From positions 1-37,301 of IMG/VR virus record IMGVR_UViG_3300010883_000140: a stretch of 37,301 nt of DNA; one strand, 5' to 3'. This document shows positions 1-37,301 of this stretch, piece by piece. The notes below the pieces were generated by a model, which worked only from the letters and a program-made list of their open reading frames with translations, was not told where the DNA came from and made no database searches. The stretch is from a virus. How positions within the stretch are numbered: the first letter of the stretch is position 1; each line of letters starts with the position of its first letter. The translations under genes and the position numbers were made by a program.

Positions 1-1015
1 AACATTACCGTCTATCGAGCAGGCAGCAACCGGCGATGAAACGGTCTCTGGAACATCAGGGCAAATATTACCGTCTATCGAGCAGGTAGCAACCGGCGAG
101 GAGGCTATTCCCGGTACATCAGGGCAAGTATTACCGTCTATCGAGCAGGCAGCAACCGGCGATGAAACGGTCTCTGGAACATCAGGGCAAATATTACCGT
201 CTATCGAGCAGGCAGCAACCGGCGAGGAGGCTATTCCCGGTACATCAGGTCAGACGCTTCCTTCGCTAGAGCAGTCTGCAACTGGTATACACGTAATAGT
301 TGTGAGTGGTACTAGTGTTCAGACATTACCTGCTCTCTTACAAGATGCGGTAGGGATAATGCAGCAGTCTGGCACAGGGGCACAAGTTTTACCTTCACTT
401 GAGCAGGTTGCATCTGGACTAGAAATATTCACTGGAACAAGTAGTCAGATTTTGCCTTCTGTTGAACAGGCCGGGACAGGTTCCGTTATTGATAATACAA
501 ATGGTAGTGGAGCCCTCGCTTTGCCGTCGCTCGAGCAAGTTGCGTCTGGGTTAGAGATATTCGCCGGAACAAGCACACAGATTTTGCCTTCTCTTGAACA
601 AGCAGGAACAGGTACACATGTGCAAAACGCTACCGGCTCTGGTGGGTCAGTTCTGCCTTCTCTTGAACAATTAGCAGCTGGGCTTGAGATATTTGTGGGT
701 GCCAGTGCTCAGACATTACCTCAGTTAACCCAGCAAGCAACTGGGCTTGAGATAATAACTAGCACAAGTGAGCAAGTTCTTCCCTCTTTGTTGCAATTAG
801 CAAATGCCATTGAGATAGCAACAGCGACTGGTTCACAAACCTTGCCAGCTCTCATTCAAACGGCAATCGGGATAGTACAGCCCACTGGAGTAGGCATACA
901 AGTCTTGCCATCTATTACTCAGTTCAGTACCGGGGCTTCTTTGGTAGGGCTAGCTGGAACAGCCGCTCAGACACTTCCTGCTTTGAATCAAATAGCGGTT
1001 GCGATAGCAATAGCA
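1..1015 (+). repeat. Coding tandem repeats, 63-bp unit with a nearly identical 126-bp higher-order copy
   Basis: Within the first gene the unit starting TTACCG recurs at 5, 68, 131 and 194, which is an exact 63-bp spacing. Units alternate between two types (encoding DETVSG and EEAIPG), so bases 1-126 and 127-252 match at all but about four positions. Beyond base 257 the units persist at protein level but the DNA has diverged and some units are two residues longer. The pattern indicates recent tandem duplication of the first part over an older repeat array. The array probably continues upstream of the window. Confidence 0.9.
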
Positions 1016-1195
1016 TTTGTGGCAAAATTCATCGAAATCGTGGGTGTCCAAGTTACCTTAGATATGGTCGGGCAGCTATCAGCCATAGAAGTAAATCACG
1101 CAGGAACAGTATCAGTGTCGAGGCAATCTGATGTGACAGTCGGACGAGAGGCATCAGGTATTGAAGTGAAACACCCAGGGATAATAGAGATTTAA
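2..1195 (+). CDS. Repeat-rich fibre-like structural protein (5' end outside window)
   Basis: The frame is open from base 2 to the TAA at 1193-1195, so the start lies upstream of the window. A GTG at 302 is in frame but sits inside the repeats and is unlikely to be the true start. The visible 397 residues hold about sixteen units, mostly 21-23 residues long, each beginning LPSLEQ or a variant (LPSIEQ, LPALIQ) and followed by a TG and a GTSxQ motif. The last 80 or so residues are not repetitive. Regular short Gly/Thr/Ser-rich repeats of this kind are common in phage fibre or surface proteins and may form a beta-solenoid, but this is inference. It precedes the head genes, so it could be a head or neck fibre. 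No enzyme motif is seen. Confidence 0.75.
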   Translation, partial: TLPSIEQAATGDETVSGTSGQILPSIEQVATGEEAIPGTSGQVLPSIEQAATGDETVSGTSGQILPSIEQAATGEEAIPGTSGQTLPSLEQSATGIHVIVVSGTSVQTLPALLQDAVGIMQQSGTGAQVLPSLEQVASGLEIFTGTSSQILPSVEQAGTGSVIDNTNGSGALALPSLEQVASGLEIFAGTSTQILPSLEQAGTGTHVQNATGSGGSVLPSLEQLAAGLEIFVGASAQTLPQLTQQATGLEIITSTSEQVLPSLLQLANAIEIATATGSQTLPALIQTAIGIVQPTGVGIQVLPSITQFSTGASLVGLAGTAAQTLPALNQIAVAIAIAFVAKFIEIVGVQVTLDMVGQLSAIEVNHAGTVSVSRQSDVTVGREASGIEVKHPGIIEI

Positions 1196-1196
1196 A

Positions 1197-1562
1197 ATGG
1201 CACTTATTAACCAAACCCAAGATGCTACAAAGTTACTTTGTTGGGGACGCGGTGATAGTTCAGCTAGGGGCTTTAAAGTAGTTGACGACCTCGGAGTAGC
1301 TGTAGATATCACTGGTCGCACGTATCTTTTGACTGCCAACACAGAAGAAGACCCGGCACCAGGCACGGAGTTATTTTCTGTAACGGGGGTTATAACAGAT
1401 GCTGCCGCAGGCTTAGTAGCTTTTGCGCCTACTACAACTGATACAAATGTAACAAGTCCGCCGCTAGACTTCTTCTATGATATCCAAGAGACGGATACGG
1501 GAGGCTTAGTCAGCACTTTGATTAAAGCCAAAGGTTTAATACTGCAGGACATAACTAAATAG
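1197..1562 (+). CDS. Small beta-rich structural protein, BppU-N-like fold possible
   Basis: This 121-residue protein begins one base after the previous stop. The sequence (RGFKVVDDLGVAVDITGRTY near residue 25, then LFSVTGVITDAAAGLVAF and a FYDIQ segment) resembles the Ig-like N-terminal domain of baseplate upper proteins and similar small phage structural proteins, in which alternating beta strands follow an ITG-type motif. The assignment rests on pattern only. It lies between a fibre-like protein and connector-type proteins, so a role at the head surface or neck is plausible. No upstream Shine-Dalgarno stands out, so translation may be coupled to the preceding gene. Confidence 0.55.
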   Translation: MALINQTQDATKLLCWGRGDSSARGFKVVDDLGVAVDITGRTYLLTANTEEDPAPGTELFSVTGVITDAAAGLVAFAPTTTDTNVTSPPLDFFYDIQETDTGGLVSTLIKAKGLILQDITK

Positions 1563-1572
1563 GAACATGTAA

Positions 1573-2142
1573 ATGGGCACAGTATCAATAGGTGGCACAT
1601 CGTTCGATATTTACGGGACTCTGGCAGCTGCCAACACATACATGAACGCTAGGCTTGGAGCTGAGTCTTGGTCGGTGGCAGACGCAACAAATAAAAGCAA
1701 AGCGCTAGTGTCTGCAACTCGATTTGTAGACCGCCAGAATTGGCAAAGCCAAAAAGTTGATATTGCTACACCTCAAGCTCTCGAGTTTCCACGTACAGGC
1801 TTGATAGACAAAGATGGGATTGCTGTTAGTGAGCTTGCTGTTCCAGTACTTGTGGAAGAAGCAACTTACGAGATGGCTTTATCAATTCTAGCAGATGCTA
1901 CTGTAACAGACAACGCAAGCGCAGGTAGCAACGTGAAGCTAGTCAAAGCTGGCACAGCTGAAGTGCGGTTCTTTCGGCAGACAACTGGGTCTAAGCTGCC
2001 AACAGCGGCGCATGAGTTAATTGGTCTATGGCTAGAGGGAGGACTAACCTCTGCATCTACAGGAAGCTTAGCTTCAGGTAATCTAGAGTGCAGCGCCTTC
2101 TCTAACTTTGACCAGTGGGGCCGTAACAAAGGGTTTAGCTAA
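1573..2142 (+). CDS. Head-tail connector/adaptor-like protein (DnaT-like family)
   Basis: This 189-residue protein follows an AGGA site. It has the features of phage proteins often labelled putative DnaT-like ssDNA-binding protein: an early DIYGTLAAANTYMNARLGAESW segment, a run of alpha helices with RFVDRQNW, and a LEFPRTGL motif near residue 75. In phage genomes this family sits beside portal and minor head genes and most probably acts as a head-completion adaptor rather than a replication protein. That functional reading comes from gene order. It overlaps the next gene by one base (TAATG). Confidence 0.65.
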   Translation: MGTVSIGGTSFDIYGTLAAANTYMNARLGAESWSVADATNKSKALVSATRFVDRQNWQSQKVDIATPQALEFPRTGLIDKDGIAVSELAVPVLVEEATYEMALSILADATVTDNASAGSNVKLVKAGTAEVRFFRQTTGSKLPTAAHELIGLWLEGGLTSASTGSLASGNLECSAFSNFDQWGRNKGFS

Positions 2143-2507
2143 TGGGTAAGCTATTCGGGATAGATATAGCAGGCGTCGTTGCATCTAGCATAGCTGGTGC
2201 AGGTAACGTACGTCCTGGGGTGCTTAAACGTATTGTCCCGGGATCGCGCACTACTGGCTCACTGGCTGCTGGTACAAATCCCGTTACAACTGAATTCCCG
2301 TTTCGGGGGTTCAAGGTGGTAACGTCCCGACGGGAAAAAGGACAGGTAGGAGCTGGTACTATGTCGATCGTGTCTATCCTCAGCGCGAGTCTGTCGGTAG
2401 TTCCTGAGGTAAACGACCTCGTGACAATGGACGGTGACACGTACACTCTCCTTGAGTTGCTAGAGCTCGATCCCGCAGAAGCCATCTACGAATTCCACGC
2501 GGAGTAA
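2142..2507 (+). CDS. Probable head-closure or neck protein
   Basis: This 121-residue protein starts at an ATG that shares its first base with the previous stop. The N-terminus contains an alanine/glycine-rich segment (IDIAGVVASSIAGAGNVRPG), and the rest is predicted beta-rich with TMDGDTYTLLELLELDPAEAIYEF at the end. Small beta-barrel proteins with a V-x-DGDTYT-type strand are typical of phage head-closure or stopper proteins. The neighbours (adaptor before, minor head protein after) support that, but no family was recognised with certainty. Confidence 0.5.
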   Translation: MGKLFGIDIAGVVASSIAGAGNVRPGVLKRIVPGSRTTGSLAAGTNPVTTEFPFRGFKVVTSRREKGQVGAGTMSIVSILSASLSVVPEVNDLVTMDGDTYTLLELLELDPAEAIYEFHAE

Positions 2508-2511
2508 GCCT

Positions 2512-3468
2512 ATGGCGCTCCCTGCAACAGACCCCGCAAGTAGGATTCTAGACCTCATAGGACGAGCAGAGCCTCGTCTGCGAAATGCTCTACTGAACGC
2601 GGTCACTGCTACCAAACAAACCTTGACATTGGAAGTATTAGCTGAACTCATAGCCAACGGGCAATTTGAGGAAGCAATAGAAACGGCAGCAGCAGTTGGT
2701 TCAATTAGACTGGCTGATGGGCAGGCAGCAGTGTACACCTTAGCTGGAACCGAAGGAGCTAAGTTTCTGACTGATATACTGGAAGTAGTTGTGGGCTTCG
2801 ATCAAGTCAATGAGCGGGCTGTATCTATTATGCAGCGGGAGCGTCTGCGCCTCATACGGGAGTTTAGCGCAGGTCAGCGCGAAGCGACACGTGCAGCGCT
2901 AACTGACGGCATAAGACGCGGGTTAAATCCGATCGAGCAAGCGCGTAACTTTCGCGGCAGCATCGGCCTAACCGCAAATCAACAACGAGCTGTCGAACGG
3001 TACCGCCAGTTATTAGACGCAGGTAATATTGAAGCTCTGAGCCGCGAGTTACGGGATAAACGCTTTGATGGTACTGTGCGAAGAGCCTCAAGGACAAACA
3101 CCCCTTTAACTGGAGAACAAATCAACCGTATGGTCGATAGGTATAAGGAAAAGATGCTGGCTTTCAGGGCAAAGACCATAGCACGGACTGAAGCTTTGCG
3201 GGCAGTACATGCCGGAAACCATGAAGCGTACCTCCAAGCTATTGATAGTGGTGCGATTGACGCCAACCAGTTACAACGTAAGTGGATAACAGCTGGCGAC
3301 GAACGTGTACGTGGGTCACACGGATCGTTAAGTGGAACAATACGAAGTATAGATGATACGTTCCCCAGCTTTGGGGGTCCACTACGGTTTCCTGGGGATC
3401 CAGCAGGTCCGGCGGCAGAGACTATACAGTGCAGATGTTCCCTTAGCACGAGGATAACATCACTATAA
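2512..3468 (+). CDS. MuF-like minor head protein
   Basis: The protein has 318 residues. The C-terminal third carries the phage Mu gpF / SPP1 gp7 minor-head signature: IARTEALRAVHAGNHEAY near residue 225, KWITAGDERVRGSH near 263, and a final ETIQCRCSLS with the paired cysteines common in this family. The N-terminal 200 residues are helical. Such proteins sit on the portal inside the procapsid and help head morphogenesis or DNA ejection. A GGAG site precedes the ATG, and the gene follows the connector-type genes and precedes the protease and scaffold, which is the expected head-gene setting. Confidence 0.85.
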   Translation: MALPATDPASRILDLIGRAEPRLRNALLNAVTATKQTLTLEVLAELIANGQFEEAIETAAAVGSIRLADGQAAVYTLAGTEGAKFLTDILEVVVGFDQVNERAVSIMQRERLRLIREFSAGQREATRAALTDGIRRGLNPIEQARNFRGSIGLTANQQRAVERYRQLLDAGNIEALSRELRDKRFDGTVRRASRTNTPLTGEQINRMVDRYKEKMLAFRAKTIARTEALRAVHAGNHEAYLQAIDSGAIDANQLQRKWITAGDERVRGSHGSLSGTIRSIDDTFPSFGGPLRFPGDPAGPAAETIQCRCSLSTRITSL

Positions 3469-3478
3469 GGAAGACATA

Positions 3479-3748
3479 ATGGGCAGTGATAGGCCGAGGC
3501 AACCACACCCCGATACTCAGGATGCAATAGCAAATGTGGCGGACGCCATAAGATCAGTCGTCGTATCTTCAGACGGGCCAGCATTTGTTGAGTTAACGTC
3601 TCACGAGGGTTCCATAGTTATTGCGGTCAAAAGTATAGTCCTGCTTGAGGGACGTAATAACGGTGGAACTAAAGTCCATTTACCTGGAAAACAAACAGTG
3701 AATGTAGAAGAAGACATAGCCACAATAAAAGCATTATTGATAATTTAG
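3479..3748 (+). CDS. Small hypothetical protein in head cluster
   Basis: This 89-residue product starts at an ATG preceded by AAGGAAG. The C-terminal half (SHEGSIVIAVKSIVLLEGRNNGGTKV...) looks like a small beta-sheet protein, with hydrophobic strands separated by a Gly/Asn turn. No known family was recognised. Its place between the minor head protein and a second small protein suggests a structural or assembly role. Confidence 0.6.
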   Translation: MGSDRPRQPHPDTQDAIANVADAIRSVVVSSDGPAFVELTSHEGSIVIAVKSIVLLEGRNNGGTKVHLPGKQTVNVEEDIATIKALLII

Positions 3749-3816
3749 CAAACAATGGTCACCCACAATGTACCTGCGCGCTAAGCTTACCTCTAATCCT
3801 TAATGCAGGCGTAGAT

Positions 3817-4023
3817 ATGACGCAAACGTTTAGACAACCTGTTAAATTCGCTACTCCAGTAGGTTTACCTAAATACACAGTAGCTAACGTGCCAAGTGCA
3901 GTAGACAACGAAGGCGCGGTTATTTATGTTTCAGATGGCAATGTTGGTGTAGCTACAGTTGCTTTCTCGAATAACACTGACTGGCTTGTTGTGACAACCG
4001 GTTTAGCCATTGCTGCTTCTTAA
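3817..4023 (+). CDS. Small structural protein
   Basis: The 68-residue product contains SAVDNEGAVIYVSDG and VAFSNNTDW, a pattern found in small phage surface proteins that form a beta-sandwich. This suggests a minor decoration or fibre-attachment protein, but that is a resemblance rather than a family match. It is preceded by a 68-base gap with no obvious hairpin. A weak GCAGG lies 13 bases before the ATG, so the start is less secure than for its neighbours. Confidence 0.5.
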   Translation: MTQTFRQPVKFATPVGLPKYTVANVPSAVDNEGAVIYVSDGNVGVATVAFSNNTDWLVVTTGLAIAAS

Positions 4024-4043
4024 TAAAAAAGTGAGTATCTTAT

Positions 4044-4445
4044 ATGGATGATACACCGTTCGAGCTACGGGCCAAAGTTTTGAAGGTCGATGATAGCTTA
4101 GGACTAGTTATGGGACACGCCATTGTCTGTACGAAAGATGGCGAACCATATTTCGACCTCCAGGGCGATCATATCCCTGAAGAGTCCATGTTAAAAGCAG
4201 CTATGGACTTCATGCAAAACAGCCAAGTAGCTAAAGAGATGCATACCGGCGATCAGGCCGGCACTGTTGTTTTCGCTTGGCCGATGACAGCTGAGATCGC
4301 CAAGGCTTTCCGTATAGTGACAGATACGACAGGCCTTATGATTGCTATGCACCCTGATGAAGATATGTTAAAGAGGTTCCAGCTCGGTGAGCTGACCGGC
4401 TTCTCTATCGGGGGTTTACGACTTGAAGATGAGGAGGTCGAATAA
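4044..4445 (+). CDS. Prohead protease, XkdF-like (S78-type) serine protease
   Basis: This 133-residue protein matches the compact phage serine protease family Peptidase_S78_2 / XkdF-like. It has an N-terminal GHAIVCTKDGEPYFDLQGD segment, a likely catalytic histidine in KEMH (H67) and a likely catalytic serine in GFSIGG (S121). These proteases cleave scaffold and capsid proteins during head maturation. The gene lies two bases upstream of the scaffold gene. A C-terminal extension found in many homologues appears here at the start of the next reading frame (INEISGVDVPAQEGA), so protease and scaffold look like a split or rearranged version of a fused gene. Confidence 0.85.
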   Translation: MDDTPFELRAKVLKVDDSLGLVMGHAIVCTKDGEPYFDLQGDHIPEESMLKAAMDFMQNSQVAKEMHTGDQAGTVVFAWPMTAEIAKAFRIVTDTTGLMIAMHPDEDMLKRFQLGELTGFSIGGLRLEDEEVE

Positions 4446-4447
4446 AA

Positions 4448-5356
4448 ATGACGGCAGATAAGAACGCTGGTTCGCAGGATGTGTCAAAGAGGCGCATTAT
4501 GCGAGCATTGAAAATTAATGAAATAAGTGGCGTAGATGTGCCAGCACAAGAAGGTGCTACCGCTGTAATCTTGAAGCGTAAAGACGGAGACGCGGGCAAG
4601 AAGAAGAAAACCCCCAAAACAGAAGCCAAACCCGCCGTAGATGACGGCACAGTCGGAACCCAGGAGGATAAAACCATGACCACCGACAAGACCCAGACCG
4701 ACGCTGACGCGGCGGTTGTAGACCTCACGAAACAGCTGGCTCGAGCCAATTCAGTCGCTGCCCTCAATGACGCTGAGAAGACCCATTTTGCAACGCTCGA
4801 AGGTGAGCATGCAGACGGCTTCCTTACTAAGTCTCGTGACGAACGTCAAGCTGACCTCGATAGTCTCGCCAAAGCAGCTACAGACGCTGATCCGGTTGCT
4901 TATACAACTTTGGACGGCGTTGTCCTCCATAAGTCAGCTGGTGCAGGCTTCATTGCTTTGGCCAAGTCCAATGACGACTTGCGCAAGCGTTTAGAGAAAT
5001 CTGAAGCTGTTGCAGAGACCGCCTCCCTCGAGAAGCGTGTGAACGAAACTCTTGCCCATCTGCCTGGAGACATGGCCACTCGCGTCGCCATGCTTAAGGC
5101 TATTGACGGCATTGAGAATGATGAGCAGCGTACTGCTTCTCTTGCAGCTCTCAAGGCTCAAAGCGACGTGCTTGGCAAGTCGTTTGACACTCTCGGTGTT
5201 TCCAATGCTCCGGTTCCTGGCTCCCCAGCTGACGATCTAGAGAAAATGGCCGCTGAGCATCAAGCCAGCAATCCGGGTATGTCCATTGAAAAGGCATATG
5301 ACGTCGTTTCACAAACGGAAGCCGGCGCCGAACTCTATGCCAAAACGGTCAACTAA
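4448..5356 (+). CDS. Capsid scaffold protein, long form
   Basis: The 302-residue product has two parts. Residues 22-48 contain INEISGVDVPAQEGATAVIL, a motif usually found at the C-terminus of phage prohead proteases. A lysine-rich linker follows (KKKKTPKTEAK). The remainder is an acidic, helical, coiled-coil-prone protein of the scaffold type, with many Lys/Glu/Ala and a long DLRKRLEKSEAVAETASLEKR segment. It lies between protease and decoration/capsid genes, as expected for a scaffold. A second start with a strong ribosome site lies inside at 4676. Confidence 0.75.
   Translation: MTADKNAGSQDVSKRRIMRALKINEISGVDVPAQEGATAVILKRKDGDAGKKKKTPKTEAKPAVDDGTVGTQEDKTMTTDKTQTDADAAVVDLTKQLARANSVAALNDAEKTHFATLEGEHADGFLTKSRDERQADLDSLAKAATDADPVAYTTLDGVVLHKSAGAGFIALAKSNDDLRKRLEKSEAVAETASLEKRVNETLAHLPGDMATRVAMLKAIDGIENDEQRTASLAALKAQSDVLGKSFDTLGVSNAPVPGSPADDLEKMAAEHQASNPGMSIEKAYDVVSQTEAGAELYAKTVN
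4662..4678 (+). promoter_or_regulatory. Strong internal ribosome binding site and start codon
   Basis: AGGAGG at 4662-4667, then ATAAAACC, then ATG at 4676-4678, inside the scaffold gene and in its reading frame. It marks a nested short scaffold. Confidence 0.75.
4676..5356 (+). CDS. Capsid scaffold protein, internal-start short form
   Basis: An ATG at 4676 is in frame with the long gene and is preceded by AGGAGG at 4662-4667, a near-perfect Shine-Dalgarno with an 8-base gap. This is much stronger than the signal at the long form's own start. The product would have 226 residues, lack the protease-like motif and lysine linker, and contain only the helical scaffold. The layout parallels lambda C/Nu3, where the scaffold is made from an in-frame internal start in the protease gene. 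Two products from one gene are therefore likely. Confidence 0.7.
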   Translation: MTTDKTQTDADAAVVDLTKQLARANSVAALNDAEKTHFATLEGEHADGFLTKSRDERQADLDSLAKAATDADPVAYTTLDGVVLHKSAGAGFIALAKSNDDLRKRLEKSEAVAETASLEKRVNETLAHLPGDMATRVAMLKAIDGIENDEQRTASLAALKAQSDVLGKSFDTLGVSNAPVPGSPADDLEKMAAEHQASNPGMSIEKAYDVVSQTEAGAELYAKTVN

Positions 5357-5400
5357 GTTAGACCACCAACCCACAAGCCAACTCTGAAGGAGAAAATACT

Positions 5401-5814
5401 ATGGCTTCAGCACAAAGCACGGTGGCGGTCAATCTGGTCGCTGGCGAAGACCTCCGAGGCGATCTCTACGAGATTGTTACGGTTAATGTTTCTGGTCAAG
5501 TGGTTAAAGCAACCGCAGTAACAGAAACTGTTGTCGGCGTTCTTGCCGAAGAGCCCCGCACGGACGCAGTGTCCACGGGCGAGACTGTCCCGGTTGTCCT
5601 GCTTCAGGGCATCGTGAAAGTTAAAGCTGGTGGTGTTGTAACCGCCGGTGATTTGGTTGTTCCTGACGTAACAGCAGGCCGAGTAATTGGTGTGACTGGC
5701 GTTGGAGCATTGGCTGCAGACAGCATGGCGATTGGTGTCGCTATGGTAACTGCAGCTGATGGTGACATCTTCGAGATGCTCGCCATGCCTATCGCAGCGC
5801 CTCACAGCGTCTAA
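5401..5814 (+). CDS. Capsid decoration protein (DUF2190-like)
   Basis: The 137-residue protein follows a GAAGGAG site. The sequence is rich in Val, Ala and Gly with repeated beta-strand patterns (VVGVLAEEPRTDAVSTGETVPVVL, VKVKAGGVVTAGDLVVPD), as in DUF2190-type capsid stabilising proteins. Their usual place is between scaffold and major capsid gene, as here. The protein probably binds the outside of the expanded head. Confidence 0.75.
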   Translation: MASAQSTVAVNLVAGEDLRGDLYEIVTVNVSGQVVKATAVTETVVGVLAEEPRTDAVSTGETVPVVLLQGIVKVKAGGVVTAGDLVVPDVTAGRVIGVTGVGALAADSMAIGVAMVTAADGDIFEMLAMPIAAPHSV

Positions 5815-5852
5815 TTGTAGTCGGGCTCAACCCTTAATAGGAGGAATACTCT

Positions 5853-6881
5853 ATGCCCTTTTCCCAACCGTCACGAGGCGACGTACATGTTAATCGCCCG
5901 CTGACAAATATCTCCATTGCCTTCGTTCAAGACGAAAGCAAATTCGTTGCATCAAAGGTATTTCCGAATATCCCGGTCTCCAAGCAGTCTGACCAGTATT
6001 TCACTTATGACCGCGGTGCGTTCAACAGTGACGAGATGGAAGAACGCGCTCCTGGCACTGAAAGTGCTGGCGGCAACTACACCATTGGGACTGATCTGTA
6101 CCATGCTAAGAACCGGGCTTATCATCGGAACATCCCCGACGTGATCCGTAACAATGCCGACTCGCCGATTAATTTGGATCGTGAGGCGACTTTGTTCCTC
6201 GCACACAAGGGTCTAATCAACCGGGAAGTCAACTGGGCTGCTGCGTACTTTGTAGCAGGCAATCCTGGTGACACTTGGACATTCGACGTCGACGGAAACG
6301 CAACGGCATCTGGCGCCGCGCTCGATCCGACAGACGCTGGCAACAACCAAGTTCTTTTCTGGAACGATGCGCTGTCCACTCCTATCGAAGATATCCGCTT
6401 TCTCAAGCGTACTATTCTCGAGAGCACCGGCTTCATGCCCAATACGCTCACTCTTGGGCGTCCTGTATTTGACGCATTGATTGACCACCCTGATATGGTT
6501 GGCCGTGTCGATCGTGGCCAGACTGGTGGTACAGCGATGGTCAACAAGGCTGCTCTAGCTGCTTTGTTTGAGCTAGATGACGTCATGGTGATGGACGCGA
6601 TCCAAAACACCGCTGAGGAGGGCCAGACTGCAGTTCATTCCTTCATCGGTGGCAACAACGCGCTCCTGACCTACAAGCCTTCTTCGGCTGGCCTCATGAC
6701 CCCCTCAGCTGGTTACACGTTCAGCTGGACGGGTAATGTGGGTTCGGGTAATGACGGAATGCGCGTCAAGCGTTTCCGTATGGAGCACCTTGCTTCTGAC
6801 CGAGTTGAAATCGAAATGTCCTATGACCAGAAGCTGGTTGCTGCTGACCTAGGTTGCATGATCGGTGGAATCTTACTGTAA
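5853..6881 (+). CDS. Major capsid protein
   Basis: The 342-residue protein follows AGGAGG and is the main candidate for the HK97-fold coat. The N-terminus (NRPLTNISIAF, FVASKVFPNIPVSKQSDQY) and the C-terminal VEIEMSYDQKLVAADLGCMI segment match the phage capsid families of siphoviruses in which a VFP-x-VPV motif opens the protein. The position after scaffold and decoration genes fits. A perfect 11-bp hairpin follows the gene, consistent with high, separately controlled expression. Confidence 0.9.
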   Translation: MPFSQPSRGDVHVNRPLTNISIAFVQDESKFVASKVFPNIPVSKQSDQYFTYDRGAFNSDEMEERAPGTESAGGNYTIGTDLYHAKNRAYHRNIPDVIRNNADSPINLDREATLFLAHKGLINREVNWAAAYFVAGNPGDTWTFDVDGNATASGAALDPTDAGNNQVLFWNDALSTPIEDIRFLKRTILESTGFMPNTLTLGRPVFDALIDHPDMVGRVDRGQTGGTAMVNKAALAALFELDDVMVMDAIQNTAEEGQTAVHSFIGGNNALLTYKPSSAGLMTPSAGYTFSWTGNVGSGNDGMRVKRFRMEHLASDRVEIEMSYDQKLVAADLGCMIGGILL

Positions 6882-6911
6882 GTCTAACGAGTAAAGAGTA
6901 GCGATGAGTGC

Positions 6912-6937
6912 GTGAGGGAGACGGCGGTCTCCCTCAC
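6912..6937 (+). terminator. Perfect 11-bp hairpin after the capsid gene (attenuator or RNA-stability element)
   Basis: GTGAGGGAGAC (6912-6922), loop GGCG, GTCTCCCTCAC (6927-6937). The stem is perfect but is followed by TTCCCTCT rather than a T-run, so full termination is doubtful. It may act as a partial terminator or protect the 3' end of capsid mRNA. Confidence 0.65.
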
Positions 6938-6961
6938 TTCCCTCTAAAGGAGGATGATATA

Positions 6962-7465
6962 ATGCCGCACGAAGTAAAACGCAAAGTCCGTAAGCTCCGA
7001 CACTGGAAGCAACGCTGGAACAAGAATGCTGAATTTATCTGGCGCCGCCCTGTAGTTTTTGGTGGTGTTATGCAGAACCCTGGCGACCTAATCCCTGAAT
7101 CACTGAAGGCCAACCCAAGAAAGCTCCGTCTCTTTTGGGAGAGCCAACGCATTGAGCTGGCTGATTTTGAGGCGCCGAACGTATCTACAGGTATTGTGGA
7201 GGCTCCACCGGCTCCTCCAGTAGAAGTAATGCTTACTGCCTCAAGTGTACTTGACGACGAGTACGAATTTTCTAGCGAGTTCCGCATTAATAGCCACATC
7301 GAGGGCGAAGTAATCCCTGTTCAGGATATCGTTGACGCTGCCTTCGAGAACTCGGGCCTTACGATGGAAGAGTGGAATGCTCTGCCTGACGATGAGCGCG
7401 GAGCTTTGATTGCACAGTCTCTTGATTGGATGACAGACCAAGGTGAAATCGATCCATTGGAATAG
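6962..7465 (+). CDS. Hypothetical head/neck-region protein
   Basis: The start at 6962 is chosen because AAAGGAGG lies directly upstream. An in-frame GTG at 6908 would place the capsid hairpin inside the coding region. The 167-residue product starts with a strongly basic segment (HEVKRKVRKLRHWKQRWNK) and ends with an acidic helical part (FENSGLTMEEWNALPDDERGALIAQSLDWM). No family was recognised. Its place between the capsid and tail-completion genes suggests a head-completion or neck role. Confidence 0.6.
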   Translation: MPHEVKRKVRKLRHWKQRWNKNAEFIWRRPVVFGGVMQNPGDLIPESLKANPRKLRLFWESQRIELADFEAPNVSTGIVEAPPAPPVEVMLTASSVLDDEYEFSSEFRINSHIEGEVIPVQDIVDAAFENSGLTMEEWNALPDDERGALIAQSLDWMTDQGEIDPLE

Positions 7466-7468
7466 GCC

Positions 7469-7879
7469 ATGGCTAAAGATGACGTTCGCGCTGTAGTACG
7501 AGGACTAGAGAAATTCACAACTAGGGTTATTACTAAGATAACTTTAGATGTGGTTGCAAATCTCGTAGAGACCACTCCTATAGATACAGGTTGGGCTCGC
7601 GCGAACTGGGTACCTTCTATCGGTACTTCGTTCATAGCCAATCTTGAAGGCATTCAGCCCGATGGTCCGCTAGCGGCAAAATCCGCAGATGAGCAAGCAG
7701 CAGCAGTAGCGGAAGTACTTGCGAATTATAAGTTGGATAGAGGGTCTGTATTTGTAACCAATAACGTGACGTACATCTCAGAGCTTAACGAGGGCAAGAG
7801 TAGACAAGAGCCTGCCGCATTTGTTCAAAGAGCAATAGAGAAAGCGATCACAGTAGACATACAGGGACTTGCGTCATGA
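7469..7879 (+). CDS. Neck / tail-completion protein (HK97 gp10-like)
   Basis: The protein has 136 residues. The motif VANLVETTPIDTGWARANW (residues about 29-47) is the hallmark of HK97 gp10-like tail-completion proteins, in which T-P-x-DTG-x-A/L-R-x-x-W links two helices. These proteins join head and tail. The gene overlaps the following tail-terminator gene by four bases (ATGA), so the two are translationally coupled. Confidence 0.8.
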   Translation: MAKDDVRAVVRGLEKFTTRVITKITLDVVANLVETTPIDTGWARANWVPSIGTSFIANLEGIQPDGPLAAKSADEQAAAVAEVLANYKLDRGSVFVTNNVTYISELNEGKSRQEPAAFVQRAIEKAITVDIQGLAS

Positions 7880-8286
7880 CGACGTTAATTGAAGCGAAGG
7901 AAGCGATCTATACTAGGTTCTTAGCTAGCTTCACGGGTACTAGCAATATTGTATTCGATAATGAGGACCCTAGCTTCGACCTAGACGTTGTGCCTGATTG
8001 GTGTAGATTATCAATTCGTCATGTCGACCGGAACCAAGAGACTTTAGGCAAGGTTGGCAATAGAAGGTTTAGAGTTAAAGCTATTGCGTTTGTGCAGGTA
8101 TACACCAAGTCTAATACCGGTGTACAACAGTCTGGTGTGTTGGTTACTGAGGCTCGTGACGTATTTGAAGGATCGAGCTTCTCTGGTCTGGATTTCAATA
8201 ATGCCAAAACCCCCGAGGGTGGCCCCGAAGGAAAATGGTATACAGCCGTTGTCGAGGCTAACTTCGACTATGATGAGATTAAATAG
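7876..8286 (+). CDS. Tail terminator protein (DUF4128-like)
   Basis: The 136-residue product contains EAIYTRFLASF at the N-terminus, a DWCRLSIRHVDRNQETLG strand-turn and VKAIAFVQVYT in the middle, the pattern of phage tail terminator (DUF4128 / minor tail U-like) proteins. It is coupled to the preceding gp10-like gene and directly precedes the tail tube gene, which is the standard order. The protein would cap the tail tube and contact the neck. Confidence 0.75.
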   Translation: MTTLIEAKEAIYTRFLASFTGTSNIVFDNEDPSFDLDVVPDWCRLSIRHVDRNQETLGKVGNRRFRVKAIAFVQVYTKSNTGVQQSGVLVTEARDVFEGSSFSGLDFNNAKTPEGGPEGKWYTAVVEANFDYDEIK

Positions 8287-8301
8287 CTAAGGAGAAGTAA
8301 A

Positions 8302-9861
8302 TTGGGCCGGGTATTAACAAATAATGTAAGTATGTCCTACTCTATTGAGTCGGCGCTCGGAGTAGCGGGGACTACATGGTTCCTTATTGAGCCGAATGCT
8401 ATTAACAGTTTTGGTGCGGAGATCACAACGGTCGCCCGTAACCCCATCAGTCGAAACCGTCAGCGCCGTAAGGGTACTGTTACGGATTTGGATAGTTCTG
8501 TTGAGATTGATGAAGATTGGACGCTATCGTCTTTTCGTGATTTTGCCGAAGGCTTCTGCTTCTCGACAGGTGTCAACACAGACGTGACACAGCTTGCCAC
8601 CACAGCCACGGAGACCGTCGCGGATACGTACGCAGTCGCGGCTCTTACCGCGGCTCAGGCTGACAAGTTTGAGTTCAGTGCGGACGGCAGTACTTTAATT
8701 TGGGTTGACAGCTACGTGACGTCTGCTAATAACGGGCTGAAGGTTGTTGATGCGGATATCGCCACTTCTGCTACGTTGATTTCTGTTGAGGAAAATGTCG
8801 TAGATGAAACTGCACCAGCGAATGCTAAGCTAAGTTTCGCGGGTTTCCGAATTGACGCGGCTGCAACTCCTGTGTGGACTTACTCTTCACCTCAGGCAGT
8901 TCTGTCTGGTGTGACAGGGCTCGGTACTACTTTGCAGCAGATTGGCCTTACTCTGGGACAGCGAGTGCATATTGGCTCAGTTGCTTCAGAAGGCTCTTCT
9001 ACCATTCAGAACGCTCTGGAAAACGCAGCGCCAGATGATATGTTCGGGTATGCTAGAGTGATTGCTTTCGACGCAAATACGATCACCTTCGACAAGCTCG
9101 ACGCGGCTCTACAGTTCACAGATGCAGCGGTTGCTGTTGATGTGGATATCGTATTCGGCGAGTTCATCCGTAACGTTGCAACGACCAGCGCGGAGTTCCT
9201 TGAGCGGTCATTCCAGTTTGAAGCTGAATTCCCAAACTTGGATGTAGGTGGTGCTTCTAAGTTCCAGTATGCAATTGGTAACTTCTGTGATACCGCGGTC
9301 TTCAACTTACCAGGCCAGGATAAAGCAACGGCTACGTTCGGTTTCATCGGCACAGATACCGAGAATCCAGTAGTCGCCGGTTCACGTAAGACTGGTGCGT
9401 CTGCAGCGACCAATCCGACACAGACGGGTGCGTTTAACACCACAGAAGATATTGCAGTTTTGCGCATTACGCAGGTTGATGAGACTGGTCTGACAACTGA
9501 CTTCAAGTCTCTTACAATGACACTCGGCAACGAAGTGAGCCCGGAGAAAGTACTCGGCCAACTCGGTGCTAAGTTCATGAATACTGGTAACTTCCAGGTC
9601 GACCTCGAGTCTGAGCTGATCTTCACGGACAGTGCCGTTATTGACGCAATTCGTGATAACACCACCTTGACCATGGACTTCGTTATTAAGAACGATGACG
9701 GTGTGGTTGCAGTCGATATTCCAAGCATGACGCTTGGTGGAGGCGAACGGTCATTCCCTGAAAACGAAAGTGTCCTAATCAGTGTAACTGGTACGGCTTT
9801 CCAGGACGACGCTCTTGGATCTTCGATCGGCATCAGCATCTTCCCGGTGCCACTGCCTTAA
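8302..9861 (+). CDS. Major tail tube protein, unusually long, TTG start
   Basis: The gene starts with TTG at 8302, preceded by AAGGAG; the first residues (GRVLTNNVSMSYSIESALGV) read as the natural N-terminus and no ATG lies closer. At 519 residues it is well above the usual length of tail tube proteins, with extra beta-rich blocks in the middle and a C-terminal region (VLISVTGTAFQDD...) that looks Ig-like or tube-like. The position between tail terminator and tail-assembly chaperones identifies it as the tube. Extra domains may decorate the tail surface. A 15-bp hairpin follows. Confidence 0.8.
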   Translation: MGRVLTNNVSMSYSIESALGVAGTTWFLIEPNAINSFGAEITTVARNPISRNRQRRKGTVTDLDSSVEIDEDWTLSSFRDFAEGFCFSTGVNTDVTQLATTATETVADTYAVAALTAAQADKFEFSADGSTLIWVDSYVTSANNGLKVVDADIATSATLISVEENVVDETAPANAKLSFAGFRIDAAATPVWTYSSPQAVLSGVTGLGTTLQQIGLTLGQRVHIGSVASEGSSTIQNALENAAPDDMFGYARVIAFDANTITFDKLDAALQFTDAAVAVDVDIVFGEFIRNVATTSAEFLERSFQFEAEFPNLDVGGASKFQYAIGNFCDTAVFNLPGQDKATATFGFIGTDTENPVVAGSRKTGASAATNPTQTGAFNTTEDIAVLRITQVDETGLTTDFKSLTMTLGNEVSPEKVLGQLGAKFMNTGNFQVDLESELIFTDSAVIDAIRDNTTLTMDFVIKNDDGVVAVDIPSMTLGGGERSFPENESVLISVTGTAFQDDALGSSIGISIFPVPLP

Positions 9862-9869
9862 GTCTAAAT

Positions 9870-9904
9870 AATGGTGTCGTGGGCTTTGTGCTCGCGGCAT
9901 CATT
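9870..9904 (+). terminator. 15-bp hairpin after the tail tube gene (attenuator or RNA-stability element)
   Basis: Arms 9870-9884 and 9890-9904 pair over 15 positions including four G-U pairs, with loop TTTGT. Bases AGCTTCTTTAT follow, so there is no true T-run. It occupies the same position after an abundantly expressed gene as the capsid hairpin. Confidence 0.6.
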
Positions 9905-9938
9905 AGCTTCTTTATAAAACAGTCAGAAAGAAACAGAC

Positions 9939-10403
9939 ATGGCAGACTTCAGCCACCTTAAAGCTCTCGACGTAAACGCTGGCATGACCGCCGAGTACAC
10001 ACTCCACCAAATTACGGTCAACGGCAAGTCTCCCACTCTTATCGTAGCTCCGGCCACTGACGTCAATAAGCCATACTTCAATGCTCTTCTTAAGCGTTCA
10101 GGTAAAGCTGCTCGGCAGGTCAAAGCAGGCAAGATGACTGCAGACTTGATCGACACAAACCGGGACGAGGACAAAGAACTCTATCCTAAGCACGTAGTAA
10201 AAGGCTGGCGTGACATGGTAGATGTTGAAACCGGTGGAGACTTAGTATTCACTCCAGCAGATTGTGTTTCGTTCCTAGATGCTCTTCCTAATTGGATTTT
10301 TGACGACTGCCGGACTTTCTGTGTCGAGATCACCAATTACACCGAGCCGATGGACATTGAAGTCTTGGCAAAAAACTTACCAAGCGGCTCCTCTTCGACC
10401 TAA
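9939..10403 (+). CDS. Tail assembly chaperone, short form (lambda G-like)
   Basis: The 154-residue product lies between tail tube and tape measure genes, the fixed position of the tail-assembly chaperone. The sequence (LKALDVNAGMTAEYTLHQITVNGKSPTLIVAPAT...) resembles chaperones of chi-like and other siphoviruses of Proteobacteria. Near its end, at 10370-10376, it contains the slippery heptamer A-AAA-AAC in the zero frame. A -1 shift there bypasses the TAA at 10401-10403 and produces the longer fusion. Confidence 0.8.
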   Translation: MADFSHLKALDVNAGMTAEYTLHQITVNGKSPTLIVAPATDVNKPYFNALLKRSGKAARQVKAGKMTADLIDTNRDEDKELYPKHVVKGWRDMVDVETGGDLVFTPADCVSFLDALPNWIFDDCRTFCVEITNYTEPMDIEVLAKNLPSGSSST

Positions 10404-10783
10404 GGTATGAAAGGGACGGATACTCTGTAGAGAACGCCATTAAGAAAGGGCGTAAGCTTCCCGACTGGTATCTAGAAGAGCCTCCAGAGACCGCGCTGGA
10501 TATTTTTTACGTAAACGGCTTTTGGTGCTGCAGCACTGAACGACGGTATCAGTATGGCTACATACCGTGGAGTAAGATTCGCGAATATGGGTGTACTGTT
10601 GGTCTAGATAGTGATACGCTCGAAGCGTTTGTTGTTATTATTCGTACAATGGACGAAGGTTATTTGGGGTGGTTGTTAGACAAAGCGGAACGAGCGCGTG
10701 ACCAGAATGGCAAAGGCAAACCGACGGATCAACCGACGGTAGTCGATCGCCCCTCACGGCGCAGGAGTAAGCGGAATGGCTGA
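9939..10783 (+). CDS. Tail assembly chaperone, frameshifted long form (lambda GT-like)
   Basis: From base 10376 the -1 frame is open to the TGA at 10781-10783 and adds 135 residues with good coding character (YERDGYSVENAIKKG, KLPDWYLEEPPETALDIFYV, ending RPSRRRSKRNG). This frame has no useful start codon of its own, so it is most likely expressed only by frameshifting. The fusion would have 146 plus 135, or 281, residues. The extension overlaps the tape measure start by eight bases. The arrangement is the lambda G/GT system. Confidence 0.85.
10370..10376 (+). promoter_or_regulatory. Slippery heptamer A-AAA-AAC for -1 programmed frameshift
   Basis: Zero-frame codons GCA AAA AAC (Ala-Lys-Asn) place A-AAA-AAC exactly in the X-XXY-YYZ register. 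After a -1 slip both tRNAs re-pair on AAA codons. It is 25 bases before the zero-frame stop. Confidence 0.85.
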
Positions 10784-13379
10784 GTTTAGGATCACTGTGA
10801 TAGTTGACCCGAAAGGGGCAGTACGCGGTGGCAAAGCAGTAGAGCGTCAGCTTAAAAGAACTGGCCAGGCGGCCGACAGGACCCGGTCATTGATTGCCCG
10901 GGCTTTTGGCTTTGCCGCAGTTGCTGCTGGAGTGCGTCAGCTAGTGACTGTTACCGACGCTTTCCAGAATATGAATAATAGGCTACGGACTGTTACGACT
11001 AGTCAAGAAACTCTCAACAATACAATGTCTGCCCTAGAGGGTGTAGCTCGCCGTACCAGAACAGGTCTCGACGGTATTGTCACACTATATCAACGTGGCG
11101 CTATTGCCGCTGGCCAGCTCGGCATAACGAACGAACGTCTTGTAGGGTTTGTGGAAAAGGTTGGTCAGGCTCTCGCTATTCAGGGAGCATCTGCAGCAAC
11201 AACTCGTGGCGCTTTGCTTCAGTTGTCGCAGGCTCTAGGGTCAAGCATTGTTCGTGCAGAAGAATTCAACTCTATCTTGGAAGGAGCGTTCCCGATCGCG
11301 CAGGCTGCAGCGGAAGGCATTGACCGCGCTGGTGGTTCTGTCGCTCGATTGAGACAGCTTATCCTAGCTGGTGAGGTAACATCCAAGCAATTCTTCGTAG
11401 GCTTTGAGAAAGGTGCCAAGAATCTAAAGAAGATATTTGAAACAACAGTGCCTACAATTGGCCAAGGATTCGTAGTGCTTAGAGATAGCATTACTCTGTT
11501 TATAGGTAGGCTTGACGCTTCTTTCAAAATAAGCGAAACGTTTGCGCGGTCATTGCTAAGTCTGGCTTTTAACTTAGATAATATCGCACGGGTCGCTGGC
11601 GCAGCAGCAATTGTCATTGGAGTAGTATTTGTAAAAGCCGTAGCGGCAGCAGGCATAGCGTTGGCAGCCTTTGCTCTGTCAAATCCCTTCACGGCCATAG
11701 CGCTAGGCATAACATCGCTTATAGCTTTGCTAGTTACTTTTGCAGATAAGCTAAAGTTGCCAGGGCAAGAACTTGCAAATCTTAAAGATTTCGCTCTAGC
11801 GGCATTTGAGGTTATAGGAGAGGAGATGGAGTTTGTATTCAACTTCTTCAAGAAGGCTGCGAACGATGCTACGAAGTTTGTTCAGAGCCGTTTTGGGGAT
11901 GTAGCTACAACTTTCACTGACGTGTCTAAAGTTGCAGGGATAGCAGTCAATACTATACTCGGACATTATCTTGGGCTACTGCGGGCGTATACTCTTATAT
12001 TCAAAAAGATAGGCGATCTAGGGCGTGAAGCTATAGGCAGTCCCTTCGGTAAAATCGTCGGTAAAGTTGTAAATACAATTATAGGCTGGTGGGCTAGACT
12101 ATTTGCTTTTGTAGGCAAAGGAGTAGCTAAGTTCTCAGAGTTTGTTAAAGATGAAGCTGCTTCAGTAACCAAAGCGCTAGGCAAAGAGTTTAAAGATGAT
12201 AGAAGCACGGTTGGCGCCGCACTGCGCTTTGGCCAAGATGTAAAAGATGCATACCTATCTGGCTTCGATGTAGATTTCCTTGGGGCCCTAGCTACAGCGC
12301 TAGGCCCCAAAGCTGGCAGTATAATAGCGGAGATAAACAAAAGAGCTGAAGCAGGAGCCGCAAAACGTATTGAAAGAGAACGCATCGCTACTGAGAAAGC
12401 AAGGAAAGCGGGGTTGGGACCAACTGCAAATAAACCTCGGGACGTTGCTGATCCAGTTGTTGAGAAGTTCCTAAAGAATCTTGAATTGGAAAACCAGTTA
12501 CTCCGGGTTAATAGCGTCGAGAGGGAGCGCCTAGCTCAAGTACTCGCTTTGGAGACTGACTTAAAGAGAGAGCTACTTCCCAAAGAACGCTTGCGTGTTG
12601 ACCTCGCAATAAAGATGAACCAGCAGCTAGCTATTCAGTCTGAGGAGTTTGACCTTATACGTGATCCGCTGCTTCAATACCAGCAGCGCATAGCGGCTAT
12701 TAATGCAGAACTTGCTAGGCCTGGTGGTATCACATCTGACGAAGCTGCTAAGCGAGTACGGGAGCTTAATATCGCTCTACTTGAAACGTCGACAGATACT
12801 ACAGCAGGCCTTCAGCGTGGTTTCCTTAAGGCTCAGTCGGCAGTGGACGACTTTGCTGCCGGTTCTGAGAAGATAATCACCGATGCGTTTTCTGGAGCTA
12901 CTGACGCGATTGGAGACTTCTTCCTTACTGGTAAGTTAAACGCTGAAGACTTCTTCCGTACGATGGCAGCTAACTTCGCCAAGCTAGCGGCGCAAGCTGC
13001 ATTGTCAGCTGCGTTTGGTAATGGTGGTACTGGCGGAGGTGATGGTTTCTCAAGTGGTTTCGGGGGAATTATTTCCAGTGCGATTACTAGTGGGCTAACT
13101 GGTGGGCTAACTGGTTTCAAAGACGGAGGCTCATTCCTCGTTGGCGCTGGGACAGCCCAGGCACGTATCCCGGGTATTGATAATCGTTTAGTGGCGTTCA
13201 AAGCGCAGGACGGGGAGAAGGTAACGGTCACCCCGAAGAATGAAAACGGTGCAGGATCAGGTACGGTCAATCAGGTGTTTAATATCCAAACTCCTGACGC
13301 GGACAGCTTCCAGCGGTCTCAGACCCAAGTGCAAAACAGAGCGAACGCGGGTCTTTCTCGCGCGCGAGGACGAGCTTAA
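10776..13379 (+). CDS. Tape measure protein
   Basis: The 867-residue protein starts after GCAGGAG. The N-terminal 210 residues match the tape_meas_nterm type (DAFQNMNNRLRTVT, GVARRTRTGLDGIVTLYQRG, LLQLSQALGSSIVRAEEFNS). A hydrophobic stretch (about residues 270-320) includes likely membrane-inserting helices. The C-terminal part (KIITDAFSGATDAIGDFFL, AEDFFRTMAANFAKLAAQAAL) resembles the lambda gpH C-terminal domain. At roughly 0.15 nm per residue the tail would be about 130 nm long; this is a rule-of-thumb estimate. It shares one base with the next gene (TAATGG). Confidence 0.9.
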   Translation: MAEFRITVIVDPKGAVRGGKAVERQLKRTGQAADRTRSLIARAFGFAAVAAGVRQLVTVTDAFQNMNNRLRTVTTSQETLNNTMSALEGVARRTRTGLDGIVTLYQRGAIAAGQLGITNERLVGFVEKVGQALAIQGASAATTRGALLQLSQALGSSIVRAEEFNSILEGAFPIAQAAAEGIDRAGGSVARLRQLILAGEVTSKQFFVGFEKGAKNLKKIFETTVPTIGQGFVVLRDSITLFIGRLDASFKISETFARSLLSLAFNLDNIARVAGAAAIVIGVVFVKAVAAAGIALAAFALSNPFTAIALGITSLIALLVTFADKLKLPGQELANLKDFALAAFEVIGEEMEFVFNFFKKAANDATKFVQSRFGDVATTFTDVSKVAGIAVNTILGHYLGLLRAYTLIFKKIGDLGREAIGSPFGKIVGKVVNTIIGWWARLFAFVGKGVAKFSEFVKDEAASVTKALGKEFKDDRSTVGAALRFGQDVKDAYLSGFDVDFLGALATALGPKAGSIIAEINKRAEAGAAKRIERERIATEKARKAGLGPTANKPRDVADPVVEKFLKNLELENQLLRVNSVERERLAQVLALETDLKRELLPKERLRVDLAIKMNQQLAIQSEEFDLIRDPLLQYQQRIAAINAELARPGGITSDEAAKRVRELNIALLETSTDTTAGLQRGFLKAQSAVDDFAAGSEKIITDAFSGATDAIGDFFLTGKLNAEDFFRTMAANFAKLAAQAALSAAFGNGGTGGGDGFSSGFGGIISSAITSGLTGGLTGFKDGGSFLVGAGTAQARIPGIDNRLVAFKAQDGEKVTVTPKNENGAGSGTVNQVFNIQTPDADSFQRSQTQVQNRANAGLSRARGRA

Positions 13380-14080
13380 TGGCATTACTTGTTGGCGTAC
13401 GTCTACCCGAAGAAATTGAACGGGGAGCTATCGGAGGCCCTCGGTTTAACACCTCTGTCTTGACGCTAGATAGTGGTTTCGAGAAACGCAATGTTAATTG
13501 GATTGATACTCGCGGTGAATGGGACCTAGGATACGGGTTGCTAGATAAATTCCGCGATAATCCAGCCAGTGTAGAGATAGATTTAGATCAGATCATAAGC
13601 ATGTTCTACGTAGCCAACGGGATGGCCAATAGCTTCCGGTTCATGGACTTTGCAGACTTTGAGATCGGTATGGAGAATGGGGTAGATATCGACGCGCAGG
13701 CAATTGGGTTTGGTGACGACGTGCTGACGACCTTTCAAGTATTCAAGAGGTACTCGTTCCCAGGCGCAGTAGTTACTCATGATCGGTTCCTTACAAAGCT
13801 CGTTGGAAGCACTGTACGAGTGTACCTCGAGGGAGTACTTCAGACACTAACAACGCATTACACAGTTGACGAGGACAGAGGCACTATACTGATGGTTACT
13901 GCTCCAGCGTCTACTGGCGGCTCAGGTCCTGGTGGAACAGAGATATTGTCAATCCGCACGGAGTATGACAATCATGTCCGCTTTAACACAGATGCGTTGG
14001 ATATAAATATGCAGATATATAATGCGGGTAGCTGGCCGACATTCCCGATTATAGAACTGCGAGAGAATGGGCTAGACTAA
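13379..14080 (+). CDS. Distal tail protein, DUF2460 family (GTA gp12-like)
   Basis: The 233-residue product has the DUF2460 / TIGR02217 pattern: an N-terminal RLPEEIERGAIGGPRFNTSV, then GEWDLGYGLLDK and a long FRFMDFADFEIG region, and a C-terminal VRFNTDALDINM. Proteins of this type form the distal tail ring in the Rhodobacter GTA and related siphoviruses, linking the tube to the hub. Immediate neighbours are tape measure and hub, as in the GTA cluster. Confidence 0.85.
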   Translation: MALLVGVRLPEEIERGAIGGPRFNTSVLTLDSGFEKRNVNWIDTRGEWDLGYGLLDKFRDNPASVEIDLDQIISMFYVANGMANSFRFMDFADFEIGMENGVDIDAQAIGFGDDVLTTFQVFKRYSFPGAVVTHDRFLTKLVGSTVRVYLEGVLQTLTTHYTVDEDRGTILMVTAPASTGGSGPGGTEILSIRTEYDNHVRFNTDALDINMQIYNAGSWPTFPIIELRENGLD

Positions 14081-14082
14081 CA

Positions 14083-15936
14083 ATGGCAAAGACAGTATCT
14101 GCCGCGCTACAAACCCATAAGGCTCTCGATGTAACCGCGTTCGCCACTGCATGGCAAATAACTCGGCTTGATGGAGTTATACAACGGTTCGCGAACGGTT
14201 CGCGAGACGTGTTCCTAGATATAGGCGACAGTCTCGGTAGTCAATTCTACTCAGCTAAAGAAGGATTTGCCCGTACGAACATAGCCAATGACGCGGAGTT
14301 GAATGTCGGCAATCTCGAAGTTGTTGGAATATTCAGCGGAGCGTCCTTGGACGAGACTGAATTGCGTCGGGGGCTATATGATTTTGCTGACGTGAAGATT
14401 ATGACTTACAATCAGAAAGGCCCAACTGACGGTATTATAAAGATGCTACGCGGGCAGATGGCGCAAGTCATAGTATCTACAAAAGGCTTCTTTAAAGTGG
14501 AGCTTCGGGACCTTACCCAAGTATTCAGCTATGAGTTAGGTGAGGCATACAGCAGAGACTGCCGTGCTGATTTAGGGGATAGCCGGTGTAGAGCACCTAT
14601 ATGGCCAGCTATTCTACCTTATAACACAGAAGTAACAGCCGGCTCGTTCCATTCCATACAGATTGATCCTGATCCAACAGGTTGTTCCCAAGTCATAATG
14701 AATTTTGAGGGAGCTGACAATGCGACGTCAGGACCTGGATTTGATAATACAGGAACCGAGCCCGGTCCGACCCATATCCTAAGCGGGGCAAAGATAGATG
14801 ACGACATTCAACCGGCCGGAGGTGATAGCACAAGTTCTTTGTTCCTAGATGGTATAAATGACCGTGTGGAGTGGACTAGGAGAACTGCCTGGCATATAGA
14901 TACTAATCCTTGTACTATAGCTGCGTGGATACGCCCTCGGATTGACCAGCCGGCCTTCGGAGCGATATCCAGTGTCTATAGTAGTAATGGCAGTAACCGT
15001 GCTTGGTTTTTACGGCATAATGATGATATAATAGACGCCGTTATTTATCAGTCCGATGGAGTAACCGTCGATGTAACTTTAACTGGCACAACTATTATAA
15101 CTCCAGGGACGGATTACCATGTTGAACTAGCGCGTAAGGAAAATGGGGACTGGGTGCTATTCTTAGACGGAGCTATTGAGGCTGGGCCTACTACCCCTAC
15201 AGATGACGTGGCACACGTGGTTTCTCCGTTGCGTATAGGTGCAGTTGATGTTGCTGCTGCTGGTGCATGGTACTTCGATGGCCACATTGATAGCTACATG
15301 TTTATGAATGGTAGGGTACTTCATGAAACAGCATTCACTCCAGTTGCCGGAAACATAATAGCCCCTGACCCGGACACAGTTTTTACTTCAGCAGAGATAG
15401 GCGAAGTGGTATACGAAGTAACAACAGCGGGCCTAACAGGCCCATGCCATATTGTACCAGACCAAACCATAACTAACACGCATTCTCAAGGCACCGCGGT
15501 TATGACAGCTAGGAATTCGTTTATGAGATCGGCAACCGTGTCAGCAGTTGGCTCGGAGCCACGTCGGCAGTTCACTGTAACTGAACTCACACCGAATACC
15601 GGATATACTATTTCTGGTGGAACTCCAACTGCTCTTGGCTTCGAAGATAACTTCTTTGAGTTCGGGGGTTGTACCTTTGAGACTGGTAATAACGCTGGGC
15701 GAGGCAAAGAGGTTAGAGTTTTTACTGCAGATGACGGTGTTACGATTGAACAAGTGATTGAGCTTTTTGAGCCTATGCCATTTGACATAGAAGTCGGAGA
15801 CACTCTTAGGATATTCCCCGGTTGTGATAAGCTCCATACAACTTGCTTTACAAAGTTTGACAATGCTACAAACTTTGTGGGCGAGCCATTCGTTCCAGGC
15901 GCCGACACACTAGGGACATATCCAGATGCACACTAA
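14083..15936 (+). CDS. Tail hub protein, DUF2163 family (GTA gp13-like), with an inserted lectin-like domain
   Basis: At 617 residues the protein is about twice the usual length of DUF2163 / BR0599-type hubs. Hub sequence is seen at residues 1-185 (with SRDCRADLGDSRC) and about 480-617 (ending GCDKLHTTC, FDNATNFVGEPFVPG). Between them, about residues 203-425, lies a LamG/concanavalin-like jelly roll: SLFLDGINDRVEW, TIAAWIRPR, YHVELARKENGDWVLFLDG, LRIGAVDV, FDGHIDSYM. Four cysteines (C160, C169, C581, C588) match those that bind an Fe-S cluster in homologous hubs such as lambda gpL and the GTA hub. The insertion may bind surface sugars. Confidence 0.85.
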   Translation: MAKTVSAALQTHKALDVTAFATAWQITRLDGVIQRFANGSRDVFLDIGDSLGSQFYSAKEGFARTNIANDAELNVGNLEVVGIFSGASLDETELRRGLYDFADVKIMTYNQKGPTDGIIKMLRGQMAQVIVSTKGFFKVELRDLTQVFSYELGEAYSRDCRADLGDSRCRAPIWPAILPYNTEVTAGSFHSIQIDPDPTGCSQVIMNFEGADNATSGPGFDNTGTEPGPTHILSGAKIDDDIQPAGGDSTSSLFLDGINDRVEWTRRTAWHIDTNPCTIAAWIRPRIDQPAFGAISSVYSSNGSNRAWFLRHNDDIIDAVIYQSDGVTVDVTLTGTTIITPGTDYHVELARKENGDWVLFLDGAIEAGPTTPTDDVAHVVSPLRIGAVDVAAAGAWYFDGHIDSYMFMNGRVLHETAFTPVAGNIIAPDPDTVFTSAEIGEVVYEVTTAGLTGPCHIVPDQTITNTHSQGTAVMTARNSFMRSATVSAVGSEPRRQFTVTELTPNTGYTISGGTPTALGFEDNFFEFGGCTFETGNNAGRGKEVRVFTADDGVTIEQVIELFEPMPFDIEVGDTLRIFPGCDKLHTTCFTKFDNATNFVGEPFVPGADTLGTYPDAH

Positions 15937-16357
15937 AGCTGAAGAAATAATAGCCGCTGGCACTAGTTATGTTGGTGTACGATACCGAGAGCAAGGTCGT
16001 AATATGGCCGGATTGGATTGTGCCGGCGTTATTATTTGCGCGGGGGTGGACAGCGGAGCGTTCCCTCCAGACGCTATAGATACTATCCCTAAGAACTACG
16101 GTCGACGCCCAGACGTAGCTGAGTTCACTTTAAGCATGGTAAACGCAGGTTGTGTTCGTTTGCCATTTGGGGAGCAGGAGCACGGTGATATTCTCCGTGT
16201 AGCTTATGGGGGTTGGCCTGTTCACGTCGGACTATATGAAGTCGACGACAAAGATAGAGAGTGGATCATACACGCTTACTTGCCACTTAAGTTGGTAGTG
16301 AGAGAGCGGTTAAGCCACAAGATATACGTAGATACAGTATGGAGGTATCCAGGATAA
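15926..16357 (+). CDS. NlpC/P60-like tail peptidase (GTA gp14-like)
   Basis: The 143-residue product overlaps the hub gene by 11 bases. It shows the NlpC/P60 layout: a catalytic cysteine in LDCAG (C32), a histidine in GWPVHVGLYE (H100) and a later histidine in IIHAYLP (H116) as possible third residue. In lambda and GTA tails the equivalent protein sits at the tip and cuts peptidoglycan during entry. The next gene begins at the last base of its stop codon. Confidence 0.85.
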   Translation: MHTKAEEIIAAGTSYVGVRYREQGRNMAGLDCAGVIICAGVDSGAFPPDAIDTIPKNYGRRPDVAEFTLSMVNAGCVRLPFGEQEHGDILRVAYGGWPVHVGLYEVDDKDREWIIHAYLPLKLVVRERLSHKIYVDTVWRYPG

Positions 16358-16770
16358 TGGCTACTCTACTCGTAAGTCTCGCAGTCAGCATTGCCATTAG
16401 TGTGGCGATGTCTTTGCTTTTTCCACCGCCTGATGTAAATCAGTCTGGTCCTCGTCTCACTGATCTTGGGTTTACTGGTTCCGCGTACGGAAGGTTTGTT
16501 AACATAATCTTCGGGACAGATCGAGTAGGGGGTAATTTCATAGATGGCCAAGACCCTATAATCGAGGAAATAACCAGCACATCCACTCAGGGCGGTAAAG
16601 GTGGCCCTAAAGTAACAACGACGGAGTACTCATATTTTCTAACGGGCCGCATAGGTTTTGCTATTGAAGGCGCGACGGATGTAGTTCAGTTATACGGCGA
16701 CGGCAAGCTCATATGGGATGCTGACGGAAATGGTATAACGACGGGAACTATCTTCCCAGGCTTCACATAA
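16357..16770 (+). CDS. Tail-tip-associated protein with N-terminal hydrophobic segment
   Basis: The start at 16357 overlaps the previous stop by one base (TAATG) and is preceded by GGAGG at 16341-16345; an ATG at 16339 would add six residues. The 137-residue protein starts with a hydrophobic helix (LLVSLAVSIAISVAMSLLF) followed by PPPDVNQSGPRLTDLGFTGSAYG and IIFGTDRVGGN. This is the N-terminal section often found at the start of large tip proteins of GTA and related phages, but here it is a separate gene ahead of the large tip gene. Confidence 0.7.
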   Translation: MATLLVSLAVSIAISVAMSLLFPPPDVNQSGPRLTDLGFTGSAYGRFVNIIFGTDRVGGNFIDGQDPIIEEITSTSTQGGKGGPKVTTTEYSYFLTGRIGFAIEGATDVVQLYGDGKLIWDADGNGITTGTIFPGFT

Positions 16771-19700
16771 TGGCTGCTTTAGTAATAGGCTCCCAGCGGG
16801 GGGTATCTATGACCCTGTACCCTGGCGGAGCAGATCAGGTGCAAGATACTGAAGAGGTCAGTCGAACAGGTCGTAGTGCAACAGAACAGCCTGCGTACAG
16901 GCATCTGTCAACTATTAAATTGGACAGCATGCCTTTAGCTGATTTTGGTAATCGCATACCAAATATAACAGCTGTGATTGCCTTTGCGTCAGTGCCGACG
17001 TCTCCAGCCATAGTTATGACAGAACCTCCGGGGCTAAACCCACCGGGCGCTCTATCAGGTGCCGATACAAGCTATATGTTCTATGACCCTCTTAGAAACC
17101 GGCTAGTCTCTCTCAAAGACTCAACTGGTGGTATATTCTATGCAAATGCGTCGGGCCTTGATTATCAGGGCACTGTAAGTCACGAGACAGAAACAAAGCC
17201 TGGATATGGGCTAGACGGGTTTATATACACCCAGATAGAAGGTGGTAACCGAGTACCTCTACTCCGTATAGACATAGAGACTGATGAGATTGTGTCCCAG
17301 GTAGGTACCACTTCTACCGTAGGTATAACTGACGATCTTGCTGGTTTTGGTAATGCTGGTGAGTGGCATGTCTTAACATCTACTTTATCAGGTATCGGGC
17401 AAGAGACGGTTGCGGTCCATCTAAATACTTCGTTCCCAGCGGGAGGACCTCCAAACGGCTCCATCGTGTCGGTAAATAAAGTGGACGATTCAATGACTAT
17501 CGTTCATACTTTGTCTACAGCAGATGGACTAGTTGATGGTGGAACAGCATTACAAGGAACTTTCATAGGAGATCCAGACCGAAGCCGGTTTTTTATATTC
17601 CAGTCTGATACCTCTGGCAATATGTATCATCTCGTTAAGTACGAGATAGACTACGGTCTAGGTCTAACTGGAGCTGAGTTCCAGGGCGTTACATCTTCGC
17701 TTGTGAAAAGCTTCACCCGTGGCACGTTCGGTACTGATGATTTTGGAGGCACTGGTAATGTAGCTGGCTGGGCTTTGAACCGTCGCAACGGGGACTTGAT
17801 GCTAGCTAATGGCACGTCTATGCTTTTGTATAATCCAGATACCGATCAGATATTGGCTACTAAAGATATAGGACACCTAAGAGGGCGTAACAACTACTAT
17901 ACTGGAGGGATGTTTGCCTTCGGCCAATCAGTAGCAACTGCGGGGACAATTTACGTTATCGACACCCGCAGCCTTGCGACAATTAAGACACTGGATTTAC
18001 AGGACATGGGCTACACAGGAATAGAACCTGGTGTGTTCCATGAAGAGAGCATGGTTTGGGACGATCGAGTGGGAGCTGTTATGTTCTCGCGCGTCGATGC
18101 AGGTTCGACTGCTATAACCGATGAACGTATCACAAAGCTGTTTGTGAACAAGGTAATTGGCCTCGGTGTCGGTCTTGACACGGTTGCGAGTGCACTGTGC
18201 ACCGAGTACAATGGCGTCAAAATGGCAGGCCTCGCTCCAGCTGACTTTGACGTAACCACGTTAGCAGGAGACACGGTTCAGGGGTATACACTCAATAACA
18301 AAACGACACTTAAGGGCGCGTTTCAGCCGTTACGTGATAGGTTCCAATTTGATATTGTACAATCTGATTGGAAAGTTAAGTTCCCGAAGCGGGGCGGAGC
18401 TCCAGTCCTTACTATACCAGAAGAATTCGTCGGTGAGTTCAAGCGAGGCCGTACTGAGCGGGACAGTGCCCCAGTCGTAGAGCTAAGGGTGCAGGACACA
18501 GAGCTACCAGTAAAAGTCAACATACGGTACAAGAATAAAGATGCAGACTATGACGTGGATATGGAGCACGACAAAAGGCAGCGGTTTCCTACACCAACCA
18601 TGTCGTCGGGCAATGAAGTTACGTTGGATATTCCGCTCGTAGATACTCCTTCTGGCATGAGACCTATTGCCCAGAATTGGCTGTGGACTATGTGGAATGA
18701 GAGACGACAATTCAAGACAGTTGTGCCTTGGACATATATGGAACTTGATCCCTCAGACGTCTTTAACATGGGCGTGTTTGGCGAGACGGTACGCATGCGG
18801 ATGGCTGACGAGGACATCGGTCTAAGCTTTGCTATGGACATAACAGGCGTCGCGGAAGATACTTACACGTACGCCAGTACTATTGTGGCAGGCTTCGGTA
18901 AGGGTAGACCGGAAAATGTCATACCCTCAAATCTGCCGACAACGCCTATACTTATGGACGCCCCACTTTTGGACATAGCGGATATAAATATATCTAACAG
19001 ATCAAATGCATATGCCGCTGCTGGAGTCATTGATTCTAGCTGGAGGGGAGCTACGTTTCTACGATCGCCAGATGACACGGACTATGCGTCAATTGGAGCA
19101 ACTAGCTTCGAAGCTACAACGGCGAAAGTAAAAGTTGCGCCTCCCGCCTTGGTATTCGAAAACGGTAATCCTGTAAATCGCATATTGGAAATAACCGACG
19201 GTGGTACGATGACCATCACTCCACAGCGTCAAGAAGGCAACTGGCTAAGCGCAACCGAGCTTGCGATGCTGAACGGTGCGAATAGCTTTATGATGATATA
19301 CCCGAGCGGTGTTGTGCAGATGGCGCAGTATGTGGACGCAACTGCAAACACTGATGGAACGATCACTTTAGACCGGTTATTGCTTGGTAGGCTTGGCACA
19401 GAAGATATTGCAGCTACTGCTCCGCCATTGTCCACGCAATGTGTCCTGTTGACCAATAATGTTGGTGCAACTTCAGTTTCGGATATAATGAAGCTAAACA
19501 TTCAATTCGCAGACCTGCAGCTTCCCTTCTTTTATAAAGCTGCTACTATCGGCACACTCGAGGAAGATGCATTCGCGACTATATTTACTTATACTGGACG
19601 AGACCTTAAGCCATATACCGTTACAGGGATACAAGCAATTTGCGATGGCACAGGAGGAATAGGTGTATCCTGGCTTCGTCGTACTCGGGGCCCAAGACAA

Positions 19701-20624
19701 GGGGAGTGGCTGAACTTCATAGAGAGCCCGCCACTAAATGAGACAATAGAACAATACGAAGTTACTCTAAGTACTCCCGGAGCAGTAGACTTCATAACTA
19801 AGATAGTGAATGATCTCAATACAGTTAGCTTCACTCTGGCCGAGCTGACACTAGGCGGAGCTACTGAGTTACTGGCAAAACAGCCGTGGCCAAATCGCAT
19901 CGGGTCCGGGGACACAATTGACGGCACCTTCGAGATAGCAGCAGCGGAAACGCCGTTTGCCGATGGAGGCTGGGTAAATACGACTGGCGTCAATACCTGG
20001 TCATATACCGCTGGCACGAATGGACTCACAGCTGGCCCCGTACCAGGGTCTGAAACTAGAGTCAGCCCAGCTTCAGTTGAGTACCTTATATATGCTGGGA
20101 CAGGCGCCTCCCCAGTTGAGCGTCACATAAATAACACGATAGATTTAGTAAGCGATTTAGGTCTGGCCTCAGATCAGATAGCTAATGCGACAGTACTTAT
20201 GAACGTTTGGGTGTCCCAAGGCATAGACTCCGGCGGGGGATCACCCCATGGCGCTATCGTAACTCTACAAGGTATGGACTCGGCTGAAGCAGTAGTAGAC
20301 AGCACCACTACAGGGTATTTTGAAACCGACCTAGACGACTCTGGTGTAGTTGACGGCTCATGGGTAAGCGTAGGGTCTATTTATGATGCTACAAATGATC
20401 CGTGGCCACAGCGTCCAGTTAGTTTATGCTTAGCTGATGGCATATCAAAGGTATCAGCTCAATTAACTGAGTTCAAAGGTGGCACAACTGGGACAACAGG
20501 CCGTGTAGGATTTGACCATTTGGAACTTCAGGTTGTGGGCCTACCTGCAGATATGACAGTAAAGGTTTCACAGGTAAGCGCTTCAGGCTTAAAATCACCA
20601 ATAGCATCAAGACAGGTATCATAA
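16770..20624 (+). CDS. Tail tip / central fibre protein (lambda J or GTA megatron-like)
   Basis: This is the largest gene of the window (1284 residues) and begins on the last base of the preceding stop. Residues 45-70 (LSTIKLDSMPLADFGNRIPNITAVI) match the start of tip-attachment proteins. About residues 95-450 look like an inserted beta-propeller with repeated YDPLRNRLVSL, DPDRSRFFIFQ and NRRNGDLML-type blades. Residues 455-700 read as the Phage-tail_3 / hub-like core (VGLDTVASALC, PLRDRFQFDIVQSDWKVKF). The last 250 residues include a beta-rich, possibly sugar-binding domain. It likely determines host contact. Confidence 0.85.
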   Translation: MAALVIGSQRGVSMTLYPGGADQVQDTEEVSRTGRSATEQPAYRHLSTIKLDSMPLADFGNRIPNITAVIAFASVPTSPAIVMTEPPGLNPPGALSGADTSYMFYDPLRNRLVSLKDSTGGIFYANASGLDYQGTVSHETETKPGYGLDGFIYTQIEGGNRVPLLRIDIETDEIVSQVGTTSTVGITDDLAGFGNAGEWHVLTSTLSGIGQETVAVHLNTSFPAGGPPNGSIVSVNKVDDSMTIVHTLSTADGLVDGGTALQGTFIGDPDRSRFFIFQSDTSGNMYHLVKYEIDYGLGLTGAEFQGVTSSLVKSFTRGTFGTDDFGGTGNVAGWALNRRNGDLMLANGTSMLLYNPDTDQILATKDIGHLRGRNNYYTGGMFAFGQSVATAGTIYVIDTRSLATIKTLDLQDMGYTGIEPGVFHEESMVWDDRVGAVMFSRVDAGSTAITDERITKLFVNKVIGLGVGLDTVASALCTEYNGVKMAGLAPADFDVTTLAGDTVQGYTLNNKTTLKGAFQPLRDRFQFDIVQSDWKVKFPKRGGAPVLTIPEEFVGEFKRGRTERDSAPVVELRVQDTELPVKVNIRYKNKDADYDVDMEHDKRQRFPTPTMSSGNEVTLDIPLVDTPSGMRPIAQNWLWTMWNERRQFKTVVPWTYMELDPSDVFNMGVFGETVRMRMADEDIGLSFAMDITGVAEDTYTYASTIVAGFGKGRPENVIPSNLPTTPILMDAPLLDIADINISNRSNAYAAAGVIDSSWRGATFLRSPDDTDYASIGATSFEATTAKVKVAPPALVFENGNPVNRILEITDGGTMTITPQRQEGNWLSATELAMLNGANSFMMIYPSGVVQMAQYVDATANTDGTITLDRLLLGRLGTEDIAATAPPLSTQCVLLTNNVGATSVSDIMKLNIQFADLQLPFFYKAATIGTLEEDAFATIFTYTGRDLKPYTVTGIQAICDGTGGIGVSWLRRTRGPRQGEWLNFIESPPLNETIEQYEVTLSTPGAVDFITKIVNDLNTVSFTLAELTLGGATELLAKQPWPNRIGSGDTIDGTFEIAAAETPFADGGWVNTTGVNTWSYTAGTNGLTAGPVPGSETRVSPASVEYLIYAGTGASPVERHINNTIDLVSDLGLASDQIANATVLMNVWVSQGIDSGGGSPHGAIVTLQGMDSAEAVVDSTTTGYFETDLDDSGVVDGSWVSVGSIYDATNDPWPQRPVSLCLADGISKVSAQLTEFKGGTTGTTGRVGFDHLELQVVGLPADMTVKVSQVSASGLKSPIASRQVS

Positions 20625-20625
20625 T

Positions 20626-21375
20626 ATGGCAACCGACCATCTAGCTATCCCCGATATACTTTCTAACCAAGATAACAAGGAGGTCACTGCCAACGCAGCG
20701 ACTAACTTGCTAGATAGAGCTATTAGTGCTAATGTGGCTTTGGCGGTGGCGTCGGGCCTTAACACTCTGACGACTACTCAGGCTAGAGAAAACGTAGTTA
20801 TAGAACTTACTGGTACTCCAGGCGCAGTACTACAATTGCGTATGCCCGATACGAATAAGCGTATGCTGACGGTAGTCAATAACTCAGATGACGTTTGCAC
20901 AGTGGAGAATTCAGCAGGCGCTGGCACCGGTCAGCCTGTTATAAGTGTTGGCGAGGCATCTATCTTCCATTATGATGGTACGAACTTTATCGATATCACA
21001 AGCTTGGCGATAACTGAGGACGTCAGCATAACGCAGTCCACCATAGCTACTCTGCAGACAACCGACGCCACAGTTACCGATATTGCCACAATCGCTATAG
21101 CTTCAGGTGAAACAGCAATGGTGCGTGGCTTCGGTGTAGCACAAGGGCCAAGTACCGCGTCGGTTGGCTTCGAGTTTATTGGTACCGCCCATAACGCTGC
21201 AGGAACGACTACTTTAACTGGTCAGACCGTTAGAACCCATGACGATCAAGTCAACAGCTACGCCTTAACTATCGACGCAGACGACACCGGAGACACACTG
21301 CGTATAAGAGCCACTGGCATAGCCGCAACTACAATAGACTGGCGTATATCATACGAGACCGTGGTAGAAGCCTAA
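20626..21375 (+). CDS. Tail fibre or tip-associated protein
   Basis: The 249-residue product starts two bases after the tip gene. The middle (GAVLQLRMPDTNKRMLTVVNNSDDVCTVEN) resembles surface proteins of phage tails. The C-terminal 100 residues (AMVRGFGVAQGPSTASVGFEF, ITIDADD-like and IDWRISYETVV strands) resemble a small beta-sandwich found at the ends of phage fibres. No catalytic motif is seen. A role in host binding is inferred from its position between tip and endolysin genes. Confidence 0.65.
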   Translation: MATDHLAIPDILSNQDNKEVTANAATNLLDRAISANVALAVASGLNTLTTTQARENVVIELTGTPGAVLQLRMPDTNKRMLTVVNNSDDVCTVENSAGAGTGQPVISVGEASIFHYDGTNFIDITSLAITEDVSITQSTIATLQTTDATVTDIATIAIASGETAMVRGFGVAQGPSTASVGFEFIGTAHNAAGTTTLTGQTVRTHDDQVNSYALTIDADDTGDTLRIRATGIAATTIDWRISYETVVEA

Positions 21376-21380
21376 GGCTG

Positions 21381-21854
21381 ATGGCATACTCATTGGGAAT
21401 AAACAGCCAGAAAAACCTCGACGGGGTAAAGCCCAACCTTGTAGAAGTAGTTCAACGGGCAATTAAGATAACTAAGGTAGACTTTTCAGTACTCGACGGT
21501 GTACGTGCTATAGAAGAGCAACTTGAATTTGTGCGTACAGGCGCATCCCATACTATGAGGTCTTACCACCTACTTCAAGACGATGGCTTTGGCCATGCGG
21601 TTGACCTAGTACCGTACATCGCAGGCAAGAGCAGATGGGAAATGGCGCCGTGCTGTAAGATAGCCGATGCCATTCGACAAGCCGCTGACGAGCTAGACGT
21701 GAATGTCAAGTGGGGCGGATGCTGGTCTATACTTACGGGTAGTACCCCATGGCAGACTGAAATTATGGTCGGGCAATACATCTCACGCAAATTACTTGCA
21801 GATAAAGGCTTCTTCTTGGATGGCCCTCATTACGAATTACTCGAAGGCGGGTAG
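21381..21854 (+). CDS. Endolysin, M15-type peptidase
   Basis: The 157-residue protein has the M15 (VanY/D-Ala-D-Ala or L-Ala-D-Glu peptidase) layout: SYH (H63) and GHAVDLVPY (D75) as the first two zinc ligands and DGPHYEL (H150) as the third, with D148 a likely catalytic residue. The H-to-D spacing is slightly longer than in classic SxHxxGxAxD motifs, as in several phage members. No signal peptide is visible, so export would depend on a holin. It opens the lysis/membrane group. Confidence 0.85.
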   Translation: MAYSLGINSQKNLDGVKPNLVEVVQRAIKITKVDFSVLDGVRAIEEQLEFVRTGASHTMRSYHLLQDDGFGHAVDLVPYIAGKSRWEMAPCCKIADAIRQAADELDVNVKWGGCWSILTGSTPWQTEIMVGQYISRKLLADKGFFLDGPHYELLEGG

Positions 21855-21945
21855 TATTCGCAGGTTTAGCTTTTATTCCTTACTGCGTATGATATGACTT
21901 TATGATATATGAATGAGTCTTTGGTTTAAACAGTAGGAGAAAACT
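21855..21945 (+). other. Gap between endolysin and candidate holin
   Basis: Ninety-one bases rich in A/T with several ATG-like triplets but no coding frame, no strong hairpin and no convincing promoter. It carries only the ribosome site for the 21946 gene. Confidence 0.5.
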
Positions 21946-22146
21946 ATGAAGGGTTTTAAAACAATTGCCCTTGGTGTACTTATCGCTGGTGTTGCCGCGC
22001 TATCTAGCCCGGAAATGCAGGCGTATGTGGCTGAGCACTTTGAAGCGGCAGGCGCGACTATTGGTTTCCTCGTTGTTCTCATGCGGGCGTTTACAAATTC
22101 GCCAATGTTCCAAGACGGTCCAGTTGCACCGACGGATAGTGAATAG
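21946..22146 (+). CDS. Small membrane protein, candidate holin
   Basis: The 66-residue product follows GTAGGAG. Two hydrophobic segments are visible (about residues 5-20 TIALGVLIAGVAALSS and 35-50 AGATIGFLVVLMRAF), with a charged C-terminal tail. Size, topology and place between endolysin and lipoprotein suit a class II holin, but holins lack shared motifs, so this is inference. The last base of the stop is the first base of the next GTG. Confidence 0.6.
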   Translation: MKGFKTIALGVLIAGVAALSSPEMQAYVAEHFEAAGATIGFLVVLMRAFTNSPMFQDGPVAPTDSE

Positions 22147-22529
22147 TGCGTAAGTTACTCACCATCCTTTTGTGTGTGGTGTCTTTGTCAGCGTGTGCAG
22201 TAAATTCCGAAACAGTTGTTCCTGTAACTAGCTCTGAACGTCTAGTACAAGCCGCCGGGGCGTACCTAGCTCTGAATGCTACGGTAAATACGGCTTTAGA
22301 CTACGGTCTAATACGTGGCGCCCAAGCTACTCAAGTTAAGTTGGCACTGGCTTCTGCTAGGCAAGCGCTGAGAGCTTGGCGTCTGTTCCCGAATAGCGTC
22401 GACGCAGAAGACAAATGGCTTATCGCTTTGCAAGCTGCCAATTCGCTTGTTAAGGCGATCCAGCCGCCCCCACGACCAGTTACTTACTTAGTGTTCAATC
22501 AGTCCTTTCTGGAGGCTAATATTCTATGA
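22146..22529 (+). CDS. Lipoprotein of the lysis region, possible outer-membrane spanin or similar
   Basis: The GTG start overlaps the preceding stop by one base. The N-terminus (MRKLLTILLCVVSLSAC) is a lipoprotein signal with lipobox LSAC and lipidated C17. The mature part is mainly helical (YLALNATVNTALDYGLIRGAQATQ...). In this location a lipoprotein could be an outer-membrane spanin, but at 127 residues it is long and no separate inner-membrane partner is evident, so the role is open. Overlap with the next gene is four bases (ATGA). Confidence 0.65.
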   Translation: MRKLLTILLCVVSLSACAVNSETVVPVTSSERLVQAAGAYLALNATVNTALDYGLIRGAQATQVKLALASARQALRAWRLFPNSVDAEDKWLIALQAANSLVKAIQPPPRPVTYLVFNQSFLEANIL

Positions 22530-22735
22530 ATGCTTTAACGCTAATCCAGCTACTGTTGTCAGGCAGTATTAATTACATCGTCCACAAGAAACAAATGGAC
22601 TTGATTATCATGACCGCTCGTAACGAGCAACGTGATATTACGGCGTCTGAACTTGACGCTCTATTAGCCGAGGTCGATCGGGTCGCTGCTCTGACTGATG
22701 CTCGCCTAGACGCCGCAGCTCAGCTGCCTGCGTAA
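22526..22735 (+). CDS. Small hypothetical protein of the lysis region
   Basis: The 69-residue product is coupled to the lipoprotein gene by an ATGA overlap. It has a short hydrophobic start (LTLIQLLLSGSINYIV) and an acidic helical C-terminal half (RDITASELDALLAEVDRVAALTDARLDAAA). No family was recognised. It is the last gene before a strong terminator. Confidence 0.6.
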   Translation: MNALTLIQLLLSGSINYIVHKKQMDLIIMTARNEQRDITASELDALLAEVDRVAALTDARLDAAAQLPA

Positions 22736-22755
22736 CTCCAAGGGTGGGAAGCCCC

Positions 22756-22807
22756 ACGGCCGACGTCTAGGTGACTATAGCCAGCGTCGGCCGTACTTTT
22801 TTTTTTT
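22756..22807 (+). terminator. Strong intrinsic terminator ending the late block
   Basis: Stem ACGGCCGACG (22756-22765) with CGTCGGCCGT (22785-22794), a perfect 10-bp GC-rich pairing around a 19-base loop, followed by AC and eleven T residues (22797-22807). It lies 20 bases after the stop at 22735. Confidence 0.9.
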
Positions 22808-22816
22808 AGCGAGAAT

Positions 22817-22840
22817 TTTGAAACCGAGTTGAGTTTCAAA
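22817..22840. promoter_or_regulatory. 8-bp inverted repeat, possible operator
   Basis: TTTGAAAC (22817-22824), spacer CGAGTTGA, GTTTCAAA (22833-22840). It lies between the terminator and the GTG start at 22858. The right part is shared with a site at 36243. No clear -35/-10 pair was found here. Confidence 0.45.
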
Positions 22841-22857
22841 TCTAAGAGGACAATTTA

Positions 22858-23118
22858 GTGAATGAGCCTGTCATAACCCTTACTGAGTCACAGCTTAAGG
22901 CCCTTATAAAAACGACGGTGGAGGAGACCTTAACTCGCTTCGGGGTTGAGGTTGATAAGCCTATTGAGATGCAAGCAGATTTCATGCATGTTCGTAGCGA
23001 TCGCTTGGCTCGCTCCGCTATAACTACGAAAATCATGCTAACCTTTATAGGTGTGCTTGTAGTCGGAGTATGTGCTACAGTATGGCTTAGCGTAAAAGAG
23101 CATTTGAATATATCCTAA
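22858..23118 (+). CDS. Small single-pass membrane protein
   Basis: The 86-residue product starts with GTG after AGAGGA. A helical N-terminal part (TESQLKALIKTTVEETLTRFG) is followed by one transmembrane segment near the C-terminus (IMLTFIGVLVVGVCATVWLSV). The topology resembles hemolysin XhlA-like or i-spanin-type phage proteins, but no motif decides. It is the first gene after the terminator and lies 13 bases upstream of the metallophosphoesterase gene. Confidence 0.6.
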   Translation: MNEPVITLTESQLKALIKTTVEETLTRFGVEVDKPIEMQADFMHVRSDRLARSAITTKIMLTFIGVLVVGVCATVWLSVKEHLNIS

Positions 23119-23131
23119 GGACAACACGTAT

Positions 23132-24793
23132 ATGCCCCCACCTAAAATTAGTGCTTCTGAGCTCGAGCTTGACGTACAAGCGTATTACGATGCTGCGGGT
23201 AATAAGTCAGAAGCTGCTCGGGCACGAGGATTAAAACGACGGACTTATACAGATAGGCTGACTTTAGCCGAACAAGAATTAGGCATTATCCTGGGTAAAG
23301 TAGCTGATGGCCGTGTGGCGCCACATGTTGCTGAAGAGCTCAAGCGCCCCGAAGAAGGACACATAAAAAGATACATTCTCACATCTCTCCAGAACAATAC
23401 ACATTTACATCCAGGCTTTAATAATCTGCTCGGGCTTGTAGATTATTATGACAATCTGCCGAAAGCATCGTGCGAGCTAATGGTTGGAACATTCTCCTAT
23501 CAGAAAGCTGCATTTGGCCGGAAGGCTGTGAAGCGTAACACGTTTAAGGGGGACGAGTTCGACACAGAGTGGTATGCCCCCGAAGCAGAGCAATACATTA
23601 ACGATAAGATGGTCGCTCTTGCTCCGGCGCTTGTGTGGAACGGCCACATGAACATACTACCAACTAACAAGCATCCCCTGACAGACTTCGATAATTACAA
23701 CGGCCGTATGTCCAACATAGTGCCACATGCTCAGATCGCGATGGAAAGCGTCGCGTCTATGCCCGATGAAGCAGCAAAGCTGAACTTCTCGACTGGTACA
23801 ATTGGCCAGCTCAATTACATCCAAAAGAGAGCAGGAATTATCGCTGAACAGCGGCATTCTTATGGGGCTGTGCTGGTTGAAGTTAACAGCTCCGGATCGT
23901 GGTGGGTTCGTCAGCTTCACATCGACGAGGATGATGCGATATGTGATATCGGCCCTGACGGTACTGTCGGCGGGATACGTGCCCAGGGCGGTGAAGTTCT
24001 CGAGGAAGATATCGTAGAGGCAATAAACTGGGGCGATGCTCATGCTTCAGAGATGGACATGTGGGTCCGAGAGCTCGGCTGGGGCAAAGGCGGAATGCTC
24101 GACCAATTACGTCCACGCTATCAGTTCATGAATGACTTATTTTCTATGCGATCGCGTGGGCATTGGGACATGAAGAAATTCCACACGATGTACAAGAAGC
24201 ACCTAGAAGGTGAAGAGAGCGTAGAAGATGAAATACAGATTACCGCTGACTTCTTGACCGAGGCAGACCGAGACTTCTGTGAAACTATCGTCGTCCCATC
24301 AAACCATGACTTACATCTAGAACGTTGGTTACAAGAAGCGGATTTCCGGTTGGACCATACGAACGCAAAATACTTCTGCTTTTTACAGTACAACCTTCTC
24401 GATCAGATAGACCACGGCAACCGATCGTTCAACGTGCTCGAGTTTGCACTCGGCAATCAAGGTGCTGCAAGAGCACGGTATTTGGATATAGATGAAAGCT
24501 TCGTAATCTGTCATGACACTCCAAAGGGTGGGATAGAATGTGGTTTGCACGGACACAACGGAAGTAACGGCGCAAGAGGCAGTACGCAAGGGCTTACTAA
24601 ACTCGGTCGAGGCATTAATAAAGGACACGATCACACTGCAGCGATCCGGTTGAATGTCTATTCAGCTGGAGCCTGCGCAGCAACGTTTCCATATATGAAC
24701 GGACCACATTCTCATTCTATAACCCACACTGCCACGTTCAAGAACGGGACACGTCAGCAGCTGACAATGTGGGACGCTAAGTTCAGAGCCTAA
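23132..24793 (+). CDS. A1-like metallophosphoesterase with N-terminal helix-turn-helix
   Basis: The protein has 553 residues. Residues 15-45 (YYDAAGNKSEAARARGLKRR) form a helix-turn-helix-like segment. The rest shows the calcineurin-like phosphoesterase motifs in order: GDAH (301-304), ND (334-335), NHD (391-393), HGH (473-475) and GHDH (498-501), giving the metal ligands of a two-metal site. This architecture and length resemble the phage T5 A1 protein (about 556 residues), needed for second-step DNA transfer and host DNA breakdown. Whether this homologue does the same is not known; here it is paired with the ribonucleotide reductase gene, which fits release and reuse of nucleotides. Confidence 0.8.
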   Translation: MPPPKISASELELDVQAYYDAAGNKSEAARARGLKRRTYTDRLTLAEQELGIILGKVADGRVAPHVAEELKRPEEGHIKRYILTSLQNNTHLHPGFNNLLGLVDYYDNLPKASCELMVGTFSYQKAAFGRKAVKRNTFKGDEFDTEWYAPEAEQYINDKMVALAPALVWNGHMNILPTNKHPLTDFDNYNGRMSNIVPHAQIAMESVASMPDEAAKLNFSTGTIGQLNYIQKRAGIIAEQRHSYGAVLVEVNSSGSWWVRQLHIDEDDAICDIGPDGTVGGIRAQGGEVLEEDIVEAINWGDAHASEMDMWVRELGWGKGGMLDQLRPRYQFMNDLFSMRSRGHWDMKKFHTMYKKHLEGEESVEDEIQITADFLTEADRDFCETIVVPSNHDLHLERWLQEADFRLDHTNAKYFCFLQYNLLDQIDHGNRSFNVLEFALGNQGAARARYLDIDESFVICHDTPKGGIECGLHGHNGSNGARGSTQGLTKLGRGINKGHDHTAAIRLNVYSAGACAATFPYMNGPHSHSITHTATFKNGTRQQLTMWDAKFRA

Positions 24794-24845
24794 ACTACTT
24801 CTTCCTCATACAACTCGACCGCCCTCAGTTAATGGAGTACCCATA

Positions 24846-26786
24846 ATGCTGCCCACAAACTATCAGCAGTTCATACACACGTCCCGATACGCCCGATGGA
24901 GCGACGAAGATGGTCGTAGAGAATCTTGGCCTGAGACGGTTGGTAGGTACTTCGATTTCTTTGAAGACCACCTAAAAACTAAATGCGACTTTCAGGTACC
25001 TATGTGCGAATTGCTTGAAGCAAGACACGCTGTGGAAAGCCTGATGGTTATGCCTTCGATGCGCTGCCTGATGACTGCAGGGCCTGCTTTGGCTCGCGAC
25101 CATGTTGCTGCATACAATTGTGCCTATACACCGATCGATAACTTGAGAGCGTTTGACGAAACTCTTTTCATTCTAATGTGTGCAACGGGTGTGGGCTTTT
25201 CAGTTGAGCGGCAGTATGTCAGCCAGCTTCCCGTTGTTCCAGCGGCGCTTTCCGATAGCAACGAAGTAATTGAAGTACGGGACTCAAAGCGCGGATGGGC
25301 TGAAGCTCTCCGTAAGCTGATAGCAACTTTATATGAAGGGCGTATACCTAAGTGGGACACACGTAAGGTTCGTGGCCCAGGCGAGCGGCTTAAGACTATG
25401 GGCGGCCGAGCAAGTGGACCTGCTCCGTTGATAGAGTTATTCCAGTACGTAGTAAAAATGCTCCAGGGAGCAGTTGGGCGTAAGCTCACTAGTATAGAGT
25501 GCCACGATATTGTTTGTAAGATCGGTGAATGTGTAGTCGTTGGCGGGGTACGTCGCTCGGCTCTAATCAGCTTGTCTAACTTGAGCGACCATCGTATGCG
25601 GGATGCTAAGGCAGGCGAGTGGTGGGTGCTCGAGCCTCAGCGTAAGCTCAGCAATAACTCCGTGGCATATACTGAGACTCCAGAAGTTGGGCAGTTCATG
25701 GCTGAATGGCAAGCCCTGTATGCTTCTAAGTCGGGAGAGCGTGGAATATTTAACCGAGAGGCTGCTTGGAAGCAGGCAATGTCATCAGGTAGGCGTAACG
25801 GTTTTTATTCCGACGGAGCTCTCATAAATCCGCCGTTCCCAGGCCGTACTAAGATAGATTTTGGATGTAACCCTTGCTGCGAGATTATCCTACGCCCAAA
25901 AGAGTTCTGTAACCTTAGCACCATTGTAGTGCGGGCAGAAGACACCATGGAAACGCTGCACGAAAAGGCTCGTATAGCGACGATCCTAGGCACGTGGCAA
26001 AGCACGGTGACCGACTTCAGGTACCTGACTAAGAAGTGGTCTGACAACTGTAAGGAAGAACGTCTGCTAGGCGTTAGCATGACGGGCATTATGTCCAACC
26101 CGCTCCTGTATGAGATGGACGGCTTAGCAGGCAGACTGGAGGAGCTACTTGAGACTTGCATAGGCACCAACGAAGAGCTTGCACCTCGGATCGGCATACC
26201 GGTTAGCGCAGCAATCACTTGTGTAAAGCCAGAAGGAACTGCTAGCCAGATGGTAGCAGCAGCTAGTGGCATTCATGCGGCTTACGCAGAATTTTATATC
26301 CGGCGGGTTCGTCAGGATGTTAAAGACCCGTTAACCACTATGCTGATCGATCAAGGCGTTCCATACGAAGTCGACATAATGAACAGTGAGAACATTGTCT
26401 TTGAGTTTCCACAGCGCTCCGACGAAGGTTCTGTGCTTCGTAATGATATGACAGCTATTCAACAGCTCGAGCATTGGAAAGTGTTCCAAAACCATTGGTG
26501 CGAACACAAGCCTTCGATTACTGTTTATGTCCGTGAGAAGGAATGGCCTTCAGTTGGTGGTTGGGTATATGACAACTTTGACGACATGAGTGGAGTTTCG
26601 TTCTTGCCTCATTCTGACCACACATACAAGCAAGCACCGTACGAAGAGATCGACGAAGAGGCTTACAACCAACGAGTTGCTGATATGCCAGAAATCATTT
26701 GGTCTCAGCTCGGTAGGTACGAGCGAGAGGATAACACCAGCAGTTCGCATGAGTTAGCTTGTACTGCTGGTGGCTGTGAGATTTAG
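24846..26786 (+). CDS. Monomeric class II (adenosylcobalamin-dependent) ribonucleotide reductase
   Basis: The 646-residue protein matches monomeric B12-dependent ribonucleoside triphosphate reductases such as the Lactobacillus leichmannii enzyme (739 residues). Key residues align by spacing: C92 in YNCAYT (L. leichmannii C119), N342-P-C344-C-E346 (N406, C408, E410, the radical site), C355 eleven residues later (C419), and a C-terminal C639/C644 pair (C731/C736) that would re-reduce the active site. The usual NPCGE motif reads NPCCE. It makes dNTPs for phage DNA and implies that the host has or imports B12. The gene ends one base from the oppositely oriented next gene. Confidence 0.92.
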   Translation: MLPTNYQQFIHTSRYARWSDEDGRRESWPETVGRYFDFFEDHLKTKCDFQVPMCELLEARHAVESLMVMPSMRCLMTAGPALARDHVAAYNCAYTPIDNLRAFDETLFILMCATGVGFSVERQYVSQLPVVPAALSDSNEVIEVRDSKRGWAEALRKLIATLYEGRIPKWDTRKVRGPGERLKTMGGRASGPAPLIELFQYVVKMLQGAVGRKLTSIECHDIVCKIGECVVVGGVRRSALISLSNLSDHRMRDAKAGEWWVLEPQRKLSNNSVAYTETPEVGQFMAEWQALYASKSGERGIFNREAAWKQAMSSGRRNGFYSDGALINPPFPGRTKIDFGCNPCCEIILRPKEFCNLSTIVVRAEDTMETLHEKARIATILGTWQSTVTDFRYLTKKWSDNCKEERLLGVSMTGIMSNPLLYEMDGLAGRLEELLETCIGTNEELAPRIGIPVSAAITCVKPEGTASQMVAAASGIHAAYAEFYIRRVRQDVKDPLTTMLIDQGVPYEVDIMNSENIVFEFPQRSDEGSVLRNDMTAIQQLEHWKVFQNHWCEHKPSITVYVREKEWPSVGGWVYDNFDDMSGVSFLPHSDHTYKQAPYEEIDEEAYNQRVADMPEIIWSQLGRYEREDNTSSSHELACTAGGCEI

Positions 26787-26787
26787 C

Positions 26788-27069
26788 TCAGGGTCCGTGT
26801 CCTCCGCTGTCGTGGTCTGACTCCCCAGTTATAGCAGGATGCAGCGAGATAAGTATCGCTGTTAAGATGAACGGAGAGAACGCTATCATCAATGGGTTAA
26901 ACTCAGGGTAGGTAATGGACCAGAACCAAACCTCAAAGCCCAGGCAGAGCAGTATGACTCCCCACGCCTTTAGGCGTACAATATTAGCTTCTCTTATGGC
27001 ATTATCCTTCTGTAATAATCGCGACGGTCGTCTGTGTCCTGAAAAGTCCGCAGACGACACTCGTCGCAT
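26788..27069 (-). CDS. Small membrane protein, two predicted transmembrane segments
   Basis: The 93-residue frame contains two hydrophobic segments (about 34-52, WGVILLCLGFEVWFWSI, and 58-77, NPLMIAFSPFILTAILISL) and a His/Asp/Gly-rich tail. The first 25 residues overlap the zinc-ribbon gene in another frame and may not be coding; no better start codon was found downstream. Function is not recognised. It ends one base from the ribonucleotide reductase stop on the other strand. Confidence 0.5.
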   Translation of the reverse strand: MRRVSSADFSGHRRPSRLLQKDNAIREANIVRLKAWGVILLCLGFEVWFWSITYPEFNPLMIAFSPFILTAILISLHPAITGESDHDSGGHGP

Positions 27070-27152
27070 CGGTCATCGTCTTCGAAGCTAGTAAGCTCTT
27101 CAGCGTCGACTACGTGGCCACACTTCGGGCAACTCTTTAAGTCCATACTCAT
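26994..27152 (-). CDS. 52-residue zinc-ribbon miniprotein
   Basis: The short frame begins with MSMDLKSCPKCGHVVDAEEL and has a second cysteine pair CDEC at residues 29-32. The two CxxC pairs (8-11 and 29-32) form a classic zinc ribbon. The rest is acidic then basic (TDDRRDYYRR). The ATG overlaps the stop of the preceding gene (ATGA), strong support for real translation. The target of binding is unknown; such small zinc proteins in phage early regions often contact nucleic acid or host proteins. Confidence 0.7.
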   Translation of the reverse strand: MSMDLKSCPKCGHVVDAEELTSFEDDDRCDECRLRTFQDTDDRRDYYRRIMP

Positions 27153-27346
27153 TTTTTACCCCAACGGATCAATGCCTTAAAACTCCACGGTACAAAGTAG
27201 CAAAACCAAAATATCACAATCGCGGAGTATATGCCCGTGGTCATATCAAAGTCGGTAGCTTTGGGGTTGTGCCTCTTATTATAAGTAGCCCCCTCCGCTA
27301 TACCGATCCCAATTGCCATGTAACCGATCAGCCACCACGTCCACAT
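27149..27346 (-). CDS. Small two-pass membrane protein
   Basis: The 65-residue product has hydrophobic segments at about 3-18 (TWWLIGYMAIGIGIAE) and 38-56 (GIYSAIVIFWFCYFVPWSF) joined by a polar loop, with a basic C-terminus. The start overlaps the upstream stop by one base and the stop overlaps the downstream start (ATGA). No family is recognised. Confidence 0.65.
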   Translation of the reverse strand: MWTWWLIGYMAIGIGIAEGATYNKRHNPKATDFDMTTGIYSAIVIFWFCYFVPWSFKALIRWGKK

Positions 27347-27855
27347 CAGCTGCTCGGCTTCGCACGAGGGCGACGTTGGCAGAGGCGATAGTCCTCATAA
27401 CCTTGCTCGCCAGCACGAACCTTGACAGAGTACCAGCGAAGGCAGGCAACCGTCGTTTCGCAGCCAGGAAACTCTTCCTTTATGCGATCGATCACGTCCA
27501 GATAAGTTATTCCAACGGACCTTGCTTTTGAAAAATCAGCGGCTACGACGTTTTCTGGTCCAGATTTCTCGGCTGGGTCTTCGTAGTAAGCAGCGTAACA
27601 CAACCAATGTAATGCTGCTTCGCGAATTGTACGCGTCTGCACGGTGTTTCCAGTTGCTTCAACGACCGTTTCTGCTTCGACCGGCTCTTCGGCGACCGTT
27701 TCTGGCACATCGTCAACTATGCTGTCGTCGAGCATCAGAATGCGGTCAATAAGCCCCTGCTTACTACGCTTCCAAGAAGCCAAGGGCTGAGGGGCAATGC
27801 CATTGTAAATGGCGAGGAGTTCACTGTTAGTTTTGGATTCAAGCTGTTCAAACAT
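27346..27855 (-). CDS. Phage protein with N-terminal helical domain and shared C-terminal T-x-EFP module
   Basis: The start is preceded by GAAGGAC. The 169-residue product has an N-terminal helical part (SKTNSELLAIYNGIA, then SWKRSKQGLIDRIL) of the kind found in phage DNA-associated proteins, an acidic linker, and a C-terminal region with TYLDVIDRIKEEFPGCETTV and WYSVKVR (residues 117-147). The last motif matches the protein encoded at 33975-34283 and more weakly the ATPase N-terminus. A DNA-binding or regulatory role is possible but not shown. Confidence 0.65.
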   Translation of the reverse strand: MFEQLESKTNSELLAIYNGIAPQPLASWKRSKQGLIDRILMLDDSIVDDVPETVAEEPVEAETVVEATGNTVQTRTIREAALHWLCYAAYYEDPAEKSGPENVVAADFSKARSVGITYLDVIDRIKEEFPGCETTVACLRWYSVKVRAGEQGYEDYRLCQRRPRAKPSS

Positions 27856-27948
27856 TTTGGTTGTCCTTCAATTGGTTGCTTAAGTTCATCTCGTTCTTCT
27901 TTGCTCAACGCTAGCCATCCTGCTCCGTTGAGCCTTTCTCGTAAGACT

Positions 27949-28263
27949 TCATCCTGGTCGAGGACGGTCGTCCCAATCTTTCGTGAAACCGTTGCACTGT
28001 GCAAGGCCCCATGCCATATTCCAGAGTAGCACATCATCATCACTTTCATAGTTGACGTCACGGTTAACGACGTTGGTGAAGGCTTCACTCATTAGCATAT
28101 TAGCATCTGTGTAATCGTGTGTAGCACATGTGCTGGCGTCGAGTACCGCTTCATTCACCTTGTCAACGAATTGTAACTCAGAAGGTACTAATTCTTTACG
28201 AACAATCCGGTGAAATTCTTTTGCCAACAAAACCAAAGTCAACGTGGTCTGCGGGTTTTCCAT
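27949..28263 (-). CDS. Hypothetical acidic protein
   Basis: The ATG at 28263 is chosen because AAGGAC lies directly upstream; an in-frame ATG at 28290 lies inside the conserved promoter leader. The 104-residue product (MENPQTTLTLVLLAKEFHRI, VDKVNEAVLD, SDDDVLLWNMAWGLAQ) is acidic and helical. No family was recognised. It is the first gene behind promoter P2. A 93-base gap separates it from the next gene and carries only that gene's ribosome site. Confidence 0.6.
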   Translation of the reverse strand: MENPQTTLTLVLLAKEFHRIVRKELVPSELQFVDKVNEAVLDASTCATHDYTDANMLMSEAFTNVVNRDVNYESDDDVLLWNMAWGLAQCNGFTKDWDDRPRPG

Positions 28264-28283
28264 TTTCTCGTCCTTACTGGTTG

Positions 28284-28330
28284 CAGTCATTCAATAAAGG
28301 TATTATAAGCTGGGAGTACCTAACAAAGTA
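28284..28330 (-). promoter_or_regulatory. Promoter P2 with conserved -10 and leader
   Basis: On the minus strand, TATAAT at 28307-28302 is followed by ACCTTTATTGA (28301-28291) and ATGACTG. The -35 region is poor (TACTTT, 17-base spacing) but TTAGGTA lies in the spacer. The stretch around the -10 and leader is identical over 21 bases to promoter P1 at 29764-29784. It would drive 28263 to 26788. Confidence 0.65.
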
Positions 28331-28358
28331 CCAGTATTACTAGGTAATCCTGCTGATC

Positions 28359-28607
28359 TTACGGTTTAAATCCGCTTTGGTCACAGTAATCACAACCAGT
28401 GCAGTCGCATTCAGGGCACGGCTGCAAACGGTCATTATCCCAAGTTGTAGCTAGGGCTGTCTTAAAAGCTGTGAAGGCCGATGCCAACCTTAAGTAAGTG
28501 CTATCGTCAGCATCTCCTACATCTATGGTCTTCATAAGGTCATTTACCGACCCTGATATCTCTGTCCAGTTATCGGCAAGAGCATTAACTTTTTCTATGG
28601 TTATCAT
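28359..28607 (-). CDS. Small protein with C-terminal zinc-binding cysteine cluster
   Basis: The 82-residue product has a helical N-terminal part (IEKVNALADNWTEISGSVND) and ends with CPECDCTGCDYCDQSG, whose CxxC..CxxC spacing resembles a DnaJ-type zinc finger knuckle. The start overlaps the ATPase stop (ATGA). It may be a partner of the ATPase, since the two are co-translated, but this is inference. Confidence 0.65.
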   Translation of the reverse strand: MITIEKVNALADNWTEISGSVNDLMKTIDVGDADDSTYLRLASAFTAFKTALATTWDNDRLQPCPECDCTGCDYCDQSGFKP

Positions 28608-29620
28608 ACTGACCTCATTTTTGTGGCTTCAATATCGAACTTCCAATTCGCAGGATCGTCGATGTAACAGTAAGCAATCTGCATTAGAAGACGTATCGAA
28701 AGTCCGTAGAAGTTCTTTGCGTTCGTAGTAACAAAGTCCATGACCTCCTGTGCTTGCTCCTCAGTCAGCCCATTTGCTTCAAGCACCTTGTCTTCAATGC
28801 CGACATGATATAAGCGCATGAGGAAGTCTTCCATGGTACGCATGGTTAAAGAGAGGTAAAGGCTGCGATCGATTAGCGCTTCAAAATGGGCAGACATATT
28901 GGACTTCTTGCGAATTGCTGCCTCGAAGTCCATATTGGTGCAGAAGACAACAGTGCCTTCAAAGTCGAACTTGTTTGGAATGTCAAGCTCTTCTAACCAA
29001 TGTGCTCGTTTGCGCCAAGACACTGTGCGAGTTTCGCTACTGTCCAACACCGCCTTAAGAACGTTGAGGCATGTTTCATCTCTGAACACGTCGTCGCAAT
29101 CGTCTAGCACGACAATACCACCTTCACGCTGCTCGTACAAAGCTATATAAAGTCCAACAGCGCTGATCGTTCCGCTCATGACGTCATATTCTTGGTCAGA
29201 CTTGTGCTCTTTTAGTACCTTCTCGACGGTATATGACTTACCAAGTCCTGGCGGTCCGCTAACAATTAGCGAAGGAAGATGCCCGCCAGCAACTCGGTTA
29301 GCCATGCGCTCCAGAGTTGAATACCGTTGGCGAATGCGGGTCGAACGCTCTTCGTCAGTTTCATCATCCAGCAGATCTAAGTCGGCCATAACTCCGCCAC
29401 CGCAAGTTGGGCAAGCACCTCTTGTTACAAGGCCGTCAATGTCTGCCGTCGTGCTGAGAAGGCCTTCCTTGCGAGCACGCGACTTTGTAGAAGATACTGA
29501 TGCGGCTGAAGTCGTTGAGCCCGGAATTCTGCGCTGAACCTCAGCAGCAACCTCGTCGTTAGTAAGCCCGGGGTTTTCCATGAGGATATTTAAGATTGTA
29601 TCTGAAGTGCTGGCCATCAT
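28604..29620 (-). CDS. AAA+ ATPase with zinc knuckle and N-terminal helical module
   Basis: The ATG at 29620 follows AAGGAC; the frame is open to a further ATG at 29644 that overlaps the promoter leader. The 338-residue product has the T-x-EV / IPGSTTSAAS module at residues 20-50, a half zinc motif CPTC (70-73), Walker A GPPGLGKS (122-129), Walker B GGIVVLDD (166-173), a sensor-1 asparagine in FCTNMDF (N229), and a possible arginine finger. Such single-domain ATPases are common in marine phages; loading or remodelling replication or repair proteins is a guess. It is the first gene of the P3 operon. Confidence 0.75.
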   Translation of the reverse strand: MMASTSDTILNILMENPGLTNDEVAAEVQRRIPGSTTSAASVSSTKSRARKEGLLSTTADIDGLVTRGACPTCGGGVMADLDLLDDETDEERSTRIRQRYSTLERMANRVAGGHLPSLIVSGPPGLGKSYTVEKVLKEHKSDQEYDVMSGTISAVGLYIALYEQREGGIVVLDDCDDVFRDETCLNVLKAVLDSSETRTVSWRKRAHWLEELDIPNKFDFEGTVVFCTNMDFEAAIRKKSNMSAHFEALIDRSLYLSLTMRTMEDFLMRLYHVGIEDKVLEANGLTEEQAQEVMDFVTTNAKNFYGLSIRLLMQIAYCYIDDPANWKFDIEATKMRSV

Positions 29621-29637
29621 TTTGTCCTTGTTGGTGT

Positions 29638-29680
29638 CAGTCAATATAAGGATTATACCCTATGCTACCTAATAAAGAAA
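29638..29680 (-). promoter_or_regulatory. Promoter P3 with conserved -10 and leader
   Basis: On the minus strand, TATAAT at 29657-29652 is followed by CCTTATATTGACTG (29651-29638), close to P1 and P2. TTAGGTA lies in the spacer as in P2; the -35 is weak (TTTCTT at 17 bases). It would drive the ATPase and the zinc-knuckle gene. Confidence 0.65.
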
Positions 29681-29742
29681 CAACATAATGGCTGAATAAT
29701 CCTGATTTGTCTAAAATCAGTTGCAATAGTGGTATTTATTAG

Positions 29743-29785
29743 TTGACTATCAGCGCGTAGGAGCTTATAATACCTTTATTGACTG
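29743..29785 (+). promoter_or_regulatory. Promoter P1, near-consensus sigma70, with conserved leader
   Basis: TTGACT at 29743-29748, a 17-base spacer, and TATAAT at 29766-29771, followed by ACCTTTATTGACTG (29772-29785). This is the best promoter match in the window. It faces the opposite way to the surrounding genes and drives the two small genes at 29803 and 29961. Confidence 0.85.
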
Positions 29786-29802
29786 TAATTAAGGATAAGA
29801 TA

Positions 29803-29964
29803 ATGGGACTTGCAGAGGCGGTACTAAAAATAGAAATGCAGCAGGAAAAAATTCAGTGCTTACAAAAAGCCCTCTACTTATGCTATGGGCATATGAATGC
29901 TGACGATCCAGATGCACACGTTAGATACGCTGTGCGGCAAGCCCAGGAGGCTCTTAAAGAATGA
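29803..29964 (+). CDS. Small helical protein, lone plus-strand early gene
   Basis: The start at 29803 follows AAGGATAAGATA and sits 32 bases after the -10 of P1. An in-frame TTG at 29779 lies in the leader. The 53-residue product (MGLAEAVLKIEMQQEKIQCL, ending YAVRQAQEALKE) is helical with a heptad-like pattern and may form a coiled coil. The stop overlaps the start of the next small gene (ATGA). Function is not recognised; regulator or host-takeover peptides are typical of such places. Confidence 0.65.
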   Translation: MGLAEAVLKIEMQQEKIQCLQKALYLCYGHMNADDPDAHVRYAVRQAQEALKE

Positions 29965-30116
29965 CTGACTTTAATATGAACCACGACGATACGCTTAAAT
30001 ATATGATAGCATCAGAGCTATCGACACTCGATGTTATAAACGCTTTGGAAGTGGATCATGAGACTTTGGTTCTGATTCGTAAGATCAACGAAGCGGGAAA
30101 TACTAGAGTACAATAG
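29961..30116 (+). CDS. 51-residue miniprotein, second gene of plus-strand pair
   Basis: The short frame begins with ATG overlapping the previous stop (ATGA) and ends at the TAG 30114-30116. Product: an acidic N-terminus (TDFNMNHDDTLKYM) and helices SELSTLDVINALE and DHETLVLIRKINEAG. The pattern resembles small helical phage proteins; no family is recognised. Its last 14 bases overlap, tail to tail, the end of the nuclease gene on the other strand. The stop-start coupling and the strong promoter ahead of the pair support it being real. Confidence 0.6.
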   Translation: MTDFNMNHDDTLKYMIASELSTLDVINALEVDHETLVLIRKINEAGNTRVQ

Positions 30117-30576
30117 CTCCATATGCCGCAGCATCTACTATAGCACGGGCCTTGGAGCGAGGATCGATCACCGCAAGCTGAGCCAAATCAGTTTCGAGCA
30201 AACCGGCTTTGATATCCTCTATGTGTTGACTGCTGATAAGATATCGACAGGCGTCAGCGTCTTTACCCACTTGCAATAGCACGAATATACGAGCGCCCGC
30301 AAGCAACCGTCTCCTATGCCAAGGGGGTTGCTTCGGGCGGAATTTAACTTGGATTTCTGTATTTGCATATACAGGACGATAAGCACACTTCAGCTCTATA
30401 AAGAACTGAGTACCTACAAGCATTCCCTCAACATCAGGCCAACCAGGACCAACGGCGTTTTCCACACGTGTCATATGGAGATCAGTTCTGTAGGATATTG
30501 ACGCCTTGTCCAGCCACTTCCAAAGTACGCTTTCAGTAGTGGCTAGACTTGGGTTGGGATTAGGATTCGTCAACAT
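30103..30576 (-). CDS. PD-(D/E)XK nuclease
   Basis: The 157-residue protein shows the core PD-(D/E)XK nuclease pattern: a glutamate in the N-terminal helix (E15), GPGWPDVEGML (D48), and FFIELK (E61, K63), then a basic KFRPKQPPWHRRR segment. This layout is typical of phage VRR-NUC or Holliday-junction-type nucleases. It might process recombination or replication intermediates. It overlaps the KOW-like gene by 17 bases. Confidence 0.8.
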   Translation of the reverse strand: MLTNPNPNPSLATTESVLWKWLDKASISYRTDLHMTRVENAVGPGWPDVEGMLVGTQFFIELKCAYRPVYANTEIQVKFRPKQPPWHRRRLLAGARIFVLLQVGKDADACRYLISSQHIEDIKAGLLETDLAQLAVIDPRSKARAIVDAAAYGAIVL

Positions 30577-30742
30577 AGGGTACTAGCTGGCTTTCGTTAA
30601 AGATATGCAAAGCACCGGCTACTTCCTCCGCAGTGCATTCAACCACAACACGTGTCTGGCCAGCTTTGTTTTGGAACACGGATCGGACTTCTCCAGGCCA
30701 GCGATAGCCTTTTGCCTTCTGAACTTTGTCTCCAACTTTCAT
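30560..30742 (-). CDS. KOW-like small protein
   Basis: The start at 30742 overlaps the dCMP deaminase stop (ATGA); the longer frame to 30895 runs inside the deaminase gene and is unlikely. The 60-residue product (MKVGDKVQKAKGYRWPGEVR, then NKAGQTRVVVEC and GALHIFNESQLVPY) matches a conserved small phage/alphaproteobacterial family with a KOW-like beta-barrel. The role is unknown, possibly RNA or DNA contact. Confidence 0.7.
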   Translation of the reverse strand: MKVGDKVQKAKGYRWPGEVRSVFQNKAGQTRVVVECTAEEVAGALHIFNESQLVPYVDES

Positions 30743-31185
30743 GCTTCCGTATCCAAACTGAAAAGCGTCAAGGATACACCTGATTCTCTCAAAAGTAAGC
30801 GAGATAGCATCTGATCTGCTATCCAGCGACTGTCCTGTCGTATTGTAGGACTTACCACACGAGTAATTCCCTTCTGTATAATAGCTGTTGCACAATTTGG
30901 ACAGGGGAACTTTGTACAGTACAGCGTCCAGCCTGATATGTCTACAGCTGAGTTAAGCATGGCATTCATTTCAGCGTGTACCATAAGCTTGTTCTTGAGG
31001 TCCTTGTCGTTGAGACGTTCCGCAGTGTCCTCGATACTACGCGGAAATCCGTTGAAACCCCAAGACACTTGACGACGATCAGGAGATACAAGAAGAGCTC
31101 CAACTCCTTCGTCTAGGTCTTTAGACCAAGTAGCCACATTTTTAGTGACTATTTCCATCATACGCCAGTCCCACTTATCCATCAT
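30739..31185 (-). CDS. dCMP deaminase
   Basis: The start at 31185 overlaps the previous stop (ATGA); an in-frame ATG at 31221 lies inside the previous gene. The 148-residue protein has the cytidine/deoxycytidylate deaminase zinc site: HAE (H70, E72) and CPNC (C95, C98). It turns dCMP into dUMP, supplying dTMP synthesis. In T4-type phages the same enzyme (cd) works beside dCTPase and dCMP hydroxymethylase, and here the adjacent upstream genes encode those two types of enzyme. Confidence 0.88.
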   Translation of the reverse strand: MMDKWDWRMMEIVTKNVATWSKDLDEGVGALLVSPDRRQVSWGFNGFPRSIEDTAERLNDKDLKNKLMVHAEMNAMLNSAVDISGWTLYCTKFPCPNCATAIIQKGITRVVSPTIRQDSRWIADQMLSRLLLRESGVSLTLFSLDTEA

Positions 31186-32015
31186 ACAACAACCCCGGGC
31201 ATAGGATTCCACACAGTCCAAGGTACACGGTCGCTCAGCCGTTTAACATGATGGACATATGGCTCTGGGCCGCGTTCAATCATACCAACTGTGTACCCCG
31301 GCAAGTTGGGCTCAACGCTGAGCCATTCCGTGCTGTTAAGGCTATGTACCGTGTCGTCCCAATGAGGCTCGTATATATGAGCATGCGCAAGGGTAAAGTG
31401 CAACGTGCCAGGCGCTAAGCCACAGGTGGAAGCAATAGCATCTACGGTCAATGCATAACTCATAACGTCGTAAGGTAAACCGACGAAGACGTCAGAAGAG
31501 CGTAAGAAGACGCTGCAGTGGAGCTGGTTTTCCGACCTTGTTAGACTGAAGCCTACTGGGCATGGGATGTTCTTCGGTTGCGTTGGCGAACCTAACCCGT
31601 CGCTGTGGGGGTCCCAGGCAGATATGTATAGCTGTCTGTTGGTTGGATTTCCTTTCAGCTCGCTGATCGCCTCGGCTATTTGGTCGCGTCCGAAATGACG
31701 TCTCCATCTGTACCCGTATGCGGTTTCCAATTTGCCATCTTCCACGAAATCCTGCCATATCTTCGGTGCTTTCGCTAGTATGAAGGCTGGGTCTTGAGTA
31801 CCCATAAATTGCCACGCGACTTCAGCAGCCGCCACTCTAGGGAAGTATCTCCTGTTGCCCGCGACCGGAAGCTTGCCACTGCTTATGTCGAGCTTAAAGG
31901 AATACCCACCTTCCAGCATCTTTATCTTGACGCCAGTTCGGGTGTTAACCTCTTCCCTAGCTCCAGTCGTGAAGCTAGAGAGGAGCGCTTTGTATTGATG
32001 TGCGAAGCTATGCAT
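31182..32015 (-). CDS. Thymidylate-synthase-family enzyme, probable dCMP hydroxymethylase (or methylase)
   Basis: The start at 32015 lies within the last bases of the previous gene and gives 277 residues, near the usual ThyA length; an ATG at 32075 would overlap more. Compared with E. coli ThyA: active-site cysteine C152 (C146), RSSD at 172-175, H213 and Y215 (H207, Y209), all at matching spacing. Position 183 is Asp in GLPYDVMSYA, where thymidylate synthases have Asn (N177). T4 dCMP hydroxymethylase has Asp there, and the same change makes L. casei ThyA act on dCMP. The residue after the cysteine is Pro rather than His. Substrate dCMP is therefore likely; hydroxymethyl versus methyl product cannot be decided. 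Confidence 0.8.
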   Translation of the reverse strand: MHSFAHQYKALLSSFTTGAREEVNTRTGVKIKMLEGGYSFKLDISSGKLPVAGNRRYFPRVAAAEVAWQFMGTQDPAFILAKAPKIWQDFVEDGKLETAYGYRWRRHFGRDQIAEAISELKGNPTNRQLYISAWDPHSDGLGSPTQPKNIPCPVGFSLTRSENQLHCSVFLRSSDVFVGLPYDVMSYALTVDAIASTCGLAPGTLHFTLAHAHIYEPHWDDTVHSLNSTEWLSVEPNLPGYTVGMIERGPEPYVHHVKRLSDRVPWTVWNPMPGVVV

Positions 32016-33120
32016 TGGCTGCTTCCACGACCAGTTGTGTAATAATCTGCTTAGCAATATAGTTGGTATTGTCACGCAAGTCTTCTAGGGTTCCGTTGTT
32101 GTCAATACACCAGTCAGCATCAGCCATTGTCACTGAGCATGAGTCAGCAGACTCAGGAGGCAGCACGCTAGACCGGTCGACCCATATAATAGCATCGAAC
32201 AGCCCAGCTTCTTTGCCAGCTGCTAGTTCTTCGGAATGACGTAACCCGCAGTACACGTCATTATCTTGGAAGATAGCTCGAGCAAGAGCTGTTTTGTCAG
32301 GGGTGTTAAACGCGGCAATTTGTTCGTACCAGATTTGGCGATAGCTTCCGCGATCCTCGAAACAGTCCCTAGCACTATCGTAATAAGGAGGAGCTTGCCC
32401 TTCACACCCGTCAGCTTCAAACTGGTTGGTCATTCCTTTAAAGAATGGCATCATGACATGCTCTGCGCAGAACATGCTACTGGAAGTGAATTGCAATCCA
32501 TATTCCTTCTTCAGAATATCACACACCGTGTCTTTGCCATGCCTTGCGTGCCCGATAACCAAGAACTTCCGCCTAGGATTGCGATCGGCGCCCACCTTGC
32601 GGCGAGGCACGTTGAGATGATCTGCCGCCTTAATCTGGATATTCATGGAAGCTTCGTTGATTGGACAATTCAGCTGAGCCTTTAGGTCGGCCAGCCAAGT
32701 TAGTTCTTCTTTGGTAACTGTGAGATACGGCGCGAGATCGGGTGGCGTCCAGCCTTCAGGTTTGATCGCATCAAAGCCATTGCTACTTCGTTTAGCAACT
32801 GATCCACGTACCTTCGCCATATTGCGGTCATGCACTTCGCCAAAAACACCGTTGACATTAATACCCATTTCAACAAGCGCACCAAGAGCAACATAGGTAA
32901 GGTCGATAAGACCGTCGACGGCTTGTTCAAAGTTTCCTTCCTGGAAAGCAGTATCTGTTTCTACCAGCTCCTCTTCAAGGTGAAGGACACGAAAATCAGC
33001 TCGTTCGTCCGAAAGAATTGTCGGTTCGTCTGGGATGGTTAGTCCAATCAAGTCACGATTGAACCGCTCAACCATGCTATGGTATTGGAATAAAGGATTG
33101 TTCATTTTTTGCATGTCCAT
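32008..33120 (-). CDS. Fused MazG-type NTP pyrophosphohydrolase and T4 gp1-like dNMP kinase
   Basis: The start is placed at the ATG at 33120 (ATGs at 33114 and 33105 are possible; a 33153 start lacks support). Residues 40-110 show an all-alpha MazG-like site: HLEEELVETD (E49-E54), then D69 and D73 in a DGLIDLTYVALG helix. Residues from about 185 form a P-loop kinase with GHARHGKDT (190-198), CFEDRGSYRQIWYEQI, YCGLRHSEEL, WVDRSSVLPPES and DADWCIDNNGTLEDL, which match the phage dNMP kinase family of T4 gp1. T4 uses separate gp56 (dCTP/dUTP hydrolysis) and gp1 (hmdCMP kinase); here both activities would sit in one chain upstream of the ThyA-family gene. Confidence 0.82.
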   Translation of the reverse strand: MDMQKMNNPLFQYHSMVERFNRDLIGLTIPDEPTILSDERADFRVLHLEEELVETDTAFQEGNFEQAVDGLIDLTYVALGALVEMGINVNGVFGEVHDRNMAKVRGSVAKRSSNGFDAIKPEGWTPPDLAPYLTVTKEELTWLADLKAQLNCPINEASMNIQIKAADHLNVPRRKVGADRNPRRKFLVIGHARHGKDTVCDILKKEYGLQFTSSSMFCAEHVMMPFFKGMTNQFEADGCEGQAPPYYDSARDCFEDRGSYRQIWYEQIAAFNTPDKTALARAIFQDNDVYCGLRHSEELAAGKEAGLFDAIIWVDRSSVLPPESADSCSVTMADADWCIDNNGTLEDLRDNTNYIAKQIITQLVVEAANA

Positions 33121-33183
33121 AGTCCTATCTTTCTGTCTGGATGTATGAGGCATATTGTCAGTCGTAGTCGGGTAAGTAACCCA

Positions 33184-33885
33184 TCAGTTAAGCCAGTCAT
33201 CGTCATCTTCCACTTTAGCTACGGGTTTCTGCTCAGTGTTAAAAGGATCAGTGCAGCCTGGGGGCAAAGTGACAGTAGCCATGTCTCCGACCAATACATA
33301 GCCGATGCCGTGATCTTTTTGGATCATGAACAGATAAGACAAGGCGTTGGAACGTGTCATGCTAAACTCGGCCATAGCTTCACGCACAGACCTTGTGCAT
33401 TCACCGTCGAGAAACCATTTGAGGAATATGCCACGCTTGCTCGTCGCTTTTACTGGCTTTTTAAGACTTGCACCAACTTCTTTGCCACCTTTTTTGCGTG
33501 TGTCTTCCTCGCCGCCAGTCATGATTTGAGCGGGCACTTCAAAGCCAAGTTTGCGCATAACTAGAGCACATGTATCATAGTCTCTTTGAAAGCCGAAACG
33601 TTGGTACTGTTCCCATTTACGCTCAAAGAGCGACTTATATCTCGCTTCGGGATACTCAACGGCCGGTTTCGAGCCCATCATTTCCGCGCCAGTATTTGTC
33701 ACAGTATACGAAGTAAAAGTATATGGGCAGAAAATCGTGGAGCGTTTTTCGCCGCGCATAACAAATGCATGTTGCCAACCAAGGCACGGAGGGTCTTTGA
33801 TATCGTTACGATAGGTATCCCGCTTAGGAGCAGTTCCAGTGATCCAGTAAATTGCTAGGAGTTCTACGTCTTCGGCTACTTGCAT
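33184..33885 (-). CDS. Hypothetical protein with HTH-like segment and acidic C-terminal tail
   Basis: The start follows CAAGGACACAGACAT. The 233-residue product has an N-terminal mixed part (GWQHAFVMRGEKRSTIFCPYTFTSYT), a helical middle with a helix-turn-helix-like SVREAMAEFSMTRSNALSYL, and a tail VAKVEDDDDWLN. Acidic tails ending in an aromatic-hydrophobic group are typical of single-stranded DNA-binding proteins, so a DNA-binding role is possible. It is not recognised as a known family. It lies 63 bases before the fused pyrophosphohydrolase/kinase gene. Confidence 0.55.
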   Translation of the reverse strand: MQVAEDVELLAIYWITGTAPKRDTYRNDIKDPPCLGWQHAFVMRGEKRSTIFCPYTFTSYTVTNTGAEMMGSKPAVEYPEARYKSLFERKWEQYQRFGFQRDYDTCALVMRKLGFEVPAQIMTGGEEDTRKKGGKEVGASLKKPVKATSKRGIFLKWFLDGECTRSVREAMAEFSMTRSNALSYLFMIQKDHGIGYVLVGDMATVTLPPGCTDPFNTEQKPVAKVEDDDDWLN

Positions 33886-33906
33886 ATGTCTGTGTCCTTG
33901 CCTACG

Positions 33907-33936
33907 AAAAAGGGCCAGCTACTTAAAGCTGACCCT
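33907..33936 (-). terminator. Intrinsic terminator on the minus strand
   Basis: On the minus strand AGGGTCAGCT, loop TTAAGT, AGCTGGCCCT form a 10-bp stem with one G-T pair, followed by TTTTC. It lies 38 bases after the stop of the 33975-34283 gene and before the 33885 start. Confidence 0.8.
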
Positions 33937-33974
33937 CTCATATTACCGTAGTTTCCTACAGAAGTATCCTACTG

Positions 33975-34283
33975 TTACGCCAAAGGATCGGCATCAGCGG
34001 CAGGAGCAGCTTCGGCTTCCGCAGCGGCGGCGGCAGCTTTGGCGGCGGACTTCAAATCACGGGCAGTTGGGACAGTTTTGTCGCCGTCGGTCCGGAGTTT
34101 GTTGCGATACCAGTTGATAGATGCAAGAGTAGTTTTTGCCTCGGGAAACTCAACCTTGACCATAGCAAGAGTTTCTTCATTCGTCTTGCCGTCCTTGATA
34201 GCTTCGACTGCGGCAGTTCCAACGCCGCGCTTCGCGACGACCTTCTCTGCAACGGGTTCGGCAGTTTCTATGACCATATTCAT
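33975..34283 (-). CDS. Small basic protein with T-x-EFP helical module and Ala-rich tail
   Basis: The ATG at 34283 follows AGGAACCAAGAA; a TTG at 34319 is an upstream alternative. The 102-residue product has the module TNEETLAMVKVEFPEAKTTL...WYRNKLR (34-64), then a Lys/Ala-rich tail (KSAAKAAAAAAEAEAAP). A similar module occurs at 27346-27855 and a weaker form in the ATPase. Such Lys/Ala tails are typical of histone-H1-like or nucleoid-binding proteins, so DNA binding is likely but unproven. A terminator ends the unit. Confidence 0.65.
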   Translation of the reverse strand: MNMVIETAEPVAEKVVAKRGVGTAAVEAIKDGKTNEETLAMVKVEFPEAKTTLASINWYRNKLRTDGDKTVPTARDLKSAAKAAAAAAEAEAAPAADADPLA

Positions 34284-34339
34284 TTCTTGGTTCCTCATGA
34301 TTAGAGTGGGTTCAGACAATGAGGCTACAATACTACGGG

Positions 34340-34705
34340 TTACACAATTACGGAACCATTATTACCTGATATATCAACGACATAAGGCTCATATGCCCCA
34401 TCAAACCTATCCCACTTTAACAAGCTGACCACACCGTTAGTCTTACTACTAGCCACCATTATAGCAGCGGCAATAGCAACTGGGTCACCAACTGGCAGAA
34501 TATGGTCATAGACTGAGAAAGAAGCCATTGAACTTTCTAGGAGCTCAACCATTGACGGGAGCTTGTCTTTTGGTACGTTGCTTGGCCGTAGTAGGAAAAC
34601 TAGTTCGCCGTGGTCAGCTGCGGGGGATAAATCGTACTTGTTTACCCAGCCGCGTCGTGTCTTGTCATAGTATGCGGGCTGCTGAACCACGTAAACTGTA
34701 CTCAT
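34340..34705 (-). CDS. Conserved phage hypothetical protein
   Basis: The start overlaps the helicase stop (ATGA). The 121-residue product (MSTVYVVQQPAYYDKTRRGW, then HGELVFLLRPSNVP and VAIAAAIMVASSKT) resembles a family of uncharacterised phage proteins with an N-terminal VYVVQ strand. It is co-transcribed with the helicase. Function is not known. Confidence 0.6.
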   Translation of the reverse strand: MSTVYVVQQPAYYDKTRRGWVNKYDLSPAADHGELVFLLRPSNVPKDKLPSMVELLESSMASFSVYDHILPVGDPVAIAAAIMVASSKTNGVVSLLKWDRFDGAYEPYVVDISGNNGSVIV

Positions 34706-36219
34706 AGTCTCATCCTCTCGAGGGCGTCTCGTAAGCCCGTTCCAGCAACAGCATCAGCCACATCTATTTTGTCCGATAAGTTTTCCAGGATGTATTCGTC
34801 TGGTCCAGGCATAACCAAATCAGTTACTCGTGTGTTCCCACCGCCCATAACTGTGGCTCGCTCGTCAGCTTGTTCCCGTAGTATCGCGTCGAAGGTATGG
34901 CTATACCAAATGATCTCGTCAGCAGCAGACAGATCAATGCCGAGAGTTGGATATCCGACCAGCGCTTTGTAATCATTTTCATCGCTGTCTGACGCAAAAA
35001 CCTCGCGCACATATGCCTTGTCTGCTGCCGACGTTCGGCCATGATACTGAAGCACTTTGTGTCCGTCAGCCATTAATCTCTCGACGACGGCATCCATATC
35101 ACGTCGGAACCTACACCATACGATCACTTTACCTGAGCTCAGATATACCTCATCTGACAATGCCTCAAGTCGTGGGTTAACACCTGGTATCCAAAATGTG
35201 TCTTTGAATTCATCAATCAGGAAACCTGACATGACCTGCTGCAATTTGGTTATTCGCTGGGCGTTCTCCCCGATTGAGATCTCATCGCCGTTAGATAGCC
35301 TGACTAAAAACTCTTTGTGCAGCTCTCGGTACAAGCGTAGTTGTTCGTCTGTCGGTTTAATATGCCTCGGCGTCCGGACGAGTGCAGGTAAGTCACTACA
35401 GTCGCTTCTGAGCACGACACTCGACCATTTTGCAAGTCGGTCTTGCAGATCGTCAAGGTTTTTGTACTCATCTAGCACCGGATACTGGTGCCCAGTTTTG
35501 CGGTTCTTGACCATCTTGAAAGTAGCGTAGAAGTCCTTAAAATCATCATACTTCTTGAAGCCTAACGCTTCAGGCTCTAGCAGCTCGTACTGAGCGAACG
35601 CAGCAAGAGGGGTGTTGGTTATAACGGAAGCTGTAAGGTTGCGTTTGAACGGGCAACGTTTGGCCAACGCTCGGGCCATATGAGTTCGCTTACTGCCGGG
35701 AGCTCTGAAGTCATGAGCCTCATCAAAGATGACAAGTACCCGCCGTTTCTTAATGAATTTGGCAATGAGCTTACGGCAATCCTTACGTGTCATCGTGTTG
35801 GAAGCAAAAGCAAACCAAGCCAACTTATCAGTAGTCAGCACTCGTTCACTTCTAGCCCACCATGCATCGTGCTGTTCCTGCCAGCCTTTACGCTCATCTG
35901 CAGCAACTCGAGTTAAGCCCTTATCACCAGCGACTTCAGTCTGCCACACTAGGGTGTCTCTAGGTACTGAAGGCCAGTGATGTTTAGGCAGTTCGCGTCT
36001 AGTCCAGTTCTCATGTACACCATTCGGTGCAAACACGAGCACAGCATCTATCAATCCAGCAACGAATAGGTGACAGGCAGTATCGATACAGACTTTTGTC
36101 TTACCACTCCTCATCTGCCACAACAATGCGCGAGCTGAGGTCTCGGCATGGAGCTCAAACTCGCGCAGTTGATGCAGATATGGTTCTGTGACGAAGTCCG
36201 CTAAAAGAGCGTGGGACAT
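34702..36219 (-). CDS. SNF2-type DNA helicase/ATPase
   Basis: The 505-residue protein has superfamily 2 helicase motifs: QMRSGKTK (Walker A, 35-42), DEAH (166-169), LTASVITNTPL (motif III region, 194-204), a C-terminal RecA domain with VIVWCRFRRDMDAVVERL and VLQYHGRTS, GIDLSAADEIIWYS and a terminal REQADERA (motif VI). Phage members of this group often assist replication, recombination or evasion. Motif III departs from the usual LTGTP. The neighbouring gene is coupled by ATGA overlap. Confidence 0.85.
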   Translation of the reverse strand: MSHALLADFVTEPYLHQLREFELHAETSARALLWQMRSGKTKVCIDTACHLFVAGLIDAVLVFAPNGVHENWTRRELPKHHWPSVPRDTLVWQTEVAGDKGLTRVAADERKGWQEQHDAWWARSERVLTTDKLAWFAFASNTMTRKDCRKLIAKFIKKRRVLVIFDEAHDFRAPGSKRTHMARALAKRCPFKRNLTASVITNTPLAAFAQYELLEPEALGFKKYDDFKDFYATFKMVKNRKTGHQYPVLDEYKNLDDLQDRLAKWSSVVLRSDCSDLPALVRTPRHIKPTDEQLRLYRELHKEFLVRLSNGDEISIGENAQRITKLQQVMSGFLIDEFKDTFWIPGVNPRLEALSDEVYLSSGKVIVWCRFRRDMDAVVERLMADGHKVLQYHGRTSAADKAYVREVFASDSDENDYKALVGYPTLGIDLSAADEIIWYSHTFDAILREQADERATVMGGGNTRVTDLVMPGPDEYILENLSDKIDVADAVAGTGLRDALERMRL

Positions 36220-36242
36220 TATTTTGTCAGGAATTTCCTAGT

Positions 36243-36260
36243 CGAGTTGGGTTTCAAATC
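36243..36260. repeat. 18-base motif shared with 22825-22842
   Basis: CGAGTTGGGTTTCAAATC at 36243-36260 matches CGAGTTGAGTTTCAAATC at 22825-22842 at 17 of 18 positions. It covers the end of the 36254 gene and part of the gap before the helicase start. It may be a regulatory or protein-binding site. Confidence 0.5.
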
Positions 36261-36622
36261 GTAGTGACTATCTTGCGTACCGCCGTTACGTCTTTTGCAA
36301 AGCCTTCTTTGTCGGCCTTGTTGTACACCTGCATAGCAAATTCCACATGACGGCAGGGTCTAACGCGGTTTTTAAAGTCCTTAGACCTTATGAACCGCTT
36401 GGCGCGTTTGATAGTGTTTTCCAGATGCTTGCCTTCGAACACCCGATCAACGGTTATAACGTCTTGAACCTTAGCCCCGGTCTTCGTGTCGACCATCGGC
36501 AAGAACTTCACATGAGCAGGAATTGGAGTTCCGCGCATTAAGAAGTCTTTCCGCATTTCAGGTGTAATAATAGCGATCTTGTTAGCCCGCAAAGAGTTGT
36601 CTTTGATTGTTACACTGTTCAT
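36254..36622 (-). CDS. Hypothetical basic protein
   Basis: The start at 36622 overlaps the upstream stop (ATGA). The 122-residue product (MNSVTIKDNSLRANKIAIIT, then RVFEGKHLENTIKRAKRFIRSKDFKNRVRPC) is basic in its middle, suggesting nucleic-acid contact. No family was recognised. It lies upstream of the helicase gene with a 34-base gap. Confidence 0.6.
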   Translation of the reverse strand: MNSVTIKDNSLRANKIAIITPEMRKDFLMRGTPIPAHVKFLPMVDTKTGAKVQDVITVDRVFEGKHLENTIKRAKRFIRSKDFKNRVRPCRHVEFAMQVYNKADKEGFAKDVTAVRKIVTTI

Positions 36623-37236
36623 GATGGGTATGCCTCTACAATTAGTTTCCAAAGAGTGTTTACTTCGTAAGCTTCCCGGTTGAAGTCGTCTGACGGTATG
36701 ACGCCAAGTGGCACCATTACTGAAGCACCATTTGAGTTAGCCCCGTACGTTAGGTCTGCATCACTTTTTGTCATTATGGTCATAGTTGGTTCGTTAGCTA
36801 GGGACTCGTGTAGCTTGAAAGCTAGGAACTTATACTCATCACCCGGCTGCAATACATATGCTTGTACGTCTTTTAGCCAACAAGGAGACTCCTCCGTTGG
36901 CCTTAGTATGGTGTTAGGCCCGCCGCAGGCTTCTACTTGCCAACGCTGATGGGTTACCTTGTACCCATAAGACTCTTCACAGGACGCATCGTATACAACA
37001 TGCACCAGTCGGCCAGAGTACACCTTAGACGCTAAGTTGAAGATGTGATCGTGAATAGCATGGAACGTTGGCCGAGTATAGCGCAGGTTTGGGTGCCATA
37101 CATGAAGCCGATTTGCCTCATCGAGGTCAACTTGTATAAACCCGTTTGGATGTACCCGCGGCCTAGAGCCGCGTATGATCTTCTCAATATCCCTTAAGGA
37201 TGGGAGGTCCATCGCCTTACTCATGATCCGGCTCAT
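36619..37236 (-). CDS. Cupin-like protein with possible metal site
   Basis: The 205-residue protein contains RLHVWHPNL and IHDHIFNLASKVYSGRL (H62, H64), then YVLQPGDEYKFLAFKLHES (H143), a layout resembling small cupin or cysteine-dioxygenase-like proteins of phages and bacteria, in which the histidines bind a metal. It does not point to a substrate. The start overlaps the upstream stop by ATGA. Confidence 0.6.
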   Translation of the reverse strand: MSRIMSKAMDLPSLRDIEKIIRGSRPRVHPNGFIQVDLDEANRLHVWHPNLRYTRPTFHAIHDHIFNLASKVYSGRLVHVVYDASCEESYGYKVTHQRWQVEACGGPNTILRPTEESPCWLKDVQAYVLQPGDEYKFLAFKLHESLANEPTMTIMTKSDADLTYGANSNGASVMVPLGVIPSDDFNREAYEVNTLWKLIVEAYPS

Positions 37237-37301
37237 GATCCGCTACCTATCCCACCATTGTTGTATTTAACTTCATTGGTGAAGTGATCGTGGGGGTTCT
37301 T
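37233..37301 (-). CDS. C-terminal fragment of a gene beginning outside the window
   Basis: The frame is open from the right window edge to the TGA at 37235-37233. The 22 visible residues (KNPHDHFTNEVKYNNGGIGS, then GS) are too short to identify. The ATGA overlap with the cupin-like gene supports a real operon member. Confidence 0.55.
   Translation of the reverse strand, partial: KNPHDHFTNEVKYNNGGIGSGS

Follow-up and report, generated by a model that had tools for sequence, protein, structure and literature searches.

A phage operon with a fused MazG-kinase gene probably encodes an Xp12-type 5-methylcytosine nucleotide pathway

Which modified base, if any, would a phage make with three overlapping genes for a fused MazG-type pyrophosphohydrolase and P-loop kinase, a ThyA-family enzyme and a dCMP-type deaminase? 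We addressed this question on a 37,301-base virus record (the window), which is probably a fragment because the genomes of its known relatives run to 60–65 kb. A sequence-only reading had proposed a compact T4-like route to 5-hydroxymethyl- (or 5-methyl-) cytosine. Our analysis supports a T4-like scheme in which the pool is cleared, C5 is modified and the nucleotide is rephosphorylated, but the base placed in parentheses moves to the fore: with a probability of roughly 0.7, we favour an Xp12-type 5-methylcytosine nucleotide pathway, in a variant with an unusual fusion.

The fusion (32008–33153; Pfam PRA-PH, phrog_38514/139), the ThyA homologue (31182–32015) and the deaminase (30739–31185) are intact and all lie on the minus strand; Pfam, PHROG and the gene overlaps bear out their earlier description as three adjacent, overlapping genes. 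The fusion and ThyA genes share 8 nt if ThyA begins, as is probable, at ATG 32015, and the end of the ThyA gene and the deaminase ATG (31185) share the sequence ATGA; both overlaps make translational coupling likely. A 60-aa ORF (30560–30742, minus strand; MKVGDKVQKAKG...), whose start overlaps the deaminase stop, and a nuclease-like gene (30103–30576, minus strand; phrog_2165) prolong the overlapping series. The latter carries a PD-(D/E)XK-like motif (PDVEG...FFIELK) and forms the conserved 3′ end of the operon. Elsewhere in the window, a phiJL001 gp84-like hub, BR0599 and Rcc01698 tail proteins and a B12-dependent ribonucleotide reductase are suggestive of a siphovirus infecting Alphaproteobacteria. 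The reductase (24846–26786, plus strand) is of class II, and the RDJL3 annotation likewise lists an adenosylcobalamin-dependent enzyme.

The fusion starts at ATG 33153 or, more likely, at ATG 33120, and comprises a MazG domain (aa ~30–141), a disordered linker and a P-loop kinase domain (aa ~196–375). Consistent with this architecture, the AlphaFold2 model (pLDDT 83.6) has two confident domains with a low-confidence linker between them. The PRA-PH/MazG match at aa 34–111 (E = 2.7e-13) reaches 50.6 bits against a cut-off of 21.3, and the top structural match of this domain in Foldseek is DR2231, whose structure was solved with dUTP analogues. Comparison of the kinase domain (P-loop GHARHGKDTV) with T4 gp1, as proposed earlier, held up: it matches phrog_139 dNMP kinase (E = 2e-12) and the gp1 structure 1dek (Foldseek E = 7e-4, probability 1.00). 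Dephospho-CoA kinase 2grj slightly outscores 1dek as a structural match, Pfam DNMK gives 14.7 bits, under its cut-off of 27.1, and a sequence search of the PDB with the kinase profile returned weak P-loop matches only. The catalytic residues of both domains are kept across 22 sequences, with EExxE, D80/D84 and GxxxHGKDT as conserved motifs and E61, E62, E65, D80 and D84 as the metal-binding acidic residues. The fusion is predicted to combine in a single protein what T4 divides between gp56 and gp1; we infer its substrates, dCTP and 5-methyl-dCMP, from the logic of the pathway only.

This fusion had been thought undescribed and, in line with that, our literature search found no paper describing its two domains. 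It is, however, already present in sequenced phages and hence not new to databases, where it corresponds to PHROG 38514, of unknown function. Nine GenBank records, representing seven phages that all have Rhodobacteraceae hosts (RDJL Phi 1, 2, 3 and 6, RcSimone-Hastad, RcRudolph and Tedan), cover at least 80% of it at one place. Public labels look wrong (L002 19977–21023; L003 21135–22025): the fusion is named ‘Cof hydrolase’ (e.g. in RDJL Phi 1) or ‘MazG-like’, and the ThyA homologue is entered either as thymidylate synthase, with no qualifier, or as ‘ThyX-like thymidylate synthase’. RDJL Phi 1, RcSimone-Hastad and RDJL3 share the order fusion, thyA, deaminase, DHFR, nuclease, with one additional small gene between thyA and deaminase in RDJL3. 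More broadly, two viral-contig scans with HMM annotation yielded, after removal of known duplicates, 53 loci, among which MazG occurs in 51, the nuclease in 50, the deaminase in 49 and DHFR in 38. About 50 loci keep the order MazG / ThyA / deaminase / (DHFR) / nuclease; together with the nine GenBank records and the 339 fusion residues spanned by PHROG 38514, this rules out a chance arrangement.

The partner of MazG is more variable, being a kinase in 25 of the 53 loci and another domain in 22. Mapped onto the ThyA tree, the partner shows four changes, which we read as up to four, a single origin of each partner remaining compatible with the tree (AU p 0.19). In Bradleyvirinae, MazG is joined instead to a conserved domain of ~90 aa with no Pfam match (AXL1 gp64; L005 5926–6696). 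No gp1-like kinase was found elsewhere in Bradleyvirinae genomes, so the kinase step there would fall to the host or to an unrelated protein. Achromobacter phage JWX encodes MazG and another protein as separate genes and has neither DHFR nor, in our search of its genome, a gp1-like kinase. In three loci of the Achromobacter Steinhofvirus type (L011, L183, L132), the cassette lacks DHFR, and a DUF6378-like gene stands on its own between those for MazG and ThyA.

We turn next to the ThyA homologue. It matches Pfam Thymidylat_synt (E = 4e-43) and scores under the NCBIfam thymidylate synthase equivalog cut-offs. In the numbering of the 297-aa ORF, it has the catalytic Cys172, Asn169 at −3 of this Cys, Thr118-Ala-Tyr120 and, as had been noted from the sequence, Asp at the position of E. 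coli N177 (Asp203). With Pro at the E. coli His147 position, both Asn177 and His147 of canonical thymidylate synthase are absent. An Asp at N177 is generally taken to identify a cytosine-specific ThyA, and changing N177 to Asp in thymidylate synthase gives a dCMP methylase that makes 5mdCMP (PMC8670742). In MetaGPA, the features that best distinguished ThyAs of cytosine-modified contigs were Asp177 and an altered residue 147, Asp177 ThyAs were found mostly on such contigs, and ThyA co-occurred with PF01503 (MazG) and PF00383 (deaminase), often specifically on modified contigs (PMC8670742). The Asp thus supports a cytosine nucleotide, dCMP, as the substrate, as had been claimed. It is present in 16 of 16 loci (L012–L027) collected via the MazG domain; its invariance in the ThyA-pattern scan was rejected as independent evidence, since the search pattern itself contained Asp177. 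No second ThyA, ThyX or C5-DNA methyltransferase was found in the 12–13 records tested, and a post-replicative C5-methyltransferase was discarded as a source of 5mC.

Such an enzyme could also be a T4-type dCMP hydroxymethylase, in which case the DNA would contain 5-hydroxymethylcytosine and the loss of DHFR in the window's clade would mark a switch from methylation to hydroxymethylation. Several features would fit: a dNMP kinase and a pyrophosphohydrolase accompany the enzyme, as in T4, the window ThyA shares the Asp at T4 position 179 (= N177), and, two positions ahead of the catalytic Tyr, it has Thr118 where hydroxymethylases carry Ser/Thr (many relatives show Ala, Gly or Asn instead), thereby retaining S/T-x-Y, one half of the hydroxymethylase signature. 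In T4 gp42, however, the water that attacks is activated by an Asp (or Glu) at −3 of the catalytic Cys; the D145N variant yields no 5hm-dCMP, and the C-terminal tail that seals thymidylate synthase is lacking (PMC6400193). The window enzyme has Asn169 in place of this Asp/Glu, and its tail (WNPMPGVVV), which lines up with the YDPHPGI segment of E. coli thymidylate synthase, is mostly retained, stopping ~4 residues short of the E. coli end. It also differs from T4 at the W83 position, with Phe against the Val of T4. The motif N-[VIAT]-P-C-P occurs in nearly all cassette-type ThyA rows with or without DHFR (exceptions read, L126 and L138; L134 left out), as NIPCP in the window and NVPCP in AXL1, which also have the LPYD signature in common. 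The alignment and structure prediction suggested earlier spoke against close kinship with gp42: identity is 22% over 182 aa, against 29% over 278 aa with thymidylate synthases, and the latter are the top PDB matches of the model (pLDDT 94.6). Likewise, the ThyA tree places the window with L091 and L092 (97/83) within a larger RDJL-type clade (97/91) that also holds the DHFR-less Tedan; T4 gp42 falls well outside this clade, at the end of a very long branch. No glucosyltransferase was recognised among the window proteins scanned. Because of the Asn at −3, the mostly kept tail, the closer relation to thymidylate synthases and the nearest understood lineage, that of the 5mC phage Xp12, 5-hydroxymethylcytosine is not supported as the leading product and the chemistry is probably methylation; we regard a T4-type hydroxymethylase as unlikely.

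The folate product bears on the same choice. A methylase releases dihydrofolate; a hydroxymethylase releases tetrahydrofolate and has no need of DHFR. Finding DHFR in 38 of the 53 loci thus speaks for methylation in the family as a whole. This, the strongest argument from context, is missing in the window's own clade, as the window and its closest kin L091 and L092, and also Tedan, L098 and L102, lack DHFR; searches of whole records found none in that clade, Tedan, L098, L102 or JWX. DHFR presence changes five times on the ThyA tree, and no signature-set residue separates DHFR-bearing from DHFR-less relatives, which speaks against a switch in chemistry. With these residues unchanged although DHFR was lost from the window's three-row clade, the DHFR of the host would be the simplest source. 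The place of DHFR is taken in the window by the 60-aa ORF, for which no family match was found. Different small ORFs stand there across the DHFR-less clade (window 30560–30742; L091 7327–7620; L092 near 7316).

At the far end of the operon lies the nuclease; of 50,697 phage records, just 70 contain homologues of it, and almost all of these come from host genera whose phages have the cassette. It is not exclusive to the cassette: five Brevundimonas phage records have a partial homologue, and the one examined has no ThyA nearby. T4 denA and denB attack unmodified cytosine DNA; by analogy, the nuclease is a candidate for such a role and could act on unmodified cytosine DNA.

The deaminase matches dCMP_cyt_deam_1 (E = 3e-16) and phrog_174 and carries the zinc motifs H-A-E and P-C-x-x-C (PCPNC), in agreement with the dCMP-type deaminase first proposed. 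A role confined to the provision of dUMP fits less well. Infection by Xp12 induces a folate-dependent dCMP methyltransferase (PMC8543423) and a 5-methyl-dCTP-specific deaminase, with dTTP made independently of the host (PMC12088426). Given this precedent, the window deaminase is predicted to act more likely on 5-methyl-dC nucleotides (5-methyl-dCTP or 5-methyl-dCMP), and perhaps also on dCMP. Trp128 of the XP-12 deaminase, which lies beside the 5-methyl group, was set aside as evidence for a 5-methyl substrate: the window and cassette enzymes have Trp, but so do 7 of 8 control deaminases.

Taken together, the MazG domain would hydrolyse dCTP (perhaps dUTP too) to dCMP, emptying the pool of unmodified dCTP. 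With methylene-tetrahydrofolate, the ThyA homologue would, judging from its residues and kinship, convert dCMP to 5-methyl-dCMP and dihydrofolate; the fused gp1-like kinase domain would phosphorylate 5-methyl-dCMP, and host NDP kinase would complete 5-methyl-dCTP, which the phage DNA polymerase would take instead of dCTP. As in Xp12, the deaminase may turn 5-methyl-dCTP (or 5-methyl-dCMP) into dTTP (or dTMP), so that one methylation step would feed both pyrimidines, and the virion DNA would contain 5mC, most likely throughout. Our more specific proposal is tentative and somewhat doubtful: a bifunctional fusion that both converts dCTP to dCMP and phosphorylates 5-methyl-dCMP, passing nucleotides to and from the ThyA-type methylase of the overlapping gene, with the deaminase acting on 5-methyl-dCTP to give dTTP. 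If true, one compact operon would rewire both pyrimidine pools with little host help, and the phages of this clade would do so with no DHFR of their own.

The same reactions might instead supply thymidylate and leave the DNA unmodified, dCMP methylation and deamination giving dTMP, MazG cleaning dUTP and the kinase acting on dTMP. The conserved deaminase and the dUTP analogues of the DR2231 structure would agree with this, and T4 gp1 also takes dTMP as a substrate. Against it, these are the reactions of Xp12, whose DNA is wholly 5mC by LC-MS (PMC7653180), and the MetaGPA association ties Asp177 to modified contigs. Moreover, AXL1 DNA resists 26 of 31 restriction enzymes, including most with G/C in their sites, and three of the five cutters have A/T-only sites (PMC9206674). 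We consider thymidylate supply alone improbable. Still less probable is that 5mC or 5hmC is a mere intermediate, which an enzyme encoded beyond the 37-kb record turns into another derivative: the missing part of a probable ~60–65-kb genome would leave room for one, and some modified contigs carry a carbamoyltransferase together with ThyA and MazG, but methyl groups are hard to extend without an oxygenase, and no candidate came up, either among those window proteins that were scanned or in the annotation viewed for relatives.

Complete replacement by 5mC has reportedly been documented for one phage, Xp12 (1968), and its methylase and 5-methyl-dCTP deaminase activities are said to have been measured in 1976–1982. 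Our literature search found no published gene assignment for these activities, which PMC7653180 states is to appear elsewhere. The base and reactions have long been known (Xp12, 1970s); the new elements are the assignment of genes, the fusion and the breadth of the distribution. No viral contig matched an Xp12 primer taken from PMC8670742, and Xp12 (Bosavirus) is represented here by Stenotrophomonas phage AXL1, which like Xp12 belongs to Bradleyvirinae, so that the link rests on AXL1 and the papers. For the Xp12 genome (MT664984) we expect an operon of like order, with the NVPCP/LPYD signature. The gene order of AXL1 is near-identical to that of Xp12, and its authors were unable to name modification genes past a thymidylate-synthesis pair (PMC9206674); the cassette supplies the candidates. 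A literature search likewise found no base analysis of RDJL-type virion DNA. With a conserved operon in about 50 loci, including several isolated phages with cultured hosts, the Xp12 gene assignment becomes testable, and we predict a broad occurrence of pre-replicative 5mC phages among proteobacteria. The operon also offers enzymes for 5-methyl-dCTP production, and Asn versus Asp at −3, the tail and a DHFR neighbour offer a rule for sorting D177 ThyAs into methylases and hydroxymethylases.

Among known systems, T4 shares the logic of dCTP removal, dCMP C5 modification, rephosphorylation and deamination (gp56, gp42, gp1 and Cd), but it adds a hydroxymethyl rather than the methyl group predicted here, and its gp56 and gp1 are separate proteins. 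AXL1 resembles the window in its cytosine-type ThyA (~46% identical, with the N-V/I-P-C-P and LPYDV signature) and in its order, with MazG upstream and deaminase and nuclease downstream of ThyA; it differs in joining MazG to an unnamed alpha-rich domain rather than a kinase and in having DHFR in the operon. The Roseobacter (RDJL Phi 1/2/3/6), Rhodobacter (RcSimone-Hastad, RcRudolph) and Ruegeria (Tedan) phages carry the same fusion (38–46% identity), a ThyA 43–59% identical, the deaminase and, where examined, the same operon order and nuclease, while RDJL Phi 1, RDJL3 and RcSimone-Hastad, unlike the window, have DHFR as well.
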